Shown here one piece after another: positions 1 through 64,000 of a stretch of 64,000 bases of DNA. The position numbers were made by a program, and so were the translations under genes. The notes beneath the pieces were generated by a model. The model saw only the letters and a program-made list of their open reading frames with translations, searched no databases and was not told the origin of the DNA. This DNA comes from Comamonas odontotermitis (GTDB lineage: Bacteria > Pseudomonadota > Gammaproteobacteria > Burkholderiales > Burkholderiaceae_C), in the NCBI RefSeq assembly GCF_020080045.1, contig NZ_CP083452.1, positions 253,001 to 317,000 on the forward strand, read 5' to 3'. Numbering within the stretch: position 1 is the stretch's first letter; every line of letters starts with the position of its first letter.

Positions 1-234
1 GCCGCCAAAGCTCTTCATGATGTCCAGGCCCGGACGCATCCACAGGTGGAAGGTGTTGCCCAGAATGATCTGCGCGCCCATTTCATGCAGGCTGCGTGGC
101 ATGACGCCCTTGACGGTGCCATAGGTGCCCACGGGCATGAAGATGGGGGTCTGCACCACGCCATGGTTGAGCGTGAGCGTGCCACGGCGCGCGTGGCTGG
201 TCGGGTCGGTCTTGAGCAGGTCGAATTGCAGCAT
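1..234 (-). CDS. tgt: Queuine tRNA-ribosyltransferase, N-terminal part (cut by window edge)
   Basis: The first 78 codons of Tgt, which exchanges guanine-34 for the queuosine precursor preQ1 in the anticodon of GUN tRNAs. The reading frame is open from ATG at 234 down to base 1. The encoded protein has the family N-terminus: a basic 'HARRGTLTL' strand followed by '[16 protein letters not shown]' and '[12 protein letters not shown]', which belong to the conserved TIM-barrel start of bacterial Tgt. The catalytic aspartates and zinc site lie beyond the window. It diverges from the universal stress gene across 126 bp that should hold both promoters. The frame is too near the edge to judge the operon. 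Confidence 0.93.
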
Positions 235-360
235 AACCGCGCATTTTCGCAGATGTGCCGAGAGCCCTGCAGCGCGGCAGATTTTGCCGTGCTGGTACCT
301 CAGGCTTTGCGGCGCAGGCGTCTACACTGGGCCTATTGCCATTACGCCAAGGAGCGAGCC

Positions 361-801
361 ATGTTGACCATGATGATTGCGGTAGACGGATCCGAGCATT
401 CGCTGGAGGCCGTGCGCCACGGGCTGCACCTGATCGGCCAGGGCCTGCGCGCCCAGGTGGTGCTGGGCCATGTGCAGGAAAGCGCCACCCTGACGGAGCT
501 GGCCACCGTTGGGCCCGCAGCCGCTGCGGATGCCAGCGTGGATGCAGGCATGGATTTGCTGGCGCCAGCCGTCGCGCTTTTGCGCGCCGCCAGTGTCGAT
601 CATGAGGTGGACGTGCGCATCGGCGATGTCTACCCGACGCTGCTGGAGATTGCGGAAGAGCACGAATCTGCCATGATCCTGATCGGCTCTACCGGCGAAG
701 GCGCGCTGTCGCGTATCTTTCTGGGATCGGTGGGCAGTGACCTCGTGCGCCACAGCCAGGTGCCGGTCACCGTTGTGAAAGTGCCGTACACGGACGACTG
801 A
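361..801 (+). CDS. Universal stress protein UspA family, single domain
   Basis: A 146-residue single-domain Usp protein. The start at 361 is chosen because AGGAGCG lies just upstream and the product begins with the family's first strand 'MMIAVDGSEHSLEA'. The C-terminal half carries the nucleotide-binding signature as 'LIGSTGEGALSRIFLGSVG', a near-canonical G-2x-G-9x-G(S/T) loop, so ATP binding is likely. The last strand 'VPVTVVKVP' is typical. An upstream in-frame extension to base 46 is antisense to tgt and is not believed. Its role is general stress survival in the cytoplasm; the specific signal is unknown. It is convergent with the neighbouring LLM gene, 26 bp away. Confidence 0.9.
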   Translation: MLTMMIAVDGSEHSLEAVRHGLHLIGQGLRAQVVLGHVQESATLTELATVGPAAAADASVDAGMDLLAPAVALLRAASVDHEVDVRIGDVYPTLLEIAEEHESAMILIGSTGEGALSRIFLGSVGSDLVRHSQVPVTVVKVPYTDD

Positions 802-827
802 TGCCATCGGCAAGCACCTTGATGCAT

Positions 828-1865
828 TCAACCGCCCACGGTCTGCTGCGCATGGGTGTGCTGCCAGCCCAGGGTTGGCGCGATGCGCTCGGTGAAATCA
901 CTCAGGATCTGCAGGTAGTCCTCGTGCGGCAGGTTGTAGGGTAGCTCCAGCCGCAATTCGTCAACCAGAGGTAACACCGGATCAACCAGGAGCGACTCCA
1001 GAATCTGCGCACTGCTTCCCACCAGATCGCGTGCAAACAGCACCCGGCGTTCCCCCTGCGGTGCCAGCGTGCGTGCATGGCGGCCCTCGGCAAAGGCTTG
1101 GTAGCGCTTGCGGCTGCCCGCATCGGCGCTGTCGGTGGGCACGATCACCCGGCCCAGGGCCACCCGTGGGGCGTGTGGCGCCGTCCAGTGATTGCGAAAG
1201 CGCTGCAACTGGGCGAGCTGCGTTTCGAAGAAATGGTCGCTGTGCTCGCCCCGGTTCAGATTGCCGATCAGCAGATGCAAGCCGTTGCGCCCGGCCCATT
1301 CAGCCGAGTGCAGGGAGCCGCCGCCATACCACAGGCGGTGCGCCAGGCCCGCTGCGTGTGGATAGATGCGGGGGGTGTGCTGGCCGGCTGGCGATTGCAC
1401 CACGGCGCCTTCGGGCCCCAGGGACTGTCCCTGCAGGTTGCGGCGCAGGCGCGCGACGCGCTCGTGTGAGAAGTCGATGTGTGCGGGATCTCCGTCATAC
1501 AGGTGCACGCCCAGCAGATCGCCATGGTTGGGTGCCCCGGCGCTCACCCCGACCTGGAGCCTGCCTTGCGAGAGCACATCGACAGTGGAGAGATCTTCAG
1601 CCAGACGGAAAGGGTTTTCATACCCCAGCTGAATGACGGCGCAGCCCAGCTCCATACGCTCTGTGCGCTGGGTTGCTGCGGCCAGCAAGGTAGGGGCAGA
1701 CGAAACAGCGGGCTCCAGATGGCGCTGGCGCACCCAGCCTCCGTCAAAGCCCAGCTGTTCACCGTATTCGAACAATTGCAGCGTGTGCTCGAGCCCGGAC
1801 CAGGGCGCGTTCTCCGCATGGTTGCCCGGCGTGAGGAATGCGATGCGGGAGATATGGATGCTCAT
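828..1865 (-). CDS. LLM-class flavin-dependent oxidoreductase (luciferase-like monooxygenase), last gene of S-compound salvage operon
   Basis: A 345-residue luciferase-like TIM-barrel monooxygenase, expected to use FMNH2 (or another reduced flavin) and O2. Visible family features are the N-terminal barrel strand 'ISRIAFLTPGNH', 'FDGGWVRQRHLEP' in the position of the usual substrate/flavin His region, and 'DLSTVDVLSQGRLQVGVSAG', the LLM hallmark before the flavin phosphate site. It is the distal gene of the minus-strand operon, 35 bp after the second binding protein. By position and family it resembles CmoO/YtmO of the Bacillus S-(2-succino)cysteine operon; that role is inferred from context. 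Confidence 0.82.
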   Translation of the reverse strand: MSIHISRIAFLTPGNHAENAPWSGLEHTLQLFEYGEQLGFDGGWVRQRHLEPAVSSAPTLLAAATQRTERMELGCAVIQLGYENPFRLAEDLSTVDVLSQGRLQVGVSAGAPNHGDLLGVHLYDGDPAHIDFSHERVARLRRNLQGQSLGPEGAVVQSPAGQHTPRIYPHAAGLAHRLWYGGGSLHSAEWAGRNGLHLLIGNLNRGEHSDHFFETQLAQLQRFRNHWTAPHAPRVALGRVIVPTDSADAGSRKRYQAFAEGRHARTLAPQGERRVLFARDLVGSSAQILESLLVDPVLPLVDELRLELPYNLPHEDYLQILSDFTERIAPTLGWQHTHAQQTVGG

Positions 1866-1900
1866 GGAGAGGCCTGCATAAAGAAGATTGAAGGCATGGG

Positions 1901-2851
1901 TCAGAACTTGGGCAGTCCCGGTGGATTGGTCTCCGAGCGGGGCAGGGCCTCTTCAGCGAGCTTCCAGCGGCCCAACACCTGCGCGTACTGGCCGCTTTTG
2001 ATCAAGCCGTTGGCGGCCTGCGTCAAGGCATCAGCCAGGCCACTGCCTTTGCGGGTGGTGATGGCCACATCCGACTTGTTGGGCCAGCCTGCGTTGACGG
2101 TGCCCACGAGGCGTATCTGCCCATCCCTGGTCGCCTGGTAGGCCTGCGGCGCGTTGGGGTTGAAGTTCACATCCGCCCGGCCAGACACGAGGGCGAGCGT
2201 GCGCGCGGCTTCGTCGTCGTAGTACTGCAGCTCGGCCGGTTTCAGGCCCGCTGCAATGTTCAGGCGGTTCCATTCCAGCGCGATGCGCTCCTGGTTGGTG
2301 CCCGATGCCGATATCACGCGCAGGCCTGCAATGTCCTTGGGCTCCTTGATCGAGGTGATCTTGCTGCCGGCCTTGACATAGAAGCCGTGCAGGCCCAGGC
2401 GGTAGGTCGAAAAATCGAACTTCTCCTTGCGTTGCTCGGTTACGCCGACGTTGGAGATCACCGCATCGTATTTGCCCGAAGTCAACCCAAGCGGCCAGTC
2501 TGCCCAGGCAATCGGCTGCAGATCCAGCTTCAGCCCCAACGCATCGGCGATGAGCAGGATGAAGTCCGGGTCAAAGCCCACGATGGTTTTTGCATCGGTG
2601 GCATAGGTGCCGGTGGGTGGCGCCGCAGGATGGATGGCCACGGTCAGCACGCCGGATTTCACGAATTTGAAGTCCTTGGAGAGGGCGGCAATTGCGGTCT
2701 CGTCCTTGGGTGCGCGCAGACGCCCCTTCTGCTCGGGGCTCAGATCCACGGCAGTCTGTGCATGCAAGGCGCTGCAGACTGACAGAACGGCAGACAGGAC
2801 GAGGCGGCGGTGGAGATTCTTCATGGTGAATGGGGTGTGTGCGGTTTTCAT
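1901..2851 (-). CDS. Amino-acid-type ABC transporter substrate-binding protein (second tandem copy)
   Basis: A 316-residue periplasmic binding protein of the polar amino acid family (SBP_bac_3). The signal peptide is 'LVLSAVLSVCSALHAQ'. The mature part shows 'GFDPDFILLIADALGL', '[33 protein letters not shown]' split over the ligand-binding lobes, and 'SGTNQERIALEWN'. The start at 2851 overlaps the stop of the upstream paralogue (ATGA), suggesting translational coupling; an internal ATG at 2824 would also give a good signal peptide. It is a close paralogue of the 2848-3774 product over its whole length. It probably delivers a cysteine-like thioether amino acid to the fused permease-ATPase. Confidence 0.88.
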   Translation of the reverse strand: MKTAHTPFTMKNLHRRLVLSAVLSVCSALHAQTAVDLSPEQKGRLRAPKDETAIAALSKDFKFVKSGVLTVAIHPAAPPTGTYATDAKTIVGFDPDFILLIADALGLKLDLQPIAWADWPLGLTSGKYDAVISNVGVTEQRKEKFDFSTYRLGLHGFYVKAGSKITSIKEPKDIAGLRVISASGTNQERIALEWNRLNIAAGLKPAELQYYDDEAARTLALVSGRADVNFNPNAPQAYQATRDGQIRLVGTVNAGWPNKSDVAITTRKGSGLADALTQAANGLIKSGQYAQVLGRWKLAEEALPRSETNPPGLPKF

Positions 2852-3774
2852 TTCCGGGGCAGGCCGGGCGGGTTGGTGCGCGATGCCGTGATGGCCTCGG
2901 ATTGCAGGCTCCAGCGTTCCAGCGCCTTGGCGTAGTTGCCGTTGCCGATCTGCGCGTTGAGTGCGGTGGTGATGGCATCGGCAATGCCCGAGCCTTTGCG
3001 CGAAGTGACTGCGATTTCAGCCGACTGTGGCCAGCCGCCCGAGAACAGGCCGACAAGACGCGTCTTTCCATCGCGGGCGTTGTAGGCAGCAATGCCATTG
3101 GGCGCGAAATACGTATCTGCCCGGCCCGAAGCCAGGGCCAGATACAGCACCACATCGTCGTCGTAGTACTGCACTTCCACCGGCTTGAGGCCGGCCTTGA
3201 TGTTCTGCTCATTCCAGCGCAGCAGCACTTGCTCCTGGTTGGTGCTGGCGCCGACGATCACCTTGAGGCCAGCGACATCCTTGGGTTCCTTGATGGCCTG
3301 CACCTTGCTGTTCCTGGCGACGTAGAAACCCAGGGTGTCATTGCGGTAGGTCGAGAAATCGAACTTCTCCTTGCGCTCCTCGGTCACCGTGACGTTGGAG
3401 ATCACCACATCGAACTTTCCCGATTGCAGGCCCAGAGGCCAGTCGGCCCAGGCCACTGATACCAGCTCCAGCCTGCGGCCCAGGCTGTCGGCCACCAGTT
3501 GGGCGATGTCGGGGGCGTTGCCCACCGGGGTCTTGTTGTCGGTGGCGTACGCGCCAAACGGCAGGCGGCCCGTGGTGGTACCCACCACGAGAGCACCTTC
3601 CTTGGCAAACCTGAACTGCGGGTTGAGCTGGCGAATGGCTTCCTCCACCTTGTCGGACCGTGGACGGCCAGCCTGCTCGGGGCTCAGGTCGGGAGCGGCG
3701 GGCTGCGCCCAGACAGGCAGAGCAAGCAGGGACAGCGCTGCGACTGTGGTGTGGATCAGATGACGACGTTGCAT
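2848..3774 (-). CDS. Amino-acid-type ABC transporter substrate-binding protein (first tandem copy)
   Basis: A 308-residue SBP_bac_3 periplasmic protein with signal peptide '[11 protein letters not shown]'. It has the same block order as its neighbour ('[11 protein letters not shown]', '[30 protein letters not shown]', '[16 protein letters not shown]', 'NPPGLP' at the C-terminus), so the two genes arose by tandem duplication. It follows the transporter gene by 44 bp and overlaps the next gene by 4 bp. Bacillus tcyJ-tcyK, the binding proteins of the sulfur-compound importer in the S-(2-succino)cysteine operon, are likewise a tandem pair. The ligand is inferred, not seen. Confidence 0.88.
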
Positions 3775-3818
3775 GTTCTCGATTCTTCGATGTCAGTGGG
3801 AAGGAATGGTTTGGCGAT

Positions 3819-5630
3819 CTACAGCACCTTGGCGAGGAACTCGCGAAGGCGCGGGTGGTCGGGCTGCTGCAGTACTTTGTGGGGGTGGCCGCTTTCGATG
3901 ATGCGGCCCTGGTCCATGAAGACCACGGTGTCTGCCACCTCACGGGCAAAGCCGATTTCATGGGTAACGATGAGCAAGGTGGTGCCAGTGCGGGCCAGCT
4001 CCTTGATCACATCGAGTACCTCGTTGACCAGCTCGGGATCGAGAGCCGAGGTGGGCTCGTCAAACAACAGCACCTTGGGCTTGAGCGCCAGTGCCCGGGC
4101 GATGGCCACACGCTGCTGCTGGCCGCCGGACAGCTGGCGAGGGAAAGCGTCTGCCTTGTGCGCAAGGCCTACACGGGCCAGCAGCTCCCGGGCCAGTGCT
4201 TCGGCTTCGGCACGGGGTAGGCCACGCACCGAGACAGGTGCTTCCGCCACGTTGTCCAGCACGCTCAGGTGCGGGAAGAGGTTGAAATTCTGGAACACCA
4301 TGCCCACATCGGCGCGGCGGGCAAGGATGTCCTTTTCCTTCAGTTCATACAAGGTGTCGCCGTCCTGACGGTAACCCACCAGGTCTCCGTCAATGCCGAT
4401 GAATCCGCTGTCCACCCGCTCCAGATGGTTGATGGAGCGCAGCAGCGTGGACTTGCCCGAGCCCGACTGGCCCAGGATGACCGTCACGCTGCCTGAAGGA
4501 ACGTGCAGCGACACATTGTTGAGCACGCGAACGCCGTTATAGCTTTTGGAGACGGCCTGCACCTCGACATTCCCACCACGGGTGTTGGTATGGGTCCATG
4601 CAGCGGCGCGCGCAGGGGGCTCGTCGGTGGCTGCCGGGGCTGCGTTTGCGGAGGGCGCTGCTGCAGGGCGCAGCCAGGCCCAGGCCCGCCCCAGCAAGGT
4701 GGGAGGCAGCTGGCGTAGCGCGCCGCGTGCGTAGTGGCGCTCCACTTGCGCCTGAATAACGGAGAGCACCGAGAGAATGATCAGGTACCAGACGGTCGCC
4801 ACCATCAGCAGAGGGATCACTTCCAGGTTGCGGCGGTAGATGATCTGGATCGTGTAGAACAGCTCGGGCAGGGCCAGGATGTAGGCGTTGGATGTGCCCT
4901 TGGCCAGACCGATGATGTCGTTGAACGCAGAAGGCAGGATGGAGCGCATGGCCTGAGGCAGGACGATGCGGAAGGCCTGGCGGCGGCGCGGCAGGCCCAG
5001 TGCGGCGGCGGCCTCATGCTGGCCCTGGTCCACCGAAAGAATGCCGCCACGGATGATCTCGGAAGAGTAAGCCGCCTGGTTCAGCGTCAGCCCGATCACC
5101 GCTGCCAGAAACGGGGTGACCAGTTGCGTGGTGCTCCACTCGGCCCAGGTGATATTGGTGAAAGGAACGCCCAGCCATACGGTCTCGTACAGGTAGCCCA
5201 GGTTGTTCAGAATGAGTAGCAGCACGATGAGCGGAATGGAGCGGAAGATCCACACAAACGTCCAGGCCAGTGCGCGCAGCAGCGGTGAACGCGAGACGCG
5301 CGCCAATGCCAGGCCGGTGCCCAGCGTGAAGCCCAGCGCCGCCCCCAGTGCTGTCAGCACGAGTGTGCGGCCCAGGCCCACCAGCACGGGTTCGGCAAAA
5401 AACCATTCTGCAAATACCGGCCAGCCCCAGCGGGGGTTGCCGAGCACGGAGTTCAGAACGGCGCCAATCAGAATCAGCGAAATGATGGTGCCAATGGTGC
5501 GTGCAGGGTAGCGCGCTGGAACAATGCGCAGCGACGCATAGTCGCTGCGGCGTGAAGCAGGTGCCGGTGCGGGTGCTGTGGGTGCCTGCTCGATGGCGAC
5601 GTTGGGTGGTGCCAGGGTGGTGGTGTTCAT
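3819..5630 (-). CDS. Fused amino-acid ABC transporter permease and ATPase
   Basis: A 603-residue fusion. Residues about 1-45 are a Pro/Ala-rich cytoplasmic leader. About 50-300 form a HisM-type permease with several membrane segments and the EAA-like loop '[22 protein letters not shown]'. After an Ala/Pro linker (about 310-345), the rest is a polar-amino-acid ATPase with Walker A 'GQSGSGKST' near residue 385, signature '[15 protein letters not shown]' and Walker B '[12 protein letters not shown]'. In most bacteria these are separate proteins (TcyM/TcyN, GlnP/GlnQ). With two binding proteins encoded downstream and no separate permease nearby, a homodimer of this fusion should make the complete membrane unit. 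Confidence 0.93.
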
Positions 5631-5654
5631 GGTGCAGTTTGTTTCTAGTGGGAC

Positions 5655-6212
5655 TCAGACTCCGGCGAGCAGCGGCGCTTGCAGTGCGTTTGAGGAGTGC
5701 AGGTGCGGATGGTTGTGGAGCGCGGAAGACAGGTGCTTTTCAAAAGGCAGTTTTCGCAACGCCTGCAGATCTGCGCCGGGGTCGAACAGACGCTGGTAGC
5801 CATGGCCGAGGTACAGCCCCACGGCTTCGGGCTGGCGAAAGCCTGTAGTGAGAAAGATCCGTTGGTAGCCCTGGCGCAAGGCCTGCGCTTCCAGCTCGGC
5901 CAGGACCGAACTCGCCAAACCCTGGCGGCGCAGACGGCTGTCCGTCCAGATGCGTTTGAACTCTGCGGTGTCCGCATCCAAGCGCTTGAACGCACCACCC
6001 GCGACGGCGTGCCCGTTGCGCAGCAGCAGCAGAAAATTGCCGCCCTGGGCGGGTGTAAACACTTCGGCCGGGTAGCGCTGGATTTCCGGAACACCTGATT
6101 CCTGCAGATAGAAATCGCCATAGCGGCTTTCATACTCTCGCCCCAATTCCTCGATCAAAGGCTGGGCGCGCGGGTCTTGCAAGCTGGTGTAGACAAAGAT
6201 GTCAGAGCGCAT
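5655..6212 (-). CDS. GNAT-family N-acetyltransferase
   Basis: A 185-residue GNAT acetyltransferase. The start at 6212 is preferred because AAGGAG lies five bases upstream, although the frame is open to 6230, where it would overlap the M20 gene. The acetyl-CoA-binding motif is visible as 'RLRRQGLASSVLAELEAQA' (R-x-x-G-x-A type), followed by 'LTTGFRQPEAVGLYLGHGYQRL', the usual beta5-alpha4 part. It sits between the deacylase and the transporter. In the Bacillus model the acetyltransferase SnaA (YtmI) protects the amino group of S-(2-succino)cysteine before oxidation. That role is likely here, but the substrate is inferred. Confidence 0.85.
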   Translation of the reverse strand: MRSDIFVYTSLQDPRAQPLIEELGREYESRYGDFYLQESGVPEIQRYPAEVFTPAQGGNFLLLLRNGHAVAGGAFKRLDADTAEFKRIWTDSRLRRQGLASSVLAELEAQALRQGYQRIFLTTGFRQPEAVGLYLGHGYQRLFDPGADLQALRKLPFEKHLSSALHNHPHLHSSNALQAPLLAGV

Positions 6213-6226
6213 GAAAACTCCTTGAA

Positions 6227-7438
6227 TCATGGGGCGAGAAAGCGCTCTACCAGGTGCACCCAGTAGGCGGCGGCCGGTGCCAGAACGGCGTCGTTGAAGT
6301 CATACCGGGGGTTGTGCAGAGAAGCGCTTTCGCCGTTGCCCAAAAACAGGAAGCTGCCGGGCCTGGCTTGCAGCAGGTAGGCAAAATCCTCGCTGGCAGT
6401 GCGGGGGCGAAAGTGCAAATCCACAAAGTCCTCCCCCAGTGCATCCATGGCCACATCGCGCGCAAACTGTGTCTCCTGCGGGTGGTTGATGACAGGCGGA
6501 AAGCCGTTCTTGAAATCCACATGGGCCTGCGCGCCCAGGCTTTCCGCCTGGGCTTGCGCCAATTCCCGCAAGCGGTTTTTCAGCGTGCTGCGTACCTCGG
6601 GCTTGAACGAGCGCGCCGTGAGCTGCAGCTCCACCTGATCGGGGATGACATTGGCCGCATGGCCGCCGTGGATGGAGCCCACCGTGACCACCCCCATCTC
6701 CAGCGGATCGACGTTGCGGGAGACCACGCTCTGCAAGGCGGTGATCACATGTGCGCTTGCCAGAACCGGATCGACAGCCTGGTGCGGCTCGGCGCCGTGG
6801 CCGCCCTGGCCGGTGATGGTGACCTTGGCATAGTCGATTGAAGCCATGGCGGGGCCTTCCACGCAGCCCAGGTGCCCGGCGCGAACGCCCGGCCAGTTGT
6901 GCAGGCCATAGATGGCGTCGCAGGGAAAGCGCTCGAACAGCCCTTCGCTGATCATCTTTTTGGCGCCTGCGCCCAGTTCTTCCGCAGGCTGAAAAATCAG
7001 GTGCAGCGTGCCATCGAAATTACCTTGCTCGGCCAGAAAGCGGGCAGCTGCCAGCAGAATGGCGGTGTGGCCATCGTGGCCGCAGGCATGCATCACGCCT
7101 GCATTCTGGCTGGCATAGGGCAGGCCGGTGGCTTCCTGGATCGGCAGCGCGTCCATGTCGGCGCGCAGGCCCAGGGTTCTGCCGCCCTGGCCTTTTTTCA
7201 GCCGGCCAACGACCCCCGTTCCAGCGATGCCGGTAAACACCTCGTAGCCCCATTCGGCCAGAACTCTGGCCACGAGGGCAGAGGTTCGATGCTCCTGAAA
7301 CGATAGCTCGGGGTGCTGGTGGATATCGCGGCGCAGGGCAATGAAGCTCTGTGCATGGCGGGCGATGCCGTTCTCCACCCGCAGGCGGTCTGTGCTGCGA
7401 ATCTGGGCGGCGGGTTCGGTGATGGCGGCGCTGTTCAT
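6227..7438 (-). CDS. M20-family amidohydrolase / N-acyl-amino-acid deacylase
   Basis: A 403-residue zinc metallopeptidase of the M20D (hippurate hydrolase, IAA-amino acid hydrolase) type. Metal ligands and catalytic groups are visible: 'RADMDALP' at 92-99, 'MHACGHDGHT' at 116-125 and 'QPAEELGAGAKKMI' near 150, then the dimerisation domain ('GQGGHGAEPHQAVDP'). Its start shares one base with the stop of the upstream NtaA-family gene. In S-alkylcysteine salvage this position is held by SndA/YxeP, which removes the N-acetyl group to release cysteine. Hippurate or another N-acyl amino acid is an alternative substrate. Confidence 0.92.
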   Translation of the reverse strand: MNSAAITEPAAQIRSTDRLRVENGIARHAQSFIALRRDIHQHPELSFQEHRTSALVARVLAEWGYEVFTGIAGTGVVGRLKKGQGGRTLGLRADMDALPIQEATGLPYASQNAGVMHACGHDGHTAILLAAARFLAEQGNFDGTLHLIFQPAEELGAGAKKMISEGLFERFPCDAIYGLHNWPGVRAGHLGCVEGPAMASIDYAKVTITGQGGHGAEPHQAVDPVLASAHVITALQSVVSRNVDPLEMGVVTVGSIHGGHAANVIPDQVELQLTARSFKPEVRSTLKNRLRELAQAQAESLGAQAHVDFKNGFPPVINHPQETQFARDVAMDALGEDFVDLHFRPRTASEDFAYLLQARPGSFLFLGNGESASLHNPRYDFNDAVLAPAAAYWVHLVERFLAP

Positions 7439-8781
7439 CAGGCGACCCGTCGGGATTCAAGCGTGTCTTCCACTGTTTCGTACCGGCTGGCCTTGCGCGG
7501 CAGGCCGAGATGGTCGCGCAAGGTCTGGCCTGTCAGCGTGCGCTCATAGCGGCCGCTGGCTTCGAGCTCGGGCAGCACGTGAGTGACGAAGTCATCCAGG
7601 CCCTCGGTGCTGACGGGGAACTGCAGGATGAAGCCGTCTGCTGCGCCTGCATCCACCCAATGGATGATCTGCTCGGCAATTTTCTTGCCTGAACCCACGA
7701 AGTTGGATTTGGGCGTTGCCGCTTGCAGGGCCACCTGGCGCAGGGTCAGCCCTTGCGCCTTGGCATCAGCCTTGATGCGGTCGGTGGTGGAGCGGAAGCT
7801 GTTGCGGCCAATGTCGCCCAGCTCGGGGAAAGGTGCATCCAGCGGGTATTGGGTGAAATCGTGGTGATCGAAGTAGCGGCCCAGGTAGGCCAGCGCTTCA
7901 TCAATGCCGAGCAGGTTGCGCACGCGTTCGTATTTGGCGTTGGCTTCTTCATCGGTGGCGCCGGTCACCACGTTGATGCCCGGGAATATCTTCACATCGC
8001 TGGCCAATCGGCTGTGGCTGATGGCACTGGCCTTGACCTTGCGCGAGAACTCGCGGGTCTCTTCCAGCGACGGCGAATGCGTGAATACGGCGTCTGCGTA
8101 TTTGCCGGCGAGATCAATGCCGGCATCCGAAGAACCGGCCTGGAAGATCACCGGTTGGCCCTGGGGCGAACGCTGGATGTTGAGGGGTCCGGCCACCTGG
8201 AAGAAGCGGCCTTCGTGATCGAGCGTGTGCAGCTTGCTGCGGTCAAAGAACTGGCCGCTGTCGCGGTTGCGGACAAAGGCAGCATCGTCCCAGCTGTCCC
8301 ACAGGCCTTGGGTGACTTGCAGGTATTCATCGGCGATCCGGTAGCGCTGCGCATGTTCGGGGTGCTTGCGGCTGTAGTTCAGCGCCGAGCCTTCGAGCGG
8401 CGTAGTGACCACGTTCCAGCCTGCACGGCCACCACTGATCAGATCGAGCGAGGCGAATTGCCGCGCGACGGTGAAGGGATCGCTGTAGGAGGTGGACACC
8501 GTACCGGCGAGCCCGATTTTGCTGGTGACTGTTGCCAGTGCCGAGAGGATGGAAATCGGCTCGAACCGGTTGAGAAAGTGGGGAATGGATTTTTCGTTGA
8601 TGTAAAGGCCATCGGCCACAAAGGCGAAGGCGATGCCATGGGCCTCGGCCTTCTGGGTGATGCCGATGTAGTGCTGCAGGTTGACGCTGGCGTCTGCCGG
8701 TACGCTGGGATGGCGCCATGCATTCATGTGGGCACCTGCGCCGTGCAGCATCAGGCCGAAACGGATGGGGGATTTGCTCAT
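7438..8781 (-). CDS. NtaA/SnaA/DszA-family FMNH2-dependent monooxygenase
   Basis: A 447-residue two-component flavin monooxygenase of the nitrilotriacetate monooxygenase group. Features are 'FGLMLHGAGAHMNAWRHP' at the N-terminus (the typical His/Trp entry), 'FVADGLYI', 'GTVSTSYSDPFTVARQFASLDLISGGRAGWNVVTT' in the flavin-binding core, 'HEGRFFQVAGPLNI' and 'VIFQAGSSDAGIDLAGKYADAVF'. All are diagnostic of this family, whose members cleave C-N or C-S bonds. It is the counterpart of CmoJ (YtnJ), which attacks N-acetyl-S-(2-succino)cysteine. It needs an FMN reductase, and one is encoded just upstream (10068-10637). Confidence 0.92.
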   Translation of the reverse strand: MSKSPIRFGLMLHGAGAHMNAWRHPSVPADASVNLQHYIGITQKAEAHGIAFAFVADGLYINEKSIPHFLNRFEPISILSALATVTSKIGLAGTVSTSYSDPFTVARQFASLDLISGGRAGWNVVTTPLEGSALNYSRKHPEHAQRYRIADEYLQVTQGLWDSWDDAAFVRNRDSGQFFDRSKLHTLDHEGRFFQVAGPLNIQRSPQGQPVIFQAGSSDAGIDLAGKYADAVFTHSPSLEETREFSRKVKASAISHSRLASDVKIFPGINVVTGATDEEANAKYERVRNLLGIDEALAYLGRYFDHHDFTQYPLDAPFPELGDIGRNSFRSTTDRIKADAKAQGLTLRQVALQAATPKSNFVGSGKKIAEQIIHWVDAGAADGFILQFPVSTEGLDDFVTHVLPELEASGRYERTLTGQTLRDHLGLPRKASRYETVEDTLESRRVA

Positions 8782-8801
8782 GGTGGGCTTTCGGTCAAGG
8801 T

Positions 8802-9815
8802 TCAGGCGGCCGCCAGTTCGGCCACGGCGGGTTGCGCCTTGGCAATCAGCTCTATCGATGCCAGGCGCTCTTCAAAAAATGGAACCGGCGTGTCGATGAC
8901 GAATTCATCGATGCCGTGTTGCTGGTGCAAGGCAGTCAGCGCCTCGTGCACGTCGTCGGCGGTGCCCGCAATGACATGGGGGCGTGTTTCTTCCAGTCGG
9001 TAATCGCTGATTCCGGCTTGCTGCGCAAACTCTGCGGCGGCTTCGCGGCTTTGCAGGTTGAAGCTCTGGCCGGTGGGCAAATGCAGCTTGAAGATGCGCA
9101 CGTTCGCAACCAACGCTTCAGCCTTGGCACGGTCATTGGCAGCAAAGGCATAGACGGCCATCGATGGAGCATGGCCGCTGCTCTTGCGGTAGGTGGCCGT
9201 GGTGCTGGCAAGCAAGGCAGGGTCATCGTTGAAGTGCCCTGCATAGGAAAAGCCCCAGCCCAGGTGCGATGCCAGCTGTGCGCTGTCGGGAGAGGCCCCG
9301 AGCAGCACGCATTGCGGCAAGGTGCCAGGTGTGGGTAGCGCGCGCGAGGCGGCCAACGGGTGCCCGGCGGGCAAGTCGTCGCGCAGAAAGCCGTTCAGAT
9401 CGCTGAGCAGGCTGTCGAAGTTGAATGGCTGTGATTGGTCGTGGCGCGCTTGCAACGCGCGTGTGGACTGCGGCAGACCGCCGGGCGCCTTGCCAATACC
9501 CAGGTCCACCCGGCCCGGCGCCAGTGCCGACAGCAGCTTGAACACCTCGGCCACTTTGTAGGGGCTGTAGTGCTGCAGCATGACGCCGCCTGAGCCGATG
9601 CGGATGCGCCTGGTATGCGCCAGCAGCCAGGCGACCAGGATTTCGGGGGCGGAGCCCGCCACCTGGGGGTTGCCGTGGTGCTCTGCCACCCAGAAGCGGT
9701 GGTAGCCCAGCGCTTCGGCGCGCTGTGCCATGGCCAGGGTGGAGCGAAGCGCCAAGGCGGCGGTGGCGCCCGGCGGAATGGGGCTTTTGTCGAGCAGCGA
9801 GAGGCGGTAGGTCAT
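8802..9815 (-). CDS. LLM-class flavin-dependent oxidoreductase (MsnO8-like), first gene of operon
   Basis: A 337-residue luciferase-like monooxygenase. Visible family blocks are 'LSLLDKSPIPPG' at the start, 'AEALGYHRFWVAEHHG' (the conserved AEHH), 'IRIGSGGVMLQHYSPYKVAEVFKLLSALAPGRVDLGIG', and 'VIAGTADDVHEAL' near the C-terminus. It is unlike the other two LLM genes here, so the operon has three separate LLM subfamilies. It leads the operon, 20 bp ahead of the NtaA-family gene. The substrate cannot be read from the sequence; a sulfide or sulfonate-like compound fits the neighbours. Confidence 0.88.
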   Translation of the reverse strand: MTYRLSLLDKSPIPPGATAALALRSTLAMAQRAEALGYHRFWVAEHHGNPQVAGSAPEILVAWLLAHTRRIRIGSGGVMLQHYSPYKVAEVFKLLSALAPGRVDLGIGKAPGGLPQSTRALQARHDQSQPFNFDSLLSDLNGFLRDDLPAGHPLAASRALPTPGTLPQCVLLGASPDSAQLASHLGWGFSYAGHFNDDPALLASTTATYRKSSGHAPSMAVYAFAANDRAKAEALVANVRIFKLHLPTGQSFNLQSREAAAEFAQQAGISDYRLEETRPHVIAGTADDVHEALTALHQQHGIDEFVIDTPVPFFEERLASIELIAKAQPAVAELAAA

Positions 9816-10011
9816 GAAAAAGTAGCGCTAGGCTGGCAGCGGTGAATATGTCAAAAATAATATCTTTCAATATTCATTGCTGCTGCTACTTATTTGCAGA
9901 TGGTCATGCGTAAATCGATTTATATGTTGGAGCTGAGTAGTTCTTGGTATTTGATTATTTGTTGAGGTTTTATGCGATTGGTGATGGGTTCTTGATAATG
10001 CGTGCCCATAG
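9816..10011 (-). promoter_or_regulatory. Probable promoter region of the minus-strand monooxygenase/transporter operon
   Basis: An AT-rich stretch with no gene, lying between the operon's first start codon and the terminator of the FMN-reductase gene. It contrasts sharply with the GC-rich coding DNA on both sides. On the minus strand a weak TTGAAA/TATTCA pair lies close to the gene. No confident sigma-70 box or named operator was recognised. A LysR-type sulfur regulator would be a reasonable expectation from the gene content, but its site is not visible. Confidence 0.35.
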
Positions 10012-10046
10012 AAAAAGCCTTGAGCATTGGCTGCTCAAGGCTTTTC
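10012..10046 (-). terminator. Intrinsic terminator after the FMN-reductase gene
   Basis: A perfect 14-bp inverted repeat (10013-10026 pairing with 10032-10045, loop of five) with an A/T run on each side. On the minus strand it ends in five Ts, so it should stop transcription of the FMN-reductase gene; it may also work on the plus strand. It separates that gene from the monooxygenase operon. Confidence 0.88.
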
Positions 10047-10067
10047 GGGAAGACTCTGGTGGGGGCT

Positions 10068-10637
10068 TTATGCCGCTGCGGGTGTTTGGTCTCTGGCGGC
10101 GCTGTAGATGTAGGGCCGTGCCTGGGTCAGCAGGGTAAGAGACTCATCAAGGCGGGCGTGGATGTCGTGGGCTATCTGGTAGCCGCCCAAGGTCTGGGCG
10201 GTGATCTGCGCATCGGTGGCATACACACTAGGCAACACCAATCGCGGGCCCATGGACTGCAGTACTGGGCGCAGCGCATAGTCGAGTGCAAGCATGTGGT
10301 GGGGGCTGCCACCTGATGCCAGCGGTAGAACAGCTTTGTCTCTCAGCCCGTATTGCGGCAGCAGATCCAGAAAGGCCTTGAGCAGGCCGCTGTAGGCCGC
10401 TTTGTAGATGGGCGTGGCAATGACCAGTGCATCGGCTTTATCTACCGCAGCAATGGCCTGGGCCAGGATGGCGTTGTTCCAGTCGGCGTGCAGCAGGCTT
10501 TGCGGGGGCAGATCGCGGATGGACAGTGACGAGGCTTGGATGCCCGCCATGCTTTTGAGCCTTTCGCCGAAGCTTGCCAATAATGCGGCTGAGCGGGAAG
10601 GAAGTGTCGGACTGCTGCTGATCAGGAGGATATTCAT
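10068..10637 (-). CDS. NADPH-dependent FMN reductase, SsuE/MsuE type
   Basis: An 189-residue flavodoxin-fold reductase supplying FMNH2. The flavin-phosphate loop 'ISSSPTLPSRSAALL' at the N-terminus, 'ADALVIATPIYKAAYSGLLKAFLDLLP' and 'VLPLASGGSPHHMLALDYALRPVL' match SsuE block by block. The start at 10637 is chosen by homology; no strong ribosome site is seen, and the frame is open 18 codons further upstream. It lies between the MarR gene and the monooxygenase operon on the same strand and has its own terminator. It is the obvious reductase partner of the three LLM/NtaA enzymes. Confidence 0.9.
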   Translation of the reverse strand: MNILLISSSPTLPSRSAALLASFGERLKSMAGIQASSLSIRDLPPQSLLHADWNNAILAQAIAAVDKADALVIATPIYKAAYSGLLKAFLDLLPQYGLRDKAVLPLASGGSPHHMLALDYALRPVLQSMGPRLVLPSVYATDAQITAQTLGGYQIAHDIHARLDESLTLLTQARPYIYSAARDQTPAAA

Positions 10638-10808
10638 GCCGATATTGTCATGGGCACCCATTTGATGGTGAATGCCCATGTTGAGAATCAATATGAAATA
10701 TTCTGAGAGGCTTGCCAGCCAAACGCAACGAAGCTTATTGCATATCTAATGGCGAAAAATGCGTATACCGGGCAATATTTCGAAAATGAGCGATTGCCAG
10801 GGCACCTA

Positions 10809-11336
10809 TCAGTTGGAAGAGGCGAGGCCATCTGTCTGTGCCAGGGTCTGGCGTAGTTTGCCGAGCTGGTCATACAGGTCGCGCGCTGCTTGCGTGCCCA
10901 GCGGGGCCAGCAGCTGATCGAGCCACTGCTCATGGGCTTGCGCCATGGCGCTGAAGTGTTTTTTTCCGTCGCGCGTCATGCGCACGATCATGGCACGCCG
11001 GTCATCGCCATCCGCCACTCTTTCCACCCAGCCCTCGGCCACAAGCTGGTCGGTCAGGCCCGTGATGTTGCCGCCGGTCACCATCAGGTATTCCGACAAG
11101 GTGCTCATGCGCAGGCCTTTGGGAAAGCGGCTGAGCTGCGCCAGGTAGTCAAAGCGCGGCAAGGTGGTGCCGAACTGCGTGCGCAGGTTGCTGCGGATCA
11201 CTTGCTCTATCTGGGTGCTGCAGGTGAGCAGACGCAGCCACAGGCGTACGGCCTGGTGGTCGTCGTGTGACAGACCGGCTTCGCGCCCGGGCGCATCGGT
11301 AGCAGCAATCGAATGCATATCTGGAATGGCGGCCAT
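10809..11336 (-). CDS. MarR-family transcriptional regulator of the aromatic-CoA operon
   Basis: A 175-residue winged-helix repressor. The DNA-binding region is 'MSTLSEYLMVTGGNITGLTDQLVAEGWVER' (about 77-106), followed by the wing 'ADGDDRRAMIVRMTRDG', the classic MarR D-x-R-(A/S) turn, and a dimerising C-terminal helix. The start at 11336 begins 'MAAIPDMHS'; a much longer open frame upstream is only the antisense of the monooxygenase gene. It is divergent from the degradation operon across 114 bp, the usual place for an autoregulated operator. MarR repressors of aromatic pathways (BadR, CouR types) commonly sense the aryl-CoA thioester. Confidence 0.9.
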   Translation of the reverse strand: MAAIPDMHSIAATDAPGREAGLSHDDHQAVRLWLRLLTCSTQIEQVIRSNLRTQFGTTLPRFDYLAQLSRFPKGLRMSTLSEYLMVTGGNITGLTDQLVAEGWVERVADGDDRRAMIVRMTRDGKKHFSAMAQAHEQWLDQLLAPLGTQAARDLYDQLGKLRQTLAQTDGLASSN

Positions 11337-11450
11337 AGGGATATCGTGCCTCAACGCGGGTACAGGAGACTCAGGGTTACTTCGTATTCTATTCAAATAT
11401 TCATTCATAAATAATTTAGACATAAAGCAATTTGAAGGAGCTCGGTCGCA
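11337..11450 (+). promoter_or_regulatory. Divergent promoter/operator region between marR and the aromatic-CoA operon
   Basis: A 114-bp intergenic segment with a strongly AT-rich core (about 11380-11435) containing repeated ATTC units. It is the likely MarR operator and holds promoters in both directions. AAGGAG at 11434-11439 is the ribosome site of the monooxygenase gene. No clean palindrome could be assigned by eye. Confidence 0.55.
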
Positions 11451-13805
11451 ATGAAAATTGTCTGCATCGGTGGCGGTCCCGCAGGTTTGTACTTTGCACT
11501 GCTGATGAAGCAGATGGACGCTTCGCACGACGTGACCGTCGTGGAACGCAACAAGCCCTACGACACCTTTGGCTGGGGCGTGGTGTTCTCCGACGCGACC
11601 ATGGACAACATGCGCGAATGGGATCCGGCTACGGCTGCGCAGATCGAGGAGGCCTTCAACCATTGGGACGATATCGAGCTGCTGTTCAAGGGCCGCAGAA
11701 TCCGATCGGGCGGCCACGGCTTTGTGGGTATTGGCCGCAAGCACCTGCTCAACATCTTGCAGGCGCGCTGTGAGCAACTGGGCGTGAAGCTGGTGTTCGA
11801 GACCGATGTGCAGTCCGATGAAGACTATCCCGATGCCGACCTCATCATCGCCAGCGACGGTGTGAACTCGCGCATCCGCACCCGATATGCCGACACCTTC
11901 CGACCCGATATCGTCACGCGTCCCAACCGTTTCATCTGGCTGGGCACGAACAAGGTCTACGAGGCCTTCACCTTCGATTTCGTGCGCACCGCGCATGGCT
12001 GGTTCCAGGCGCACATCTACAAGTTCGACGACAAGACTTCGACCTTCATCGTCGAGACCACCGAAGACACCTGGAAAGCCAGTGGTCTCGATACGGCTGA
12101 TCAGCAGCAATCCATCGACTTCTGTGAAAAGCTCTTTGCAGACAATCTGCAGGGCGAGAAGCTGATGACCAATGCGCGCCATCTGCGTGGCTCGGCGTGG
12201 ATCAACTTCCAGCGCGTGGTGTGCGACCAGTGGTGGCTCCAGAATGCCAAGGGCAGTCATGTGGTGCTGATGGGCGATGCCGTGCACACGGCGCACTTTG
12301 CCATTGGCTCGGGCACCAAGCTGGCGATTGAAGACGCGATCGAGCTGGCGCGCCAGTTCAAGACCCTGGGCGCTGCGCCGTCGCGCATCCCCGAAGTGCT
12401 CGCGGCCTACCAGGAGGCGCGCCGCGTGGAGACACTGCGCATCCAGAACGCAGCCTGGAACGCGATGGAGTGGTTCGAGGCCTGTGGCCGCCGCTACTGC
12501 GACCAGTTCGAGCCCGAGCAGTTCATGTACTCCATGCTCACGCGCAGCCAGCGCATCAGCCACGAGAATCTGCGCTTGCGCGACGCGGCGTGGCTGGGTG
12601 GCTATGAGCGGTGGCTGGCGGAGAAGAACGGCGTGCACATCAATGCCGACAAGGGGGGCAAGGCGCCGCCGCCGATGTTTCTGCCTTATACGCTGCGCGG
12701 TCTCACGCTCAAGAACCGTATCGTGGTCTCCCCCATGGCGCAGTATTCGGCCGTGGATGGCGTGCCCGGCGATTACCACCTGGTGCACCTGGGGGCGCGT
12801 GCCATGGGCGGCGCAGGGCTGGTGTTTGCCGAGATGGCCTGCGTCAGCCCCGAGGGTCGCATCACCCCCGGCTGCCCCGGTACCTACAGCGAGGCACAGA
12901 AAGTGGCCTGGAAGCGCATTGCCGACTGGATCCATGCCAATACCGATGCCAGGTTCGCCATGCAGATCGGCCATGCGGGCGCCAAGGCATCGACACGCCT
13001 GGCCTGGGATGGTACTGATCTGCCGCTGTCTGAGGGCAACTGGCCCATCCTCTCTGCCTCGCCGCAGCAATACCTGGACGGCGTGAGCCAGATATCCCGG
13101 CAGATGACGCGAGCGGACATGGACGAAGTCAAAGCCCAGTTCGTGCATGGCGCGCAGATGGCGGCTGATATTGGTGCCGACTGGCTGGAGCTGCACTGCG
13201 CCCACGGGTACCTGCTCTCCAGTTTCATCTCGCCACTGACCAATCACCGCGACGACGAATATGGAGGCAGTCTGGAAAACCGGCTGCGCTATCCGCTCGA
13301 GGTTTTCCGCGCGGTGCGCGCCGTCTGGCCCGAGGACCGGCCGATGTCCGTGCGTATCTCGGCCCATGACTGGGTACCGGGCGGCATCACGCCCGAAGAC
13401 GCGGTGGAAATTGCCAAGGCTTTCAAGGCTGCAGGTGCGGATCTGATCGACTGCTCGTCGGGCCAGGTCAGCAAGCAGGAAAAGCCGGTGTATGGCCGCA
13501 TGTTCCAGACGCCATTCGCCGATCGTATCCGCCAGGAGGCAGGCATTGCCACCATGGCCGTGGGCGCGATCAGCGAGGCAGACCATGCCAACTCCATCAT
13601 CGCGGCGGGCCGCGCTGATCTGTGCGCGGTGGCCCGACCGCACCTGGCCAACCCGGCCTGGACGCTGACCGAGGCGGCGAGGATCGGCTACACCGCCATT
13701 GCCTGGCCCAAGCCGTACTTTCAGGGCAAACGCCAGATGGAAACCCTGTTCGAGCGCGAGAAGGCACAGCAAGCCGCCGCGTTGGCTCCAGCCGGGGGGC
13801 ACTGA
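11451..13805 (+). CDS. Fused aryl-CoA monooxygenase/reductase (2-aminobenzoyl-CoA monooxygenase/reductase or salicylyl-CoA 5-hydroxylase type)
   Basis: A 784-residue two-domain flavoenzyme. Residues 1 to about 390 are an FAD aromatic hydroxylase with the dinucleotide loop '[13 protein letters not shown]' at 6-18 and the second FAD motif '[19 protein letters not shown]' near 274. Residues about 405-780 are an old-yellow-enzyme NADH:flavin oxidoreductase ('[23 protein letters not shown]', '[19 protein letters not shown]'). This architecture is that of 2-aminobenzoyl-CoA monooxygenase/reductase of Azoarcus, which hydroxylates C5 and then reduces the ring, and of salicylyl-CoA 5-hydroxylase. The following beta-oxidation-like genes favour the reductive, anthranilate-type route. 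Confidence 0.92.
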
Positions 13806-13806
13806 G

Positions 13807-14577
13807 ATGAGCGGTGATCTGAGCGATCAACACGCGTTGGTGACCGGCGCGGGCCAGGGTATTGGCGAGGCGATTGCGCGGCAATTGCTGGCGCGCGGTG
13901 CCAGGGTTACGGTGCTGGGGCGCAGGGCCGAGCCGCTGCGCAAGCTTGTGGATGAATTCCCCGGGCAATGCCGCATGGAGCTGGCTGACGTTGCCCAGGA
14001 GTCCGAAGTAAAGACGGCTTTTGCACAGGCAGTGCATGCGCAAGGCGCTATCAATATCCTTGTAAACAACGCGGGTCAGGCGCAGAGCGCTCCATTCATG
14101 AAGGTGGATGCGGCGCTGTGGCAGCGCATGCTGGCCGTCAACCTGACGGGTGCCATGCTGTGCATGCAGCAAGTGCTGCCCGCGATGGTGGCAGCGGGCT
14201 ATGGGCGCATCGTCAATGTGGCGAGCACGGCGGGGCTGGCGGGCTACGCCTATGTGGCCGCGTACTGTGCAGCCAAGCACGGCGTGGTGGGGTTGACCCG
14301 CTCGCTGGCGCTGGAGTTTGCCACCAAGGGCGTGACCGTCAATGCGGTCTGTCCCGGCTATACCGAGACCGAAATCGTGCGCGAGAGCATTGCGCGCGTG
14401 GTGGAAAAGACCGGCCGTACGCCCGAGCAGGCAATGGCTGAATTCGTCAAAAGCAACCCCCAGGGCAGGCTGGTGCAGCCGCAGGAAGTGGCCGACGCCG
14501 TGCTGTGGCTGTGCGGCCCGGGCGCTGGCGCCGTCACCGGCCAGGCCATTGCGGTGGCTGGCGGCGAAGTGATGTGA
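13807..14577 (+). CDS. SDR-family 3-hydroxyacyl-CoA dehydrogenase-like oxidoreductase
   Basis: A 256-residue classical short-chain dehydrogenase. The NAD(P) loop 'VTGAGQGIGEAIARQL' starts near residue 12. 'NILVNNAGQAQS', the catalytic 'VASTAGLAGYAYVAAYCAAKHGVVG' (Ser, YxxxK) and 'VTVNAVCPGYTETE' follow. The ATG at 13807 begins one base after the upstream stop. Placed after the ring monooxygenase/reductase, it probably oxidises a hydroxyacyl-CoA formed during ring cleavage or beta-oxidation of the alicyclic intermediate. The exact substrate is inferred from the operon. Confidence 0.9.
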   Translation: MSGDLSDQHALVTGAGQGIGEAIARQLLARGARVTVLGRRAEPLRKLVDEFPGQCRMELADVAQESEVKTAFAQAVHAQGAINILVNNAGQAQSAPFMKVDAALWQRMLAVNLTGAMLCMQQVLPAMVAAGYGRIVNVASTAGLAGYAYVAAYCAAKHGVVGLTRSLALEFATKGVTVNAVCPGYTETEIVRESIARVVEKTGRTPEQAMAEFVKSNPQGRLVQPQEVADAVLWLCGPGAGAVTGQAIAVAGGEVM

Positions 14578-14589
14578 ATGGAGACCAAG

Positions 14590-15444
14590 ATGAGTGAATA
14601 CACAATCGATCCCGCCCTGGTGGCGGGCAATCACCAGCAACTGGCGGGCTACCAGGCTCAGCACTTTCTGTGGCAGGTGGAAGGCGGCGTCGCCACGATC
14701 ACGCTCAACCGCGCCGAGCGCAAGAACCCGCTGACCTTTGAGTCCTATGCCGAGCTGCGCGATCTGTTCCACAACCTCAAATGGGCGCAGGATGTCAAGG
14801 CGGTGGTGCTGGTAGGGGCGGGCGGCAACTTCTGCTCGGGCGGTGATGTGCACGAGATCATCGGCCCGTTGGTGCAGCTCAAGGCGCCTGAACTTTTGAT
14901 GTTCACCCGCATGACGGGCGAGCTGGTCAACACCATGCGCGCCTGCCCGCAGCCCATTGTTGCTGCCGTCGATGGTGTCTGCGCCGGTGCGGGCGCCATC
15001 ATGGCGATGGCTTCTGACATGCGCCTGGGCACGGCGCGCAGCAAGACGGCCTTTCTCTTCAACCGCGTGGGTCTGGCGGGCTGCGACATGGGCGCCTGCG
15101 CCATCCTGCCGCGCCTCATCGGCCAGGGCCGGGCGAGCGAGCTGCTCTATACGGGCCGCAGCCTGGGCGGCGAAGAGGGTGAGCGCTGGGGTTTCTTCAA
15201 CCGCCTGTGCGAACCCGATGCCTTGCTGGAGCAGGCGCACAGGCTGGCCAGCGATCTGGCTGCCGGCCCGACCTTTGCCAATGGCATCACCAAGACCATG
15301 CTGCACCAGGAATGGGCGATGACGGTGGAGCAGGCCATTGAGGCCGAAGCCCAGGCGCAGGCTCTTTGCATGCTGACCGAAGATTTCTCGCGCGCCTACC
15401 ATGCGTTCGTCGCCAAGCAAAAGCCGCAATTCCAAGGAAACTGA
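14590..15444 (+). CDS. Enoyl-CoA hydratase/isomerase family protein
   Basis: A 284-residue crotonase. The start at 14590 is supported by GGAG six bases upstream; an in-frame ATG at 14578 directly abuts the SDR stop and is less likely. Crotonase signatures are '[17 protein letters not shown]', the oxyanion-hole segment '[18 protein letters not shown]' and '[23 protein letters not shown]'. It is expected to hydrate or hydrolytically open a CoA-bound alicyclic intermediate downstream of the monooxygenase. The next gene starts one base after its stop. Confidence 0.9.
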
Positions 15445-15445
15445 C

Positions 15446-16612
15446 ATGGCAGACAGCAGCTATCTGAAGTGGCCTTTCTTTGAGGCCCGCCACGCACAAC
15501 TGGCGCAGGGGTTGGATGCCTGGGCGGCCCGGCATGCAGCGCATGTGCACAGCAGCGACACCGATGGCGATTGCCGCCAGCTGGTCAAGGCTCTGGGCGC
15601 TGGTGGCTGGCTGCGCCATGCGGTGGCAGGGGCAGAGCACGGCGGCGCGGGCCCACAAATTGACACGCGCGCTATCTGCCTGATCCGCGAAACACTGGCG
15701 CGCCACAATGGGCTGGCCGACTTTGCTTTCGCCATGCAGGGCCTGGGCTCCGGCGCCATCAGCCTGGCTGGCACGCCAGACCAGAAGCAGCGCTACCTGG
15801 GCAAAGTGGCGGCGGGCGAGGCGATTGCGGCGTTTGCACTGTCCGAGCCCGAGGCTGGATCGGATGTGGCGGCCATGGCCTGCGAGGCACGGCTCGATGG
15901 CGACCACTACGTAGTCAACGGCGAGAAGACCTGGATATCCAACGGCGGTATCGCAGACTTCTATGTGGTGTTTGTGCGCACGGGCGAGGCGCCAGGTTCG
16001 CGCGGCATCTCGGCGCTGATCGTCGATGCGGGTATGCCGGGTTTCGAGATCGCCGAGCGCATCGACGTGATCGCGCCGCACCCACTGGCGCGGCTGAAGT
16101 TCACCGATTGCCGGGTACCTGTGGCCCAGCGCGTGGGCGCGGGCGGCGAAGGCTTCAAGGTGGCCATGCGCACGCTGGATGTATTCCGTACCTCGGTGGC
16201 CGCAGCCGCGCTGGGCTTTGCGCGCCGCGCGTTGGATGAGGCACTGCAACGCGCCACCACGCGCAAGATGTTTGGCGGCGTGCTGGCCGATTTTCAGCTC
16301 ACCCAGGCCAAGCTCGCGCAGATGGCTACGCAGATCGACAGCGCGGCCCTACTCACCTACCGCGCGGCCTGGCAGCGTGACCAGGGCGAGAACGTGACGC
16401 GCGAAGCCGCAATGGCCAAGATGACAGCCACCGAGAACGCGCAGCAGGTCATCGATGCGGCGGTGCAGATCTGGGGCGGGCTGGGCGTGGTCAGCGACCA
16501 GCCGGTGGAGCGGCTGTACCGCGAGATTCGTGCGCTGCGCATCTACGAAGGCGCGACCGAGGTGCAGCAGCTCATCATTGCACGCGAGCTGCTCAAGAGC
16601 GTACAGGCCTAG
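15446..16612 (+). CDS. Acyl-CoA dehydrogenase
   Basis: A 388-residue FAD acyl-CoA dehydrogenase. The start at 15446 has AAGGAA upstream; the frame runs open another 15 codons into the hydratase gene. Visible blocks are '[19 protein letters not shown]' and '[19 protein letters not shown]' (FAD/substrate-binding middle domain), then the C-terminal helical domain with '[42 protein letters not shown]'-type sequence, which contains the catalytic glutamate region (IYEGATE). It probably oxidises the CoA ester of the reduced ring or its ring-opened product, passing electrons to ETF. Confidence 0.92.
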
Positions 16613-16623
16613 GAGACCAACCC

Positions 16624-18243
16624 ATGTCCCACACCGCCCATATCGATACTTTTGCTGCCGACAACCTGCCGCCTGCCGAGCTGCAGCCCGACTATGTGTT
16701 TGATCTGCCGGAGCTGCAGTTTCCCGAGCGGTTGAACTGTGCCGCCGAGCTGCTGGACCGCCATGTGAAAGAGGGGCGCGGCAACCGGCTGTGCATACAG
16801 GCCGAGGGCGTGCGCTGGAGCTATGCCGATTTGCAGGACAGAGCCAACCGCATCGCCCGTGTGCTGACCGGGGAGATGGGCCTGGTGCCTGGCAACCGTG
16901 TGTTGCTGTGCAGCCCCAACAACCCCATGTTGGTGGCCTGCTGGTTCGGGGTGATCAAGGCCGGTGGCATTGCGGTGGCAGCCATGCCCCTGCTGCGTGC
17001 CAAGGAACTGTCCACCATCGTGGATATCGCAAAGATCAGCCATGCGCTGTGCGATGATGCGCAGCGCGCCGAAGTGCTGGGGGCGCAGCAAAAGAGCCCG
17101 GCTCTGCAATCGATCCGTTTTTTCAATGTGCCGACCAGGGGGGCCGACTCCCTCGAAGTGCTCATGCAGCAGGTACCACCGGATTTCGATGCCGTGGATA
17201 CGGCGGCCACCGATACCTGCCTGCTGGGCTTCACCTCGGGCACCACGGGTGTGCCCAAGGCAACCATGCATTTCCACCGCGACGTGATGGCCATCTGCGC
17301 CTGCTGGCCGCAGAGCACATTGCGCGCCCATGCAGATGATGTGTTTGTTGGTAGTCCTCCGATTGCCTTCACCTTTGGCCTGGGCGGGCAGGTGCTGTTT
17401 CCGATGTCCATCGGTGCATCGATGGTACTGCTGGAGAAGGCGGGACCGGCACAGCTGGCGGAAGGCATAGAGCGCTTTGGCGCCACGGTGGTGTTCACGG
17501 CGCCCACGTCCTACCGCGTCATGGCCCAGCAGGGCGAGCGCATCCGCAACACCCGGCTGCGCAAATGTGTTTCGGCGGGCGAGGCACTGACGGCATCCAC
17601 GCGTGCATTGTGGAAGGATGCGACTGGCATCGAGATCATCGATGGCATTGGTTCCACCGAGATGCTGCACATCTTCATCTCGCACCGCGAGGAAGACGCA
17701 CGGCCCGGCGCCACGGGCAAGGCCGTGCCCGGCTACCATGCCAAGGTGGTGGACGAGCAGGGCAACGAGGTGCCACCCGGCACCGTGGGCCGGCTGGCCG
17801 TGCTGGGCCCCACGGGGTGCCGCTACCTGGCCGACAGCCGGCAGACCCAATATGTGCAGCGGGGCTGGAATCTCACGGGTGACGCCTACCTGATGGATGC
17901 CGACGGCTACTTCGTCTACCAGGCGCGTACCGACGACATGATCATCTCTGCGGGCTACAACATCGCAGCCCCCGAGGTGGAAGACGCGCTCATGGCCCAT
18001 GCGGCCGTCGCCGAATGCGCAGTGATTGGCGTGCCCGACAGCGAGCGTGGCCAGATCGTCAAGGCCTTTGTCGTGTTGCGTTCCGGGCACGCGGGGGACG
18101 AAGCCATGGCCAAGGAGCTGCAGGACTTCGTCAAGCGCACTGTTGCCCCCTATAAATACCCGCGTGCGGTGGCCTTTGTGGAGCAACTGCCGCGCACGGC
18201 TACGGGAAAACTACAACGGTTTCGGCTGCACAGCCCGGCATAG
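16624..18243 (+). CDS. Aryl-CoA ligase, 2-aminobenzoate/benzoate-CoA ligase family
   Basis: A 539-residue AMP-forming ligase that activates the aromatic acid. The P-loop-like A3 motif 'GFTSGTTGVPKATMHFHRD' lies near residues 201-219. Further motifs are 'TAPTSYRVM', 'DGIGSTEMLHIFISH', the hinge 'YQARTDDMIISAGYNIAAPEVEDAL' and the C-terminal catalytic lysine in 'LPRTATGKLQRF'. The benzoate-CoA ligase family typically has this length and these blocks. It supplies substrate to the monooxygenase/reductase encoded at the start of the operon and sits 11 bp after the acyl-CoA dehydrogenase gene. Confidence 0.92.
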   Translation: MSHTAHIDTFAADNLPPAELQPDYVFDLPELQFPERLNCAAELLDRHVKEGRGNRLCIQAEGVRWSYADLQDRANRIARVLTGEMGLVPGNRVLLCSPNNPMLVACWFGVIKAGGIAVAAMPLLRAKELSTIVDIAKISHALCDDAQRAEVLGAQQKSPALQSIRFFNVPTRGADSLEVLMQQVPPDFDAVDTAATDTCLLGFTSGTTGVPKATMHFHRDVMAICACWPQSTLRAHADDVFVGSPPIAFTFGLGGQVLFPMSIGASMVLLEKAGPAQLAEGIERFGATVVFTAPTSYRVMAQQGERIRNTRLRKCVSAGEALTASTRALWKDATGIEIIDGIGSTEMLHIFISHREEDARPGATGKAVPGYHAKVVDEQGNEVPPGTVGRLAVLGPTGCRYLADSRQTQYVQRGWNLTGDAYLMDADGYFVYQARTDDMIISAGYNIAAPEVEDALMAHAAVAECAVIGVPDSERGQIVKAFVVLRSGHAGDEAMAKELQDFVKRTVAPYKYPRAVAFVEQLPRTATGKLQRFRLHSPA

Positions 18244-18288
18244 TATCGGCTCGGTGAAATTTTCACGAACAGCAACGAGGAGAAAACC

Positions 18289-19476
18289 ATGAAGCGCTAT
18301 TCCTTGCAACACAGTCTGGTGGCCCTGTCCATCGGTGCCCTGATGGCTGGCGGGGCCTACGCAGCAGACCAGGTGAAAGTCGGCCTGCTCAGCACGCTCT
18401 CCGGCCCGGGCGCGGGGCTGGGTGTCGATATCCGCGATGGGTTCAACCTGGCCGTCAAGCACATGAACGGCAAGATCGGCAATCTACCGGCTGAGGTGGT
18501 GGTGGTCGACGACCAGCAGAACCCCGAAGTGGCCAAGCAGACCGCAGAACGTCTGCTCAAGCGCGACAAGGTGGATTTCATGACCGGTACGGTGTTCTCA
18601 AACGTGATGCTGGCCGTCGGGCAGCCTGCCTTTCAGAACAAGACCTTCTTCATCAGCCCCAATGCGGGTCCGTCACAGTACGCCGGCGCGCAGTGCAACC
18701 CCTACTTCTTCAATGTGTCGCAGCAAAACGACGCATTGCACGAAGCAGCCGGCAAGACCATGCAGGACAAAGGCTTCAAGCGTGTGGCGCTGATTGCGCC
18801 CAACTACCCGGCGGGCAAGGATTCGATCGCAGGCTTCAAGCGCTTCTACAAGGGTGAGATCGGCATGGAGACCTATACCGCGCTCAACCAGCTTGACTAC
18901 GGCGCGGAACTCTCCAAGATGCGCGCGGCCAATGTTGACGGCGTGTATATCTTTCTGCCCGGCGGTCTGGGTGTGAATTTCATCAAGCAGTTCGTCGGGG
19001 CAGGCCTGTCCAAGGACATGACCCTGTACGCTCCTGGCTTCTCGGCGGATGAGGACGTGATCCGCGCGGTGGGCGAGTCGATGCTGGGCACCTTCAACAC
19101 CTCGCAATGGGCGCATGACCTGGACAACGCGGCAAACAAGAAGTTTGTGGCGGATTTTCAGAAGGAGTTTGGCCGTATGCCGTCGCTGTATGCATCGCAC
19201 GGCTATGACGCCGCAAAGTTGATGGATGCAGCCGTGCGGGATGTCAAAGGCAAGCTCGACGACAAGGCTGCACTGCGCAAGGCGCTGGAGGCGGCCAAAT
19301 TCGAATCGGTGCGTGGTGCGTTCAAGTTCAACACCAACCATTTCCCGGTGCAGGATTACTACCTGCGTGTGGTGACCAAGGATGCCCAGGGCAAGCTGAC
19401 CAATCGCACGGTGGGCACGGTGTTCAAGAACCACCAGGATGCCTATGCCAAGGACTGCAAGATGCAGAACCTGTGA
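18289..19476 (+). CDS. Liv-type ABC transporter substrate-binding protein (probable aromatic acid binder)
   Basis: A 395-residue periplasmic receptor of the branched-chain amino acid type (Peripla_BP_6). Its signal peptide ends in 'AGGAYAADQ'. It has 'KVGLLSTLSGPGAGLGVDIRDGFNLAVKHMNG' at the start of lobe 1, 'VVVVDDQQNPEVAKQTAERLL', 'ALIAPNYPAGKDSIAGFK' and 'YASHGYDAAKLMDAAV'. AACGAGGAG lies upstream of the ATG. Members found in aromatic operons bind benzoates and phenylpropanoids rather than leucine. Its place after the ligase gene argues for uptake of the acid degraded here. Confidence 0.9.
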   Translation: MKRYSLQHSLVALSIGALMAGGAYAADQVKVGLLSTLSGPGAGLGVDIRDGFNLAVKHMNGKIGNLPAEVVVVDDQQNPEVAKQTAERLLKRDKVDFMTGTVFSNVMLAVGQPAFQNKTFFISPNAGPSQYAGAQCNPYFFNVSQQNDALHEAAGKTMQDKGFKRVALIAPNYPAGKDSIAGFKRFYKGEIGMETYTALNQLDYGAELSKMRAANVDGVYIFLPGGLGVNFIKQFVGAGLSKDMTLYAPGFSADEDVIRAVGESMLGTFNTSQWAHDLDNAANKKFVADFQKEFGRMPSLYASHGYDAAKLMDAAVRDVKGKLDDKAALRKALEAAKFESVRGAFKFNTNHFPVQDYYLRVVTKDAQGKLTNRTVGTVFKNHQDAYAKDCKMQNL

Positions 19477-19636
19477 GCAACCCTCAGGGCCGCTGCGCGG
19501 TTTTCCTCTTTGCACCGGCTGTCACCGGGAAAGGAGGTGGTTACCCTGCTGCGAAGCGGCCCTTGCCCGGTGCCTGCGGTTGGATCACACCGGCCACATG
19601 TGCCTCGAACCATGCCTTCATGAATAGCCGACTTCG
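19477..19636 (+). other. Intergenic leader between binding protein and permease genes
   Basis: A 160-bp gap inside the operon, much longer than the other gaps. It contains a strong anti-Shine-Dalgarno-complementary run (AAAGGAGGTGG near 19530-19540) with no nearby convincing start, and a segment at 19573-19588 that reads like the 3' end of 16S rRNA. A short inverted repeat (19567-19572 with 19588-19593) encloses that segment. A 62-codon open frame crossing it is not convincing as a gene. Confidence 0.4.
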
Positions 19637-20557
19637 ATGAACGCCATCTTGATTTTGGAGCAATCGCTCAACGGACTGCAGTTCGGCCTGATGCTTTTCC
19701 TGCTGGCGGCCGGGCTGACGCTCGTCTTCGGCATCATGGACATGATTAACCTGGCCCATGGTTCGCTCTACATGATTGGAGCCTACATGGTGGCTACCTT
19801 CAGCCAGGCCACGGGCTCGTTCTGGCTGGGCCTGGGCCTGGGTGTGCTCGCCACGGTGGTGGTGGGCGTGCTGCTGGAGTGCACCATCCTGCGCAGGCTC
19901 TACCACCGCGACCATCTGTCGCAGGTGATGGGCACCTTCGCCATCTTGCTGATGAGCAACGAAGTCGTGCGCATCATCTGGGGAGCGCAGCCGTTGATGC
20001 TGAACCCGCCCGCGGCTCTGGCCGGGCCTGTTGAATTGATGAGCGGTTTCTCCTACCCCGCATACCGCCTGCTGATCATCGGTGTGGGTCTGCTTGTGGC
20101 CTTGCTGCTGTGGCTGCTGGTCACGCGAACCCGTTTTGGCATGCAGGTGCGCGCCGGTGCCGCCAATCGCGAAATGGCGACCGCCATGGGGGCGAATGTG
20201 CGCCGTCTGTTCACCCTGGTGTTTGCGCTTGGGGCCGCCCTGTGCGCCGTGGCGGGCGGGATGCTTGGGCCGCTGCTGGCGGTGCAGGTGGGCATGGGTG
20301 AGAGCATTCTGATCCTGGCGTTTGTGGTGATCGTGATTGGCGGCATCGGCTCGATCCGCGGCGCGCTGCTGGGGGCTTTGCTGGTCGGTGTGGTCGATAC
20401 GGCAGGCCGAACCCTGGTACCGCTGCTGTTCGAAAAAACCATGGGGCCGGATGTTGCCGCCAACGCGGGCCCGGCTGTTGCCTCGATCCTGATCTATGTG
20501 CTGATGGCAGCCGTGCTGTTCTACAAACCCCAAGGCCTGTTCCCCGCCCATGACTGA
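19637..20557 (+). CDS. Liv-type ABC transporter permease (LivH family)
   Basis: A 306-residue inner-membrane permease with about eight hydrophobic segments. Family blocks are 'LNGLQFGLMLFLLAAGLTLVFGIMDMINLAHGSLYM' at the N-terminus (split around the characteristic NLAHG) and 'ANREMATAMGANVRRLFTLVFALGAALCAVAGGMLGPL', which holds the EAA-like cytoplasmic loop. It overlaps the next permease gene by 8 bp. It forms the transmembrane heterodimer with the 20550-21551 product for import of the aromatic substrate bound by the upstream receptor. Confidence 0.93.
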   Translation: MNAILILEQSLNGLQFGLMLFLLAAGLTLVFGIMDMINLAHGSLYMIGAYMVATFSQATGSFWLGLGLGVLATVVVGVLLECTILRRLYHRDHLSQVMGTFAILLMSNEVVRIIWGAQPLMLNPPAALAGPVELMSGFSYPAYRLLIIGVGLLVALLLWLLVTRTRFGMQVRAGAANREMATAMGANVRRLFTLVFALGAALCAVAGGMLGPLLAVQVGMGESILILAFVVIVIGGIGSIRGALLGALLVGVVDTAGRTLVPLLFEKTMGPDVAANAGPAVASILIYVLMAAVLFYKPQGLFPAHD

Positions 20558-21551
20558 CACTTCCGCTTCCTACTCGGCCGCGAGCGGCCCCGCGCGGCCC
20601 AGTATCCTGGATCATCGCCTTCACTGGCGGGTGATGCTGCCCGTCTTTCTGCTGCTCGTGGCATTGCCGCTGCTCGCCCGTGCAATGAATGAGGATTTCT
20701 ACATTGGCGTGGCCAGCCGCGTGCTGGTGTTTGCGCTGGCCGCGGCAAGCCTCAATTTCATCCTCGGCTTTGGCGGCATGGTCAGCTTCGGCCACGCGGC
20801 CTTCATGGGCCTGGGCGCCTACACGGTGGGCGTGCTGATGCAGCAAGGCGTGGCGTCCGCCTGGCTGGCCTGGCCGCTGGCGATGCTGCTGGGGGCAGGC
20901 TTTGCACTGGTGGTGGGGGCGATCAGCCTGCGCACGCAAGGGGTGTACTTCATCATGATCACCCTGGCATTTGCGCAGATGCTGTATTACCTGATCATGT
21001 CGTTCAAGGCCCTGGGCGGAGACGACGGCCTGTCGTTGCCCGCCCGTTCTCAGATTGGCTTTGGACTGGATTTGGGCGACGACACGACTTTCTACTACGT
21101 GGTGCTGTTGCTGGTGACCCTCTGCGTGCTGCTGATGGCGCGCATGCTCAACGCGCGTTTTGGCCATGTGCTGCAGGCGATCAAGGAGAACGAGATCCGC
21201 ATGTCCGCGATCGGCTTTCCTGTCTATCGCTACAAGCTTGCGGCTTTCACGATTGCTGGCGCCTTTGCTGGACTGGCGGGCGCCATGCTGGCCAACCAGA
21301 GCAGCTTTGTGGGCCCGGGCATGCTGCAGTGGACGCAGTCCGGAATTTTACTGATCATGGTCATTCTGGGCGGGGTGGGGCATCTGTATGGTGGCTTGCT
21401 GGGGGCTGCGGTGTTCCTGCTGCTGGAAGAGGTGCTGGCCGCCTACACCATGCATTGGCAACTGGGCCTGGGGGCGGTGCTGCTGATCGTGGTGCTGGTG
21501 GCACCCAATGGATTGCTGAGCTTGCGGCGCGGCATGTGGAGAAAGCCATGA
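20550..21551 (+). CDS. Liv-type ABC transporter permease (LivM family)
   Basis: A 333-residue membrane protein with multiple hydrophobic helices. Family blocks are 'LNFILGFGGMVSFGHAAFMGLGAYTVGVL' (NFILGFGGMVSFGHAA is typical of LivM) and 'QAIKENEIRMSAIGFPVYRYKLAAFTIAGAFAGLAGAML', which contains the ATPase-coupling loop. It starts inside the end of the LivH-type gene, and its stop overlaps the ATG of the ATPase gene, so translation is coupled throughout the transporter block. Confidence 0.93.
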   Translation: MTDTSASYSAASGPARPSILDHRLHWRVMLPVFLLLVALPLLARAMNEDFYIGVASRVLVFALAAASLNFILGFGGMVSFGHAAFMGLGAYTVGVLMQQGVASAWLAWPLAMLLGAGFALVVGAISLRTQGVYFIMITLAFAQMLYYLIMSFKALGGDDGLSLPARSQIGFGLDLGDDTTFYYVVLLLVTLCVLLMARMLNARFGHVLQAIKENEIRMSAIGFPVYRYKLAAFTIAGAFAGLAGAMLANQSSFVGPGMLQWTQSGILLIMVILGGVGHLYGGLLGAAVFLLLEEVLAAYTMHWQLGLGAVLLIVVLVAPNGLLSLRRGMWRKP

Positions 21552-22321
21552 ATACAGTGGCGACACCTTTGCTGCAGGTGCAGGGCCTGGTCAAGCGCTT
21601 TGGCGGGCTCACGGCCACCGACCATGCCAGCTTCGATGTGCATGCTGGCGAAATCCATGCGCTGATCGGCCCCAATGGCGCGGGCAAGACCACCTTGATC
21701 CACCAGCTGTCGGGGGCCCTCGCTTCCGATGAGGGGCGGATACTTTTTGCGGGCGATGCAATCCACGCCATGGCGATGCCCGCGCGGGTGCAGCGCGGGC
21801 TGGTGCGCTCCTACCAGATCACCAGCATTTTCAAGCGCCTGTCGGTGTTGGAGAACATTGCGCTGGCCGTGCAGTCGCGCGATGGCTCGAGCTGGCGCTT
21901 CTGGCGCCCTGCGCGCCTTGAAAGCGCGCGCTATGCGCAGGCTGCCGAAGTGGCCGCGCGGGTGGGGTTGTCAGCCCAACTGCAGCAACCAGCCGGCCTG
22001 CTTGCTCATGGCGAGCAGCGCCAACTGGAAGTGGGGCTGGCGCTTGCCACGCGGCCACGCATGCTGCTGCTCGACGAGCCCATGGCAGGCATGGGGCCTG
22101 AGGAATCCGAAAGCATGGTGACGCTGTTGCAGCAGTTGCGGGGGGATACCACGATCCTGCTGGTTGAGCATGACATGGATGCTGTGTTCCGCCTGGCCGA
22201 CCGCATATCGACTCTGGTGTTTGGCAAGGTGATCGCCAGTGGTACGCCCCAAGAGATCCGCAACCATGCCGAGGTCAAGCGTGCTTACCTGGGCGATGAG
22301 GCAGAGGAGGTGGCGCCATGA
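21548..22321 (+). CDS. Liv-type ABC transporter ATPase (LivG family)
   Basis: A 257-residue ATPase. Walker A is 'GPNGAGKTT' near residues 41-49. The Q-loop region 'RSYQITSIFKRLSVLENIALAVQ' and Walker B 'PRMLLLDEPMAGMG' are present, as is 'LLVEHDMDAVFRLADRISTLVFGKV' with the switch histidine. The signature motif is unusual: 'LAHGEQRQLEVGLAL', with A-H-G-E in place of the usual S-H-G-E. The start overlaps the LivM-type stop (ATGA). It pairs with the LivF-type ATPase encoded next. Confidence 0.93.
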   Translation: MNTVATPLLQVQGLVKRFGGLTATDHASFDVHAGEIHALIGPNGAGKTTLIHQLSGALASDEGRILFAGDAIHAMAMPARVQRGLVRSYQITSIFKRLSVLENIALAVQSRDGSSWRFWRPARLESARYAQAAEVAARVGLSAQLQQPAGLLAHGEQRQLEVGLALATRPRMLLLDEPMAGMGPEESESMVTLLQQLRGDTTILLVEHDMDAVFRLADRISTLVFGKVIASGTPQEIRNHAEVKRAYLGDEAEEVAP

Positions 22322-23028
22322 CGGCTCTGCTGGAAGTCGAGCAACTGCAGACCAGCTACGGTAGCAGTCAGGTGCTCTTTGGCATGCACATGCAGATTGG
22401 AGCGGGCGAGGTTGCCACCTTGCTTGGGCGCAATGGCATGGGCAAGACCACGACGGTGCGCAGCCTGCTGGGCATCACCCCGGCGAGCAGCGGCAGCGTC
22501 CGTTTTCGCGGCGAGCGCATCGAGCGGCTGGCGGCTGACCGCATTGCACGCATGGGCATGGCCGTGGTGCCTGAAGGGCGGCAGATCTTTGCAAATCTGA
22601 CCGTGCAGGAAAACCTGCTGGCCTTTGCCGCCAACCGCAATGCCTCGGAAAACCCCTGGTCGCTGGAGCGGGTGTACGCGTTGTTTCCGCGTCTGGCTGA
22701 GCGTGCGGGCAATCTGGGCAACCGCCTGTCGGGCGGAGAGCAGCAGATGCTGGCCATTGGCCGGGCGTTGATGACAAACCCGCACCTGCTGATTCTGGAC
22801 GAAGCCACCGAAGGCTTGGCGCCATTGATTCGCGAGGAAATCTGGAGCTGTCTTGCTGCCTTGCGTGCGCAGGGACAGACCATTCTGGTGATCGACAAGT
22901 ACGTCAAGCGCCTGATGGGGCTGGCTGATCGCCACACGATCATCGAGCGCGGCCAGGTGGTGTGGCAGGGCCCTTCGGCGCAGCTGCAAAGCCAGCCCGA
23001 GGTCTGGCAGCGCTATATCGGAATCTGA
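22318..23028 (+). CDS. Liv-type ABC transporter ATPase (LivF family)
   Basis: A 236-residue ATPase, the second of the heterodimer. Walker A is 'GRNGMGKTTT' near residues 37-46. 'GMAVVPEGRQIFANLTVQENLLAFA', signature 'RLSGGEQQMLAIGRALM' and Walker B 'LLILDEATEGLAPLI' are typical of LivF. The switch position reads 'LVIDKYVKRLMGLADRHTIIERG', where the usual histidine region (V-E-Q-N/H type) is replaced by D-K-Y, as is common in LivF proteins. It overlaps the LivG-type gene by 4 bp. Confidence 0.93.
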   Translation: MTALLEVEQLQTSYGSSQVLFGMHMQIGAGEVATLLGRNGMGKTTTVRSLLGITPASSGSVRFRGERIERLAADRIARMGMAVVPEGRQIFANLTVQENLLAFAANRNASENPWSLERVYALFPRLAERAGNLGNRLSGGEQQMLAIGRALMTNPHLLILDEATEGLAPLIREEIWSCLAALRAQGQTILVIDKYVKRLMGLADRHTIIERGQVVWQGPSAQLQSQPEVWQRYIGI

Positions 23029-23029
23029 A

Positions 23030-23485
23030 ATGGCAGCCTTGACTTGGCCCGAGCACGGCCCGTTTTTCCGCAGCAGCATGAGCATCCGCTTTGCACACTG
23101 CGACCCGGCGGGCATCATTTTCTTCCCGCAGTACCTGGTGCTGTTCAACGGATTGGTGGAAGACTGGTTCAACCAGGCGCTGAAGCACCCCTACGCGCAG
23201 ATGCTGGGGCCGGAGCGAACGGGTCTGCCCATTGTGCATCTGGAGTGCGATTTTCGCGCCATCGCCCGCATGGGCGATGCCGTGCACCTGGATCTGGCCG
23301 TGCAGAGGCTGGGCAGCCGCTCGCTGGAGCTGGTGCTGCGCTGCATGGGCACGGATGGTGTGCTGCGCGCGATGGCCCGCAAGGTGCTGGTCTTTACCAA
23401 CCTGGACAGCCACGCAGCCGTGGCTGTGCCCGCTCCCATTCGTGCGGCGATCGAGCGCTGGATGGTGGGCGATGGCGTGCAATAG
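23030..23485 (+). CDS. 4-Hydroxybenzoyl-CoA thioesterase-like hotdog thioesterase
   Basis: A 151-residue hotdog-fold protein. The catalytic segment 'FAHCDPAGIIFFPQYL' (Asp25) is the signature of the Pseudomonas-type 4-hydroxybenzoyl-CoA thioesterase and YbgC group. It begins one base after the transporter ATPase stop. In an aryl-CoA operon it could release CoA from dead-end or accumulating thioesters, or hydrolyse a pathway intermediate. Which ester it uses cannot be seen. Confidence 0.88.
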   Translation: MAALTWPEHGPFFRSSMSIRFAHCDPAGIIFFPQYLVLFNGLVEDWFNQALKHPYAQMLGPERTGLPIVHLECDFRAIARMGDAVHLDLAVQRLGSRSLELVLRCMGTDGVLRAMARKVLVFTNLDSHAAVAVPAPIRAAIERWMVGDGVQ

Positions 23486-23509
23486 TTTTTGATCTGGAAA
23501 GGAATCGCT

Positions 23510-23908
23510 ATGCAAGTACTACTTCCCCAGGGCTGGCCCCGCCCCAAGGGTTATGCCAATGGCGTGACGGTCACCGGGCGCCAGCTGTTCGTGGCCGGCA
23601 TGATCGGCTGGGATGCGCAAGGCGTGTTCCACACGGATGATCTGGCGGGTCAGGTGCGTCAGGCCCTGCAGAACATTGTGGCCGTACTCGAAGAAGGCGG
23701 CGCCCGGCCCGAACACATCGTTCGCATGACCTGGTACATCACCGACAAGCAGGAATACCTGGCCCAGCAGGCCGAGATCGGCAAGGCCTACCGCGAACTG
23801 ATCGGCAGCTTCAACGCCGCCATGACGGCGGTGCAGGTGGCGGCCTTGATCGAAGACCGCGCCAAGGTCGAGATCGAGGTGACGGCTGTGGTGCCGGATG
23901 CCAACTGA
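23510..23908 (+). CDS. RidA/YjgF/YER057c/UK114-family protein (enamine/imine deaminase)
   Basis: A 132-residue RidA-family protein. The start at 23510 has AAAGGA upstream. Family features are 'YANGVTVTGRQLFVAGMIGWDAQG' at the N-terminus, 'QVRQALQNIVAVLEEGGARPEHIVRMTWYITD' and a C-terminal 'IEVTAVVP'. The RidA1 catalytic arginine is not placed with confidence here, since the position corresponding to 'R..S.....' motifs reads 'AALIEDRAKVEIEVTAV'. RidA proteins hydrolyse enamines and imines to ketones and ammonia. In an anthraniloyl-CoA pathway the reduced ring intermediate is itself an enamine, which gives this gene a plausible catalytic job. Confidence 0.88.
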   Translation: MQVLLPQGWPRPKGYANGVTVTGRQLFVAGMIGWDAQGVFHTDDLAGQVRQALQNIVAVLEEGGARPEHIVRMTWYITDKQEYLAQQAEIGKAYRELIGSFNAAMTAVQVAALIEDRAKVEIEVTAVVPDAN

Positions 23909-24797
23909 GCGGGCGGTTGCCGTGGCGCCCTCGCCTTTCAAGCTTTACCGCGATTTTGAATCGCAGGCACAGATTGACGCAGCCTACGATCCGCTGCGGC
24001 CTGTGGCAGACCCGGCAGCGGCGCGCCAGCATTTTGTGCAGCGCAGTGCCCTTGCCCGGGCCCAACTGCGCTGTGAGCTGGATGTTGCGTTTGGTGCAAC
24101 CCTGGCCGAGACGTTGGACATCTTCCATGCGCCAGACGGCGTGGCGGCTCCGGTGTTCGTCTTCTTCCACGGCGGGTACTGGCGGGCCAATACCTCCAAG
24201 GAGTTCAGCTGTCTCGCATGGGGGCCGCAGGCCCTGGGCTTTTGCACGGTGGTGGTGAACTATGCCTTGTGCCCGCAGGTCAGCGTTGATGAAATCGTGC
24301 GCCAGTGCCGGGCCAGCCTGGCATGGGTTTTCCGCCATATCGAAGCCTATGGCGGAGATCCGGGCCGGGTGGTGGTGGGCGGGCACTCTGCGGGCGGACA
24401 GTTGGGCGCCATGTGCCTGCAAACGCCCTGGGCCAGAGACTACGGACTGCCCAATGACCCGCTGCGCGGAGCGCTCCTGATCAGCGGTATCTACGACATT
24501 GCCCCGTTACGCTACAGCTATCTGCAGCCTCTGATTCAGCTCGATGAAGGGGTGATTACCCGCAACTCCCCCGCGTATGGCGCCCGCAGTTGCGCCACGC
24601 CGATGCACCTGGTGTGGGGTGGGCGCGAACAAAGCGAGTTCGAGCGCCAGTCCCTGCTGATGCATGCCGGATGGCAGGCTGCGGGCAATGTGTCGGAGCA
24701 CGCAGCCCTGCCTGGCTGCGACCATTTCTCGGTGCTGCACGGGCTGGAGGATCCGCAATCGGATCTGTGCCAGCGGCTGGTGCGTCTGGCGGCTTAG
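23898..24797 (+). CDS. Alpha/beta hydrolase, arylformamidase (kynurenine formamidase)-like
   Basis: A 299-residue alpha/beta hydrolase. The oxyanion motif 'FFHGGYWRA' (HGGYW at 91-95) is the hallmark of the AFMID/BNA7 arylformamidase group. The nucleophile elbow is 'VVGGHSAGGQLGA' (Ser164), and a late 'PGCDHFSVL' supplies the His. It overlaps the RidA gene by 11 bp. Hydrolysis of N-formylanthranilate or N-formylkynurenine would feed anthranilate into the operon's pathway. Related carboxylesterases share these motifs, so the formyl substrate is an inference. Confidence 0.87.
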   Translation: MPTERAVAVAPSPFKLYRDFESQAQIDAAYDPLRPVADPAAARQHFVQRSALARAQLRCELDVAFGATLAETLDIFHAPDGVAAPVFVFFHGGYWRANTSKEFSCLAWGPQALGFCTVVVNYALCPQVSVDEIVRQCRASLAWVFRHIEAYGGDPGRVVVGGHSAGGQLGAMCLQTPWARDYGLPNDPLRGALLISGIYDIAPLRYSYLQPLIQLDEGVITRNSPAYGARSCATPMHLVWGGREQSEFERQSLLMHAGWQAAGNVSEHAALPGCDHFSVLHGLEDPQSDLCQRLVRLAA

Positions 24798-24802
24798 AAC
24801 GG

Positions 24803-26017
24803 TCAGAAATCCAGCAGGCTGAAGCCCAGCGAGAACACCGTGCGCTTGTAGTTGTAGTCGATCAGGCTGTCGCCATAGCCGTGAAACAGCTGGGCGTGCA
24901 GGCGCAGATTGCTCTTGCCGCCCATCCAGCCTTCGCCCAGCGTGTGCATCCACTCCAGGCGCCCCGAGCCCTTGCCGTGGCCGTTGAGCGAGCCGCGAGC
25001 GGTGAGGCCCATCCAGTTGCGCTGGTTCACGTTCCAGCCCAGCTTCAACTCGCCGCGACCGATGTAGTTCTGGATGCCGGGGTTGTTGTCGTCCTCGGCG
25101 CTTTCCTTGATGCGATGCCAGACCTTGGCCTGCAACTGCAGTCGGTTGTCCAGCTCGAAGCCGGTCATCAAGTAGGTGCGGTTCCAGCTGCGCGAGAGCG
25201 GATCGCTCTGGCCATTGGACTGGTGCACCAGGCCCACCCCGCTGTAGCGCCAGCGCCAGCCAAACGGCAGCTGTGCCGTAGTGGGGTAGACATAGAAAAT
25301 CTCGGGCTCATGATCAGTGGTGCGGAAGGGGCGCGACATGTCCGAGTTGAACACCTGCCAGTACGACAGACCGGTGTAGCCGATCCACAGCGAATCGCGC
25401 AGCTTGCCATTGGGGTCGGTCAGCAGATTCTGCGCGAGCTTGGTACGCACCGACAGCTGGATGCGCATTTCCTGCTTCTGGTAAGGCTCGGCGGTAGGGG
25501 CCGAGTTGCCGGGGTTGCCCGAGGTCGGTTGCTGGTTGACATGGTCACCTGCTGCAATCGACACGGAAAGCGGGCGGTAGCCACGGAAGCTGAATTTGCC
25601 GCAATCGGTGCCGGCTTCCAGTTCCCAGAAGCGTGACATCTCGGTGTAGGCATCGTTACGGCAACCCCCAATGGGAGGCGCAATCTCTTCGGTAGCCGCC
25701 AGCGCTGTGGCGGGAGCGCGCAGGCCGGTGCTGGCCGGGCTTGCCTCGGTGGCCGACGGGGCCGTTGCTGCAGCGGATACGGGAGCCGGTGTCGGCTCTA
25801 CCGACACTTGCTTGCTTTGCTGCTGCGCCCACTGGTCGAAACAGGCCAGGCGTGCGTTGCTGTCCTGCTGCTGGGTGCACTGGCGCCAGGCGGTGTCCGT
25901 GGTATTGCTTGCAATGGCGGAGGCATTCTGTGCCCAGGCAGCGGGCAGGCCCAGGCAGGCGCCCAGTGCAGAGCAGGCGAGCGCCAGCGGGGTGCGCGCA
26001 AAGAAAGTGGTGTTCAT
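24803..26017 (-). CDS. pldA: Outer membrane phospholipase A
   Basis: A 404-residue precursor of the calcium-dependent outer-membrane phospholipase A1 (OMPLA). The signal peptide ends near 'LPAAWAQ'. An Ala/Pro-rich segment (about 70-115) precedes the 12-strand barrel. The catalytic region 'VHQSNGQSDPLSRSWNRTY' gives His265, Ser267 and Asn279, with the same spacing as His142, Ser144 and Asn156 of the E. coli enzyme. The protein ends in Phe, as barrel proteins do. The start at 26017 is chosen for the signal peptide. It is longer than E. coli PldA because of the N-terminal low-complexity extension. It is convergent with the arylformamidase-like gene, 5 bp apart. Confidence 0.94.
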   Translation of the reverse strand: MNTTFFARTPLALACSALGACLGLPAAWAQNASAIASNTTDTAWRQCTQQQDSNARLACFDQWAQQQSKQVSVEPTPAPVSAAATAPSATEASPASTGLRAPATALAATEEIAPPIGGCRNDAYTEMSRFWELEAGTDCGKFSFRGYRPLSVSIAAGDHVNQQPTSGNPGNSAPTAEPYQKQEMRIQLSVRTKLAQNLLTDPNGKLRDSLWIGYTGLSYWQVFNSDMSRPFRTTDHEPEIFYVYPTTAQLPFGWRWRYSGVGLVHQSNGQSDPLSRSWNRTYLMTGFELDNRLQLQAKVWHRIKESAEDDNNPGIQNYIGRGELKLGWNVNQRNWMGLTARGSLNGHGKGSGRLEWMHTLGEGWMGGKSNLRLHAQLFHGYGDSLIDYNYKRTVFSLGFSLLDF

Positions 26018-26069
26018 GGGTATTGGAGCGAGGTGCGTGCAGACGCGAGTGGGGCTGCACGGTCGCACA

Positions 26070-26492
26070 TTATTGCTGCTGTTTGCGCATGACGAAAGGG
26101 ACACTGTTGTCTTTATCATCCAGCCAATCGCCACGGATCTCGCGTGCACAACTGCCTTCCACCACATCTCCGAGCCAGGTGCCGCTCACTTTTTTGCCGT
26201 CCGCTGATTCTTCCATCGTCAGCTTGCCCTGGTTGACATCGCCCACGACGACAGATCGGCCCGCAGGGCGTGCAATGCTGCCCTTGACCGTGCCGTTCCA
26301 CTCCGGATGCGGTGCGAGCTGCAGCTGGATGGGGCCGGGCTGACCATCCATGGTGGCTGTCCAGCGACCCAGCAGCTCCGGCTGGTCCATTTGGGCTGCC
26401 GTGGGGCAGGCTGGACGTGGTTTTTGCTGATTTGTAGCGCATGCGCTTACCAGTAAAGCGCTTGCAGCTATTAAAAATATAGTGTTTTTCAT
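26070..26492 (-). CDS. Small putative lipoprotein, unknown function
   Basis: A 140-residue protein with a lipoprotein signal peptide: 'MKNTIFLIAASALLVSAC', lipobox LVSAC with Cys18. The mature part has 'LLGRWTATMDGQPGPIQLQLAPHPEWNGTVKGSIARP', suggesting a small beta-sandwich; no family is recognised with confidence. An alternative start at 26501 would overlap the rep stop (ATGA). The signal-peptide codons coincide with a copy of the dispersed repeat (26445-26472). It lies 53 bp upstream of pldA on the same strand. Confidence 0.78.
   Translation of the reverse strand: MKNTIFLIAASALLVSACATNQQKPRPACPTAAQMDQPELLGRWTATMDGQPGPIQLQLAPHPEWNGTVKGSIARPAGRSVVVGDVNQGKLTMEESADGKKVSGTWLGDVVEGSCAREIRGDWLDDKDNSVPFVMRKQQQ
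26445..26472 (+). repeat. Dispersed palindromic repeat, copy inside a lipoprotein signal-peptide sequence
   Basis: Fits GCTT-N7-AAGCGCT-N5-CTATT with exactly the spacing found in the intergenic copies at 32200-32227 and 36249-36276. Here it is read in the minus direction as codons of the lipoprotein signal peptide. Confidence 0.6.
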
Positions 26493-26497
26493 GCGAA

Positions 26498-28579
26498 TCA
26501 AACGGTACCGGGACTGGCATTGTTGCTGGCGTTCTGCGCCTTCTTGGCAAATTCCTCACGCAGCTTGCGCAGCTTCTCGCGGGGGTCTTCGCGGGCGGTG
26601 CTTTGGTCCAGTCCCATTTCTTCAATAAAGCGGCTGGGCAGGGCGGAGACAAGCTCGCGTCCCTTTTTGCGGCGCTTGGTCCAGCTCACGGCCAGCGAGC
26701 GTTGCGCGCGGGTGATGCCTACATACATCAGGCGGCGCTCTTCCTGCAGCCGCAGGGCGACGTCTTCGGTCACTTTTTGCTGGCGGCCTTCGTCGTCTTC
26801 CAGCTTGAAGGGCAGCAGTCCTTCGTTGACGCCGATCAACATGACATGTGGCCACTCCAGCCCTTTGCTGGCATGCAAGGTCGACAGCACCACCATGTCC
26901 TGCTCCTTTTCTCGCTCGCTGATGGTCGAGAGCAGCGCGATGGTCTGCGAGACTTCCAGAAGGCTCTTGGCCTCGCTGGTGGTGGTGATGTCGGCGGTCG
27001 TCGAGGTCTGGCCACCCGCACGCTGGGCCATCCACTCACAGAATTCGAGCACATTGGTCCAGCGCGCGGCCGCAAGCTTTTCGCTGTCTTCGGCGTCGTA
27101 CAGGTGCTGTTCGTAACCAATCTCCTTGAGCCACTCCATCAGGAACGCAAGCGATTCCTCGGCGCCGCGGGTCTGGCGTGCCCGGTATTCCAGGTCGTTG
27201 ATGTAGCGGCCGAACTCCAGCAGGCTTTCACGGCCCTTGGCGGGCATGGCGTCTTCGAGCATGCTGTTGAAGAGCGCACCGAACATGCTGCAGTGGTGCG
27301 CTTTCGAGAATTCGCCCAGCCGGCCCAGGGTGGTGTGGCCGATGCCGCGCTTGGGGTTGGTGATGGCGCGCAGGAACGCCGGATCGTCATCGTTGTTGAT
27401 CCACAGCCGGAACCAGGCACATAGATCGCGAATTTCGGCGCGGTCGAAAAAGCTGGTGCCGCCCGAGACCTTGTAGGGCACGTTGGCGCGGCGCAAGGCC
27501 TTTTCAAACGGCTTGGCCTGGTGGTTGGCGCGGTACAGAATGGCAAAGTTCTTCCAGTCCGGCGGTGGGTTGGCGCTGGCGCGCAGGCTCATGATGCGCG
27601 CCACGACGCGCTCGGCCTCATGCTCCTCGGTATCGCAATCCACGATGCGCACCGGCTCGCCTTCGCCGAGTTCGGAGAACAGCGTCTTGGGAAACAGCTT
27701 GGGGTTGGGCTGGATCACATTGTTGGCCGCGCGCAGGATGGCGCTGGTGGAGCGGTAGTTCTGCTCCAGCTTGATGACCTTGAGCTGCGGAAAATCCACC
27801 GGCAGCTTCTTGAGGTTATCGAGCGTGGCGCCGCGCCAGCCGTAGATGCTCTGGTCGTCGTCGCCCACGGCGGTGAAATGGGCCCGCTCGCCGATCAGCA
27901 GCTTCAGCAGATCGTACTGAGTGGCATTCGTGTCCTGGTACTCGTCCACCAGCACATGGCCGAGATGGGCCTGCCATTTTGCGCGCACGGCCGGGTGGTC
28001 GCGCAGCAGGCGCAGCGGCATGCCGATCAGGTCGTCAAAATCCACGCTCTGGTAGGCGGTCAGGCGCTCTTCATAGCGCTGCATGATGACCGCAATGGCG
28101 CGCTCGTTGTCATCGGCGGCCTGGGCGAGGGCCGCCTTGTAGTCCAGCCCCATGTTCTTCCATTTGCTGATCGTCCACTGCCACTGGCGTGCGGTGGCCG
28201 CATCTGCGGAGCCTCCGGCCGCATCTTTCAGGATGCCGACGACATCGTCGCTGTCGAGGATGCTGAACTGGGGCTTGAGGCCCAGCACATGACCGTCTTC
28301 GCGCACCATTTTCACGCCCAGGGCATGGAAGGTGCAGATCAGCACATCATTGGCGGCACGGCCGATCAGCCCCTTGGCACGCTCGCGCATTTCGGCGGCA
28401 GCCTTGTTGGTGAAGGTGATGGCAGCAATCTTGCGCGGTGCAAGGCCTGTCTCAATCAGCCGGGCAATCTTGTGCGTGATGACGCGCGTCTTGCCGGAGC
28501 CCGCACCTGCGAGCACCAGGCAAGGGCCTTGCGTGTAATGCACTGCTTGCAATTGGGCGAGATTGAGGCCTGCTGCCAT
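26498..28579 (-). CDS. rep: ATP-dependent DNA helicase Rep
   Basis: A 693-residue superfamily 1A 3'-5' helicase that clears protein roadblocks ahead of forks and aids restart. The start at 28579 begins 'MAAGLNLAQLQAV', matching the Q-motif of Rep; the frame is open 46 codons upstream without homology. Motif I is 'LAGAGSGKT' (23-31), Ia 'ITFTNKAAAEM', II 'VLVDEYQDTN', III 'AVGDDDQSIYGWRGA', IV 'LEQNYRST', V 'VVLSTLHASKGLEWPHV' and VI 'ERRLMYVGITRAQ'. Length and motif details fit Rep better than UvrD. It is followed by the lipoprotein gene with a possible 4-bp overlap. Confidence 0.94.
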   Translation of the reverse strand: MAAGLNLAQLQAVHYTQGPCLVLAGAGSGKTRVITHKIARLIETGLAPRKIAAITFTNKAAAEMRERAKGLIGRAANDVLICTFHALGVKMVREDGHVLGLKPQFSILDSDDVVGILKDAAGGSADAATARQWQWTISKWKNMGLDYKAALAQAADDNERAIAVIMQRYEERLTAYQSVDFDDLIGMPLRLLRDHPAVRAKWQAHLGHVLVDEYQDTNATQYDLLKLLIGERAHFTAVGDDDQSIYGWRGATLDNLKKLPVDFPQLKVIKLEQNYRSTSAILRAANNVIQPNPKLFPKTLFSELGEGEPVRIVDCDTEEHEAERVVARIMSLRASANPPPDWKNFAILYRANHQAKPFEKALRRANVPYKVSGGTSFFDRAEIRDLCAWFRLWINNDDDPAFLRAITNPKRGIGHTTLGRLGEFSKAHHCSMFGALFNSMLEDAMPAKGRESLLEFGRYINDLEYRARQTRGAEESLAFLMEWLKEIGYEQHLYDAEDSEKLAAARWTNVLEFCEWMAQRAGGQTSTTADITTTSEAKSLLEVSQTIALLSTISEREKEQDMVVLSTLHASKGLEWPHVMLIGVNEGLLPFKLEDDEGRQQKVTEDVALRLQEERRLMYVGITRAQRSLAVSWTKRRKKGRELVSALPSRFIEEMGLDQSTAREDPREKLRKLREEFAKKAQNASNNASPGTV

Positions 28580-28750
28580 GGAGCGATGAAACCTTGCGGA
28601 TAAAAGATGAAGAAGGTGCAGAAGAATAGCGGCAAGCTCCGCCGACTGCAGACATGGGACTTTGTATATTTTTTTGTTACAGAAAGCACACGTTTCGCCG
28701 GGCTGAATGTCAATCAATGTAGGTAGATGCTTTCCACCTTGACGAAAGAC

Positions 28751-28778
28751 TTGCGCCTAACTTACAAGCTTTTAGAAT
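28751..28778 (+). promoter_or_regulatory. Candidate sigma-70 promoter of the GTPase/roadblock operon
   Basis: TTGCGC (28751-28756) and TAGAAT (28773-28778) are 16 bp apart, in the 268-bp divergent gap between rep and the winged-helix gene. The -10 is good and the -35 only partial. The start codon lies 70 bp downstream. Confidence 0.35.
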
Positions 28779-28847
28779 GTGCGATAGCATCGTTGTTGTT
28801 CAACGAAAGTGCTAATAAATTTAGACAATAAGTTACGAGTCACATCC

Positions 28848-29555
28848 ATGCAGACCGCCGGTATTTCCGCAGATTTGCTCACCCCCAATGTCAGGCACCG
28901 TTTCGTGCAACTGTTCGGGGTGGCTGCACGCAAGTCGGTGCTTCCCTGGAAGGAGGTGCCTCGAGACCGTGCCCAACTGGTTCTCGTGGACCAGGGCATG
29001 GCTGATGTCGTTTCTTCGCTGGGCAACAGCCCTTGCGTGGTGACCGTCGGCAATGTAGGGGGCAACCTCACGGGCAATGCCTCCTGGGCGGGGCGCCTGG
29101 AGGTGAACTACACGCTGAGCGACCTGATCGATACGCTGGACCGTGCCGCCGTCTTTCTGCTGGACTGGGAAGCGCGCCAGAAAGTGATTGCCCGGAGTGC
29201 GCGTGCGCAGACTCAGGTGGCTGACGCCGCACCTGCGGCCAAGCAGGAATATCTCTACCAGCTCAAATCCTGGGTATCGATGGGCGCGCCCTTCAACACC
29301 GGTGCCTGCATCCGGGCACTGGCCCTGCTGTCGCGCGAGCCTATTTCCCTTGCCCAACTCTGCACCCATAGCGGAATGGATTCCGCTACCGCCCGCCACA
29401 TGCTGGTGGAACTGGGTCAACGCGGCGTGCTGCGTGGTGTCGCCATGTCGTCTCAGCGCGCAATTGCTTCTGCGGGAAGCCGTGAGCCGGTACACTCCGG
29501 TGGATTACTCGGCCGTTTGAGCCGATGGATCCGCGGAGGAGGAAAAGCGGCATGA
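28848..29555 (+). CDS. Uncharacterised protein with receiver-like N-terminus and C-terminal winged helix (GTPase/roadblock operon)
   Basis: A 235-residue protein of no recognised family. Residues about 1-110 show alternating hydrophobic strands and helices ('AQLVLVDQGMADVV', 'PCVVTVGNVGGNL', 'LSDLIDTLDRAAVFLLDW') reminiscent of a degenerate receiver fold, but no full phosphorylation pocket is evident. Residues about 150-200 ('IRALALLSREPISLAQLCTHSG', 'MDSATARHMLVELGQRGVL') look like a winged helix. The tail is basic (GRLSRWIRGGGKAA). The stop overlaps the ATG of the GTPase gene, so the products are probably co-translated partners. DNA binding is inferred only from the helix pattern. Confidence 0.72.
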   Translation: MQTAGISADLLTPNVRHRFVQLFGVAARKSVLPWKEVPRDRAQLVLVDQGMADVVSSLGNSPCVVTVGNVGGNLTGNASWAGRLEVNYTLSDLIDTLDRAAVFLLDWEARQKVIARSARAQTQVADAAPAAKQEYLYQLKSWVSMGAPFNTGACIRALALLSREPISLAQLCTHSGMDSATARHMLVELGQRGVLRGVAMSSQRAIASAGSREPVHSGGLLGRLSRWIRGGGKAA

Positions 29556-30124
29556 TTCAGGAGTTGGACTGGGGCACGCGGCAAAAGCTGGCGCTGCCCC
29601 GCATTGCGCTGTGTGGGCCCATGGGCATAGGCAAGACAACAGCCGTGCGTACCTTGTGTGGCGAGCTGATGTCCCATTCGGATGTGCGCAATCTCGACCT
29701 TGCCGCCCACACCAAGGACTTCACCACGGTCGGTACCGAATTCGGTGAAATCGACCTGGGCGATGGTGATCGCGTCCAGATCTGCGGCTGCCCGGGGCAG
29801 GAGCGTTTCAGCTTTGTGCGTCAATGGGTGTTGTCGGTGTCCATGGGTGTTTTCATCATGGCCGACGTGAATGCCGCTGGCAGCCTGGCGGAAACCACGC
29901 ACATTCTCGGCGAGATCAGCAAGTTGGAGACGGCGCCTGTCACCTTGATTCTGAGCGCGCGTGACGCGGGCGATACACAAATTGAAACATTCGCGCAAGG
30001 TGTGTATTCTGCCGGCTATGGCGTGATTCCCGTGTTGCAGGCCGATCCCCGTGATCGCGCCCAGATGCTGGAAGTAATGAGTGTGCTAGTTTCCATGCTG
30101 TCTTTGCAAAGCGAGAATCCATGA
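29552..30124 (+). CDS. Atypical small Ras-like GTPase/ATPase (MglA-like)
   Basis: A 190-residue P-loop protein of the small GTPase type. Walker A is 'CGPMGIGKTT' (G22-T29). The switch II region is 'QICGCPGQERFSFVRQWVL' (76-94), keeping PGQER but having Gly79 where Ras proteins have the DxxG aspartate. The base-recognition position reads 'LILSARDAG' (S134-A-R-D137) in place of N/TKxD. MglA also lacks the canonical Asp, so function may be kept, but nucleotide specificity is uncertain. It is coupled by 4-bp overlaps to the winged-helix gene before it and the roadblock gene after it. Confidence 0.8.
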   Translation: MIQELDWGTRQKLALPRIALCGPMGIGKTTAVRTLCGELMSHSDVRNLDLAAHTKDFTTVGTEFGEIDLGDGDRVQICGCPGQERFSFVRQWVLSVSMGVFIMADVNAAGSLAETTHILGEISKLETAPVTLILSARDAGDTQIETFAQGVYSAGYGVIPVLQADPRDRAQMLEVMSVLVSMLSLQSENP

Positions 30125-30519
30125 CCGCATCACAACCCATGATCCCTGCCCAGGTTGTCACAGCGGGCCAACAGGCGCTGGATAAATTGATCGGGCCCGT
30201 CGATGGGGTCCGTGTTGCTCTGCTCAGCACTCCCGATGGTTTTGAGATCGCATCGCTGCGCACGAACAGCGAGTTGCAACTCAACCGCCTGTCGGCCATG
30301 GCCGGCTCGCTGATGGCGATGGCACGTGCCGTGGGCCGGGAAATCAACCATGCGGGCTGCAAACGCCTCACGTTTGAAACCGACAGTGGCGTGGTTGTGT
30401 TTCAATCGGTATCATCCGAGTTCCCGTGTATTTTGTGCATGGTGCTCGACACCAATGCCATCCTGGGCCGTGTGCTCTGGGCGGCTGCGGAAGTCGGTGC
30501 GGAAATGAACAAACCCTGA
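30121..30519 (+). CDS. Roadblock/LC7-like domain protein (MglB-like)
   Basis: A 132-residue protein with the profilin-like roadblock pattern: 'LIGPVDGVRVALLSTPDGFEIASLRTN' (two strands with a turn), a long helix 'LNRLSAMAGSLMAMARAVGREI', then strands 'RLTFETDSGVVVFQSV' and 'FPCILCMVLD'. Roadblock proteins often act as GAPs or scaffolds for adjacent small GTPases, as MglB does for MglA. Its ATG overlaps the GTPase stop, which strongly suggests a complex. The regulatory role is inferred. Confidence 0.8.
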   Translation: MTASQPMIPAQVVTAGQQALDKLIGPVDGVRVALLSTPDGFEIASLRTNSELQLNRLSAMAGSLMAMARAVGREINHAGCKRLTFETDSGVVVFQSVSSEFPCILCMVLDTNAILGRVLWAAAEVGAEMNKP

Positions 30520-30622
30520 TGGCGCCGCCTGCATGGCGCCGGCAGGGAGAAAGCTGGCCCATGCGTTGCATTGGCCGAATGAGCCAGCGACGACAATCAG
30601 CCAGTGCGTGAAGGGGAGATGA

Positions 30623-30982
30623 ATGGCATCGGTACAAGAAGCTTTGACACAACTGCTCACCGTTGATGGCGCCATGTGCGCAGCACTGGTGGACAGCGCC
30701 AGCGGCATGCTGTTGGGCAGCGCAGGCTCCGGTCTGGACCTCGAACTGGCTGCGGCGGGCAATACCGAGGTGGTACGCGCCAAGCTCAAGACGATGAAGT
30801 CGCTCGGCCTCAACGACTCGATTGACGATATTCTGATTACCCTGGGCACGCAGTACCACATCATTCGTCCCATGGCGCAAAAGGAAGGCCTCTTCCTGTA
30901 TCTGGTGCTCGACAAGCAGCGCAGCAATCTGGCGCTGTCCCGTCGCAAATGCGCAGATGTGGAAAAGCTCGTGTCGATCTGA
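30623..30982 (+). CDS. Second roadblock/LC7-like small protein
   Basis: A 119-residue protein with the same fold pattern as the preceding gene product: helix 'VQEALTQLLTVDGAMCAALVDSASGMLLGS', helix 'DLELAAAGNTEVVRAKLKTMKSLG', strands 'DSIDDILITLGTQYHIIRPM' and 'GLFLYLVLDK'. A ribosome site (AAGGGGAG) precedes the ATG. It is separated from the first roadblock gene by 103 bp that contain a GGCGCC hairpin but no T-run, so read-through is likely. Two roadblock proteins could form a heterodimer on the GTPase. Confidence 0.75.
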   Translation: MASVQEALTQLLTVDGAMCAALVDSASGMLLGSAGSGLDLELAAAGNTEVVRAKLKTMKSLGLNDSIDDILITLGTQYHIIRPMAQKEGLFLYLVLDKQRSNLALSRRKCADVEKLVSI

Positions 30983-30992
30983 TCCCTTGTAG

Positions 30993-31060
30993 CGAGCGCC
31001 TGGCGCTCGTTTCGCCAATAGCCGATACCCAGAACCTGCCGCGTCGCTGGCAGGTTTTTC
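30993..31060 (+). terminator. Tandem intrinsic terminators after the GTPase/roadblock operon
   Basis: First hairpin: 30993-30999 pairs with 31003-31009 (7 bp, loop 3), followed by a short T-run. Second: 31033-31040 pairs with 31049-31056 (8 bp, AACCTGCC arm, loop 8), followed by TTTC. The second is the stronger. Confidence 0.8.
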
Positions 31061-31125
31061 TATTTGTACGGGCTATATCGATGCAGGAATGCTCTTTTTT
31101 TCTCTGGTAGAGGCGTGGTGTGAGC

Positions 31126-31136
31126 GGGGGGGGGGG
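31126..31136 (+). repeat. Homopolymeric G tract (11 G) upstream of a transporter gene
   Basis: Eleven consecutive Gs, the longest homopolymer in the window, lie 88 bp upstream of the GTG start of the AEC transporter gene. Tracts of this length can slip during replication. It is in non-coding DNA, so any effect would be on transcription or the leader. Confidence 0.8.
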
Positions 31137-31223
31137 CACTTTGGGGATGTCCCGGGTGCCTGATAGCCCGCGCTGGTCCCTCGCGCTACAGCAGCAGCGC
31201 AGAGGCATCGGCACAATACGCGG

Positions 31224-32186
31224 GTGCTGTCTGTCTTTCTTGTCACCTTTCCATTCTTTGCGCTGGTGCTGTGCGGCTATCTGGCCACGCGCCGCGGCAT
31301 ATTTCCGCTGCCCGCCATCGCCGGGGTGAATGCCTTCGTGCTGTTCTTTGCACTGCCGTGCATGCTGTACAAGGCGGGCTCGTCGCTGCCGTTTGCACAG
31401 TTGATGAATATTCCCACGCTGCTGCTGTACATGCTGGTGCAGCTCTTGATGGTGGGCGGCTGTGTCTGGTTCTCGCGCAGAGGCGGGCTGGACTGGAACA
31501 ACAGCGCCTTTGGCGCACTGGTCACGGCTTTCCCCAATACCGGGTTCATGGGGCTGCCGCTTCTGGTGGCGCTGCTGGGCGAGGCGGCTGCCGGGCCAGC
31601 CATCCTGTCGATGCTGGTGGACATGGTGATGACAACCTCGCTGGGCCTGGCCCTGTCTCGCATGGATGGCGCTGCAGGCAACATTCGCCCGGCGCTGGGC
31701 AAGGCGTTCAAGGGCGTGCTCTCCAATCCCATGCCCTGGTCGATCCTGCTGGGCGCGCTCGCCTCCTACCTGCAGTGGCAACTGCCTGTGGCCATCGACA
31801 AGACGGTCGGGCTGCTGGCGAGCGCAGCGACACCGGTCGCGTTATTTGCCGTGGGCGCGGTACTCGCGCGCTCCAAGATGGTGCAGGCCGAGTACGCGGC
31901 CCCAGGCAGCTATGTACCGCTGGCGCTGGTCAAATTGTTCGTGCATCCGCTGCTGGTGCTGGCGCTGGGCCATGCTGCCATTGCGCTGGGCTTGCCGCTG
32001 CCGTCCTTTTCGGTCATGGTGCTGGCGCTGGTGGCTGCCCTGCCCAGTGCCAGCAATGTCACCTTGCTGGCCGAGCGCTATGGCGCGCACAACGGCCGCA
32101 TTGCGCACATCATTCTGGTGAGCACGGCGCTCGCCTTTGTCAGCTTTACACTGGCGGTCAGTGGGTTTGCAGAATTTTTTCAATAA
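31224..32186 (+). CDS. AEC-family (auxin efflux carrier) transporter
   Basis: A 320-residue inner-membrane carrier with about ten hydrophobic segments. The start is GTG at 31224, giving 'MLSVFLVTFPFFALVLCGYLATRRG', with no clear ribosome site. Family features are 'VNAFVLFFALPCMLYKAG' and 'AFPNTGFMGLPLLVALLGEAA' in the N-terminal half, and 'LALVAALPSASNVTLLAERYG' in the C-terminal half, an inverted-repeat bundle layout. Bacterial AEC proteins carry dicarboxylates and related acids such as malate or malonate; the substrate here is unknown. It is convergent with priA. Confidence 0.9.
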   Translation: MLSVFLVTFPFFALVLCGYLATRRGIFPLPAIAGVNAFVLFFALPCMLYKAGSSLPFAQLMNIPTLLLYMLVQLLMVGGCVWFSRRGGLDWNNSAFGALVTAFPNTGFMGLPLLVALLGEAAAGPAILSMLVDMVMTTSLGLALSRMDGAAGNIRPALGKAFKGVLSNPMPWSILLGALASYLQWQLPVAIDKTVGLLASAATPVALFAVGAVLARSKMVQAEYAAPGSYVPLALVKLFVHPLLVLALGHAAIALGLPLPSFSVMVLALVAALPSASNVTLLAERYGAHNGRIAHIILVSTALAFVSFTLAVSGFAEFFQ

Positions 32187-32199
32187 AAGTGGCTGTAGC

Positions 32200-32227
32200 G
32201 CTTGCATGTCAAGCGCTGAATGCTATT
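32200..32227 (+). repeat. Dispersed palindromic repeat, intergenic copy between AEC transporter and priA
   Basis: Fits GCTT-N7-AAGCGCT-N5-CTATT. A stem of AGCGCTTG (32197-32204) pairs with CAAGCGCT (32210-32217) around a 5-base loop. Lying between two convergent genes, it may act as a transcription stop. Confidence 0.7.
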
Positions 32228-32229
32228 GA

Positions 32230-34488
32230 TTAGATAGCTTGCGGATCCACATCCACCAGCCAGCGTACCAAGGCTTTGTGCTCCGGGTGGCTGCGCAGCC
32301 AGTGCAGTGTGGGCTGCCAGGCGCGCAGGAATTGCTGCAGGGCCTTGCGCGATGGGCTCTCGATCAGCATCTGCGCCCGTTCCACATTGGCAACGCGCTG
32401 CACGGCGAGCGGAATGGGCGGGTAGACGAATACATCTTCCGCTCCGGGCATGGGCTGGCTGGTTGCGGCAGCCGCAGCGGCACGCAGAAAGCCCTGCGCC
32501 ACCTCCTGCGTTCGGGCATCGGCACGGATGATGGCCTGGTGGGCAAATGGTGGCATGGCAGCGTCGCGCCGCTCCGCCAGTTGCTGGGCGGCAAAGCCTG
32601 CGAAGTCCCAACGGCGCAGCGCCTGATATACGGCATGGTCGGGCTGCAGGGTCTGCAGCCACATTTCCACCTTGCTGCCTTGCGCTGCCACGTAGGCAGC
32701 GTCGCGCCCGGCACGGCCCGCCGCCTGCAGCAGCAATGAGAAAAGGCGTTCAGGCGCGCGAAAGTCGCTGGACATCAGGGCGCCATCGGGCTGCACGGCG
32801 GCCACCAGGGTGACGCGCCGGAAATCATGGCCCTTGGCCACCATTTGCGTGCCAACCAGCACGTCGACATCGCCTGCGTGCATATGGGCCAGCTTTTCTT
32901 CCAGTGCGCCCTTGGCCTTGGTGGTGTCGGCATCGATGCGTGCGATGCGGGCTGGGTCGCCGTCGGGGCGCTGTACGTTGCGCAGCAGGCGCTCCAGCTC
33001 TTCTTCGAGCTGCTCGGTTCCCTTGCCCAGTGGCAGGATGTCGGGGTTGCCACAGCTGGGGCAGGCGTGCGGTACGCGCTGGGTGTATCCGCAGTGGTGG
33101 CAGCGCAGCGTGCGGTCATTCTTGTGAAAGACCTGGTGCGCGCTGCAATGGGGGCAATCGCTTTTCCAGCCGCAATCGCCGCAGAAGAGCACTGGGGCAA
33201 AACCGCGCCGGTTCAGCAAGACCAAGGCCTGCTCGCCGCGCTCCACACGTTCTGTAATGGCTTGCAGCAGCGCATCGGAGAACACCGTGCGGCGCGGTTG
33301 CTGCCGCATATCGACCATGCGCAGGCGTGGCATGGCGCCTGCGCCGGATTCGGTGGCACCTGGGCTGGCCACCCCTAAGCTGGTAGCACCTACGCCGGTA
33401 GCACCTACGCCGGTAGCACCTACGCCGGCCGCACCGATACGGCTGGGCATGGCCAGCCGCAGGTAGCGGCCGCCGGCATCCTGCGGTCCTGCGGTTCCGG
33501 CAGGGCGGCTGGCCCACCAACTCTCCAGCGAGGGTGTGGCGGATCCCAGTATGACCTTGGCATTCAGATCATGGCCGCGCCATATGGCCAGATCGCGTGC
33601 CGAGTACCGCGCTCCCTCCTGCTGTTTGTAGCTGGGGTCGTGCTCCTCATCGACGATGATGAGTTGGAGCTGCGGCATCGATGCAAATATCGCCATGCGC
33701 GTGCCGAGGACGATGCGGGCCTGGCCTGTATGCGCAGCCAGCCAGCTTTTCAGGCGCTGCGGCGGCGTCATGCCGCTGTGCATGCTGACAACGGCGCTTT
33801 CACCCAACTGGGCCGTGAAGCGGGCTTGAAAGCGTGCTTCCAGCTGTGGGGTCAGGTTGATCTCGGGCACCATCACCAGCACCTGGGCAGTTGGATCGCG
33901 CTGCAGCAGCTGCGCGGCCTGGTGCAGGTAGACCTCGGTCTTGCCGCTGCCAGTGCTGCCAAATAGCAGGAATGGCCCTGCATTGGCATCGATCTGCGCA
34001 CAAACAACGGCTTGCTCGGGGCTCAAGGCCAAGGCGGTGTCAGTGGCTGTGTTTGTTGGCGCGGCCTGGCTTTTGCGTTTGAGCCGCCGGGTCAGCTGCT
34101 CTGCTGTCAAATCACGCAAGGCGGGCGGCAAGGCGGTGATGGCCATCTCACCCAGACTGCGCTGATAGTAGCGTGCAGCAAATTGCACCAGGCGCAACCA
34201 GTTTTCCGGCATGGGGTCAATGCCTTCGAGCACGGCAGCGATGGGTTTGAGTGCGCTGGCCTCGCCTGCATAGCTGTCATCCTCACCCCAGACAACACCC
34301 AGCACTTCCCGTTTGCCCAGGGGTACACGCACCAGACTGCCGCGTGGCAGCAACTGTTCGCTGCGATAGCTCAGCAGCTCGCTGGCAGCGCTGATGGCGC
34401 TATGGGCAGGCGTATGGACGGCGACAAGAAGCAAGGGCACGGAATGCAGAGACAGGAGATGCGTGGGCGGAGCGGACCAAAGTACCAA
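32230..34488 (-). CDS. priA: Primosomal protein N' (replication restart helicase PriA)
   Basis: A superfamily 2 helicase that reloads the replisome at stalled forks. Blocks: N-terminal DNA-binding 'LLPRGSLVRVPLGKREVLGVVW', Walker A 'LFGSTGSGKTEVYL' near residue 177, Walker B/DEEH 'LIIVDEEHDPSYKQQEG', the zinc-binding cysteine series 'CGDCGWKSDCPHCSAH' and 'CHHCGYTQRVPHACPSCG', and 'GTQMVAKGHDFRRVTLVAAVQ'. The start is uncertain: the frame opens with TTG at 34488, while GTG at 34440 gives an N-terminus closer to other PriA proteins. An Ala/Gly/Thr/Val-rich insertion (near residues 345-385) between helicase motifs is encoded partly by a 15-bp tandem repeat. Confidence 0.93.
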   Translation of the reverse strand: MVLWSAPPTHLLSLHSVPLLLVAVHTPAHSAISAASELLSYRSEQLLPRGSLVRVPLGKREVLGVVWGEDDSYAGEASALKPIAAVLEGIDPMPENWLRLVQFAARYYQRSLGEMAITALPPALRDLTAEQLTRRLKRKSQAAPTNTATDTALALSPEQAVVCAQIDANAGPFLLFGSTGSGKTEVYLHQAAQLLQRDPTAQVLVMVPEINLTPQLEARFQARFTAQLGESAVVSMHSGMTPPQRLKSWLAAHTGQARIVLGTRMAIFASMPQLQLIIVDEEHDPSYKQQEGARYSARDLAIWRGHDLNAKVILGSATPSLESWWASRPAGTAGPQDAGGRYLRLAMPSRIGAAGVGATGVGATGVGATSLGVASPGATESGAGAMPRLRMVDMRQQPRRTVFSDALLQAITERVERGEQALVLLNRRGFAPVLFCGDCGWKSDCPHCSAHQVFHKNDRTLRCHHCGYTQRVPHACPSCGNPDILPLGKGTEQLEEELERLLRNVQRPDGDPARIARIDADTTKAKGALEEKLAHMHAGDVDVLVGTQMVAKGHDFRRVTLVAAVQPDGALMSSDFRAPERLFSLLLQAAGRAGRDAAYVAAQGSKVEMWLQTLQPDHAVYQALRRWDFAGFAAQQLAERRDAAMPPFAHQAIIRADARTQEVAQGFLRAAAAAATSQPMPGAEDVFVYPPIPLAVQRVANVERAQMLIESPSRKALQQFLRAWQPTLHWLRSHPEHKALVRWLVDVDPQAI
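33382..33426 (-). repeat. 15-bp tandem repeat (three perfect copies) inside priA
   Basis: Three identical 15-base units (33382-33396, 33397-33411, 33412-33426) with degenerate units on both sides. They encode a GATGV pentapeptide repeat in a linker of PriA. The unit length is a multiple of three, so copy-number changes keep the frame. Confidence 0.85.
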
Positions 34489-35347
34489 GTGTAGGGCTTG
34501 GGACTTCTGATTTCAGGAGGACGCCAAGCGCGGTGCACCAGCCTAGGTATTTTTACCAGTTGTGCAACCCGGAGAAGGCATTGAGAAAATTGTAGGACAA
34601 CTTACCCACAAGATAAATCCCAAGGTAAATCAACAATGGCCGATGCATTTGTGGATAACTTTGTTGACATACAAGCCGCCATCAGGTGCCCGAGCCACTA
34701 ACACAGATTGTCGCCCATGGCCTTTGCCTCGTTGACAAAATTTTTTATTTCTATTTTTCAATAAGTTATATACGCGCTCTAGGCATTTTCAAATTCACGC
34801 GCCTTGTTTTGTGCTAGTGGGTCTGCTTTCCACATTGTGTGCATAAGTGCTCGCTCACTGCACGGGTGGCGTGCAGCACGGCGCTGCTTCCAGCAGTCAT
34901 TTATCCACAATTATTCTAGAAATAGCTGATTTATCCACCATAAATCATTGATATGTAAATAATTTATTGAGATTTTTCCCATTTTGATCAAGCTGTGTGC
35001 AAGCTTGTGGATACCTCCCTTCTTCTTGTGGGTAGTTGAATTTATTTCTATAAAAATCAATGAATTATTTAGATTCCTCTTTAATCATGGCGGTGGCCGA
35101 AATGTGTAAGAGCCTGGCTGCTGCGCTGCCGCAGGCTGCAGTTGTCGTTCTTCGGGCTGTGGTGGGGTGCTTCGTGGCCTCTGTGTTATCCCCGGTCAAT
35201 GTGGGTTCGCTTCCGATATGATCATGCGCTGATGACCGCGTGCCCGGGCCACATCCGTTCATTGGCGGTTGGTTGCCGACCCGCGCACCTGGATAGATTT
35301 AGCACTCGCACATGGCACCTGTCATGTGCTGCTTTGCCACTTGACCC
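34489..35347. other. Non-coding region between priA and plsC, replication-origin-like (DnaA-box cluster)
   Basis: An 859-bp stretch with no convincing gene. It holds perfect DnaA boxes (TTATCCACA) at 34650-34658 (minus) and 34901-34909 (plus), TTATGCACA at 34838-34846 (minus), and one-mismatch boxes at 34602-34610, 34931-34939 and 35006-35014. AT-rich tracts that could serve as unwinding elements lie at about 34733-34775, 34905-34980 and 35036-35090. An IHF consensus site is at 35055-35067. The flanking genes are priA (minus) and plsC (plus). This arrangement is that of a bacterial oriC. Neither dnaA nor another classical oriC neighbour is nearby, so a titration locus remains possible. The last 250 bp (about 35100-35347) are GC-rich and featureless to the eye. 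Confidence 0.65.
35055..35067 (+). promoter_or_regulatory. Consensus IHF-binding site
   Basis: AATCAATGAATTA matches WATCAANNNNTTR at every defined position and lies at the edge of the DnaA-box cluster in AT-rich DNA, as IHF sites do in known origins. Confidence 0.55.
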
Positions 35348-36166
35348 ATGCCCCTGATTCGATCGATCTTGCATACGCTCTTCATGAGCCTGACGGTGAT
35401 TCCGTTCACCCTGACCATTCTGCTGCTGCGCGTATGCGGTGCCAGCAGCATGGCGCGCTATACAGTGGCTCGGCGTTGGCTCAAGCTGTCGGCCGATAGC
35501 GCAGGCTGGTTCTGCGGTATCAAGGTGCGCATGCAGGGAATGGAGAATCTGCCGGTGCAGGGCCAGCCGGGGAGTGAAAAAGGCGTGGTGCTGCTGTGCA
35601 AGCACCAGTCCACGTTCGAGACTTTTCTGATGCCGGCCATCATGCCGGTGCCGCTTGCCTATGTGTTCAAGAAAGAACTGCTGAAGATTCCGTTCTTCGG
35701 TTGGTCGATCGGCAGCCTGGACATGATCCACATTGACCGCAAGGACGGCAGCCGTGCCTTCCACAAGGTGGTGGAACAGGGCAAGCGCCTGCTGGGGCAG
35801 GGTATCTGGGTGATCATGTTTCCCGAAGGGACCCGCATTCCACGCGGCGAGACTGGCGACTACAAGACCGGCGCCACCCGCCTGGCCATCATGACGGGCG
35901 CGCAGGTGGTGCCGATTGCCGTGACCTCTGCCAAGTGCTGGCCTCGCAAGGCATTCGTGAAGAAACCGGGCACGGTGGATGTGTCGGTGGGCAAACCCAT
36001 CGACAGCAAGGGTCGCAAGCATGACGAGTTGATGGCAGAGGTGGAATTCTGGATCGAGTCAGAAATGCGTCGCCTGGACCCGGAGGCCTATGTGGGCAAG
36101 CCGCAGTTGCCCGCGCGTGCGGAACGCGCCCCGGCTGCGTCCGCTGCCGATGCCTCTGCCGATTGA
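35348..36166 (+). CDS. plsC: 1-Acyl-sn-glycerol-3-phosphate acyltransferase
   Basis: A 272-residue membrane acyltransferase making phosphatidic acid. An N-terminal hydrophobic helix ('MSLTVIPFTLTILLLRVCG') anchors it. The catalytic motif is 'CKHQSTFET' (HX4E rather than the usual HX4D). 'KKELLKIPFFGWSIGSLDMIHIDRKDG' (block II) and 'VIMFPEGTRIPRG' (block III, EGTR) follow. The Ala-rich C-terminal tail is dispensable-looking. No strong ribosome site is seen before the ATG. It is the first gene to the right of the origin-like region. Confidence 0.92.
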   Translation: MPLIRSILHTLFMSLTVIPFTLTILLLRVCGASSMARYTVARRWLKLSADSAGWFCGIKVRMQGMENLPVQGQPGSEKGVVLLCKHQSTFETFLMPAIMPVPLAYVFKKELLKIPFFGWSIGSLDMIHIDRKDGSRAFHKVVEQGKRLLGQGIWVIMFPEGTRIPRGETGDYKTGATRLAIMTGAQVVPIAVTSAKCWPRKAFVKKPGTVDVSVGKPIDSKGRKHDELMAEVEFWIESEMRRLDPEAYVGKPQLPARAERAPAASAADASAD

Positions 36167-36248
36167 TTTTTTACCGGAGAGCATCTACTTGCCTGCCTGC
36201 GATACTTCAGTCTCGCTACAAAGAACTATAAAAACAATAGCTGCTGGT

Positions 36249-36276
36249 GCTTGTACTTCAAGCGCTGGTGGCTATT
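36249..36276 (+). repeat. Dispersed palindromic repeat, intergenic copy between plsC and the YgjP-like gene
   Basis: Fits GCTT-N7-AAGCGCT-N5-CTATT and continues into a T-run. The wider palindrome (about 36235-36281, AATAGC...GCTATT) could fold into a long imperfect hairpin. Confidence 0.7.
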
Positions 36277-36403
36277 TTTCATCGCGAGGCTGCTTCAGGA
36301 AAAAACGCGCGATGGTTCAAGACCTGCGGCTGGGCACTTCCAAGGGCGGAAAAGGGTATTTCTCACCGAAATGGGCCAGGACAGCCGTGCAACGGAGGTG
36401 GGC

Positions 36404-37474
36404 ATGATTGCGGATGTGCGCCGGCTGGTGCAACTGGCGTTGGACCTGTGGGACCGCAGTGAGCCCAGGGCGCCTGCCGAGGCTGCGGCGGGGCAGGGTG
36501 GTACACGCCCATCCGTGCCCGTGGCACCGCCGCCGGTGATCGATAGGCCTGTGGTGCCGTCACTGCAAAAAGTGCCCGATCTGGTGATTCCAGGTGTCCA
36601 GCCAGCGCCTGGTGCAGGTGTGGAGACGCCATCTGCGGTGTCTACGAAAACCATGCCGCCCGAGCCTGAGCCCGAATCCTTGTCGCACACCCTGCTGCCA
36701 CAGGCATTCGAGCACCCGGGGGCCAATCGCGCTGTGTTGTTGGGCGACACCCATATCGCCTACCTGCTCCAGCGCGCCAAGCGGCGCAGCATTGGCTTTC
36801 TGGTGGGGGAGGACGGCCTCGTGGTGCGTGCGCCGCGCTGGGTCACGCAGAACGGCATTGACGAAGCGCTGCAGGAGAAGGGGGCCTGGATTGTGCGCAA
36901 GCTGGGCGAAATGCAGCGCCGCCGCGCCCATAGCCTGAACGCCACCATCCGCTGGGAAGATGGCGCAACCCTGCCCTTTCTGGGGCAGCCGCTGCAACTG
37001 GTGATCGACAGCGAGCAGCGCGTGGCGCGTGCCGGTGCGGTATGGCGAGTGGAGAGCGAGCTACCCGGCAGTCCCTCGCGGCTGTACCTGGCCCTGCCGC
37101 GTGCAGCCGGGCGTGAGCAGATTCGGGATCTGGTGCAGGCCTGGTTCATGAAAAGTGCGCGCCAGCATTTTCTCTCGCGGCTCGCTCACTTTGCACCGCT
37201 TCTGCGTGTGCATTACACGAGCCTGCGGCTGTCGAGCGCTGAAACTCGCTGGGGCAGTGCCAAATCCGATGGCTCCATCCGGCTGAACTGGCGGCTGATG
37301 CACTACACGCCCGCCGTCATCGACTATGTGGTCGCGCACGAATTGGCCCATTTGCGTGTGATGGATCACAGCCCGCGCTTTTGGGACACTGTGGCCGAGG
37401 TGGTGCCCGATCACCGCGCGCTGCGCGAGCAGCTCAAGTCGATTCCTGCGCCGCCCTGGGATCTGGCCGCATGA
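36404..37474 (+). CDS. YgjP-like (DUF45/SprT-type) zinc metallopeptidase with proline-rich N-terminus
   Basis: A 356-residue protein. The start at 36404 has GGAGG seven bases upstream. Residues about 1-100 are low-complexity, Pro/Ala-rich. The rest matches the M48-like YgjP family: 'YLLQRAKRRSIGFLVGEDGLVVRAPRWV' at the start of the domain, 'SSAETRWGSAKSDGSIRLNWRLMHYTP' and the zinc motif 'VAHELAHLRVMDHSPRFW' (HELAH at about 312-316, third ligand His about six residues on). It is probably cytoplasmic. In many betaproteobacteria it neighbours plsC, as here. The physiological substrate is unknown. Confidence 0.87.
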   Translation: MIADVRRLVQLALDLWDRSEPRAPAEAAAGQGGTRPSVPVAPPPVIDRPVVPSLQKVPDLVIPGVQPAPGAGVETPSAVSTKTMPPEPEPESLSHTLLPQAFEHPGANRAVLLGDTHIAYLLQRAKRRSIGFLVGEDGLVVRAPRWVTQNGIDEALQEKGAWIVRKLGEMQRRRAHSLNATIRWEDGATLPFLGQPLQLVIDSEQRVARAGAVWRVESELPGSPSRLYLALPRAAGREQIRDLVQAWFMKSARQHFLSRLAHFAPLLRVHYTSLRLSSAETRWGSAKSDGSIRLNWRLMHYTPAVIDYVVAHELAHLRVMDHSPRFWDTVAEVVPDHRALREQLKSIPAPPWDLAA

Positions 37475-37655
37475 GCCAAATCTTGGCGAAGCTTGGATGG
37501 AAAATAGTGATGAAGCGCAGCAGAAATGCGCAGATAGCTATCAAATTTAAAAATATTTCGCCCAACCGGAGGTGAAGAATACAGGCGGTGTATTCTCATT
37601 GGCAAATATCTTGTTGAGATTTGGTTTGCGTAAACCGCATGGAGACCGTACCGCT

Positions 37656-38087
37656 ATGACATTGACCACAGAGCAGCAAAAGATCCATCCCGCCAGCGGC
37701 TATGCCGGTGATATTGCGCCAGAGCTGGCATGGCACTGGGTGCAAAGCGGCGAAGCCGTGCTGGTGGATGTCCGTACCGATGCCGAGCGTGCCTGGGTGG
37801 GGCAGGTGCCAGGCGCCGTGCCCCTTGCCTGGAAGCAATGGCCCAGTATGGCGATGAATCCTGACTTTGACGTCCTGCTGCAGGCGGTTGCCCAGAAGGA
37901 GCAAGGGAAAAAAGTCGTTCTTCTGTGCCGAAGTGGCGTGCGCTCGGTGGCTGCCGCAAAACGCGCTACCGAGCTTGGGTTAGCCGCATATAACATCCTT
38001 GAAGGCTTCGAGGGCGACGCAAACAGCCAAGGCCAGCGGGGCGGGCTGGGTGGCTGGCGCCAGCATGGCCTGCCTTGGTTTCAATAA
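37656..38087 (+). CDS. Rhodanese-like sulfurtransferase
   Basis: A 143-residue single-domain rhodanese. The active-site loop is 'LLCRSGVRSVAAA' with Cys91, preceded by 'AVLVDVRTDAERAWVGQVPGAVPLAW' (the CH2A-like motif) and followed by 'AYNILEGFEGDANSQGQRG'. The long C-terminal loop 'GWRQHGLPW' is typical of GlpE/PspE-type proteins in this group. The start at 37656 is chosen from the homology; the frame is open upstream to 37572. It may move persulfide sulfur in the cytoplasm; no partner gene is adjacent. Confidence 0.88.
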   Translation: MTLTTEQQKIHPASGYAGDIAPELAWHWVQSGEAVLVDVRTDAERAWVGQVPGAVPLAWKQWPSMAMNPDFDVLLQAVAQKEQGKKVVLLCRSGVRSVAAAKRATELGLAAYNILEGFEGDANSQGQRGGLGGWRQHGLPWFQ

Positions 38088-38202
38088 AATCAATAGCTTA
38101 GCAACGTAAGCGTGGCTAGGTGTAACCGTAGCTCCGATAAAGGCCACACTGGGCTCCTCGCACCAGTAAACTTGGCCCCTCACCAATTAACGGAGTTTTA
38201 CA

Positions 38203-39030
38203 TTGACAGCTCGTGCTGGCAGCGCAGCTTCTGCTGCAGCCATGGTTGCCAGCGTTCGCACGCATTGGCCTTTGATCAGGAAGATGACGCGTCGCGATGT
38301 GAGCGAGCGCTATACGGGCTCGGTTGTGGGGTGGCTGTGGTCGCTCATCATTCCGCTGTGCATGCTGGTGATCTACACCTTTGTGTTCTCCGTGGTGTTC
38401 AAGGCGCGCTGGGGTGATCTGAACGAATCCAAGACGCAGTTTGCGATGGTGCTGTTTTCGGGCCTCATCGTGTATGGTTTTTTCTCCGACGTGTTCAACC
38501 GTGCCCCGCAGCTGATTCTGGGCAATGTCAACTACGTCAAGCGCGTGGTGTTTCCGCTTGAAATTCTGGTGATCGTGGCCGTGTGCTCGGCGCTGATCCA
38601 GTCGCTGGCCAGCCTGGTGGTACTGCTGCTGGCCTTGCTGGTGCTCAATGGCAGCGTGCCGCCCACGGCCTTGCTGCTGCCGCTGATCTGGCTGCCGCTG
38701 GTGTTGCTGACCCTGGGTGTGGGCTGGTTTTTTGCATCGCTGGGCGTTTTCGCGCGCGATCTCAAGCAGATCACCGGTGTGCTGACCACGATGCTGATGT
38801 TCATTTCTCCCATCTTTTTTCCCGTCAAGGCACTGCCGCCAGAGTTCCAGACCGTGATGTGGCTCAATCCACTGACTTTTTTTATCGAGCAATCGCGCGA
38901 GGTGCTGATCTGGGGGCGTGCGCCGGATTGGGCCGCCTGGGCTGTCAGTTTGGTGGTCTGTGCCATCGTGGCGTGGCTGGGCTTTGCCTGGTTCCAGAAG
39001 ACGCGCAAAGGATTTGCCGATGTCCTCTGA
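38203..39030 (+). CDS. ABC-2 type polysaccharide export permease (Wzm-like)
   Basis: A 275-residue membrane protein with six hydrophobic segments and the amphipathic N-terminal helix of polysaccharide exporters ('LIRKMTRRDVSERYTGSVVGWLWSLIIPLCML'). Other marks are 'NVNYVKRVVFPLEILVIVAV', 'LGVFARDLKQITGV' and 'SPIFFPVKALPPEFQTVMWLNPLTFFIEQSREV'. The start is TTG at 38203 with GGAG eight bases upstream; ATG at 38242 is an alternative. It overlaps the ATPase gene by 11 bp. The pair should export an undecaprenyl-linked glycan across the inner membrane. Confidence 0.9.
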   Translation: MTARAGSAASAAAMVASVRTHWPLIRKMTRRDVSERYTGSVVGWLWSLIIPLCMLVIYTFVFSVVFKARWGDLNESKTQFAMVLFSGLIVYGFFSDVFNRAPQLILGNVNYVKRVVFPLEILVIVAVCSALIQSLASLVVLLLALLVLNGSVPPTALLLPLIWLPLVLLTLGVGWFFASLGVFARDLKQITGVLTTMLMFISPIFFPVKALPPEFQTVMWLNPLTFFIEQSREVLIWGRAPDWAAWAVSLVVCAIVAWLGFAWFQKTRKGFADVL

Positions 39031-40402
39031 AACGATGGCGCTGGAGATCGACGGCCTGGGCAAGTGTTTCCACGTCTACGACCGGCCGGGCGATCGGCTG
39101 CGGCAGTTTGTGCTGCCACGCATGTCGCGCATGGTGGGGCGTCCGGCGAAGGACTACTACCGCGAATTCTGGGCGCTGCACCACCTGGACCTGCGCGTGC
39201 GCAAGGGCGAGACGGTCGGCATCATTGGCCGCAATGGTTCCGGCAAGTCCACTTTGCTGCAGATGGTGTGCGGCACGCTGGAGCCAACCCGGGGCGAGGT
39301 GCGCACGAACGGCCGCATCGCGGCGCTGCTGGAGCTGGGCGCTGGCTTCAACCCCGAGTTTTCGGGCCGCGACAATGTCTACATGAATGCCGCGCTGCTG
39401 GGGCTGTCGGATGCGCAGATCACCGAGCGCTTCGATTCGATTGCGGCGTTTGCCGATATCGGTGAATTCATGGAGCAGCCGGTCAAGACCTATTCCAGCG
39501 GCATGTATGTGCGCCTCGCCTTTGCGGTGATCGCCCATGTGGATGCTGATATTCTGGTGGTGGACGAGGCGCTGGCGGTGGGCGATGCCGTGTTCACCCA
39601 GAAATGCATGCGCTTTCTGCGCAATTTCATGCAGCGCGGTACCTTGCTGTTCGTGAGCCACGATACGGCTGCAATCAAGAGTCTGTGCGACCGCGCGGTC
39701 TGGATCGACAAGGGCCGCGTGATGCAGGTAGGTCCGACCAAGGAAGTCTGCGACCGGTACATGCAGGCCTGCTATGAGGCAGAGCAGGGCGAGAGTGCCG
39801 CTGCAGGCGTGGCGGTGACGCAGGCCGAGGCGGTACAGCTGAGCTTTCATGACCAGCGTCAAGATTTTTTCCGCAGCGAGCCCTTGCGCAACGATATCGA
39901 AGTATTCCGCTTCAATCCCGAAGCCATGTCTTTCGGGTTGGGTGGTGCACGCATCACTGATGTCTGGCTGATAGATGCGCAGCGCCGCCCCCTGCACTGG
40001 GTAGTGGGGGGCGAGCCTGTGACTTTGCGGGTGCAGGCGCAGTGCCTGCAGGCGTTGCAATCCCCGATCGTCGGTTTTGTCGTGAAGGACCGAACCGGCC
40101 AGGCTGTATTTGGGGACAACAGCTACCTCTCCTACCTGGGCCAGCCTGTGGCCTGCGCCGCAGGCCAGCAATTGCAGGCGGAATTCAGCTTTGACATGCC
40201 GCGCATGCCGGTGGGCCACTACGCCATTGATATTGCGCTGGCCGATGGCTCGCAGCACGACCACGTGCAGCACCACTGGATTCAGGATGCCGTGCACTTC
40301 AAATCCGAATCCACCAACGTGGCCACGGGCCTTTTGGGGATTCCGATGCGGAGCATCGCGCTGCGTGCAGGCGGCGACAACGAAAAGACTTCTTCGACAT
40401 GA
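39020..40402 (+). CDS. ABC polysaccharide export ATPase with C-terminal carbohydrate-binding-type domain (Wzt-like)
   Basis: A 460-residue ATPase. The start at 39020 has AAAGGA upstream. Walker A is 'GRNGSGKST' (70-78), then 'ALLELGAGFNPEFSGRDN', signature 'KTYSSGMYVRLAFAVIAH', Walker B 'ILVVDEALAVGDAVF' and 'FVSHDTAAIKSLCDRAVW', all typical of polysaccharide/teichoic-acid exporters. Residues about 300-450 form an additional beta-rich domain ('ITDVWLIDAQRR', 'IVGFVVKDRTGQAVFG'), like the Wzt C-terminal domain of E. coli O9a that recognises the capped glycan end. It overlaps the next, glycan-modifying gene by 4 bp. Confidence 0.92.
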   Translation: MSSETMALEIDGLGKCFHVYDRPGDRLRQFVLPRMSRMVGRPAKDYYREFWALHHLDLRVRKGETVGIIGRNGSGKSTLLQMVCGTLEPTRGEVRTNGRIAALLELGAGFNPEFSGRDNVYMNAALLGLSDAQITERFDSIAAFADIGEFMEQPVKTYSSGMYVRLAFAVIAHVDADILVVDEALAVGDAVFTQKCMRFLRNFMQRGTLLFVSHDTAAIKSLCDRAVWIDKGRVMQVGPTKEVCDRYMQACYEAEQGESAAAGVAVTQAEAVQLSFHDQRQDFFRSEPLRNDIEVFRFNPEAMSFGLGGARITDVWLIDAQRRPLHWVVGGEPVTLRVQAQCLQALQSPIVGFVVKDRTGQAVFGDNSYLSYLGQPVACAAGQQLQAEFSFDMPRMPVGHYAIDIALADGSQHDHVQHHWIQDAVHFKSESTNVATGLLGIPMRSIALRAGGDNEKTSST

Positions 40403-43257
40403 AACCAATGACCGATGTCCTGCGCGAGGACTCTGCGGATTACGACTGGCTGCTGCCCGCAGCCATGATGGAGCCCCATCACCTGACCCACCCCGCACCG
40501 TGGGCGGGCCATATTCCATTTGCGGCCTGGCTCATGGCGGTGGCCCGGCCAGATGTGCTGGTGGAGCTGGGTGCGTACTCCGGCATCTCGTACCTCGCCT
40601 TTTGCCAGGCGATTGCGGCGCAGCAATTGCCGACCCGTGCCTATGCGGTGGATACCTGGGAGGGCGACGCCCATGCGGGCGCCTATGGCGAGCACATCTA
40701 TACCAGCCTGCGGCAGCACCACGACCCGCATTACCTGCGGTTTTCCACGCTGATGCGCATGCGCTTTGATGAGGCTCTGCGCAGCTTTGCCGATGGCAGT
40801 GTGGATCTGCTGCACATCGACGGCCTGCATACCTATGAAGCCGTTCGCCATGATTTCGAGAGCTGGTTGCCCAAGCTCAGCAAGCGCGGGGTTGTGCTTT
40901 TCCACGACAGCAATGTCTACCGGGATGACTTTGGCGTACACCAATTGTGGGCAGAGCTGAAGAATCGCTACCCCAGCCTGCACTTTCCGCACAGCAATGG
41001 CCTGGGGGTGTTGCTGGTGGGGCCCGAGCAACCCGCGCTGCTGCGGTCACTCTGCAATCCGGCCCACACGGATCTCCAAAACCAGGTGCAGGCGGTGTTG
41101 GGCGCCCTTGGAGCGCGGTTTGAATGCCGGGCCGAGATGCAGGCGCTGAAGCACCAACTGGCCGGTGTCGAGCAGCAGGCACAACAGTTGGAGGCAGCAG
41201 GCCAGCAGCGGCATGCCTGGATTGAAAAGCAGGACGGCGAGATCCGCGCACTGGAGTTGGCACGCCAGCAGTGGCAAAGCCGAGCTGAGCAAGTGCAGGC
41301 GACGCTGGACGAGGCTGGCCGTCACATGCAGCAGCAGGTGCAGGCTCTGGAGCAGAACGCCGCACGCAAGCAGCAGCGCCTCGAGCAGCAGACTGCCCGG
41401 ATGCGGGCCCTGGAGCTGGAGGGCGCCCAGAAGCAGTGGCAGATCGAGCAGCAAAGCCAGCAGATGCAGGCCATGGCGCGCCAGCTGACACCGCTGTGGC
41501 GGGTCAAGGATGCGCTGCGCTCGTTGAAAAGCGCGCTTTTCCGCCTCAAGCAGAAGCTCGCGCCTTACGAGCCGGCCCTGGTGCGCAAGGTGCGGCACGC
41601 ATTGCGCCGGCGCATTCAGCGCTCGCAAGGAGTGGTGCCACAAACGGTGCCGCTGCTGCCCGGTCGCAACAGACGGTACGGCGTGCTGGCCACCGCGCAT
41701 ACGCAGTTTGTTGCGCACGGCCTCGCGCAGGTGCTGCGCAAGGCGGGGTTCGAGGTGTCCGTGCTGCAGGAGGTTCCTCCCGAGGGTTATGTGCTGGACA
41801 TGTACATCGTGGTGTGCCCGCAGATGTTCAGGCAATTGCCTCCGGGTGAAAAACGTATCGTGTTCCAGATGGAGCAGAGCGTCAGTCCGCGCTGGTTCAC
41901 GCCAGAATACCTGTCGATCCTGGAGAACTCGCTGTCGGCCTGGGATTATGCGCCGGCCAACCTGGCCTTCCTGGAAGGCAAGGGCGTGCGCTACCCGCAC
42001 ACCTTCCTGGTGCCCATTGGCGGTGTGGCCGATTATTCGCTGGCATTGGAGGCCAGCGGCGAGCCTGCGCTGCAGCCTGCCGAGCCGGTGTGCGATGTGC
42101 TGTTCTACGGTGATGTCAATGCGCCGCGTCGCCAGGAGATGCTGCAGGAGCTGCAGCGCCATTTCACGGTCCGCATCGAAGGCAATCTGTTTGGTGACGC
42201 TTTGCGCCAGGCTGTGCGCCAGGCGCGCGTGGTGGTCAACATCCACTACTACGAAGGTGCATTGCTGGAGACCACGCGCATTTACGAGTGCCTGAGTCTG
42301 GGCACGCCGGTTGTGACGGAAAGCAGCGCCGACATTGACATCTATCAGGAATTGGTGGACAGCGGCGCGGTGCGTGTGGCGCCGGTTGGCGATGCGCAGG
42401 CGCTGGTGAAGGCGGTGGAACAACTGCTGCAGCAAATCACGATTGCACCGGCCGAGGTGCGCCAGGCCGTCGAGCAGGAGGTGCAGCGCAGCGCGCAGCA
42501 GTTCGAGTTCATGGCCTGCCGCGCCCTGTACGCGCTAGGCCGAATCGATACCGCCACATGGGATGCCCTGACGCAGACCCAACCGCTGCCGGGTGACTGC
42601 ATGGTGCTGAGCATGCCCGAAACCCACCGCCGCCGCGCACATTTCGTGCAGGAGACCTTGCCCGGCCTCGCTCGCGATGTGGCGGTGTTTGATGGTGTGC
42701 GCCACAGCCCTGGATGGCTGGGCTGTGCCATGAGCTACCACTATCTTGCTCGCAAGGCGCTGCAGGCTGGCGTGCCACAGATTGAAGTGATGGAAGACGA
42801 CGTGGAGATGCCGCCTGATTACGCGCTGCGCCGCGGCAAGGTCGATGCCTGGCTGCAGCAGCACGCTGGCGAATGGGACATTTTTGCGGGACTGATCGCC
42901 AAGATCCACCCCGACACCCAGGTGCTGGACGTTCAGCAGCGCGACGGCGAAACCTTTGTGGTGCTCGACCGCATGACCAGCATGGTGCACAACATCTACA
43001 CCCAGCCGGCGCTGGAGGCATTGGCCCAGTGGGACGCCAACATCCGCGATCCGCACACCAACACCATTGATACCTATCTGCAGACCAAGGCGCAGATGCG
43101 TGTGGTGACGACCTTGCCTTTCCTGGTGGCGCACACGACCGAAATGGACTCGTCGCTGTGGGGCATCAACAACCAGGAGTATCTGGCGGTCATCTACAAG
43201 GCCGAACAGGACCTGCGCCAGTTGGTAGACCGGTTCCTGCAGTCCAGAGCCGCGTGA
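40399..43257 (+). CDS. Large fusion: SAM methyltransferase, coiled coil, glycosyltransferase, GT25-like glycosyltransferase
   Basis: A 952-residue multidomain protein. Residues about 1-225: class I methyltransferase (Methyltransf_24 type) with 'VELGAYSGISYLAF' (55-68), 'DLLHIDGLHTYEAVRHD' and 'VVLFHDSNVY'. About 235-385: Gln/Ala/Arg-rich coiled coil with heptad-like repeats. About 425-710: GT-B-type transferase ('VCDVLFYGDVNAPRR', 'GALLETTRIYECLSLGTPVVTESS'). About 733-950: GT25/LOS-type transferase ('MVLSMPETHRRRAHF', acidic 'EVMEDDVEMPPDY'). It is translationally coupled to the Wzt gene. A capping methyltransferase with a coiled-coil ruler controls chain length in E. coli O8/O9a (WbdD); an analogous role is possible but inferred. 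Confidence 0.82.
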   Translation: MKPMTDVLREDSADYDWLLPAAMMEPHHLTHPAPWAGHIPFAAWLMAVARPDVLVELGAYSGISYLAFCQAIAAQQLPTRAYAVDTWEGDAHAGAYGEHIYTSLRQHHDPHYLRFSTLMRMRFDEALRSFADGSVDLLHIDGLHTYEAVRHDFESWLPKLSKRGVVLFHDSNVYRDDFGVHQLWAELKNRYPSLHFPHSNGLGVLLVGPEQPALLRSLCNPAHTDLQNQVQAVLGALGARFECRAEMQALKHQLAGVEQQAQQLEAAGQQRHAWIEKQDGEIRALELARQQWQSRAEQVQATLDEAGRHMQQQVQALEQNAARKQQRLEQQTARMRALELEGAQKQWQIEQQSQQMQAMARQLTPLWRVKDALRSLKSALFRLKQKLAPYEPALVRKVRHALRRRIQRSQGVVPQTVPLLPGRNRRYGVLATAHTQFVAHGLAQVLRKAGFEVSVLQEVPPEGYVLDMYIVVCPQMFRQLPPGEKRIVFQMEQSVSPRWFTPEYLSILENSLSAWDYAPANLAFLEGKGVRYPHTFLVPIGGVADYSLALEASGEPALQPAEPVCDVLFYGDVNAPRRQEMLQELQRHFTVRIEGNLFGDALRQAVRQARVVVNIHYYEGALLETTRIYECLSLGTPVVTESSADIDIYQELVDSGAVRVAPVGDAQALVKAVEQLLQQITIAPAEVRQAVEQEVQRSAQQFEFMACRALYALGRIDTATWDALTQTQPLPGDCMVLSMPETHRRRAHFVQETLPGLARDVAVFDGVRHSPGWLGCAMSYHYLARKALQAGVPQIEVMEDDVEMPPDYALRRGKVDAWLQQHAGEWDIFAGLIAKIHPDTQVLDVQQRDGETFVVLDRMTSMVHNIYTQPALEALAQWDANIRDPHTNTIDTYLQTKAQMRVVTTLPFLVAHTTEMDSSLWGINNQEYLAVIYKAEQDLRQLVDRFLQSRAA

Positions 43258-43270
43258 CATCCATTCCAAT

Positions 43271-43308
43271 AAAAAACCCACGCAGGGGAAGCCCTGCGCG
43301 GGTTTTTT
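43271..43308 (+). terminator. Bidirectional intrinsic terminator between the fusion glycosyltransferase and BON-LysM genes
   Basis: A6-CCC-A-CGCAGGG pairs with CCCTGCG-C-GGG-T6 across a 4-base loop, one mismatch. The A-run and T-run on opposite sides let it serve both convergent genes. Confidence 0.92.
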
Positions 43309-43325
43309 GATGGGCCTACCGGCTT

Positions 43326-43784
43326 TTACACTGCAGGGATGCGCAGCTTCTGGCCTGGGTAGATCTTGTTGGGGTCGCTCAACATCGGCTTGTTGGCTTC
43401 GAAGATCACCATGTACTTGTTGGCGTCGCCATACATCTTCTTGGAGATGCCCGAGAGAGTGTCGCCGGAGACCACGTCGTAGTACTTGGCTTCGGGTTCG
43501 GGGTTAGTGACGGTCATCTGGTTGTCCACATCGCTCACGCTTGAGACGTTGCCGCAGCACAGGGTCACCTTTTCCTTGGCGGCCTGGGTGGGGGCAGTGC
43601 CCGTCACGGTCACCTTGCCTGCGTCAAAGGCGACTTTCACATCGGTCACGCCCAGATTCTGGGTACCGATGTACTTTTCGATGGCTGCGCCTGCGGTGGC
43701 GTTCAGGTCCTGAGGGGCGGCAGCGGCGTCCTTGCCTCCAAACAGTTTTTCACCGGCTTCCTTGATAAAGCTGAACAGTCCCAT
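43326..43784 (-). CDS. kbp: BON and LysM domain protein, potassium-binding Kbp/YgaU type
   Basis: A 152-residue protein matching E. coli Kbp (YgaU) in length and layout. The N-terminal 'MGLFSFIKEAGEKLFG' helix leads into a BON domain ('VTDVKVAFDAGKVTVTGTAPTQAAKEKV', 'VSSVSDVDNQMTV'), then a LysM domain ('YYDVVSGDTLSGISKKMYGDANKYMVIFEANKPML' with 'IYPGQKLRIPAV' at the end). The start at 43784 has AAGGAG upstream. In E. coli the protein is cytoplasmic and binds potassium; there is no signal peptide here either. It is the only minus-strand gene in the right half of the window. Confidence 0.9.
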   Translation of the reverse strand: MGLFSFIKEAGEKLFGGKDAAAAPQDLNATAGAAIEKYIGTQNLGVTDVKVAFDAGKVTVTGTAPTQAAKEKVTLCCGNVSSVSDVDNQMTVTNPEPEAKYYDVVSGDTLSGISKKMYGDANKYMVIFEANKPMLSDPNKIYPGQKLRIPAV

Positions 43785-43978
43785 TGGTTGACTCCTTGAA
43801 GGTTGATTGCAGGAACTGCCCAATATAAACGGCTTTGGCGGCAACGCAATGTCAGCCAAGGGCGCTTGAAGAAAATTCACAGTACCCGCAGTGCTCACTA
43901 CCGCTTGCAGCTGGGTATTTACCGTAGATGTTGCAAGTGCAACAAAGGATGAATGCAAAAAGGCTGATAATGCCGCCC

Positions 43979-44752
43979 ATGCATTTTCTGGCCATTGACG
44001 TAGGGAACACGCGCCTCAAGTGGGCAATGTATGACGAGCCGAGCCCGGGTGCGGCCGTGCTCGCCCATGGCGTGGAGTTTTTGGACAACATCGAACGCCT
44101 GGCCGAAGGCAGCTGGGCGGAACTGCCCGAGCCCCGGCACATGCTGGGCTGCGTCGTGGCGGGCGATGTGGTGCGCCGCCGCGTTCAGGAGCAAATGGAA
44201 ATCTGGGATGTCTCGCCCCATTGGGTGGTATCCACCACGCAAGAGGCGGGCCTGACCAATGGCTACGACCACCCGTCCCGGCTGGGGACAGACCGCTGGA
44301 TTGCCATGATCGGCGCCTGGCACCACGTGTTGGCGCAGGGGCGGCAGCGGCCGGTGGTCGTGGTCATGGTGGGTACGGCCGTGACGGTAGAGGCCATCGA
44401 TGCGAGCGGCAGGTTCCTGGGCGGCCTGATTCTGCCCGGCCACGGCATCATGCTGCGCGCGTTGGAAGCGGGTACCGCCGGCCTGCATGTGCCCACGGGC
44501 AATGTCTGCTCCTTCCCCACCAATACCAGCGATGCACTGACCAGCGGCGGCACTTACGCCATTGCGGGTGCCGTGGAGCGCATGGTGCAGCACGTGATTG
44601 CGCACTGCGGCGAAGAGCCGGCGTGTGTCATGACAGGCGGTGCGGGCTGGAAGATGATGCCCAGCATGACGCGCCCGTTCGAACTGGTGGAAAACCTGAT
44701 TTTCGATGGGTTGCTGCATATTGCGCAGAGCCGCTTCGGCGCGGCCTCCTGA
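43979..44752 (+). CDS. coaX: Type III pantothenate kinase
   Basis: A 257-residue CoaX, first step of coenzyme A synthesis. The ASKHA phosphate-binding strand '[15 protein letters not shown]' opens the protein; '[15 protein letters not shown]' carries the catalytic Asp/pantothenate loop, and '[28 protein letters not shown]' the second phosphate loop. The start at 43979 is chosen from the first strand; upstream in-frame starts lie in the promoter area. It is often paired with birA; here birA is not adjacent upstream. Confidence 0.93.
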
Positions 44753-44945
44753 GCGAAGAGCCGCAGAATCAAGGCTTTTGGGTCAGAAGGCCATGTATAG
44801 AAAGCGCTGATTGCTGCAAAAATAGTAGCGGTTTGCCGATTTGTAAGCCTGGTTACAACAGGGGCGCGGCTTTGCGGGCGCTGGCAGCCAGTCCATGGAG
44901 GGCGGTGCGATAATGGGCGGTTGTTGTTCATTACCCATATTGCCC

Positions 44946-46001
44946 ATGATTCTCGTCACCGGAGGCGCCGGCTTTATCGGCTCGAATTTTGTGTTGGACT
45001 GGCTGGCAGGCTCCGAGGAGCCCGTGGTCAATCTCGACAAGCTGACATACGCAGGCAACCTGCACAATCTGCACAGCCTGCAGGGTGATGACCGTCACAT
45101 CTTCGTGCAAGGCGATATTGGCGATCGCGCGCTGCTGGACAAGCTGCTGGCCGAGCACAAGCCCCGCGCCATTGTGCACTTTGCAGCCGAAAGCCATGTG
45201 GACCGCTCGATCCACGGCCCTGAGGATTTCATCCAGACCAATGTGGTGGGAACCCTGCGCCTGCTGGAAGCTACCCGTGCCTACTGGAATGGTCTGGAAG
45301 GCGATGCCAGGAGCGGTTTCCGCTTTCTGCACGTATCGACCGACGAAGTCTATGGCAGCCTGGAAAAGACCGACCCGGCCTTTACCGAGACCCACAATTT
45401 CGAGCCCAACAGCCCCTACAGCGCGAGCAAGGCCGCCAGCGACCACCTGGTGCGTGCCTGGTACCACACCTACGGCCTGCCGGTGCTCACCACCAACTGC
45501 TCCAATAACTACGGGCCATATCATTTTCCAGAAAAGCTAATTCCATTAATGATTGTGAATGCGCTGGCCGGTAAAAGCCTGCCGGTGTATGGCGATGGCA
45601 TGCAGATTCGCGACTGGCTCTACGTGAAGGACCATTGCAGCGCGATCCGCCGCGTCTTGCAAGGCGGGCAGTTGGGCGAGACCTACAACGTCGGTGGCTG
45701 GAACGAAATGCCCAACATCGAAATCGTCCAGCGCGTGTGCAGCCTGCTCGACCAACTGCGTCCCCGCGCCGATGGCAAGCGCTACGCCGAACAGATCACC
45801 TACGTCAAGGATCGTCCGGGCCACGACCGCCGCTATGCCATCGACGCGCGCAAGCTTGAAAAGGAGCTGGGCTGGAAGCCTGCCGAAACCTTTGACAGCG
45901 GTATCCAGAAAACCGTGCAGTGGTACCTGGACAACCAGGCGTGGGTGCAGCAGGTGCAGTCTGGCGCCTATAAAGAGTGGGTCAACAAACAGTACGCTTG
46001 A
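44946..46001 (+). CDS. rmlB: dTDP-glucose 4,6-dehydratase
   Basis: A 351-residue extended SDR, second step of dTDP-L-rhamnose synthesis. It shows '[17 protein letters not shown]' (NAD loop), 'AESHVDRSI', '[13 protein letters not shown]' and the catalytic '[23 protein letters not shown]' (YxxxK), then '[18 protein letters not shown]' and '[15 protein letters not shown]'. The start at 44946 is at the first strand. It heads the rmlBDAC set; 193 bp upstream separate it from coaX and should contain the promoter. Confidence 0.95.
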
Positions 46002-46088
46002 GATTTGCTATGAAAACAGGACTGCTCGCGCTTGACAGCGCTGTGCCAGCGGTTGTTTTTGTATTGATCGATAGCGAAAGGTAGTGGA

Positions 46089-46982
46089 ATGAAGATTTTG
46101 TTGCTCGGCAAGAACGGTCAGGTCGGCTGGGAGCTGCAGCGCAGCCTGCAGCCCCTGGGCGAGCTGATCGCGCTGGATCGCAACAGCAGCCCGCTGTGCG
46201 GCGATCTGCTGCAGCCCGATGCGCTGGCCGAAGCCGTGCGGGTGATCAAGCCCGACGTCATCGTGAATGCTGCGGCCTATACCGCCGTCGACAAGGCGGA
46301 AAGCGACGTGGATGCCGCCCGCACCATCAATGCCGAAGCGTTGGGTGTGCTGGCGCGCGAGGCCAAGGCGCTGGGTGCCTGGCTGGTGCACTACAGCACC
46401 GACTATGTCTTTGACGGCAGCGGTACCAAACCTTGGCAGGAGAGCGATGCCACCGGTCCGCTTTCGGTCTATGGCCAGACCAAGCTGGAAGGCGAGCAGG
46501 CGATTGCCAAGAGCGGTGCCAAGCACCTTGTCTTCCGTACCAGCTGGGTCTACGCGGCGCGCGGCGGCAACTTTGCCAAGACCATGCTGCGCCTTGCACA
46601 GGAGCGGGACAAGCTCGCGGTGATCGATGACCAATGGGGCGCGCCCACCGGGGCCGAGCTGATTGCCGATGTAACGGCCCATGCGCTGCGCACGGCCATG
46701 GCGGCCGGGCAGGACCTGAGCGGTATCTACCACCTGGTGGCAGGCGGCGAAACCACCTGGAACCGCTACGCCCAGTTTGTGCTGGCGCAGGCCCGGCAAA
46801 TCAATCCGGCGCTTGGCATCACCGCGCGTGAAGTGCAGGCGGTGGCGACATCGGCTTTTCCGACGCCCGCCAAGCGTCCCAACAATTCTCGCTTGAATAC
46901 CCAGAAATTGCAGCAGAGCTTTGGCTTGGCACTGCCTGACTGGCAGGTCGGCGTACAGCGCATGCTGCAGGAAATTTTGTAA
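46089..46982 (+). CDS. rmlD: dTDP-4-dehydrorhamnose reductase
   Basis: A 297-residue SDR, last step of dTDP-L-rhamnose synthesis. Features are 'LLLGKNGQVGWELQRSL' (NADPH loop), 'AAAYTAVDKAESD', 'HYSTDYVFDGSGTKPWQESD' and 'YGQTKLEGEQAI' (YxxxK), ending with 'RPNNSRLNTQKLQ', the conserved RP-x-NS-x-L region. It lies 87 bp after rmlB; that gap contains a degenerate copy of the window's dispersed repeat. It directly abuts rmlA. Confidence 0.95.
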   Translation: MKILLLGKNGQVGWELQRSLQPLGELIALDRNSSPLCGDLLQPDALAEAVRVIKPDVIVNAAAYTAVDKAESDVDAARTINAEALGVLAREAKALGAWLVHYSTDYVFDGSGTKPWQESDATGPLSVYGQTKLEGEQAIAKSGAKHLVFRTSWVYAARGGNFAKTMLRLAQERDKLAVIDDQWGAPTGAELIADVTAHALRTAMAAGQDLSGIYHLVAGGETTWNRYAQFVLAQARQINPALGITAREVQAVATSAFPTPAKRPNNSRLNTQKLQQSFGLALPDWQVGVQRMLQEIL

Positions 46983-47873
46983 ATGACAACGCAACAACGC
47001 AAAGGCATCATCCTCGCGGGCGGCTCGGGCACCCGCCTGCACCCGGCAACTCTGGCTGTCAGCAAGCAATTGCTGCCGGTGTATGACAAGCCGATGATCT
47101 ATTACCCGCTCACCACCTTGATGTTGGCCGGGATCAAGGAAATCCTGATCATCAGCACGCCGCAGGATACGCCACGCTTCGAGCAGCTGCTGGGCGACGG
47201 CAGCCAATGGGGCATCCGCCTGCAATACGCGGTGCAGCCCAGTCCCGACGGCCTGGCGCAGGCCTTCCTGATCGGTGAGTCGTTCCTGAACGGTGCTCCC
47301 AGCGCGCTGGTGCTGGGTGACAACATCTTCTACGGTCATGATTTCTACAAGCTGCTGGGCAGCGCCATGCAGCGCGGCGATGGCGCAAGTGTTTTTGCCT
47401 ACCACGTGACCGACCCAGAGCGCTATGGCGTGGCCGAGTTCGACCAGGCGGGGCGGGTGTTGTCGCTGGAAGAAAAACCGGCCAAGCCCAAGAGCAATTA
47501 CGCGGTCACCGGCCTGTATTTCTACGACGGCCAGGTGGTGGAGCTGGCGAAAAGCCTCAAACCGTCGCCGCGTGGCGAGCTGGAAATCACCGATCTGAAC
47601 CGCCTGTACCTGGAAAAAGGCCAGCTCAGCGTCGAAATCATGGGCCGGGGCTATGCCTGGCTGGATACCGGCACGCACGACAGCCTGCTGGAGGCGGGCC
47701 AGTTCATTGCGACCCTGGAAAGCCGCCAGGGCCTGAAGATCGCTTGCCCGGAAGAGATTGCCTGGCGCAGCGGCTACATCAACAGCGAGCAACTCGCGGC
47801 GCTTGCCAAGCCATTGGCCAAGAACGGCTACGGCCAGTACCTGAAGCGCCTGCTGCAAGAGGCGGGAGAGTGA
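46983..47873 (+). CDS. rmlA: Glucose-1-phosphate thymidylyltransferase
   Basis: A 296-residue nucleotidyltransferase, first step of the rhamnose pathway and normally feedback-inhibited by dTDP-rhamnose. Marks are '[31 protein letters not shown]' (the G-x-G-T-R-L signature), '[16 protein letters not shown]', '[11 protein letters not shown]' and '[20 protein letters not shown]'. It begins immediately after the rmlD stop codon. Confidence 0.96.
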
Positions 47874-47880
47874 GTGCGAC

Positions 47881-48429
47881 ATGCAAGTGATTGATACAAA
47901 GATTGCCGACGTCAAGATCATCGAGCCCAAGATTTTTGGTGATGCACGCGGTTTCTTCTATGAGAGCTTCAACCAGCAGGCTTTCGATGCGGCGGTGGGT
48001 AGGCACTACAATTTTGTGCAGGACAACCACAGCAAAAGCAGCCGTGGCGTGTTGCGCGGCCTGCACTACCAGTTGCAGCAGGCTCAGGGCAAGCTGGTAC
48101 GGGTGACGCAAGGCTCCGTTCTGGATGTGGTGGTGGATATCCGCAAAAGCTCGCCAACCTTTGGCCAATGGGTGTCGGTAGAGCTGACGGAGGACAACAA
48201 ACGTCAGCTGTGGGTGCCGCCGGGGCTGGCCCATGGTTTTGTTGTATACAGCGAAACGGCAGAATTTCTCTATAAAACAACGGATTATTACGCGCCAGCG
48301 CACGAGCACTGCATTGCATGGAATGATCCCGATCTGGCCATCGACTGGAATCTAGGTGATATCGTGCCGCAGCTGTCTGCCAAGGATCAGCAGGGCGTGG
48401 CCTTTGCCCGGGCTGAGGTTTTTGTCTGA
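47881..48429 (+). CDS. rmlC: dTDP-4-dehydrorhamnose 3,5-epimerase
   Basis: A 182-residue cupin epimerase, third step of the pathway. 'DARGFFYESFNQ', 'QDNHSKSSRGVLRGLHYQLQ' (with the catalytic-site His), 'VVVDIRKSSPTFGQWVSVEL' and 'WVPPGLAHGFVVYSETAEFLYKTTDYYAP' are the typical blocks. It lies 7 bp after rmlA and ends the rml set, 109 bp before gspE. With the exporter genes upstream this supports a rhamnose-containing surface glycan. Confidence 0.95.
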   Translation: MQVIDTKIADVKIIEPKIFGDARGFFYESFNQQAFDAAVGRHYNFVQDNHSKSSRGVLRGLHYQLQQAQGKLVRVTQGSVLDVVVDIRKSSPTFGQWVSVELTEDNKRQLWVPPGLAHGFVVYSETAEFLYKTTDYYAPAHEHCIAWNDPDLAIDWNLGDIVPQLSAKDQQGVAFARAEVFV

Positions 48430-48538
48430 TCTTTGCAGTTCCTCCCAAATGTCTCCCATGCCTGCCTTCTACACTAGAGCGCCTATGGCATGGAGGGGCG
48501 GACCATTCGCCTGTGACAGGCCTTGAACAACGATAAGC

Positions 48539-50278
48539 ATGACGACCAGCACTCTTCACGAGCCCACTTTTGCAACCGCCGCCGGCCAGGCTGATGCGGT
48601 GCGACCCCTGCTGGGCGAAATGCTGGTGCAGGCTGGCAAGCTCTCGCCGCGTGACCTGGAGCGAGCCTTGCAGGCGCAGCAGGAGATGGGCAGCCTCATC
48701 GGCCAGGTGCTGGTGCAACTGGGCCTGGTCTCCGAGATGGATTTGATGCAGACGCTGGCGCGCCAGCTGCAGATTCCCTTCACGCTCGGCGCGGACTTTC
48801 CGCCGGAATCCATCGAGGTGCCGGGCCTGCTGCCGGAGTTTCAGCATACCCAGCACGTGTTTCCTCTGAAACTGGAAAACGGCGTGCTGGATGTGGCCAT
48901 GACGGCGCCACAGGATCCGTTTGTCATCAAGGCGTTGCAGATGTCGACCGGGTTGGTGATCCAGCCCCATCTGGCGCTGGAAGCCGATATTGAAAAGGCA
49001 TTGCAGGAGCCCGAGCCCGAAGTGGCCGAGGAGGACGATGACGGCCTGTTCGGCGACGGCGCGGATGTCGGCGATTTTGTCGAGCACCTGAAGGATCTGG
49101 CGAGCGAGGCGCCGGTGATTCGCCTGGTCAACAGCATCATCGGCAAGGTGACGGACCTGCGGGCTTCCGACATTCACCTGGAGCCCTTTGATGACGGCCT
49201 GCATGTGCGTTACCGCGTGGACGGCGTGATCCACCCGGGTGAGTTGGTGCCCCCACGCCTGTCGGCCGCCGTGGGGTCGCGCGTCAAGCTGATGGCGCAT
49301 CTGGACATTGCCGAACGCCGCCTGCCGCAGGACGGCCGTATCAAGACCCGCGTCAAGGGTCGCGAGCTGGATTTGCGTGTCTCGACCGTGCCCACCGTGC
49401 ATGGCGAAAGCATCGTGATGCGTGTGCTCGACCGCGCCAGCGTGCGCCTGCAGCTCGAAACCATGGGTTTTGCCAAGGACACCTTGGCCAAATTCAACGA
49501 TTTGCTGGCCCGCCCGCATGGCATCCTGCTGGTCACGGGGCCCACGGGCTCGGGCAAGACCACCACGTTGTATGCCGCCTTGTCCAAGATCGATGCCGAA
49601 GCCAACAAGATCATCACCGTGGAAGACCCGGTGGAGTACCAGCTTGAAGGCATCAACCAGATCCAGGTGCATTCGCAGATCAACCTGACCTTTGCCAACG
49701 CACTGCGCTCCATTCTGCGCCAGGATCCGGACATCATCATGATCGGTGAAATGCGTGACGGTGAAACCGCGCAGATTGCCGTGCAGTCCGCGCTGACCGG
49801 TCACCTGGTGCTGTCCACCCTGCACACCAATACTGCGGCGGGTGCCATCACCCGTATGCAAGACATGGGGGTGGAGAGCTACCTGATCACCTCTTCCGTC
49901 AACGGTGTGCTGGCGCAGCGCCTGGTGCGTACCCTGTGCAGCAACTGCAAGGAAGAATACGAGCCCGGCGAAGAAGTGCGCCAGCGATCCGGATTGGCGC
50001 GTTTCAGCCAGACTGGCCAGCCCATTTATCGCGCCGTTGGCTGCAACGTCTGCCGCCATACGGGCTACAAGGGGCGTACGGGCATTCACGAACTGTTCGT
50101 GCTGGATGAGCCGATGCGAAACGCCATCAATGCGGGGAAGGATTCGAACGAGCTGTTTGCGCTGGCCTCCAAGGCCGGCATGCTCAGCCTGAATGAGGAT
50201 GGCCTGCGCAAAGTGGCTGCAGGTATGACCACGCTGGACGAAATTGCCCGCGTCACCCAGGACCAGATCGATGGCTGA
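48539..50278 (+). CDS. gspE: Type II secretion ATPase GspE
   Basis: A 579-residue hexameric ATPase that powers pseudopilus assembly. The N-terminal GspE domain ('LVQAGKLSPRDLERALQAQQEMGS') contacts GspL. Walker A is 'GPTGSGKTTT' from residue 334, the Asp box follows, then Walker B/His box 'LRQDPDIIMIGEMRDGETAQIAVQSALTGHLVLSTLHTN'. A tetracysteine zinc motif pairs C467/C470 ('CSNCKEE') with 'GCNVCRHTGYKGRTGIHEL'. It starts the gsp operon and overlaps gspF by 8 bp. Confidence 0.95.
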   Translation: MTTSTLHEPTFATAAGQADAVRPLLGEMLVQAGKLSPRDLERALQAQQEMGSLIGQVLVQLGLVSEMDLMQTLARQLQIPFTLGADFPPESIEVPGLLPEFQHTQHVFPLKLENGVLDVAMTAPQDPFVIKALQMSTGLVIQPHLALEADIEKALQEPEPEVAEEDDDGLFGDGADVGDFVEHLKDLASEAPVIRLVNSIIGKVTDLRASDIHLEPFDDGLHVRYRVDGVIHPGELVPPRLSAAVGSRVKLMAHLDIAERRLPQDGRIKTRVKGRELDLRVSTVPTVHGESIVMRVLDRASVRLQLETMGFAKDTLAKFNDLLARPHGILLVTGPTGSGKTTTLYAALSKIDAEANKIITVEDPVEYQLEGINQIQVHSQINLTFANALRSILRQDPDIIMIGEMRDGETAQIAVQSALTGHLVLSTLHTNTAAGAITRMQDMGVESYLITSSVNGVLAQRLVRTLCSNCKEEYEPGEEVRQRSGLARFSQTGQPIYRAVGCNVCRHTGYKGRTGIHELFVLDEPMRNAINAGKDSNELFALASKAGMLSLNEDGLRKVAAGMTTLDEIARVTQDQIDG

Positions 50279-51542
50279 TTTTGCCTGGCACGCCATCAGC
50301 GCCAGCGGCGAGCAAGTCCGCGGCACATTCCAGGCCTCCAGCGTGGCGGCGGTGCAAAAGCATTTGCGCGCGCAAAAGCTCACGCCGGTGCGCATTGTCG
50401 ATGCGGCCGATGCGGCGGCCTTGATCCTTGCAGGCGGTAAGGCCGACAAGAAGGCCGAGGCCAGCAACGCAATCGTCAAAGCCAAGGCCACCAAGTCGCA
50501 GAAAGGTCCTGCCAAGGCGGCAGATGTGCTGGCGATGACCTCCGAGCTGTCCATCATGCTCAAAGCGGGTCTCGCACTCGACAATGCGCTGCGTGTGCTG
50601 ATCGACATGGCCTACAAGGACAGCATGCGCGAGCTTCTGACCGGGGTGCTGGAAGCCGTCAAGGGCGGTGTTCCGCTGTCCAAGGCACTGATGCAGCACC
50701 AGGAGCTGTTTGGCGATTTCTACATCAACATGGTGCGCTCGGGCGAGGCCAGCGGCCAGATGTCAGCAGTGCTGGCCCGGCTGGTGGAGCATCTGGAGCG
50801 CCAGCGTGCCCTGAAGGAAAGCGTCATCTCCGCCACCATTTACCCGATGATTCTGGTTGCGGTGGCCATTCTGTCTCTGGTTGCCATGTTGGGCTTTGTC
50901 GTGCCGCAGTTCGAAAAGCTGTTCACCGACATGGGGGATGCACTGCCAACGCCGACCAAGATCGTGATGACGATCGGTCAAGCATTCCGCAAGAACGGCT
51001 GGGTGATTCTGATCGTGGTGGCGCTGGGCGTGTATGTGCTGCGCCGCTGGTTCCAGTCGCCCAAGGGGCGCATGTGGTGGCAGGGTGTTCTGCTGCGCAT
51101 GCCGGTGCTGGGCCGCCTGGCGCTCAAGTACCAGCTGACCCTGTACTCCCGCTCGCTCGGTACTCTGCTGGGGAACGGCGTGCCGCTGCTGACGGCGCTG
51201 CACATTGCGACCGACACGGTCAGCAACCGCATCATCCAGACGGAGCTGGCCAAGATTCCGCCCATCGTCAAAGAGGGGGGAAAGATGGTGCAGGCCATGA
51301 ATACGACCACCGTGTTCGAGCCTCTGGCCGTCAATCTGGTGCGGGTTGGCGAAGAAACGGGGCGGCTGGGCCAGATGATGCTGGAGCTGTCGAATATCTT
51401 GAACCGCGAGGTGGAAATCGGCATCAAACGCGCTCTGACCATGATTGAGCCGATTCTGATTCTGGTGCTGGGTATCCTGATCGCCTCGATCATTGTGTCG
51501 ATCCTGATGGGCATTCTGTCCGTCAATGATCTGGCTGTCTAA
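50271..51542 (+). CDS. gspF: Type II secretion inner-membrane protein GspF
   Basis: A 423-residue platform protein with two repeated cytoplasmic GspF domains and three membrane segments ('MILVAVAILSLVAMLGFVVPQFEKLF' is one). Diagnostic pieces are 'ADVLAMTSELSIMLKAGLALDNAL', 'FYINMVRSGEASGQMSAVLARLVEHLERQ' and, in the second repeat, 'LYSRSLGTLLGNGVPLLTALHIA' with 'NLVRVGEETGRLGQMMLEL'. The start at 50271 lies inside the gspE end. A lysine/alanine-rich linker near residues 50-85 is somewhat longer than usual. Confidence 0.95.
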   Translation: MADFAWHAISASGEQVRGTFQASSVAAVQKHLRAQKLTPVRIVDAADAAALILAGGKADKKAEASNAIVKAKATKSQKGPAKAADVLAMTSELSIMLKAGLALDNALRVLIDMAYKDSMRELLTGVLEAVKGGVPLSKALMQHQELFGDFYINMVRSGEASGQMSAVLARLVEHLERQRALKESVISATIYPMILVAVAILSLVAMLGFVVPQFEKLFTDMGDALPTPTKIVMTIGQAFRKNGWVILIVVALGVYVLRRWFQSPKGRMWWQGVLLRMPVLGRLALKYQLTLYSRSLGTLLGNGVPLLTALHIATDTVSNRIIQTELAKIPPIVKEGGKMVQAMNTTTVFEPLAVNLVRVGEETGRLGQMMLELSNILNREVEIGIKRALTMIEPILILVLGILIASIIVSILMGILSVNDLAV

Positions 51543-51570
51543 CGATTTGATTCAACAAGGAGTGCCTGCC

Positions 51571-52002
51571 ATGAAGGCTTTATTTACCCAAAAACTGCAA
51601 CGCAAAAGCCGCGGCTTTACGCTGATTGAACTGCTGGTGGTGCTGGCTATCCTGACCTTGCTGGCAGGCCTGGTCGGTCCCAAGGTGCTGAGCCAGCTGG
51701 GCGGCGCCAAGTCCAAGACTGCCGGTGTCCAGATTGCCGACCTGCAAAAGGCACTCGATATCTACAAACTGGACGTGGGTCGTTACCCCACCACGGAAGA
51801 AGGCCTGGAAGCCCTGGCCAAGCAGCCTGGCAATGTTCGCGGCTGGAATGGCCCCTATCTGACGGGCGGCGTGCCTTCCGATCCATGGGGCAATCCGTAC
51901 CGCTATGGCTATGCGAACGGCAAGGTGGAATTGCTGTCTCTGGGCTCGGATGGCCAGCCTGGCGGCGAGGGCGAGGCCGCTGATATTCGCAACGCGCAGT
52001 AA
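51571..52002 (+). CDS. gspG: Type II secretion major pseudopilin GspG
   Basis: A 143-residue major pseudopilin. The prepilin site is 'KSRG^FTLIELLVVLAIL' with Glu at +5 and a hydrophobic helix. The C-terminal part has the calcium-site-type region 'SDPWGNPYRYGYANGKVELLSLGSDGQPGGEGEAADI', well conserved in GspG. The start at 51571 has CAAGGAG upstream. It requires a GspO prepilin peptidase encoded elsewhere. Confidence 0.95.
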   Translation: MKALFTQKLQRKSRGFTLIELLVVLAILTLLAGLVGPKVLSQLGGAKSKTAGVQIADLQKALDIYKLDVGRYPTTEEGLEALAKQPGNVRGWNGPYLTGGVPSDPWGNPYRYGYANGKVELLSLGSDGQPGGEGEAADIRNAQ

Positions 52003-52028
52003 GTACTAGCGCCTGACCGGACGCCTCC

Positions 52029-52529
52029 GTGCCCATTCTTTCGCCATGGTTGCAACTTCCTGCGCGTGCTTCGGTGCGCAGAACATCGGCACATCGGGGA
52101 TTTACCCTGATCGAGCTGATGGTGGTGTTCGCCATCATGGCTTTGGTGGTGGCCATGGCTCCGGTCGCCTATGACAGGCTCAAGGAAGGTGTGCAATACC
52201 GTGATACGGTGCGCAGTCTGATCACGCAACTGCGCTCCGCCAGATATGCGGCCGTCTCGGAAGGTGTGTCGGTGCGATTCACGGTGGATCTGAAAACCCG
52301 CGAATATGGCGTGCCCGGCGCTGTCAAGGAAATCCCGGAAAGCGTCGATCTGCGTACCATCGTCGCCGATCGGGAGTTTGTTCCGGGTGGCTCTGCCTCC
52401 ATTGTGTTCCTGGCTTCCGGTGGATCGACCGGTGGTAGCGTGGAGATCGTGCGCAAGACGGGGACGGGCACGCGGCTGCGTGTCGACTGGTTGTCGGGGC
52501 GCGTCACCCAGGAGCCGCTCCTGCAATGA
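52029..52529 (+). CDS. gspH: Type II secretion minor pseudopilin GspH
   Basis: A 166-residue pseudopilin with a GTG start at 52029. The leader is long and basic ('RRTSAHRG^FTLIELMVVFAIMALVVAMA'). The body ('LRSARYAAVSEGVSVRFTVDLKTREYGV') has the beta-rich GspH pattern. It lies 26 bp after gspG and overlaps gspI by 4 bp. Assignment to GspH rather than another minor pseudopilin rests on the gene order and the 'SARYAAVSEG' helix end. Confidence 0.88.
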   Translation: MPILSPWLQLPARASVRRTSAHRGFTLIELMVVFAIMALVVAMAPVAYDRLKEGVQYRDTVRSLITQLRSARYAAVSEGVSVRFTVDLKTREYGVPGAVKEIPESVDLRTIVADREFVPGGSASIVFLASGGSTGGSVEIVRKTGTGTRLRVDWLSGRVTQEPLLQ

Positions 52530-52966
52530 TGACGCGTGCCTTGTCCAACTCGGTTCATCGCCAGCGGCAGCGAGGGATGACCTTGCTCGAATTGCTTGTC
52601 GCCCTGGCCATCATGGCCATATCCCTTGGCATGATCTACCGTGCAACCGGCAGCAACGCGCGCAGCGTTGGGGACTTGGGGCACTACCAGTACGCGATAC
52701 AGCTGGCCGAATCGTTGATGGACTCCCGGGATTCGGTGTATGAAAGTGGCTGGAACGAGTCTGGGGAAAGCAATGGTTTTCAATGGAGCATCCAAAGTGC
52801 CCCCTTCAAGACCGATGTGGGGGAGGCTCCCAATATTCCACCATTGCACGAAGTGCGCATTGTTGTCAGTTGGAGTGACGGCGACAAGCCCAAGAGTTTT
52901 GAGTTGAGCACTCTACGTGCCCAGCGTCGCCCGCCGGATCCGGCTGAAAGCGGTGGGGCGTCATGA
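52526..52966 (+). CDS. gspI: Type II secretion minor pseudopilin GspI
   Basis: A 146-residue pseudopilin with cleavage site 'QRQRG^MTLLELLVALAIMAISL' and the GspI-like region 'YQYAIQLAESLMDSRDS' soon after the helix. It forms the pseudopilus tip with GspJ and GspK. It overlaps gspH and gspJ by 4 bp each, so translation is coupled. Confidence 0.9.
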   Translation: MMTRALSNSVHRQRQRGMTLLELLVALAIMAISLGMIYRATGSNARSVGDLGHYQYAIQLAESLMDSRDSVYESGWNESGESNGFQWSIQSAPFKTDVGEAPNIPPLHEVRIVVSWSDGDKPKSFELSTLRAQRRPPDPAESGGAS

Positions 52967-53694
52967 CCAAAGCGCGAAATTCCCTTGGCGTTGGCGGAAG
53001 CGTCAACAGCAACAGGCGCAACGCGTCGGTTGGATTTACCCTGGTGGAAATGCTGGTGGCGTTGTCGCTGCTATCGCTCATCATGTTGGGGCTTGCTGGT
53101 GCCATGGGCACGATGGGGCGAACGGAAACGAGTATCGACAACCGGCTCGACCGCATGGACGAAGCGCGCTCGAGTACAGATTTCCTGCGTTCCGTGCTTT
53201 CGCGCATTTCTGCAAAAAGGGTACAAGGTCTGCAAGAGCAGCGCATGGGGGAGGGGACCAAGCCGCAGTTCTTCTTCTCCGGCGCCGGACAGGTCATGAC
53301 CTGGGTAGGGGTCATGCCGGCACGTTATGGTGTGGGCGGACGCTATCATTTTCGACTGGCCATGGGTGACTACCTGGGCGCTCCCGCCGTGGTTCTGAGC
53401 TATACCCCGTGGATTGATCAGCAGACCCAGCCCAACTGGGGGGCTGCAGAAAGCTACCCGGTGTTGCCGCATGCGACGGGGGTTTCCTTTCAGTACCTCA
53501 ATGCGGCCGTTGATCCTCCACAATGGGGTAGCGACTGGGGCAGTCTGGATCAGCTCCCGCAAGCCGTGCAGATATCGATGGCCTCGGAGCAGGCAGTATT
53601 GCCTCCGCTCGTGGTGCAGATGAGAGTGATGCCCGCAGGAGATCCGCGCGGCGGTGGCGGCGGCGGTGCCTCGTTGGGAGGCAGTGCATCATGA
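52963..53694 (+). CDS. gspJ: Type II secretion minor pseudopilin GspJ
   Basis: A 243-residue pseudopilin, cleavage site 'NASVG^FTLVEMLVALSLLSLIML'. The larger C-terminal body has 'DEARSSTDFLRSVLSRI', typical of GspJ. The tail is glycine-rich and ends in 'GGASLGGSAS', sharing a short LGGS element with GspL and the GspC/N-like protein of this operon. It overlaps gspK by 4 bp. Confidence 0.9.
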   Translation: MTKARNSLGVGGSVNSNRRNASVGFTLVEMLVALSLLSLIMLGLAGAMGTMGRTETSIDNRLDRMDEARSSTDFLRSVLSRISAKRVQGLQEQRMGEGTKPQFFFSGAGQVMTWVGVMPARYGVGGRYHFRLAMGDYLGAPAVVLSYTPWIDQQTQPNWGAAESYPVLPHATGVSFQYLNAAVDPPQWGSDWGSLDQLPQAVQISMASEQAVLPPLVVQMRVMPAGDPRGGGGGGASLGGSAS

Positions 53695-54581
53695 GTTACG
53701 CAAGCAGGCACGCTTTTCAATGGCGTATCGCTGCACGCAGGCCCGGTGCGCAAGCTGGCATGGCGCTGATTGCGGTGTTGTGGCTGGTTGCCGCCCTGAG
53801 CCTGATGGTGACGGGGGTCAGCGGCGTCGTGCGACAAGAGACGCGAATGGTGGGTGTTGCCAAGGATCGCGTCTCGGCGCACGCCATGGGCGATGCGGCA
53901 GTCATGCTGGTGTTGCAGCAACTCGCGGCAGAGCGCAACCCGATCCGGCAATGGACCGATACCTCGGTGACCTACCAGGGGGCCGAAATTCCGGTGAACG
54001 TGATGCCCTTGAATGGCTTGATCAATATCAATGGTGCATCGCTGCCGCTGTTGACTGCATTGTTGACGATTGGCGGCGGAGTCCCCGAGGGAGCTGCGCA
54101 GGAGATTGCCATCGGCATTCTGGATCGGCGCGAGCGCTCCTCGTTGGAAGGGCGTCGGCCGGAACGTTTTGAAGCGATTGAGGATCTCATGCAGATCCCT
54201 GGAATCGATTATGACCTCTATGCTAGACTCGCGCCCCTGATCACAGCCTCCAATGCCGGTACGGGTGGATCGGGCGTCAATCCATTGGCGGCGCCGCCTG
54301 AAGTGCTGCGCATTCTTGCAAACGGCAATGAGGGCATCGTCAACCAGATTACCTCCGCCCGCGCTTCTGGCGATACGACCGGTGTGGACACCTCCGGTCT
54401 CGACGGCAATCTGTCCCGCGCAGGAAGCGCTCAACGCCGCTACCGCGTGACGGCCAAGGTTCCCATGGCCGACGGTCGATTTTTTCTGGTGGATCGCAGC
54501 GTGTATTTTGGCTCTCGTACCCGTGATGGGTTGCCTTGGTACACGTTCGAAGCACGTCAGATGTTGCAGCCCGCGTCCTGA
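53691..54581 (+). CDS. gspK: Type II secretion minor pseudopilin GspK
   Basis: A 296-residue pseudopilin that caps the tip. The processing site is 'GAQAG^MALIAVLWLVAALSLMV', without the Glu at +5, as is normal for GspK. The large alpha domain contains 'NGLININGASLPLLTALLTIGG' and 'PERFEAIEDLMQIPGIDYDLYARLAPLI', the helix-hairpin-helix-like insertion seen in GspK. It is 18 bp ahead of gspL. Confidence 0.92.
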   Translation: MSYASRHAFQWRIAARRPGAQAGMALIAVLWLVAALSLMVTGVSGVVRQETRMVGVAKDRVSAHAMGDAAVMLVLQQLAAERNPIRQWTDTSVTYQGAEIPVNVMPLNGLININGASLPLLTALLTIGGGVPEGAAQEIAIGILDRRERSSLEGRRPERFEAIEDLMQIPGIDYDLYARLAPLITASNAGTGGSGVNPLAAPPEVLRILANGNEGIVNQITSARASGDTTGVDTSGLDGNLSRAGSAQRRYRVTAKVPMADGRFFLVDRSVYFGSRTRDGLPWYTFEARQMLQPAS

Positions 54582-54599
54582 TTCAAACAAAGAAACGGT

Positions 54600-55916
54600 A
54601 TGGCACTTTCCACAGACTCGCGCTTTTTTGGACTGGATTTGAACCAGTTGAAAGCCGATGTATTCAAAACTTGGCAAAAGGCCCCGCAATGGCCGCCATT
54701 GAGCTGGCTGCGTCCAGAGCAGGCGCTGACGCTGGTGCCAACGCAAGGCGATCCATCCGTTGTTTGGGAGAGCGGCGCACCAGCGCCCGTCGGCAAACGC
54801 AGTCCCGAGTTCTGGGCTGTCGAAATCCCGGAAGGCATGGTGTTGCGCAAGACCTTGCAGCTGCCTGCACTGGATCCGCAAGACTGTGCCAGCGCGGCAC
54901 AGTTGGAGGTGCAAGCCATCAGCCCATTTTCGGCAGCAGATGTGCTCTGGGGATATGCGGAGCTCTCGCGAAGCAGCCAGGCGGTGCGTTTGCAACTGGT
55001 ACTGGCATCCCGAACCCAGGTGGAGCCTTATATACAGAGCAAGATCTCTGAGCGCCAGCTGACGTTGGCTGAAAACGCTGCGCCGCTGTTGCAGCCGGAG
55101 GTCTGGGTTTTTGCTCCGCAGCGGCAGCCGATTGTGATCCACGGGTTTGGCGAAGCCGCCCGTGCTGTTGCCGGCCGCAAGAAACTGATGCTCAATGCTG
55201 CGGGCGTTGGAGTAGCAGGCCTGTTGTGTGCTGCCATTGCCATCACGCCGACGGCACAGCTGCGCCTACGTGCGATCGAGGCAGTTCACGCCTATGAAGG
55301 CATGGCTGCCAAAACGACGGACGTGGTGGGCAAGCGTGAACAATTGATGCAGAGCGCCGACAAGGTTGCAGGGCTATCGGAGCTGCTTTCCGAGCGCGTG
55401 GATAGTGTCAAGGTGCTGAGCATGCTGACCAAAGTGCTTCCTGATGACACGGCACTGCAATCGGCGCGTGTTCAGGGCAACAAGGTCACGCTGGTGGGAC
55501 TGACGGAAAACTCCTCGACACTCATGCAAAAGCTCAGCAACGAGGAAGGCGTCAAGGATGTTCGCGCGCCAAGCGCAGCAACCCGCCTGGCAGGTGCCAA
55601 CCGGGAGTCGTTCACGATTGAGTTGACACTGGACAACAAGGTGTTTGGCCCTACCCTCAAGGCGGAGGAGCTCCCGCCAGCAACCAGCCCCTCCGAGGCG
55701 AGTGAAGCCGGTGCACACCCGGCTGCACCGAGCCAGGAGGCAAGTGCAACGCCAGCGGTGCCGAATGCGGCTCCTGTACCTGCACAGACCCCTCCGGCCC
55801 AGTCTCCACCACCTGCCAACGTAAACCAACACAAGGGACCGACCCTTGGTGGATCAAAATCCGGGCCCAGCCTTGGGGGCTCCAAGCCGGCACAGTCGCG
55901 GGAGGAGCGCAAATGA
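54600..55916 (+). CDS. gspL: Type II secretion protein GspL-like (PilM/PilN-type) with proline-rich tail
   Basis: A 438-residue assembly-platform protein. Residues about 1-190 are the cytoplasmic actin-like part that would meet GspE. One membrane helix follows ('LMLNAAGVGVAGLLCAAIAI', about 200-219), then a periplasmic ferredoxin-like PilN domain ('LSMLTKVLPDDTALQSARVQGNKVTLVGLTENSSTLMQKL'). From about 365 the tail is Pro/Ala-rich and ends with two copies of a GP(T/S)LGGSK unit. It overlaps gspM by 4 bp. Confidence 0.88.
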   Translation: MALSTDSRFFGLDLNQLKADVFKTWQKAPQWPPLSWLRPEQALTLVPTQGDPSVVWESGAPAPVGKRSPEFWAVEIPEGMVLRKTLQLPALDPQDCASAAQLEVQAISPFSAADVLWGYAELSRSSQAVRLQLVLASRTQVEPYIQSKISERQLTLAENAAPLLQPEVWVFAPQRQPIVIHGFGEAARAVAGRKKLMLNAAGVGVAGLLCAAIAITPTAQLRLRAIEAVHAYEGMAAKTTDVVGKREQLMQSADKVAGLSELLSERVDSVKVLSMLTKVLPDDTALQSARVQGNKVTLVGLTENSSTLMQKLSNEEGVKDVRAPSAATRLAGANRESFTIELTLDNKVFGPTLKAEELPPATSPSEASEAGAHPAAPSQEASATPAVPNAAPVPAQTPPAQSPPPANVNQHKGPTLGGSKSGPSLGGSKPAQSREERK

Positions 55917-56482
55917 CAGATCACATCAAACCCAATCGCAAGGAATGGCTGATATTGCTGGGTACCGTGGTGTTGGCACTCACACCGTTGGTGGTTCTTG
56001 GTGGATATATCGCCAACAAGCACCACTGGGCCCAATCCAGGCTCGCGGAGCTGGAGCCGCGCTATGCACGTCTCAAAGGTCTGGATATGCAGCGCGAAGA
56101 AATTGACCAGGCTCTGGAGCGTGCATTGCGCATCCGCGCAGAGTATGTCTATCCATCCTCCCAGGATGTGGCCCAGACGGGCAATGCCGTGCAGCAAAAG
56201 TTGCGAGACTTGCTGACGCAGGCAGGCTTGACGGTGGTCAGCAGCCAGGTGTTGCAGGCCAAGGAAGAAAAGGGTTTTGATCGCATCCCGCTCACCGTGC
56301 GTGCGGAAGGCGAGTTGCTGGCCGTGGATAGTGCCCTGGCGGTGTTGGTCGAACAGTTTCCAGTGATGCTGCTTGGCGATGTGGAGGTCCGTAACCAGGG
56401 GAACCTGCAGATCATGAATGAAAAAATAGCGCCGCGGTTGACTCTGCAACTGAATCTGAGCGTACTGCGGGAGCGTACATGA
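55913..56482 (+). CDS. gspM: Type II secretion protein GspM-like
   Basis: A 189-residue bitopic protein: short cytoplasmic start, one membrane helix ('WLILLGTVVLALTPLVVLGGYI', residues about 12-33), then a coiled segment and a periplasmic ferredoxin-like domain ('LTVVSSQVLQAKEEKGFDRIPLTVRAEGEL'). It matches the GspMb type found with PilN-like GspL proteins. It overlaps its neighbours by 4 bp on each side. Confidence 0.88.
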   Translation: MTDHIKPNRKEWLILLGTVVLALTPLVVLGGYIANKHHWAQSRLAELEPRYARLKGLDMQREEIDQALERALRIRAEYVYPSSQDVAQTGNAVQQKLRDLLTQAGLTVVSSQVLQAKEEKGFDRIPLTVRAEGELLAVDSALAVLVEQFPVMLLGDVEVRNQGNLQIMNEKIAPRLTLQLNLSVLRERT

Positions 56483-57114
56483 AGCGCTATCTAGGCTGGG
56501 CGCTGGCCGCCCTCAACATTGTGTTGGCACTTGTGCTGGCTTGGTTATGGTTCAAGCCCAATGGGGAATTGCGAAACGCCCATTGGGAGGCGCCACGGGC
56601 ACAGAAATCAAATTTTGACGATGTGGTTCCTCGTCTCGGCAAGCCTCAACCGATGGACCAAAGACAATTTCTGGCCATGCTGGACCGCCCGCTCTTTTCG
56701 TCCACGCGGCGCCCACCTCCGCCGCCACCTCCACCTCCAGTCGAGGCGCCGCCTCCACCGCCCGACTACTTGGCAGATGCCGTCTTGACGGGCGTGTACG
56801 TCAGCGAACAGGGCAAATCAGGCGGAATCATCATTCGCTTCCAGGGCAAAGACAAGTCCCTGCCATTGCGTGGTGTGCTGGACGGATGGACTCTGAACTC
56901 GGTGGCAGAGAACCGGGTGTATTTCACACGGAATGGCGTCACCAAGGAAATCACCTTGCAAAAGGCCAAGCTGCAGACCGGATATGGGCCGTCTGCTGAG
57001 ACGCCCGAGATGCCGAGAAGTGCCCCACCAGTACCAGGTGGTGACGGACAGGAGGCGAAGCCACAACGCAGAGGTCCGACCCTGGGGGGCTCTCGCTCCC
57101 CTGCCAGATCTTGA
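56479..57114 (+). CDS. Type II secretion GspC/GspN-like inner-membrane protein with polyproline linker
   Basis: A 211-residue bitopic protein: membrane helix at residues about 5-25, a polyproline stretch (nine consecutive Pro from about residue 78) and a small beta domain ('YLADAVLTGVYVSEQGKSGGIIIRFQGKDKSLPLRGVLDGWTL') that resembles the HR domain of GspC. The position between gspM and gspD suggests it links the inner-membrane platform to the secretin, as GspC or XpsN does. The C-terminus ends in 'RRGPTLGGSRSPARS', echoing the GspL tail. There is no PDZ domain. Naming differs between annotators. Confidence 0.8.
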   Translation: MKRYLGWALAALNIVLALVLAWLWFKPNGELRNAHWEAPRAQKSNFDDVVPRLGKPQPMDQRQFLAMLDRPLFSSTRRPPPPPPPPPVEAPPPPPDYLADAVLTGVYVSEQGKSGGIIIRFQGKDKSLPLRGVLDGWTLNSVAENRVYFTRNGVTKEITLQKAKLQTGYGPSAETPEMPRSAPPVPGGDGQEAKPQRRGPTLGGSRSPARS

Positions 57115-57169
57115 CACAGGCCCAGACAGGCCAGCACCGACGTATTGATCGATTTTTGGGTTTTAAATT

Positions 57170-59623
57170 ATGACGACTTCCACTTTGCGCCGCACCGCAC
57201 TCTTCCTGGCACTTGGGCAGGCGCTCATATTGCAATCAGCGTATGCGCAGACTCCTGCAACCGGGACGGCCGCTACACCCGCCCAGGCAGGACAGGCTGG
57301 ACAGGTGCCGGTGCTGCAAGCGCCAGGCATCCTGATCAACGGAAAGCAGGCTTCGGGAGGCGATGACGAGCAATCCACCGAGCCCCGCATCATGCGCGGC
57401 ACCGACAAGGTGCTCAACATAGACAAATCGGAGCCCATCCCCAAGGGCGCGCCGGTGACGTTCCGCTTTGAAGAGGCCCCTGTGGCGGAGGTGGTGCGAA
57501 CCATCCTGGGCGACATGCTGAAGCTGGATTTCGTCATGCATCCGCCCCTGCAGGGGACGGTCACATTGACAACCCGCAATGCCATTGATCCGGATACCGC
57601 AGTGTTTCTGCTGGAAGCTGCGTTGCAGGCCAATGGGCTGGCCATGGTGCGTGATGCGCGCGGTGTATACCAGGTGGGCAAGCCAGAGGTGCTGCGCAGC
57701 CTGGTGGGTGCGGTGCGCGTGGCAGGCGCCCCTGGCTCGATGGCCCCAGGCTATGGCGTGATCGTGATTCCTCTTCAGTACATTGGCGCCAACGAAATGG
57801 CCAACATCCTGAAGCCGATCGCGCCACCTGAGGCGGTGGTCAAGGTGGATGCCGTTCGCAACGTCATCATCATGCAGGGAAACCGTACCCAGTCCGAAGG
57901 CTGGATGGAGATGGTGAAGACCTTCGACGTCGATCTGCTCAAGGGCATGTCGGTCGGCATTTATCCGCTCAAGCATGCATCCATAGAAGAGGTCTCTGCG
58001 GCCTTGCAAATGGTCAATAGCGGTGGGCAGGCAGCTGGGGCCGGCCAACAATCGATCAACGTCAGCGGCGGCGCTGCGGGGAATTCAGCCAGCGTTGTTG
58101 CGGGTCGGCGCCCTGGCCAGGCGGCATCTCCAACGGGTGCAGCCGGGGCGAACACTACGCAACTGAGCGGCAATGCCGCTGCTGCTGCGGCCTTGCTGTC
58201 CTCTTTGGGGGAGTCCAATCCGCTGTATGGAGCGCTGCGCGTCCTGCCGATTCCACGATTGAATGCGCTCATGGTCATCACGCCGCGTGCGGCCTATCTG
58301 GATGAAGCGGAAAAGTGGATTCGCCGTCTGGATGTTCCCGGTTACGGGGGCAGCGAGCCAGAGTTGTACGTCTACCGTGTTCAAAACGGCAATGCAAAGT
58401 ACCTGGCGCAGGTGCTGAATGGCATCTTTGGTGGGCAGCAGCCAGGCGCAGCGGGCAACATGACCTCTGGTGTCGCTCCCGGATTGAACAATAGCGTGAA
58501 CCGCACGCCCGGATCTTTCAACAATCTGGGCACTTCTTCTGGCCTGGGGTTCAATAGCGGCAATCGGTTTGGCCTGAACCAGAATACCCAGCAGCAGGCG
58601 AATGCCCCCACCATCACAGCCACCGCAATCGGCGATATCCGCGTGGTGGCTGACGAATTCAACAACACCATTCTGGTCTGGAGCACGGGCTCTCAGTACC
58701 GCAAGATCGAGGCCTCGCTCAAGCGGCTTGACGTGGCTCCTATCCAGGTGTTGATCGAGGCGAGCATCATCGAAGTCACCTTGAATGACAACTTGCAATA
58801 TGGTGTGGAATGGCTGTTCAAGAACCGCCATCTGGGGGGCTCATCACGCGACTACACTGGCATTGGCAACTTTGGCGGATTGGCTGACCCCAATGCGGGC
58901 GCCAATAGTGGCGCTTTGGGGAGCACCGCTGCGCCTACCTTCACCTACTCTATCTTCAATGGCTCTAATATTGCTGCTCGCTTGAGCGCCGTTGCGGGGC
59001 AGGGGCAGGTCAAGATGCTATCGAGCCCGTCGGTGATGGTGATGGACAACCATCCTGCCACTATTTCCGTTGGCGAGCAGATCCCGGTGAGAACTACGGA
59101 TTACATCAACAACACCGGCAACAATTACATCGCGCAAAATTACCAACTGAAGGACACCGGCGTGATTCTGAATGTCACGCCTTCCGTCAACTCCGGCAAT
59201 ATGGTCAGCTTGCAGATTGATCAGTCCGTCATCGATAGTGCAGGTATTGATGCAGCCTCCAGCCAAACCAAGTTCTCGAACCGGCAACTCACGAGCAAGC
59301 TGGCCGTGCGATCCGGCGAGTCAATCGTGATGGGTGGACTCATCAAGGACAGGACGGAAGATTCCGACAGCGGCGTTCCGCTGCTCAAGGACATTCCAAT
59401 CATTGGAAAGGCATTCAGCAGTACCAAAAAGAGCACAGCCCGCACGGAACTATTGCTGGTCATGACGCCTCGTGTAGTGCGTACGGATGTAGACGTGCGG
59501 GAAGTGAGCGAAGAGTTGCGTGACCGCCTGCGCGGTTTGAATGATGATGATTTGCTCGGTAGCCTCAAAAAGGCGGAGCCTCGGCGTCCGGCTTCCACGG
59601 TTCAGCCAATGGTGACTCAGTAA
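57170..59623 (+). CDS. gspD: Type II secretion outer-membrane secretin GspD
   Basis: An 817-residue secretin. The signal peptide ends 'LQSAYAQ'. N0-N3 domains follow ('PVTFRFEEAPVAEVVRTILGDMLKLDFVMHPPLQGTVTL' for N0; 'VIPLQYIGANEMANILKPI' for N1; 'YPLKHASIEEVSAAL' and 'VYRVQNGNAKYLAQVLNGIFGG' for N2/N3). The C-terminal barrel has 'VLIEASIIEVTLNDNLQYGVEW', 'SSPSVMVMDNHPATISVGEQIPV' and 'KDIPIIGKAFSSTKKSTARTELLLVMTPRVV'. Gly/Asn/Gln-rich insertions occur in N2 and N3. No clear ribosome site precedes the ATG. Confidence 0.95.
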   Translation: MTTSTLRRTALFLALGQALILQSAYAQTPATGTAATPAQAGQAGQVPVLQAPGILINGKQASGGDDEQSTEPRIMRGTDKVLNIDKSEPIPKGAPVTFRFEEAPVAEVVRTILGDMLKLDFVMHPPLQGTVTLTTRNAIDPDTAVFLLEAALQANGLAMVRDARGVYQVGKPEVLRSLVGAVRVAGAPGSMAPGYGVIVIPLQYIGANEMANILKPIAPPEAVVKVDAVRNVIIMQGNRTQSEGWMEMVKTFDVDLLKGMSVGIYPLKHASIEEVSAALQMVNSGGQAAGAGQQSINVSGGAAGNSASVVAGRRPGQAASPTGAAGANTTQLSGNAAAAAALLSSLGESNPLYGALRVLPIPRLNALMVITPRAAYLDEAEKWIRRLDVPGYGGSEPELYVYRVQNGNAKYLAQVLNGIFGGQQPGAAGNMTSGVAPGLNNSVNRTPGSFNNLGTSSGLGFNSGNRFGLNQNTQQQANAPTITATAIGDIRVVADEFNNTILVWSTGSQYRKIEASLKRLDVAPIQVLIEASIIEVTLNDNLQYGVEWLFKNRHLGGSSRDYTGIGNFGGLADPNAGANSGALGSTAAPTFTYSIFNGSNIAARLSAVAGQGQVKMLSSPSVMVMDNHPATISVGEQIPVRTTDYINNTGNNYIAQNYQLKDTGVILNVTPSVNSGNMVSLQIDQSVIDSAGIDAASSQTKFSNRQLTSKLAVRSGESIVMGGLIKDRTEDSDSGVPLLKDIPIIGKAFSSTKKSTARTELLLVMTPRVVRTDVDVREVSEELRDRLRGLNDDDLLGSLKKAEPRRPASTVQPMVTQ

Positions 59624-59659
59624 ATCAATCAGCTAATTCATTTTATGAAAGAAATTGTA

Positions 59660-60079
59660 ATGAAGACTTGGTTCCCCAAAAAAGGCGTAGTGCGTGCTGG
59701 CGCCATGATCATGGCTGCACTGTCGTTGACTGCATGTGCCACCATGGACTCCGGCACGCCGGAGCAAATCGTCGCCAAGCGCGCGCAGGCCTACTGGGAT
59801 GCGCGACTGAAGGGGGATGCTTCTGCGGCGTATGGCTTTGCCAATGATGCTTTCAGGCAGGCCGTGGACGAAGACAAGTTCAAGCGCGGCCACATGGCTA
59901 CTTTTGCGGTCGGGGCCGAAGTGCACAAGGTGGAGTGCGATGCGCAAAAATGCGACGTCGGTATCAATTTAAAGGTCAATCCACCGCTGCCTGGCAAAAA
60001 GATCGGTACCATTGATATGTATTCGAAGCAAACTTGGTTGCTCGAAGACGGTCAGTGGAAGCTGTACCTTGAGCCTTGA
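59660..60079 (+). CDS. Putative lipoprotein, NTF2/SnoaL-like small protein
   Basis: A 139-residue protein with a lipoprotein signal ('AGAMIMAALSLTACATM', lipobox LTAC). The mature part is about 120 residues: 'IVAKRAQAYWDARLKGDASAAYGFANDAFRQAV' as an N-terminal helix pair, then strands 'HKVECDAQKCDVGINLKV' and 'SKQTWLLEDGQWKLYLEP', a pattern like cystatin/NTF2-type folds. An alternative ATG lies at 59645. It sits between the secretin gene and the abundant secreted protein gene, so a pilotin or accessory role is possible but unproven. Confidence 0.75.
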   Translation: MKTWFPKKGVVRAGAMIMAALSLTACATMDSGTPEQIVAKRAQAYWDARLKGDASAAYGFANDAFRQAVDEDKFKRGHMATFAVGAEVHKVECDAQKCDVGINLKVNPPLPGKKIGTIDMYSKQTWLLEDGQWKLYLEP

Positions 60080-60157
60080 GACAGGCTCTGCATGGCAAGT
60101 TGGTTCAGGATTGTTGTAATTAGTCTACAGCCATCCCCAAAAAACAGCGAACTTGCT

Positions 60158-60187
60158 TTGCATCTGGTCGGAGCGCTATGCTATTAT
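60158..60187 (+). promoter_or_regulatory. Probable strong extended -10 promoter of the abundant secreted protein gene
   Basis: TTGCAT (60158-60163) and TATTAT (60182-60187) are 18 bp apart, with TGC just before the -10 (extended -10). Transcription would start near 60194, leaving a leader of about 55 bases with GGAG at 60238-60241. An overlapping TTGCTT/TATGCT pair is an alternative reading. Confidence 0.5.
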
Positions 60188-60248
60188 TTCTTAGCGTAAA
60201 CAATCGTGGTAGTTGCGCTGACTAACTTTTTTTAACTGGAGTGTGTTT

Positions 60249-61781
60249 ATGAAGAAAAATGTTCTGGCCCTGAGCATTGCTGCCATGATTGGCGGCTTTG
60301 CTGGCTCTGCCAACGCTTTGACCGCTGCTACGGCAACCGCGTTCGAGCAAAACGATGGCGGTGCAGGTCACATTTTGGTGGTGCCTTACTTCACCACGCA
60401 AAACAACAACATGTCTGTGATTCACGTGGTGAACACCGACACGCAGAACGGCAAGGCTCTGAAGGTTCGCTTCCGCGGCGCTGCTAACTCTGACGATATC
60501 TTGGACTTTACCGTGTTCCTGTCGCCATACGACGTGTGGACCGGTTCCGTTCAAGCTGATGCCAACGGTTCGTACTTCATGACCGCTGACAATAGCTGCA
60601 TGTACCCTGACATCCGCAAGGTGAAGCAGTCGTTCATTCAAGACCGTCTGGCTGACAGCTGGTCTGCTGAAAAGCGTGTGAACAACACCAAGGAAGGCTA
60701 CATCGAAATCCTGAACATGGCTGACATTCCTCCCAGCACTGCTACGGGCACGCTGTACCCAGCCATCAAGCACAAGAGCGGCGGCGCACCTTCCTGCGAC
60801 GAAGCAGTGCTGGCCAAGACCCTGTCGATCAACCCAGAAAAGGCAGCTGACGCTACCGCCCTGGGTTACGACACGCCTACCGGTGGTCTGACTGGTGACT
60901 GGTACATCCTGAACGTGAACCAAACCACCACGTTCTCGGGTGCTGCTACCGCCATCAAGGCTGTGGACGCTGCCGGTGCTAACGCACGCGGTAACTTCGT
61001 TGCCTTCCCTCAGGACAACCTGTCGCCAGCAGTTGGTAACACCGACCTGTACACCGCTGACCCACTGTTCATCTCGACCGCAGTGGACAAGGGTAACAAT
61101 CCTCAGAACAAGCTGATCCAGATCGCTAACTACGACCTGCCAGACCTGTCGACCCCTTACCTGACCAGCAACGTTGGTGTTCCAGCTAGCCAAGCTTCGA
61201 CCTTGACCGCTGCAGTGGCAAACAATGGCGTGGCCAACCAGTTCGCAACCGATGCCATCATCGATGCGAAGACTGACTGGGTACTGTCCATGCCTCTGCG
61301 TCGTTACAGCGTTGGTGCAAACTACGCTGCTGCTACCAAGGACGCTGCTTACCAAGTGTTCAACCCAGCTGTGCTGAACCCTGCTAACAGCCAACCATTC
61401 TTCCCCCGTGGCATCACCTCGGTGGACGCTGATGGCAACATCTGCGTGGATACCGCAAGCAACACGTTCTACGACCGTGAAGAATCGTCGGTGACCAACG
61501 GTGCTGTGGTGTCTCCAGGTACCGCCAAGAAGATCCGTCTGTGCGGTGAAGTGAACGTGCTGGCATTCAAGGATGCAGGTACTTCCGTTCTGGGCGCTAC
61601 GGTTGCTCGTCAAACCGCTGCTGTTCAGTACGAAAACGGCTGGGGCAAGGTCAACTACGGTGCTGGCAATGCATTCCCAGTGGTTGGTTCTTCGTTCATC
61701 AAGCTGATGAACAGCGGTGGCGCAGCTAACGGCTTCAGCGGTACCTACGGTATCACCTGGCCTCACCGTTTCTCTAAGTAA
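60249..61781 (+). CDS. Abundant secreted protein, surface-layer candidate
   Basis: A 510-residue protein with signal peptide 'LSIAAMIGGFAGSANA' (cleavage after residue 23). The mature part is rich in Ala, Asn, Thr, Val and Gly and short of Cys. Codon choice differs visibly from the neighbours: GCT/GCA, GGT, CGT and AAC/AAG dominate rather than GCG/GCC and CGC, the mark of very high expression. It has a good ribosome site, a strong promoter candidate and tandem terminators, so it is monocistronic. Surface-layer or nanopod-type (NpdA-like) proteins of Comamonadaceae fit; the nearby type II system could be its exporter. No catalytic motif is seen. Confidence 0.75.
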   Translation: MKKNVLALSIAAMIGGFAGSANALTAATATAFEQNDGGAGHILVVPYFTTQNNNMSVIHVVNTDTQNGKALKVRFRGAANSDDILDFTVFLSPYDVWTGSVQADANGSYFMTADNSCMYPDIRKVKQSFIQDRLADSWSAEKRVNNTKEGYIEILNMADIPPSTATGTLYPAIKHKSGGAPSCDEAVLAKTLSINPEKAADATALGYDTPTGGLTGDWYILNVNQTTTFSGAATAIKAVDAAGANARGNFVAFPQDNLSPAVGNTDLYTADPLFISTAVDKGNNPQNKLIQIANYDLPDLSTPYLTSNVGVPASQASTLTAAVANNGVANQFATDAIIDAKTDWVLSMPLRRYSVGANYAAATKDAAYQVFNPAVLNPANSQPFFPRGITSVDADGNICVDTASNTFYDREESSVTNGAVVSPGTAKKIRLCGEVNVLAFKDAGTSVLGATVARQTAAVQYENGWGKVNYGAGNAFPVVGSSFIKLMNSGGAANGFSGTYGITWPHRFSK

Positions 61782-61790
61782 TTTGCCCCG

Positions 61791-61868
61791 CAGGTCGTAA
61801 GACCTGTTTGGTAAGTGCTTAGGAAACTAGCCAAAGGGCAGAGAGCAATCTCTGCCCTTTTTTGTTTT
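61791..61868 (+). terminator. Tandem intrinsic terminators after the abundant secreted protein gene
   Basis: First hairpin: CAGGTC (61791-61796) pairs with GACCTG (61801-61806), then TTT. Second: a perfect 12-bp stem (61833-61844 with 61849-61860, loop GCAA) followed by TTTG and further Ts. The GCAA loop and long stem make the second very strong. Confidence 0.93.
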
Positions 61869-61956
61869 CTCTTTGTTTCCAGCCGCTATGAGGGTAATGC
61901 CGTGGCGGTTGGCACTTTTTTGCTATCCTTGCAGTTTTGGCAGAAGGACAAGGCTC

Positions 61957-62856
61957 ATGCGTAATTGGTTGAAGTCGGTAGGTATGGTTGTGGCATTGGG
62001 AGGCATGAGTGTTGCAGCCGTTGCCCAGGGCAGCAGCAACGCCGTATTGTTGCAAGGACCATCCACTGCGGTGTATGAAAGCGATGTGCTCAATGATGCC
62101 AAGCGCATGCCGGAAGAGATGCGAAGCAGCTTTTTGGCCAAGCCGGAAAGCGTAGCGCAGATGGTGGAGGCACTGTATGTGCGCAGGGCGATTGCGGAAA
62201 CCGCTCGCTCCAGTGGTCTGGCAAACCAGCCGGAAATTGCCGCCGCGATCAAGATTGCGACCGACAAGGTGCTGTCGGATGCTTATCTGCAAAAGTTCAA
62301 TGCCGAACACAAGCCTGATACCAAATTGGCTGAGGCACAGGCGAAAGCGGCGTATGCAGCCAAGAAGGAAACTTTCAAGGCTCCGGAGCAGGTGCATATT
62401 GCACATATTCTGGTGATGAACCAGGACGATGATGCTGCAGCGAAAGCAAAGGCCGAAAAGCTGCTGGCAGAGGCGCAGGCGGGCGCAGACTTCGCGCAGT
62501 TGGCCAAGGACAATTCTTCCGATGCTTCCAGCGCAGTCAAGGGCGGTGACCTGGGTATGGTTTCACATGGCAGAATGGTGCCTGAATTCGAGGCCGCAGC
62601 CTTTGCTCTGGACAAGCCTAATCAGCTGAGCCCGGTCATCAAGAGCCAGTTCGGCTACCACATCATCAAGCTGTTCGAGAAGAAGCCCGCTCGCACCATG
62701 TCCTTTGACGAAGTGCGCCCGGATCTGGAGAAGCAGTATGTGCAGCAGTCCCTGCAGACCGCGCGCCAGGCTGAGGTGGAAAAGGTGTTGAAGGCCGCTA
62801 CCTGGGACAAGGCCAATATGGAAGCATTTTCTGCCCGTTTTGCCAACAAGAAATAA
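61957..62856 (+). CDS. Periplasmic peptidyl-prolyl cis-trans isomerase, parvulin (PpiC/SurA) type
   Basis: A 299-residue secreted foldase. The start at 61957 has AAGGACAAGG upstream, and the signal peptide ends 'MSVAAVAQ'. An N-terminal helical chaperone part (about 25-140) is followed by the parvulin domain 'VHIAHILVMNQDDDAAAKAKAEKLLAEAQAGADFAQLAKDNSSD', with 'GGDLGMVSHGRMVPEFEAAAFAL' and 'SPVIKSQFGYHIIKLFEKK' (FGYHII is the parvulin core). It probably assists outer-membrane or secreted protein folding, possibly of the abundant protein encoded just before. Confidence 0.92.
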   Translation: MRNWLKSVGMVVALGGMSVAAVAQGSSNAVLLQGPSTAVYESDVLNDAKRMPEEMRSSFLAKPESVAQMVEALYVRRAIAETARSSGLANQPEIAAAIKIATDKVLSDAYLQKFNAEHKPDTKLAEAQAKAAYAAKKETFKAPEQVHIAHILVMNQDDDAAAKAKAEKLLAEAQAGADFAQLAKDNSSDASSAVKGGDLGMVSHGRMVPEFEAAAFALDKPNQLSPVIKSQFGYHIIKLFEKKPARTMSFDEVRPDLEKQYVQQSLQTARQAEVEKVLKAATWDKANMEAFSARFANKK

Positions 62857-62900
62857 GCTGCGCTCTTTGTGGAGCCGGTAGGGATTTCGATCCTGATGTG

Positions 62901-62929
62901 AAGGAGAGGGCTTGGCCTTCTCCTTTTTT
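62901..62929 (+). terminator. Intrinsic terminator after the parvulin gene
   Basis: An 11-bp stem (62901-62911 with 62915-62925, one G-U pair, 3-base loop) followed by four more Ts. Confidence 0.88.
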
Positions 62930-62970
62930 GTATACCGGCTCCGGCCACACGGAAGGGCCTTGGAAACCAT

Positions 62971-63771
62971 ATGCGTTCGCTTTTGCAGAATATTCGTGAG
63001 TTGGTCGCCAGCCGCCAGTTGATTGGTGTGATGACGCGGCGAGAGGTTGCGGCCCGCCACGCGGGAACAGCTCTTGGGGTTCTGTGGCCCTATCTGCAGC
63101 CGCTGCTGTCGGTGGCTGCCTATTACCTGGTATTTGACATCGTGTTCTCCATGCGTCTTGGCGATGGAGCCAAAACCCATGCCGTGGGAACATTCCTGAT
63201 TGTCGGGGCTTTGCCCTGGATGGCCTTTTGCGATGCTGTGGCGCGTGGAATGGGCAGCCTTCTGGAGGCGGGCGCCATGCTGCAGAAGAATCCGTTGCCA
63301 CCGGTTCTCTTTCCTGTGCGGTCGGTGCTGGCCAGTTCCATCATCTTCGGGCCATTGATGCTGCTGGTCGCGCTTTGCTATACGCCGCTGCACCACATGC
63401 AGTGGGGTGTGCTGGCCCTGCTGCCGCTGATGGCAATGCAGCTGCTGATGACGGTGCTGCTCGCCTACGCCCTGGCGATTTTTGCTGCAGCCTTGCGCGA
63501 TACCGTGCAGGTGGTGGGTTTTGCGCTGTCGGTAGGCATCTATCTGACACCGATTCTGTTTCCCGTTTCCATGTTCCCAGCGCAGTGGCGCTGGCTGTTG
63601 TGGCTCAATCCCATGGCTTCATACGTGCAAGGGTACCAGTCGATCCTGCTGCAGGGCCAATGGCCGGATTGGCCTGTATGGCTGGGCGGGCTGGTATGGA
63701 TCGCGCTCCTTGCCGTGGTCGTGAATCTGCTGGTGCGCAGAAGCCGGGATCAGCTGGTGGATTGGTTATGA
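62971..63771 (+). CDS. ABC-2 type polysaccharide export permease (second Wzm-like)
   Basis: A 266-residue membrane protein with six hydrophobic segments. The amphipathic entry helix 'LIGVMTRREVAARHAGTALGVLWPYLQPLLSVAAYYLVF', 'LQKNPLPPVLFPVRSVLASS', 'ALRDTVQVVGFALSVGIYLTPILFPVSMFPAQWRWLLWLNPMASYVQGYQSILL' are typical of polysaccharide and lipopolysaccharide exporters. Its stop overlaps the ATG of the next ATPase. It is a separate exporter from the pair at 38-40 kb; sequences match only in family features. Confidence 0.9.
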   Translation: MRSLLQNIRELVASRQLIGVMTRREVAARHAGTALGVLWPYLQPLLSVAAYYLVFDIVFSMRLGDGAKTHAVGTFLIVGALPWMAFCDAVARGMGSLLEAGAMLQKNPLPPVLFPVRSVLASSIIFGPLMLLVALCYTPLHHMQWGVLALLPLMAMQLLMTVLLAYALAIFAAALRDTVQVVGFALSVGIYLTPILFPVSMFPAQWRWLLWLNPMASYVQGYQSILLQGQWPDWPVWLGGLVWIALLAVVVNLLVRRSRDQLVDWL

Positions 63772-64000
63772 CAACAAAAGAGACGGCAGCCCAGCCTGTA
63801 CTGGTGATCAAGAACCTGGGCAAGGAATACAAGCTCTATGACTCGCCGCGGCAGCGCGTGAAGGCATTGCTGACGGGGCGGGCCACCCATCGCAGCCACT
63901 GGGCTCTGCGCGATGTGAGCTTTACTTTGCAGCGTGGCCAATGCATTGGCGTGATTGGCGACAATGGCGCAGGCAAGAGCTCGCTGCTGAAGCTGCTTGC
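63768..64000 (+). CDS. ABC polysaccharide export ATPase (second Wzt-like), N-terminal part cut by window edge
   Basis: The first 77 codons of a Wzt/TagH-type ATPase. The frame is open from ATG at 63768 to the window end. It shows 'VLVIKNLGKEYKLYDSPRQRVKALL', 'HWALRDVSFTLQRGQCIGVIGDNGAGKSSLLKLL', with Walker A 'GDNGAGKSS'. The extended N-terminal 'YKLYDSPRQR' segment is characteristic of exporters of surface glycans. It overlaps the permease gene by 4 bp. Confidence 0.9.
   Translation, partial: MTTKETAAQPVLVIKNLGKEYKLYDSPRQRVKALLTGRATHRSHWALRDVSFTLQRGQCIGVIGDNGAGKSSLLKLL

Follow-up and report, generated by a model that had tools for sequence, protein, structure and literature searches.

A Group 3 MglA-type GTPase module with two unlike roadblock proteins and a putative membrane-attached winged-helix partner in Comamonas odontotermitis

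The window, i.e. the whole stretch of 64,000 nucleotides analyzed here (G000:C2:253001-317000, from a three-contig Comamonas odontotermitis genome of 4.83 Mb), contains four small genes on the plus strand, read from the sequence as ORFs at positions 28848-30982. Gene 1 (28848..29555) encodes P0001, a receiver-like/winged-helix protein of 235 aa; gene 2 (29552..30124) encodes P0002, an MglA-type GTPase of 190 aa; gene 3 (30121..30519) encodes P0003, a roadblock protein of 132 aa with an Asp-Gly pair (hereafter R1); and gene 4 (30623..30982) encodes P0004, a roadblock protein of 119 aa in which Ser-Gly replaces Asp-Gly (hereafter R2). A GTG at 28809 is a possible alternative start of P0001; the C. 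odontotermitis ORF at locus L036 is likewise 235 aa long. Genes 1-2 and 2-3 share 4-bp ATGA overlaps (at 29552 and 30121), i.e. three of the four genes are coupled, as the original prediction from this DNA had stated, and genes 3 and 4 are spaced by 103 bp. Gene 4 is followed by a terminator-like hairpin of 11 pairs with a T tail (31031..31058, plus strand); such hairpins are not more numerous in the region than in shuffled sequences (3 found vs 2.7 expected). A promoter scan of the region gave nothing above chance, and Rfam at gathering thresholds gave no match at 28000-32000.

A Rep/UvrD helicase gene and a PriA gene flank the module on either side (window 26498-28717 and 32230-34488). Of the 29 loci L036-L064, 25 have the Rep helicase gene and 25 a membrane-transport gene, and the PriA gene was detected at 13 loci. 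Because the flanks are kept among close relatives (25/29 loci), we regard the module as a stable chromosomal locus and not a recent mobile insert. Database searches returned 99 homologs of P0002, 53 of P0001 and, for P0004, 7969 of 7999 scored candidates. Since three of the four proteins have homologs in the database and the four-gene order recurs in distant families, the module is more than a chance arrangement.

P0002 passes the Pfam cut-off for the Ras family (5.6e-5, 23.2 bits vs 21.6), and its closest named relative is from Comamonas odontotermitis (95-96%). The peculiarities that had singled out this P-loop protein were all read in its sequence: a Walker A motif (GPMGIGKT), Gly79 in place of the DxxG Asp, within the G3 motif GCPGQ (residues 79-83, 29786..29800), and SARD in place of NKxD in the G4 region (residues 135-138, 29954..29965), where Arg137 is kept and no acidic residue follows two places on. 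To these we add Arg90 in switch II (29819..29821), a position where the ordinary Group 3 sequences and the conservons, both discussed below, have Trp.

The receiver-like part of P0001 (residues 1-124, 28848..29219) and its winged-helix domain (residues 135-199, 29250..29444) are seen in the predicted structure (pTM 0.50 for the whole model), in agreement with the predicted architecture. Residues 1-124 matched receiver domains in VIA-align; the sequence narrowly fails the Pfam HTH_IclR threshold (21.8 vs 22), and a Foldseek search with the model returned nothing that reached E 0.001. Asp48 closes the strand 44-48, at the expected site of the receiver acceptor Asp, and is conserved in the family (D in 45/47, E in 2/47 sequences). 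However, the strand-5 Lys is missing: there is no Lys at residues 80-91 of P0001, and Lys is not among the three commonest residues at family positions 82-91. The N-terminal part was accordingly rejected as a canonical phospho-receiver. Averaged over 47 members, the net charge of the winged-helix domain is +2.66, i.e. mildly basic, and its wing bears Arg at position 192 in 36/47 and at position 196 in 28/47 of the P0001-type proteins. The recognition helix (residues 179-191) has a mean net charge of 0.02 and 1.23 Lys plus Arg per 13 residues, and its exposed positions are variable.

The two roadblock proteins are not alike. R1 passes the Pfam Robl_LC7 threshold (3.6e-8); R2 has no Pfam match, and its assignment comes from the predicted structure, which has a roadblock fold resembling MglB and Ragulator p14. 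The assignment of both proteins as roadblocks thus holds, for R1 by Pfam and for R2 by fold. An Asp-Gly pair, which is conserved in the MglBs coupled to Groups 2-5 of MglA GTPases (PMC4316618, sections examined), was found in 78/78 R1-type sequences, conservon roadblocks included, and in only 2/47 R2-type sequences, which mostly have Ser-Gly, by a loose test that accepts the pair anywhere up to residue 45 of the domain. R2 is the most conserved member of the module, with 71-81% identity to the window protein among lower-ranked alignment rows, compared with mostly 52-65% for the GTPases and 34-53% for the winged-helix proteins once the close Comamonas set is left aside, these sets not being species-matched. 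It accompanies both ordinary and window-type GTPases, and among 120 genomes of the window's family an R2 match is present in 26 (in 11 of them at 1e-46 or better) and a GTPase match in 14. R2 copies with no GTPase match nearby occur in other genomes of this family, much like the orphan mglB of Snodgrassella.

A system of the same composition has been published. Group 3 of the MglA (mutual-gliding) small GTPases was described from genomes by Wuichet and Sogaard-Andersen in 2014 (PMC4316618); according to the sections of that paper examined here, it is almost exclusive to beta/gamma-proteobacteria, joins MglA and one or two MglBs to a protein that is receiver-like at its N-terminus and has a winged helix at its C-terminus, and shows GTPGQ in G3, a G4 often without Lys and an Arg in G5 (DAR), Stenotrophomonas being one of the genera named. 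The window and its relatives show each of these features: an adjoining protein with a receiver-like N-terminus, a variable linker and a winged-helix C-terminus; an MglA-family GTPase without the G3 Asp; a G4 without the canonical Lys (SARD) and a G5 that bears Arg (DPR); coupled roadblocks; and a beta/gamma-proteobacterial distribution, both in the named loci and in a class-wide sample. We conclude that the module is almost certainly a Group 3 system. It was originally proposed to be undescribed, which is incorrect, because the 2014 description matches both the composition and the odd G3/G4 motifs; the notion of a nucleotide-switch module with roadblock partners, similar to MglA/MglB, is well supported. 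The window system differs from the published Group 3 consensus (as given in the same sections) in having GCPGQ, with Cys replacing Thr, and in belonging to a divergent branch with Arg90 and no G4 acid, which occurs in Comamonadaceae, Oxalobacteraceae and some Burkholderiaceae. The module is known in kind and of use for its details, and what is added to the known kind are the gene-order counts, a C-terminal helix in the winged-helix protein, the Arg90/G4 trait of the branch, and the split between R1 and R2.

Two other identities were considered and rejected. The actinobacterial conservons CvnA-D (Group 2) resemble the module in uniting a small GTPase, an MglB-type roadblock and a third protein, with an odd G4 and DAR in G5, but they include a histidine kinase (PMC4316618, sections examined), and none turned up when 8 window genes around the module, the two immediate neighbours among them, were scanned; moreover, they fall on the opposite side of the GTPase tree, and the tail of their upstream ORF (putative CvnC) has a net charge of -2 at the 3 loci read. 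The Myxococcus MglA/MglB/MglC system (Group 1) likewise has an MglA-type GTPase, roadblock partners including a second roadblock, and receiver-domain partners, but Group 1 proteins have TVPGQ in G3 and an Arg beside the Thr of G2 (PMC4316618, same sections), while the window protein has GCPGQ and FTTVG.

The tree of GTPases is a quick one of 93 sequences, for which the program warns of long branches meeting; of the other MglA groups it covers Group 2, through the conservons. It separates 85 proteobacterial sequences from 8 sequences of actinobacterial conservons (SH-aLRT 100) and places the window type on the same side as Stenotrophomonas. Within the proteobacterial side, the 51 window-type sequences (the window, its paralog, L007 and L036-L083) cluster together with an SH-aLRT support of 99, and the stem that leads to them is long, at 0.81 changes per column. 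All 51 have the switch-II Arg90 (46 read directly, 5 from aligned columns) and Arg137, and in none of them does an acidic residue follow two places after the latter; the P-loop, the G2 Thr, PGQ and the G5 DPR/DVR are retained. Trp is found at position 90 in 30/31 of the other proteobacterial sequences, in 3/3 from Stenotrophomonas and in 8/8 conservons, and of these 31 other proteobacterial sequences 24 have Asp at the G4 acid position and 3 have Glu, compared with an acid in 0/3 from Stenotrophomonas. Sixteen GTPases from 12 further genomes of the window's family comprised 14 ordinary members, all with Trp and with Asp or Glu at G4 (14/14 each), one of the window type, and one in which no G3 motif was found; L009, from the same family, also has an ordinary GTPase. 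Because ordinary GTPases occur in the window's own family, Arg90 and the missing G4 acid are, judging from the sequences compared, a trait of the window-type branch only, and not of the whole family or of Burkholderiales. The presence of ordinary relatives in the same family means that two chemistries of catalysis and of nucleotide binding can be compared directly. We predict Arg90 to be a candidate catalytic residue, and the guanine specificity of the branch appears uncertain, because the G4 acid is missing in 51/51 window-type sequences and present in their ordinary relatives.

Gene order was analyzed by scanning genome contigs with the patterns GIGKTT and [CVY]G[CS]PGQ, which yielded 60 loci; the patterns were taken from the window type and favour its branch, and they include neither position 90 nor G4. 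The 48 GTPases of L036-L083 are accompanied by an upstream ORF in 46 cases, by R1 in 41 and by R2 in 40, and all four genes are present in 37. Eleven loci are incomplete: six carry a Comamonas winged-helix/GTPase pair without a roadblock (L065-L070), L074 lacks a full R1, L073 and L081 lack R2, and L054 (cut by the contig end) and L079 have no upstream ORF of the required length. In Stenotrophomonas all four genes are present at 3/3 loci. In the class-wide sample a GTPase was found in 37/229 genomes; the 32 GTPase ORFs at 30 loci of this sample, the window's own among them, were read with flanks no longer than 1.5 kb: 25 are preceded by an upstream ORF (that of L025 is unrelated), 26 are accompanied by R1, and all four genes are present in 9 cases. 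A scattered gene order in relatives had been named as a result that would speak against the module; the order is instead kept at most loci, the main exception being the conserved pair without roadblocks. The window genome itself carries such a pair (at G000:C1:3555298; G000:C1:3553798-3557325, L002; L003:9387-10844), which sits between two integrase-core ORFs and adjoins an MFS transporter gene. This two-gene Comamonas paralog raises the question of whether the switch can work without an adjoining roadblock.

The upstream proteins share a feature beyond the winged helix, namely a variable linker followed by a terminal helix, e.g. GLLGRLSRWIR or GLLSSIRRRLG. In P0001 this is the basic amphipathic helix LLGRLSRWIRGG (residues 220-231, 29505..29540), proposed here as a membrane anchor; the model has a helix at residues 220-229, with low confidence (mean pLDDT of 60 over residues 221-230). 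For each protein we took the 11-residue stretch with the highest hydrophobic moment among its last 30 residues, and a tail passed if this moment reached 0.55 with a net charge of at least +2. By this measure 63/70 distinct upstream tails pass, compared with 11/196 neighbouring proteins (150 aa or longer, from 20 distant loci) and 0/74 GTPase tails, and the mean moment is 0.70 for the upstream tails vs 0.47 for the neighbours. The Fisher value for this enrichment (3e-41) overstates the case, because the upstream proteins are related and their tails are not independent. Tails pass in both branches (window-type 42/44, other 21/26), as do 11/14 in a later set from the window's family. The seven that fail are a tail shared by L007 and L058, those of L008, L021 and L064, and three from Stenotrophomonas, which are amphipathic with zero net charge in the scored stretch. 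As controls, the E. coli FtsA anchor scored 0.84 (WIKRLNSWLRK, to be compared with GLLGRLSRWIR of the window), and MinD scored 0.53, its best stretch not being its anchor, i.e. MinD did not stand out. The helix is not mentioned in the examined sections of PMC4316618, and a literature search found no paper on a membrane-type C-terminal helix in these proteins or on the window-type GTPase branch.

Taken together, the best explanation is in our opinion a Group 3 switch built on a membrane scaffold, with R1 as an activator and an output in pilus activity or polarity, to which we give a probability of roughly 0.6. P0002 would cycle between nucleotide states, with R1, which keeps the Asp-Gly pair of MglB, as its GTPase activator (GAP). 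MglC and Ragulator act as a modulator or platform, and R2, which lacks the pair, could be a partner or modulator of R1, or a platform. In the Ragulator/LAMTOR complex with Rag GTPases, too, roadblocks form a GTPase platform at a membrane, and the fold of R2 is near that of p14, although that complex is eukaryotic and the likeness is an analogy only. The C-terminal helix of P0001, which may be a membrane anchor much like that of FtsA, would attach the switch to the inner membrane; there P0001 would recruit or sense the GTPase and relay its state to some process at the cell surface, for which type IV pilus activity and polarity are the likeliest candidates. For the membrane-tethered scaffold role of P0001, considered by itself, we see about an even chance. 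Group 3 spans many beta/gamma-proteobacteria, and a membrane-type helix, if true, would redirect experiments to the inner membrane.

One alternative for P0001 is that it binds DNA and is controlled by the GTPase and roadblocks, i.e. that the module is a transcription switch, as the 2014 authors suggested from the winged-helix partner (PMC4316618, sections examined). The receiver-like plus winged-helix architecture does resemble that of response regulators, and the mildly basic domain with Arg at 192 and 196 in the wing is compatible with it, but the recognition helix is neutral overall and its exposed positions vary, the strand-5 Lys is absent, and different families share the membrane-type helix at the C-terminus; apparent fusions of helical and roadblock-like parts at five distant loci (see below) would also fit a role in protein interactions. 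Because of the conserved C-terminal amphipathic helix and the recognition helix without net charge, we infer that a membrane-attached scaffold is likelier than a plain transcription factor, and we consider a transcription switch unlikely. Of the original proposal that nucleotide state is linked to DNA binding, what stands is that such a link is possible; the same two features make it less likely than a membrane scaffold. The chief alternative to a membrane anchor is a docking peptide: short amphipathic helices commonly bind other proteins, and as the four proteins are encoded together, the helix could bind the GTPase or a roadblock dimer in a cytosolic complex. Against such docking, which seems to us rather doubtful, the helix is basic and FtsA-like, its hydrophobic residues vary, as lipid binding would allow, and the two-gene Comamonas paralog keeps it without neighbouring roadblocks, though roadblocks encoded elsewhere could serve.

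A further alternative concerns the GTPase itself: the window type might have lost GTP specificity and become an ATP-binding protein or a nucleotide-locked scaffold. The absence of the G4 acid (51/51, while the ordinary members of the family have it in 14/14) and the long stem of the branch would agree with this, but the nucleotide-binding motifs listed above are kept, Stenotrophomonas also lacks the acid (3/3), and CvnD9 has GTPase activity in a group whose G4 is often without Lys (PMC4316618, sections examined), all of which makes the loss quite improbable. With respect to the preferred reading, a Group 3 switch on a membrane scaffold, one may also entertain a bolder version, according to which Group 3 systems in general are membrane-bound platforms and not transcription switches, with the Ras-like switch borne by a pseudo-receiver/winged-helix protein that an FtsA-like C-terminal helix anchors, Arg90 is a built-in catalytic finger that replaces Trp, and the guanine-specificity acid was dropped in the window branch; we regard this version as speculative and, as a whole, less likely than not.

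An output in type IV pilus activity or cell polarity is proposed because of the analogy with MglA and a result from Snodgrassella, and we rate it as possible, at somewhat below an even chance. The mgl locus of that bacterium was assigned to Group 3 and has one mglA, two coupled mglB genes and one unlinked mglB, and Meng and colleagues linked the orphan mglB to motility, reporting that its G78R mutation changes how the bacteria spread on 0.5% agar and how they colonise a non-native host (PMC11112851, sections examined); however, Snodgrassella is another beta-proteobacterium, and the mutation tested lies in the orphan gene and not in the operon. Among the neighbours of 20 distant loci (97 chosen from 309 ORFs) there was no recurrent pilus or chemotaxis family, the best family occurring in 4, and a receiver domain was found in 2/97 of the scanned ORFs. 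The main text of a paper on the Xylella pilus (PMC9956873) mentions neither MglA, nor GTPase, nor roadblock. A strong PilT match was found in 37/37 genomes with the GTPase and in 156/192 others (per-genome calls above the cut-off being judged from E-values), but 23 of the 36 genomes without a strong match are smaller than 2 Mb, and no GTPase genome is that small; the co-occurrence was discarded as evidence of a pilus link, being uninformative once genome size is considered.

Several further arrangements were seen during the scans. The window genome has two more R2 genes in tandem (C2:39076-40208, L116), near genes for malate synthase and a LysR-type regulator. In the window's family there are proteins of ~390-450 aa that start with [MV]LTSLFGDL and have a C-terminal R2-like roadblock domain (L121:3430-4773, L122:3125-4456, L123:3307-4581, L124:4146-5312 and others); the three scanned (L121, L122 and L123) gave no Pfam match. 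At five loci of distant class members a gene of 210-237 aa lies between the GTPase and R1 (L014:2035-2748, L018:2028-2678, L023:2045-2677, L030:818-1468 and L034:833-1468) and, when read by eye, looks like a fusion of a helical N-terminal segment with a roadblock-like one; three of the five were scanned, with one sub-threshold Robl_LC7 match. Comamonas testosteroni NFYY023 possesses two complete four-gene modules (L047 and L058), and another genome carries two complete modules of the ordinary type ~4 kb apart (G327:C1:2093600-2101300, L134 and L135), with a third elsewhere (L136).
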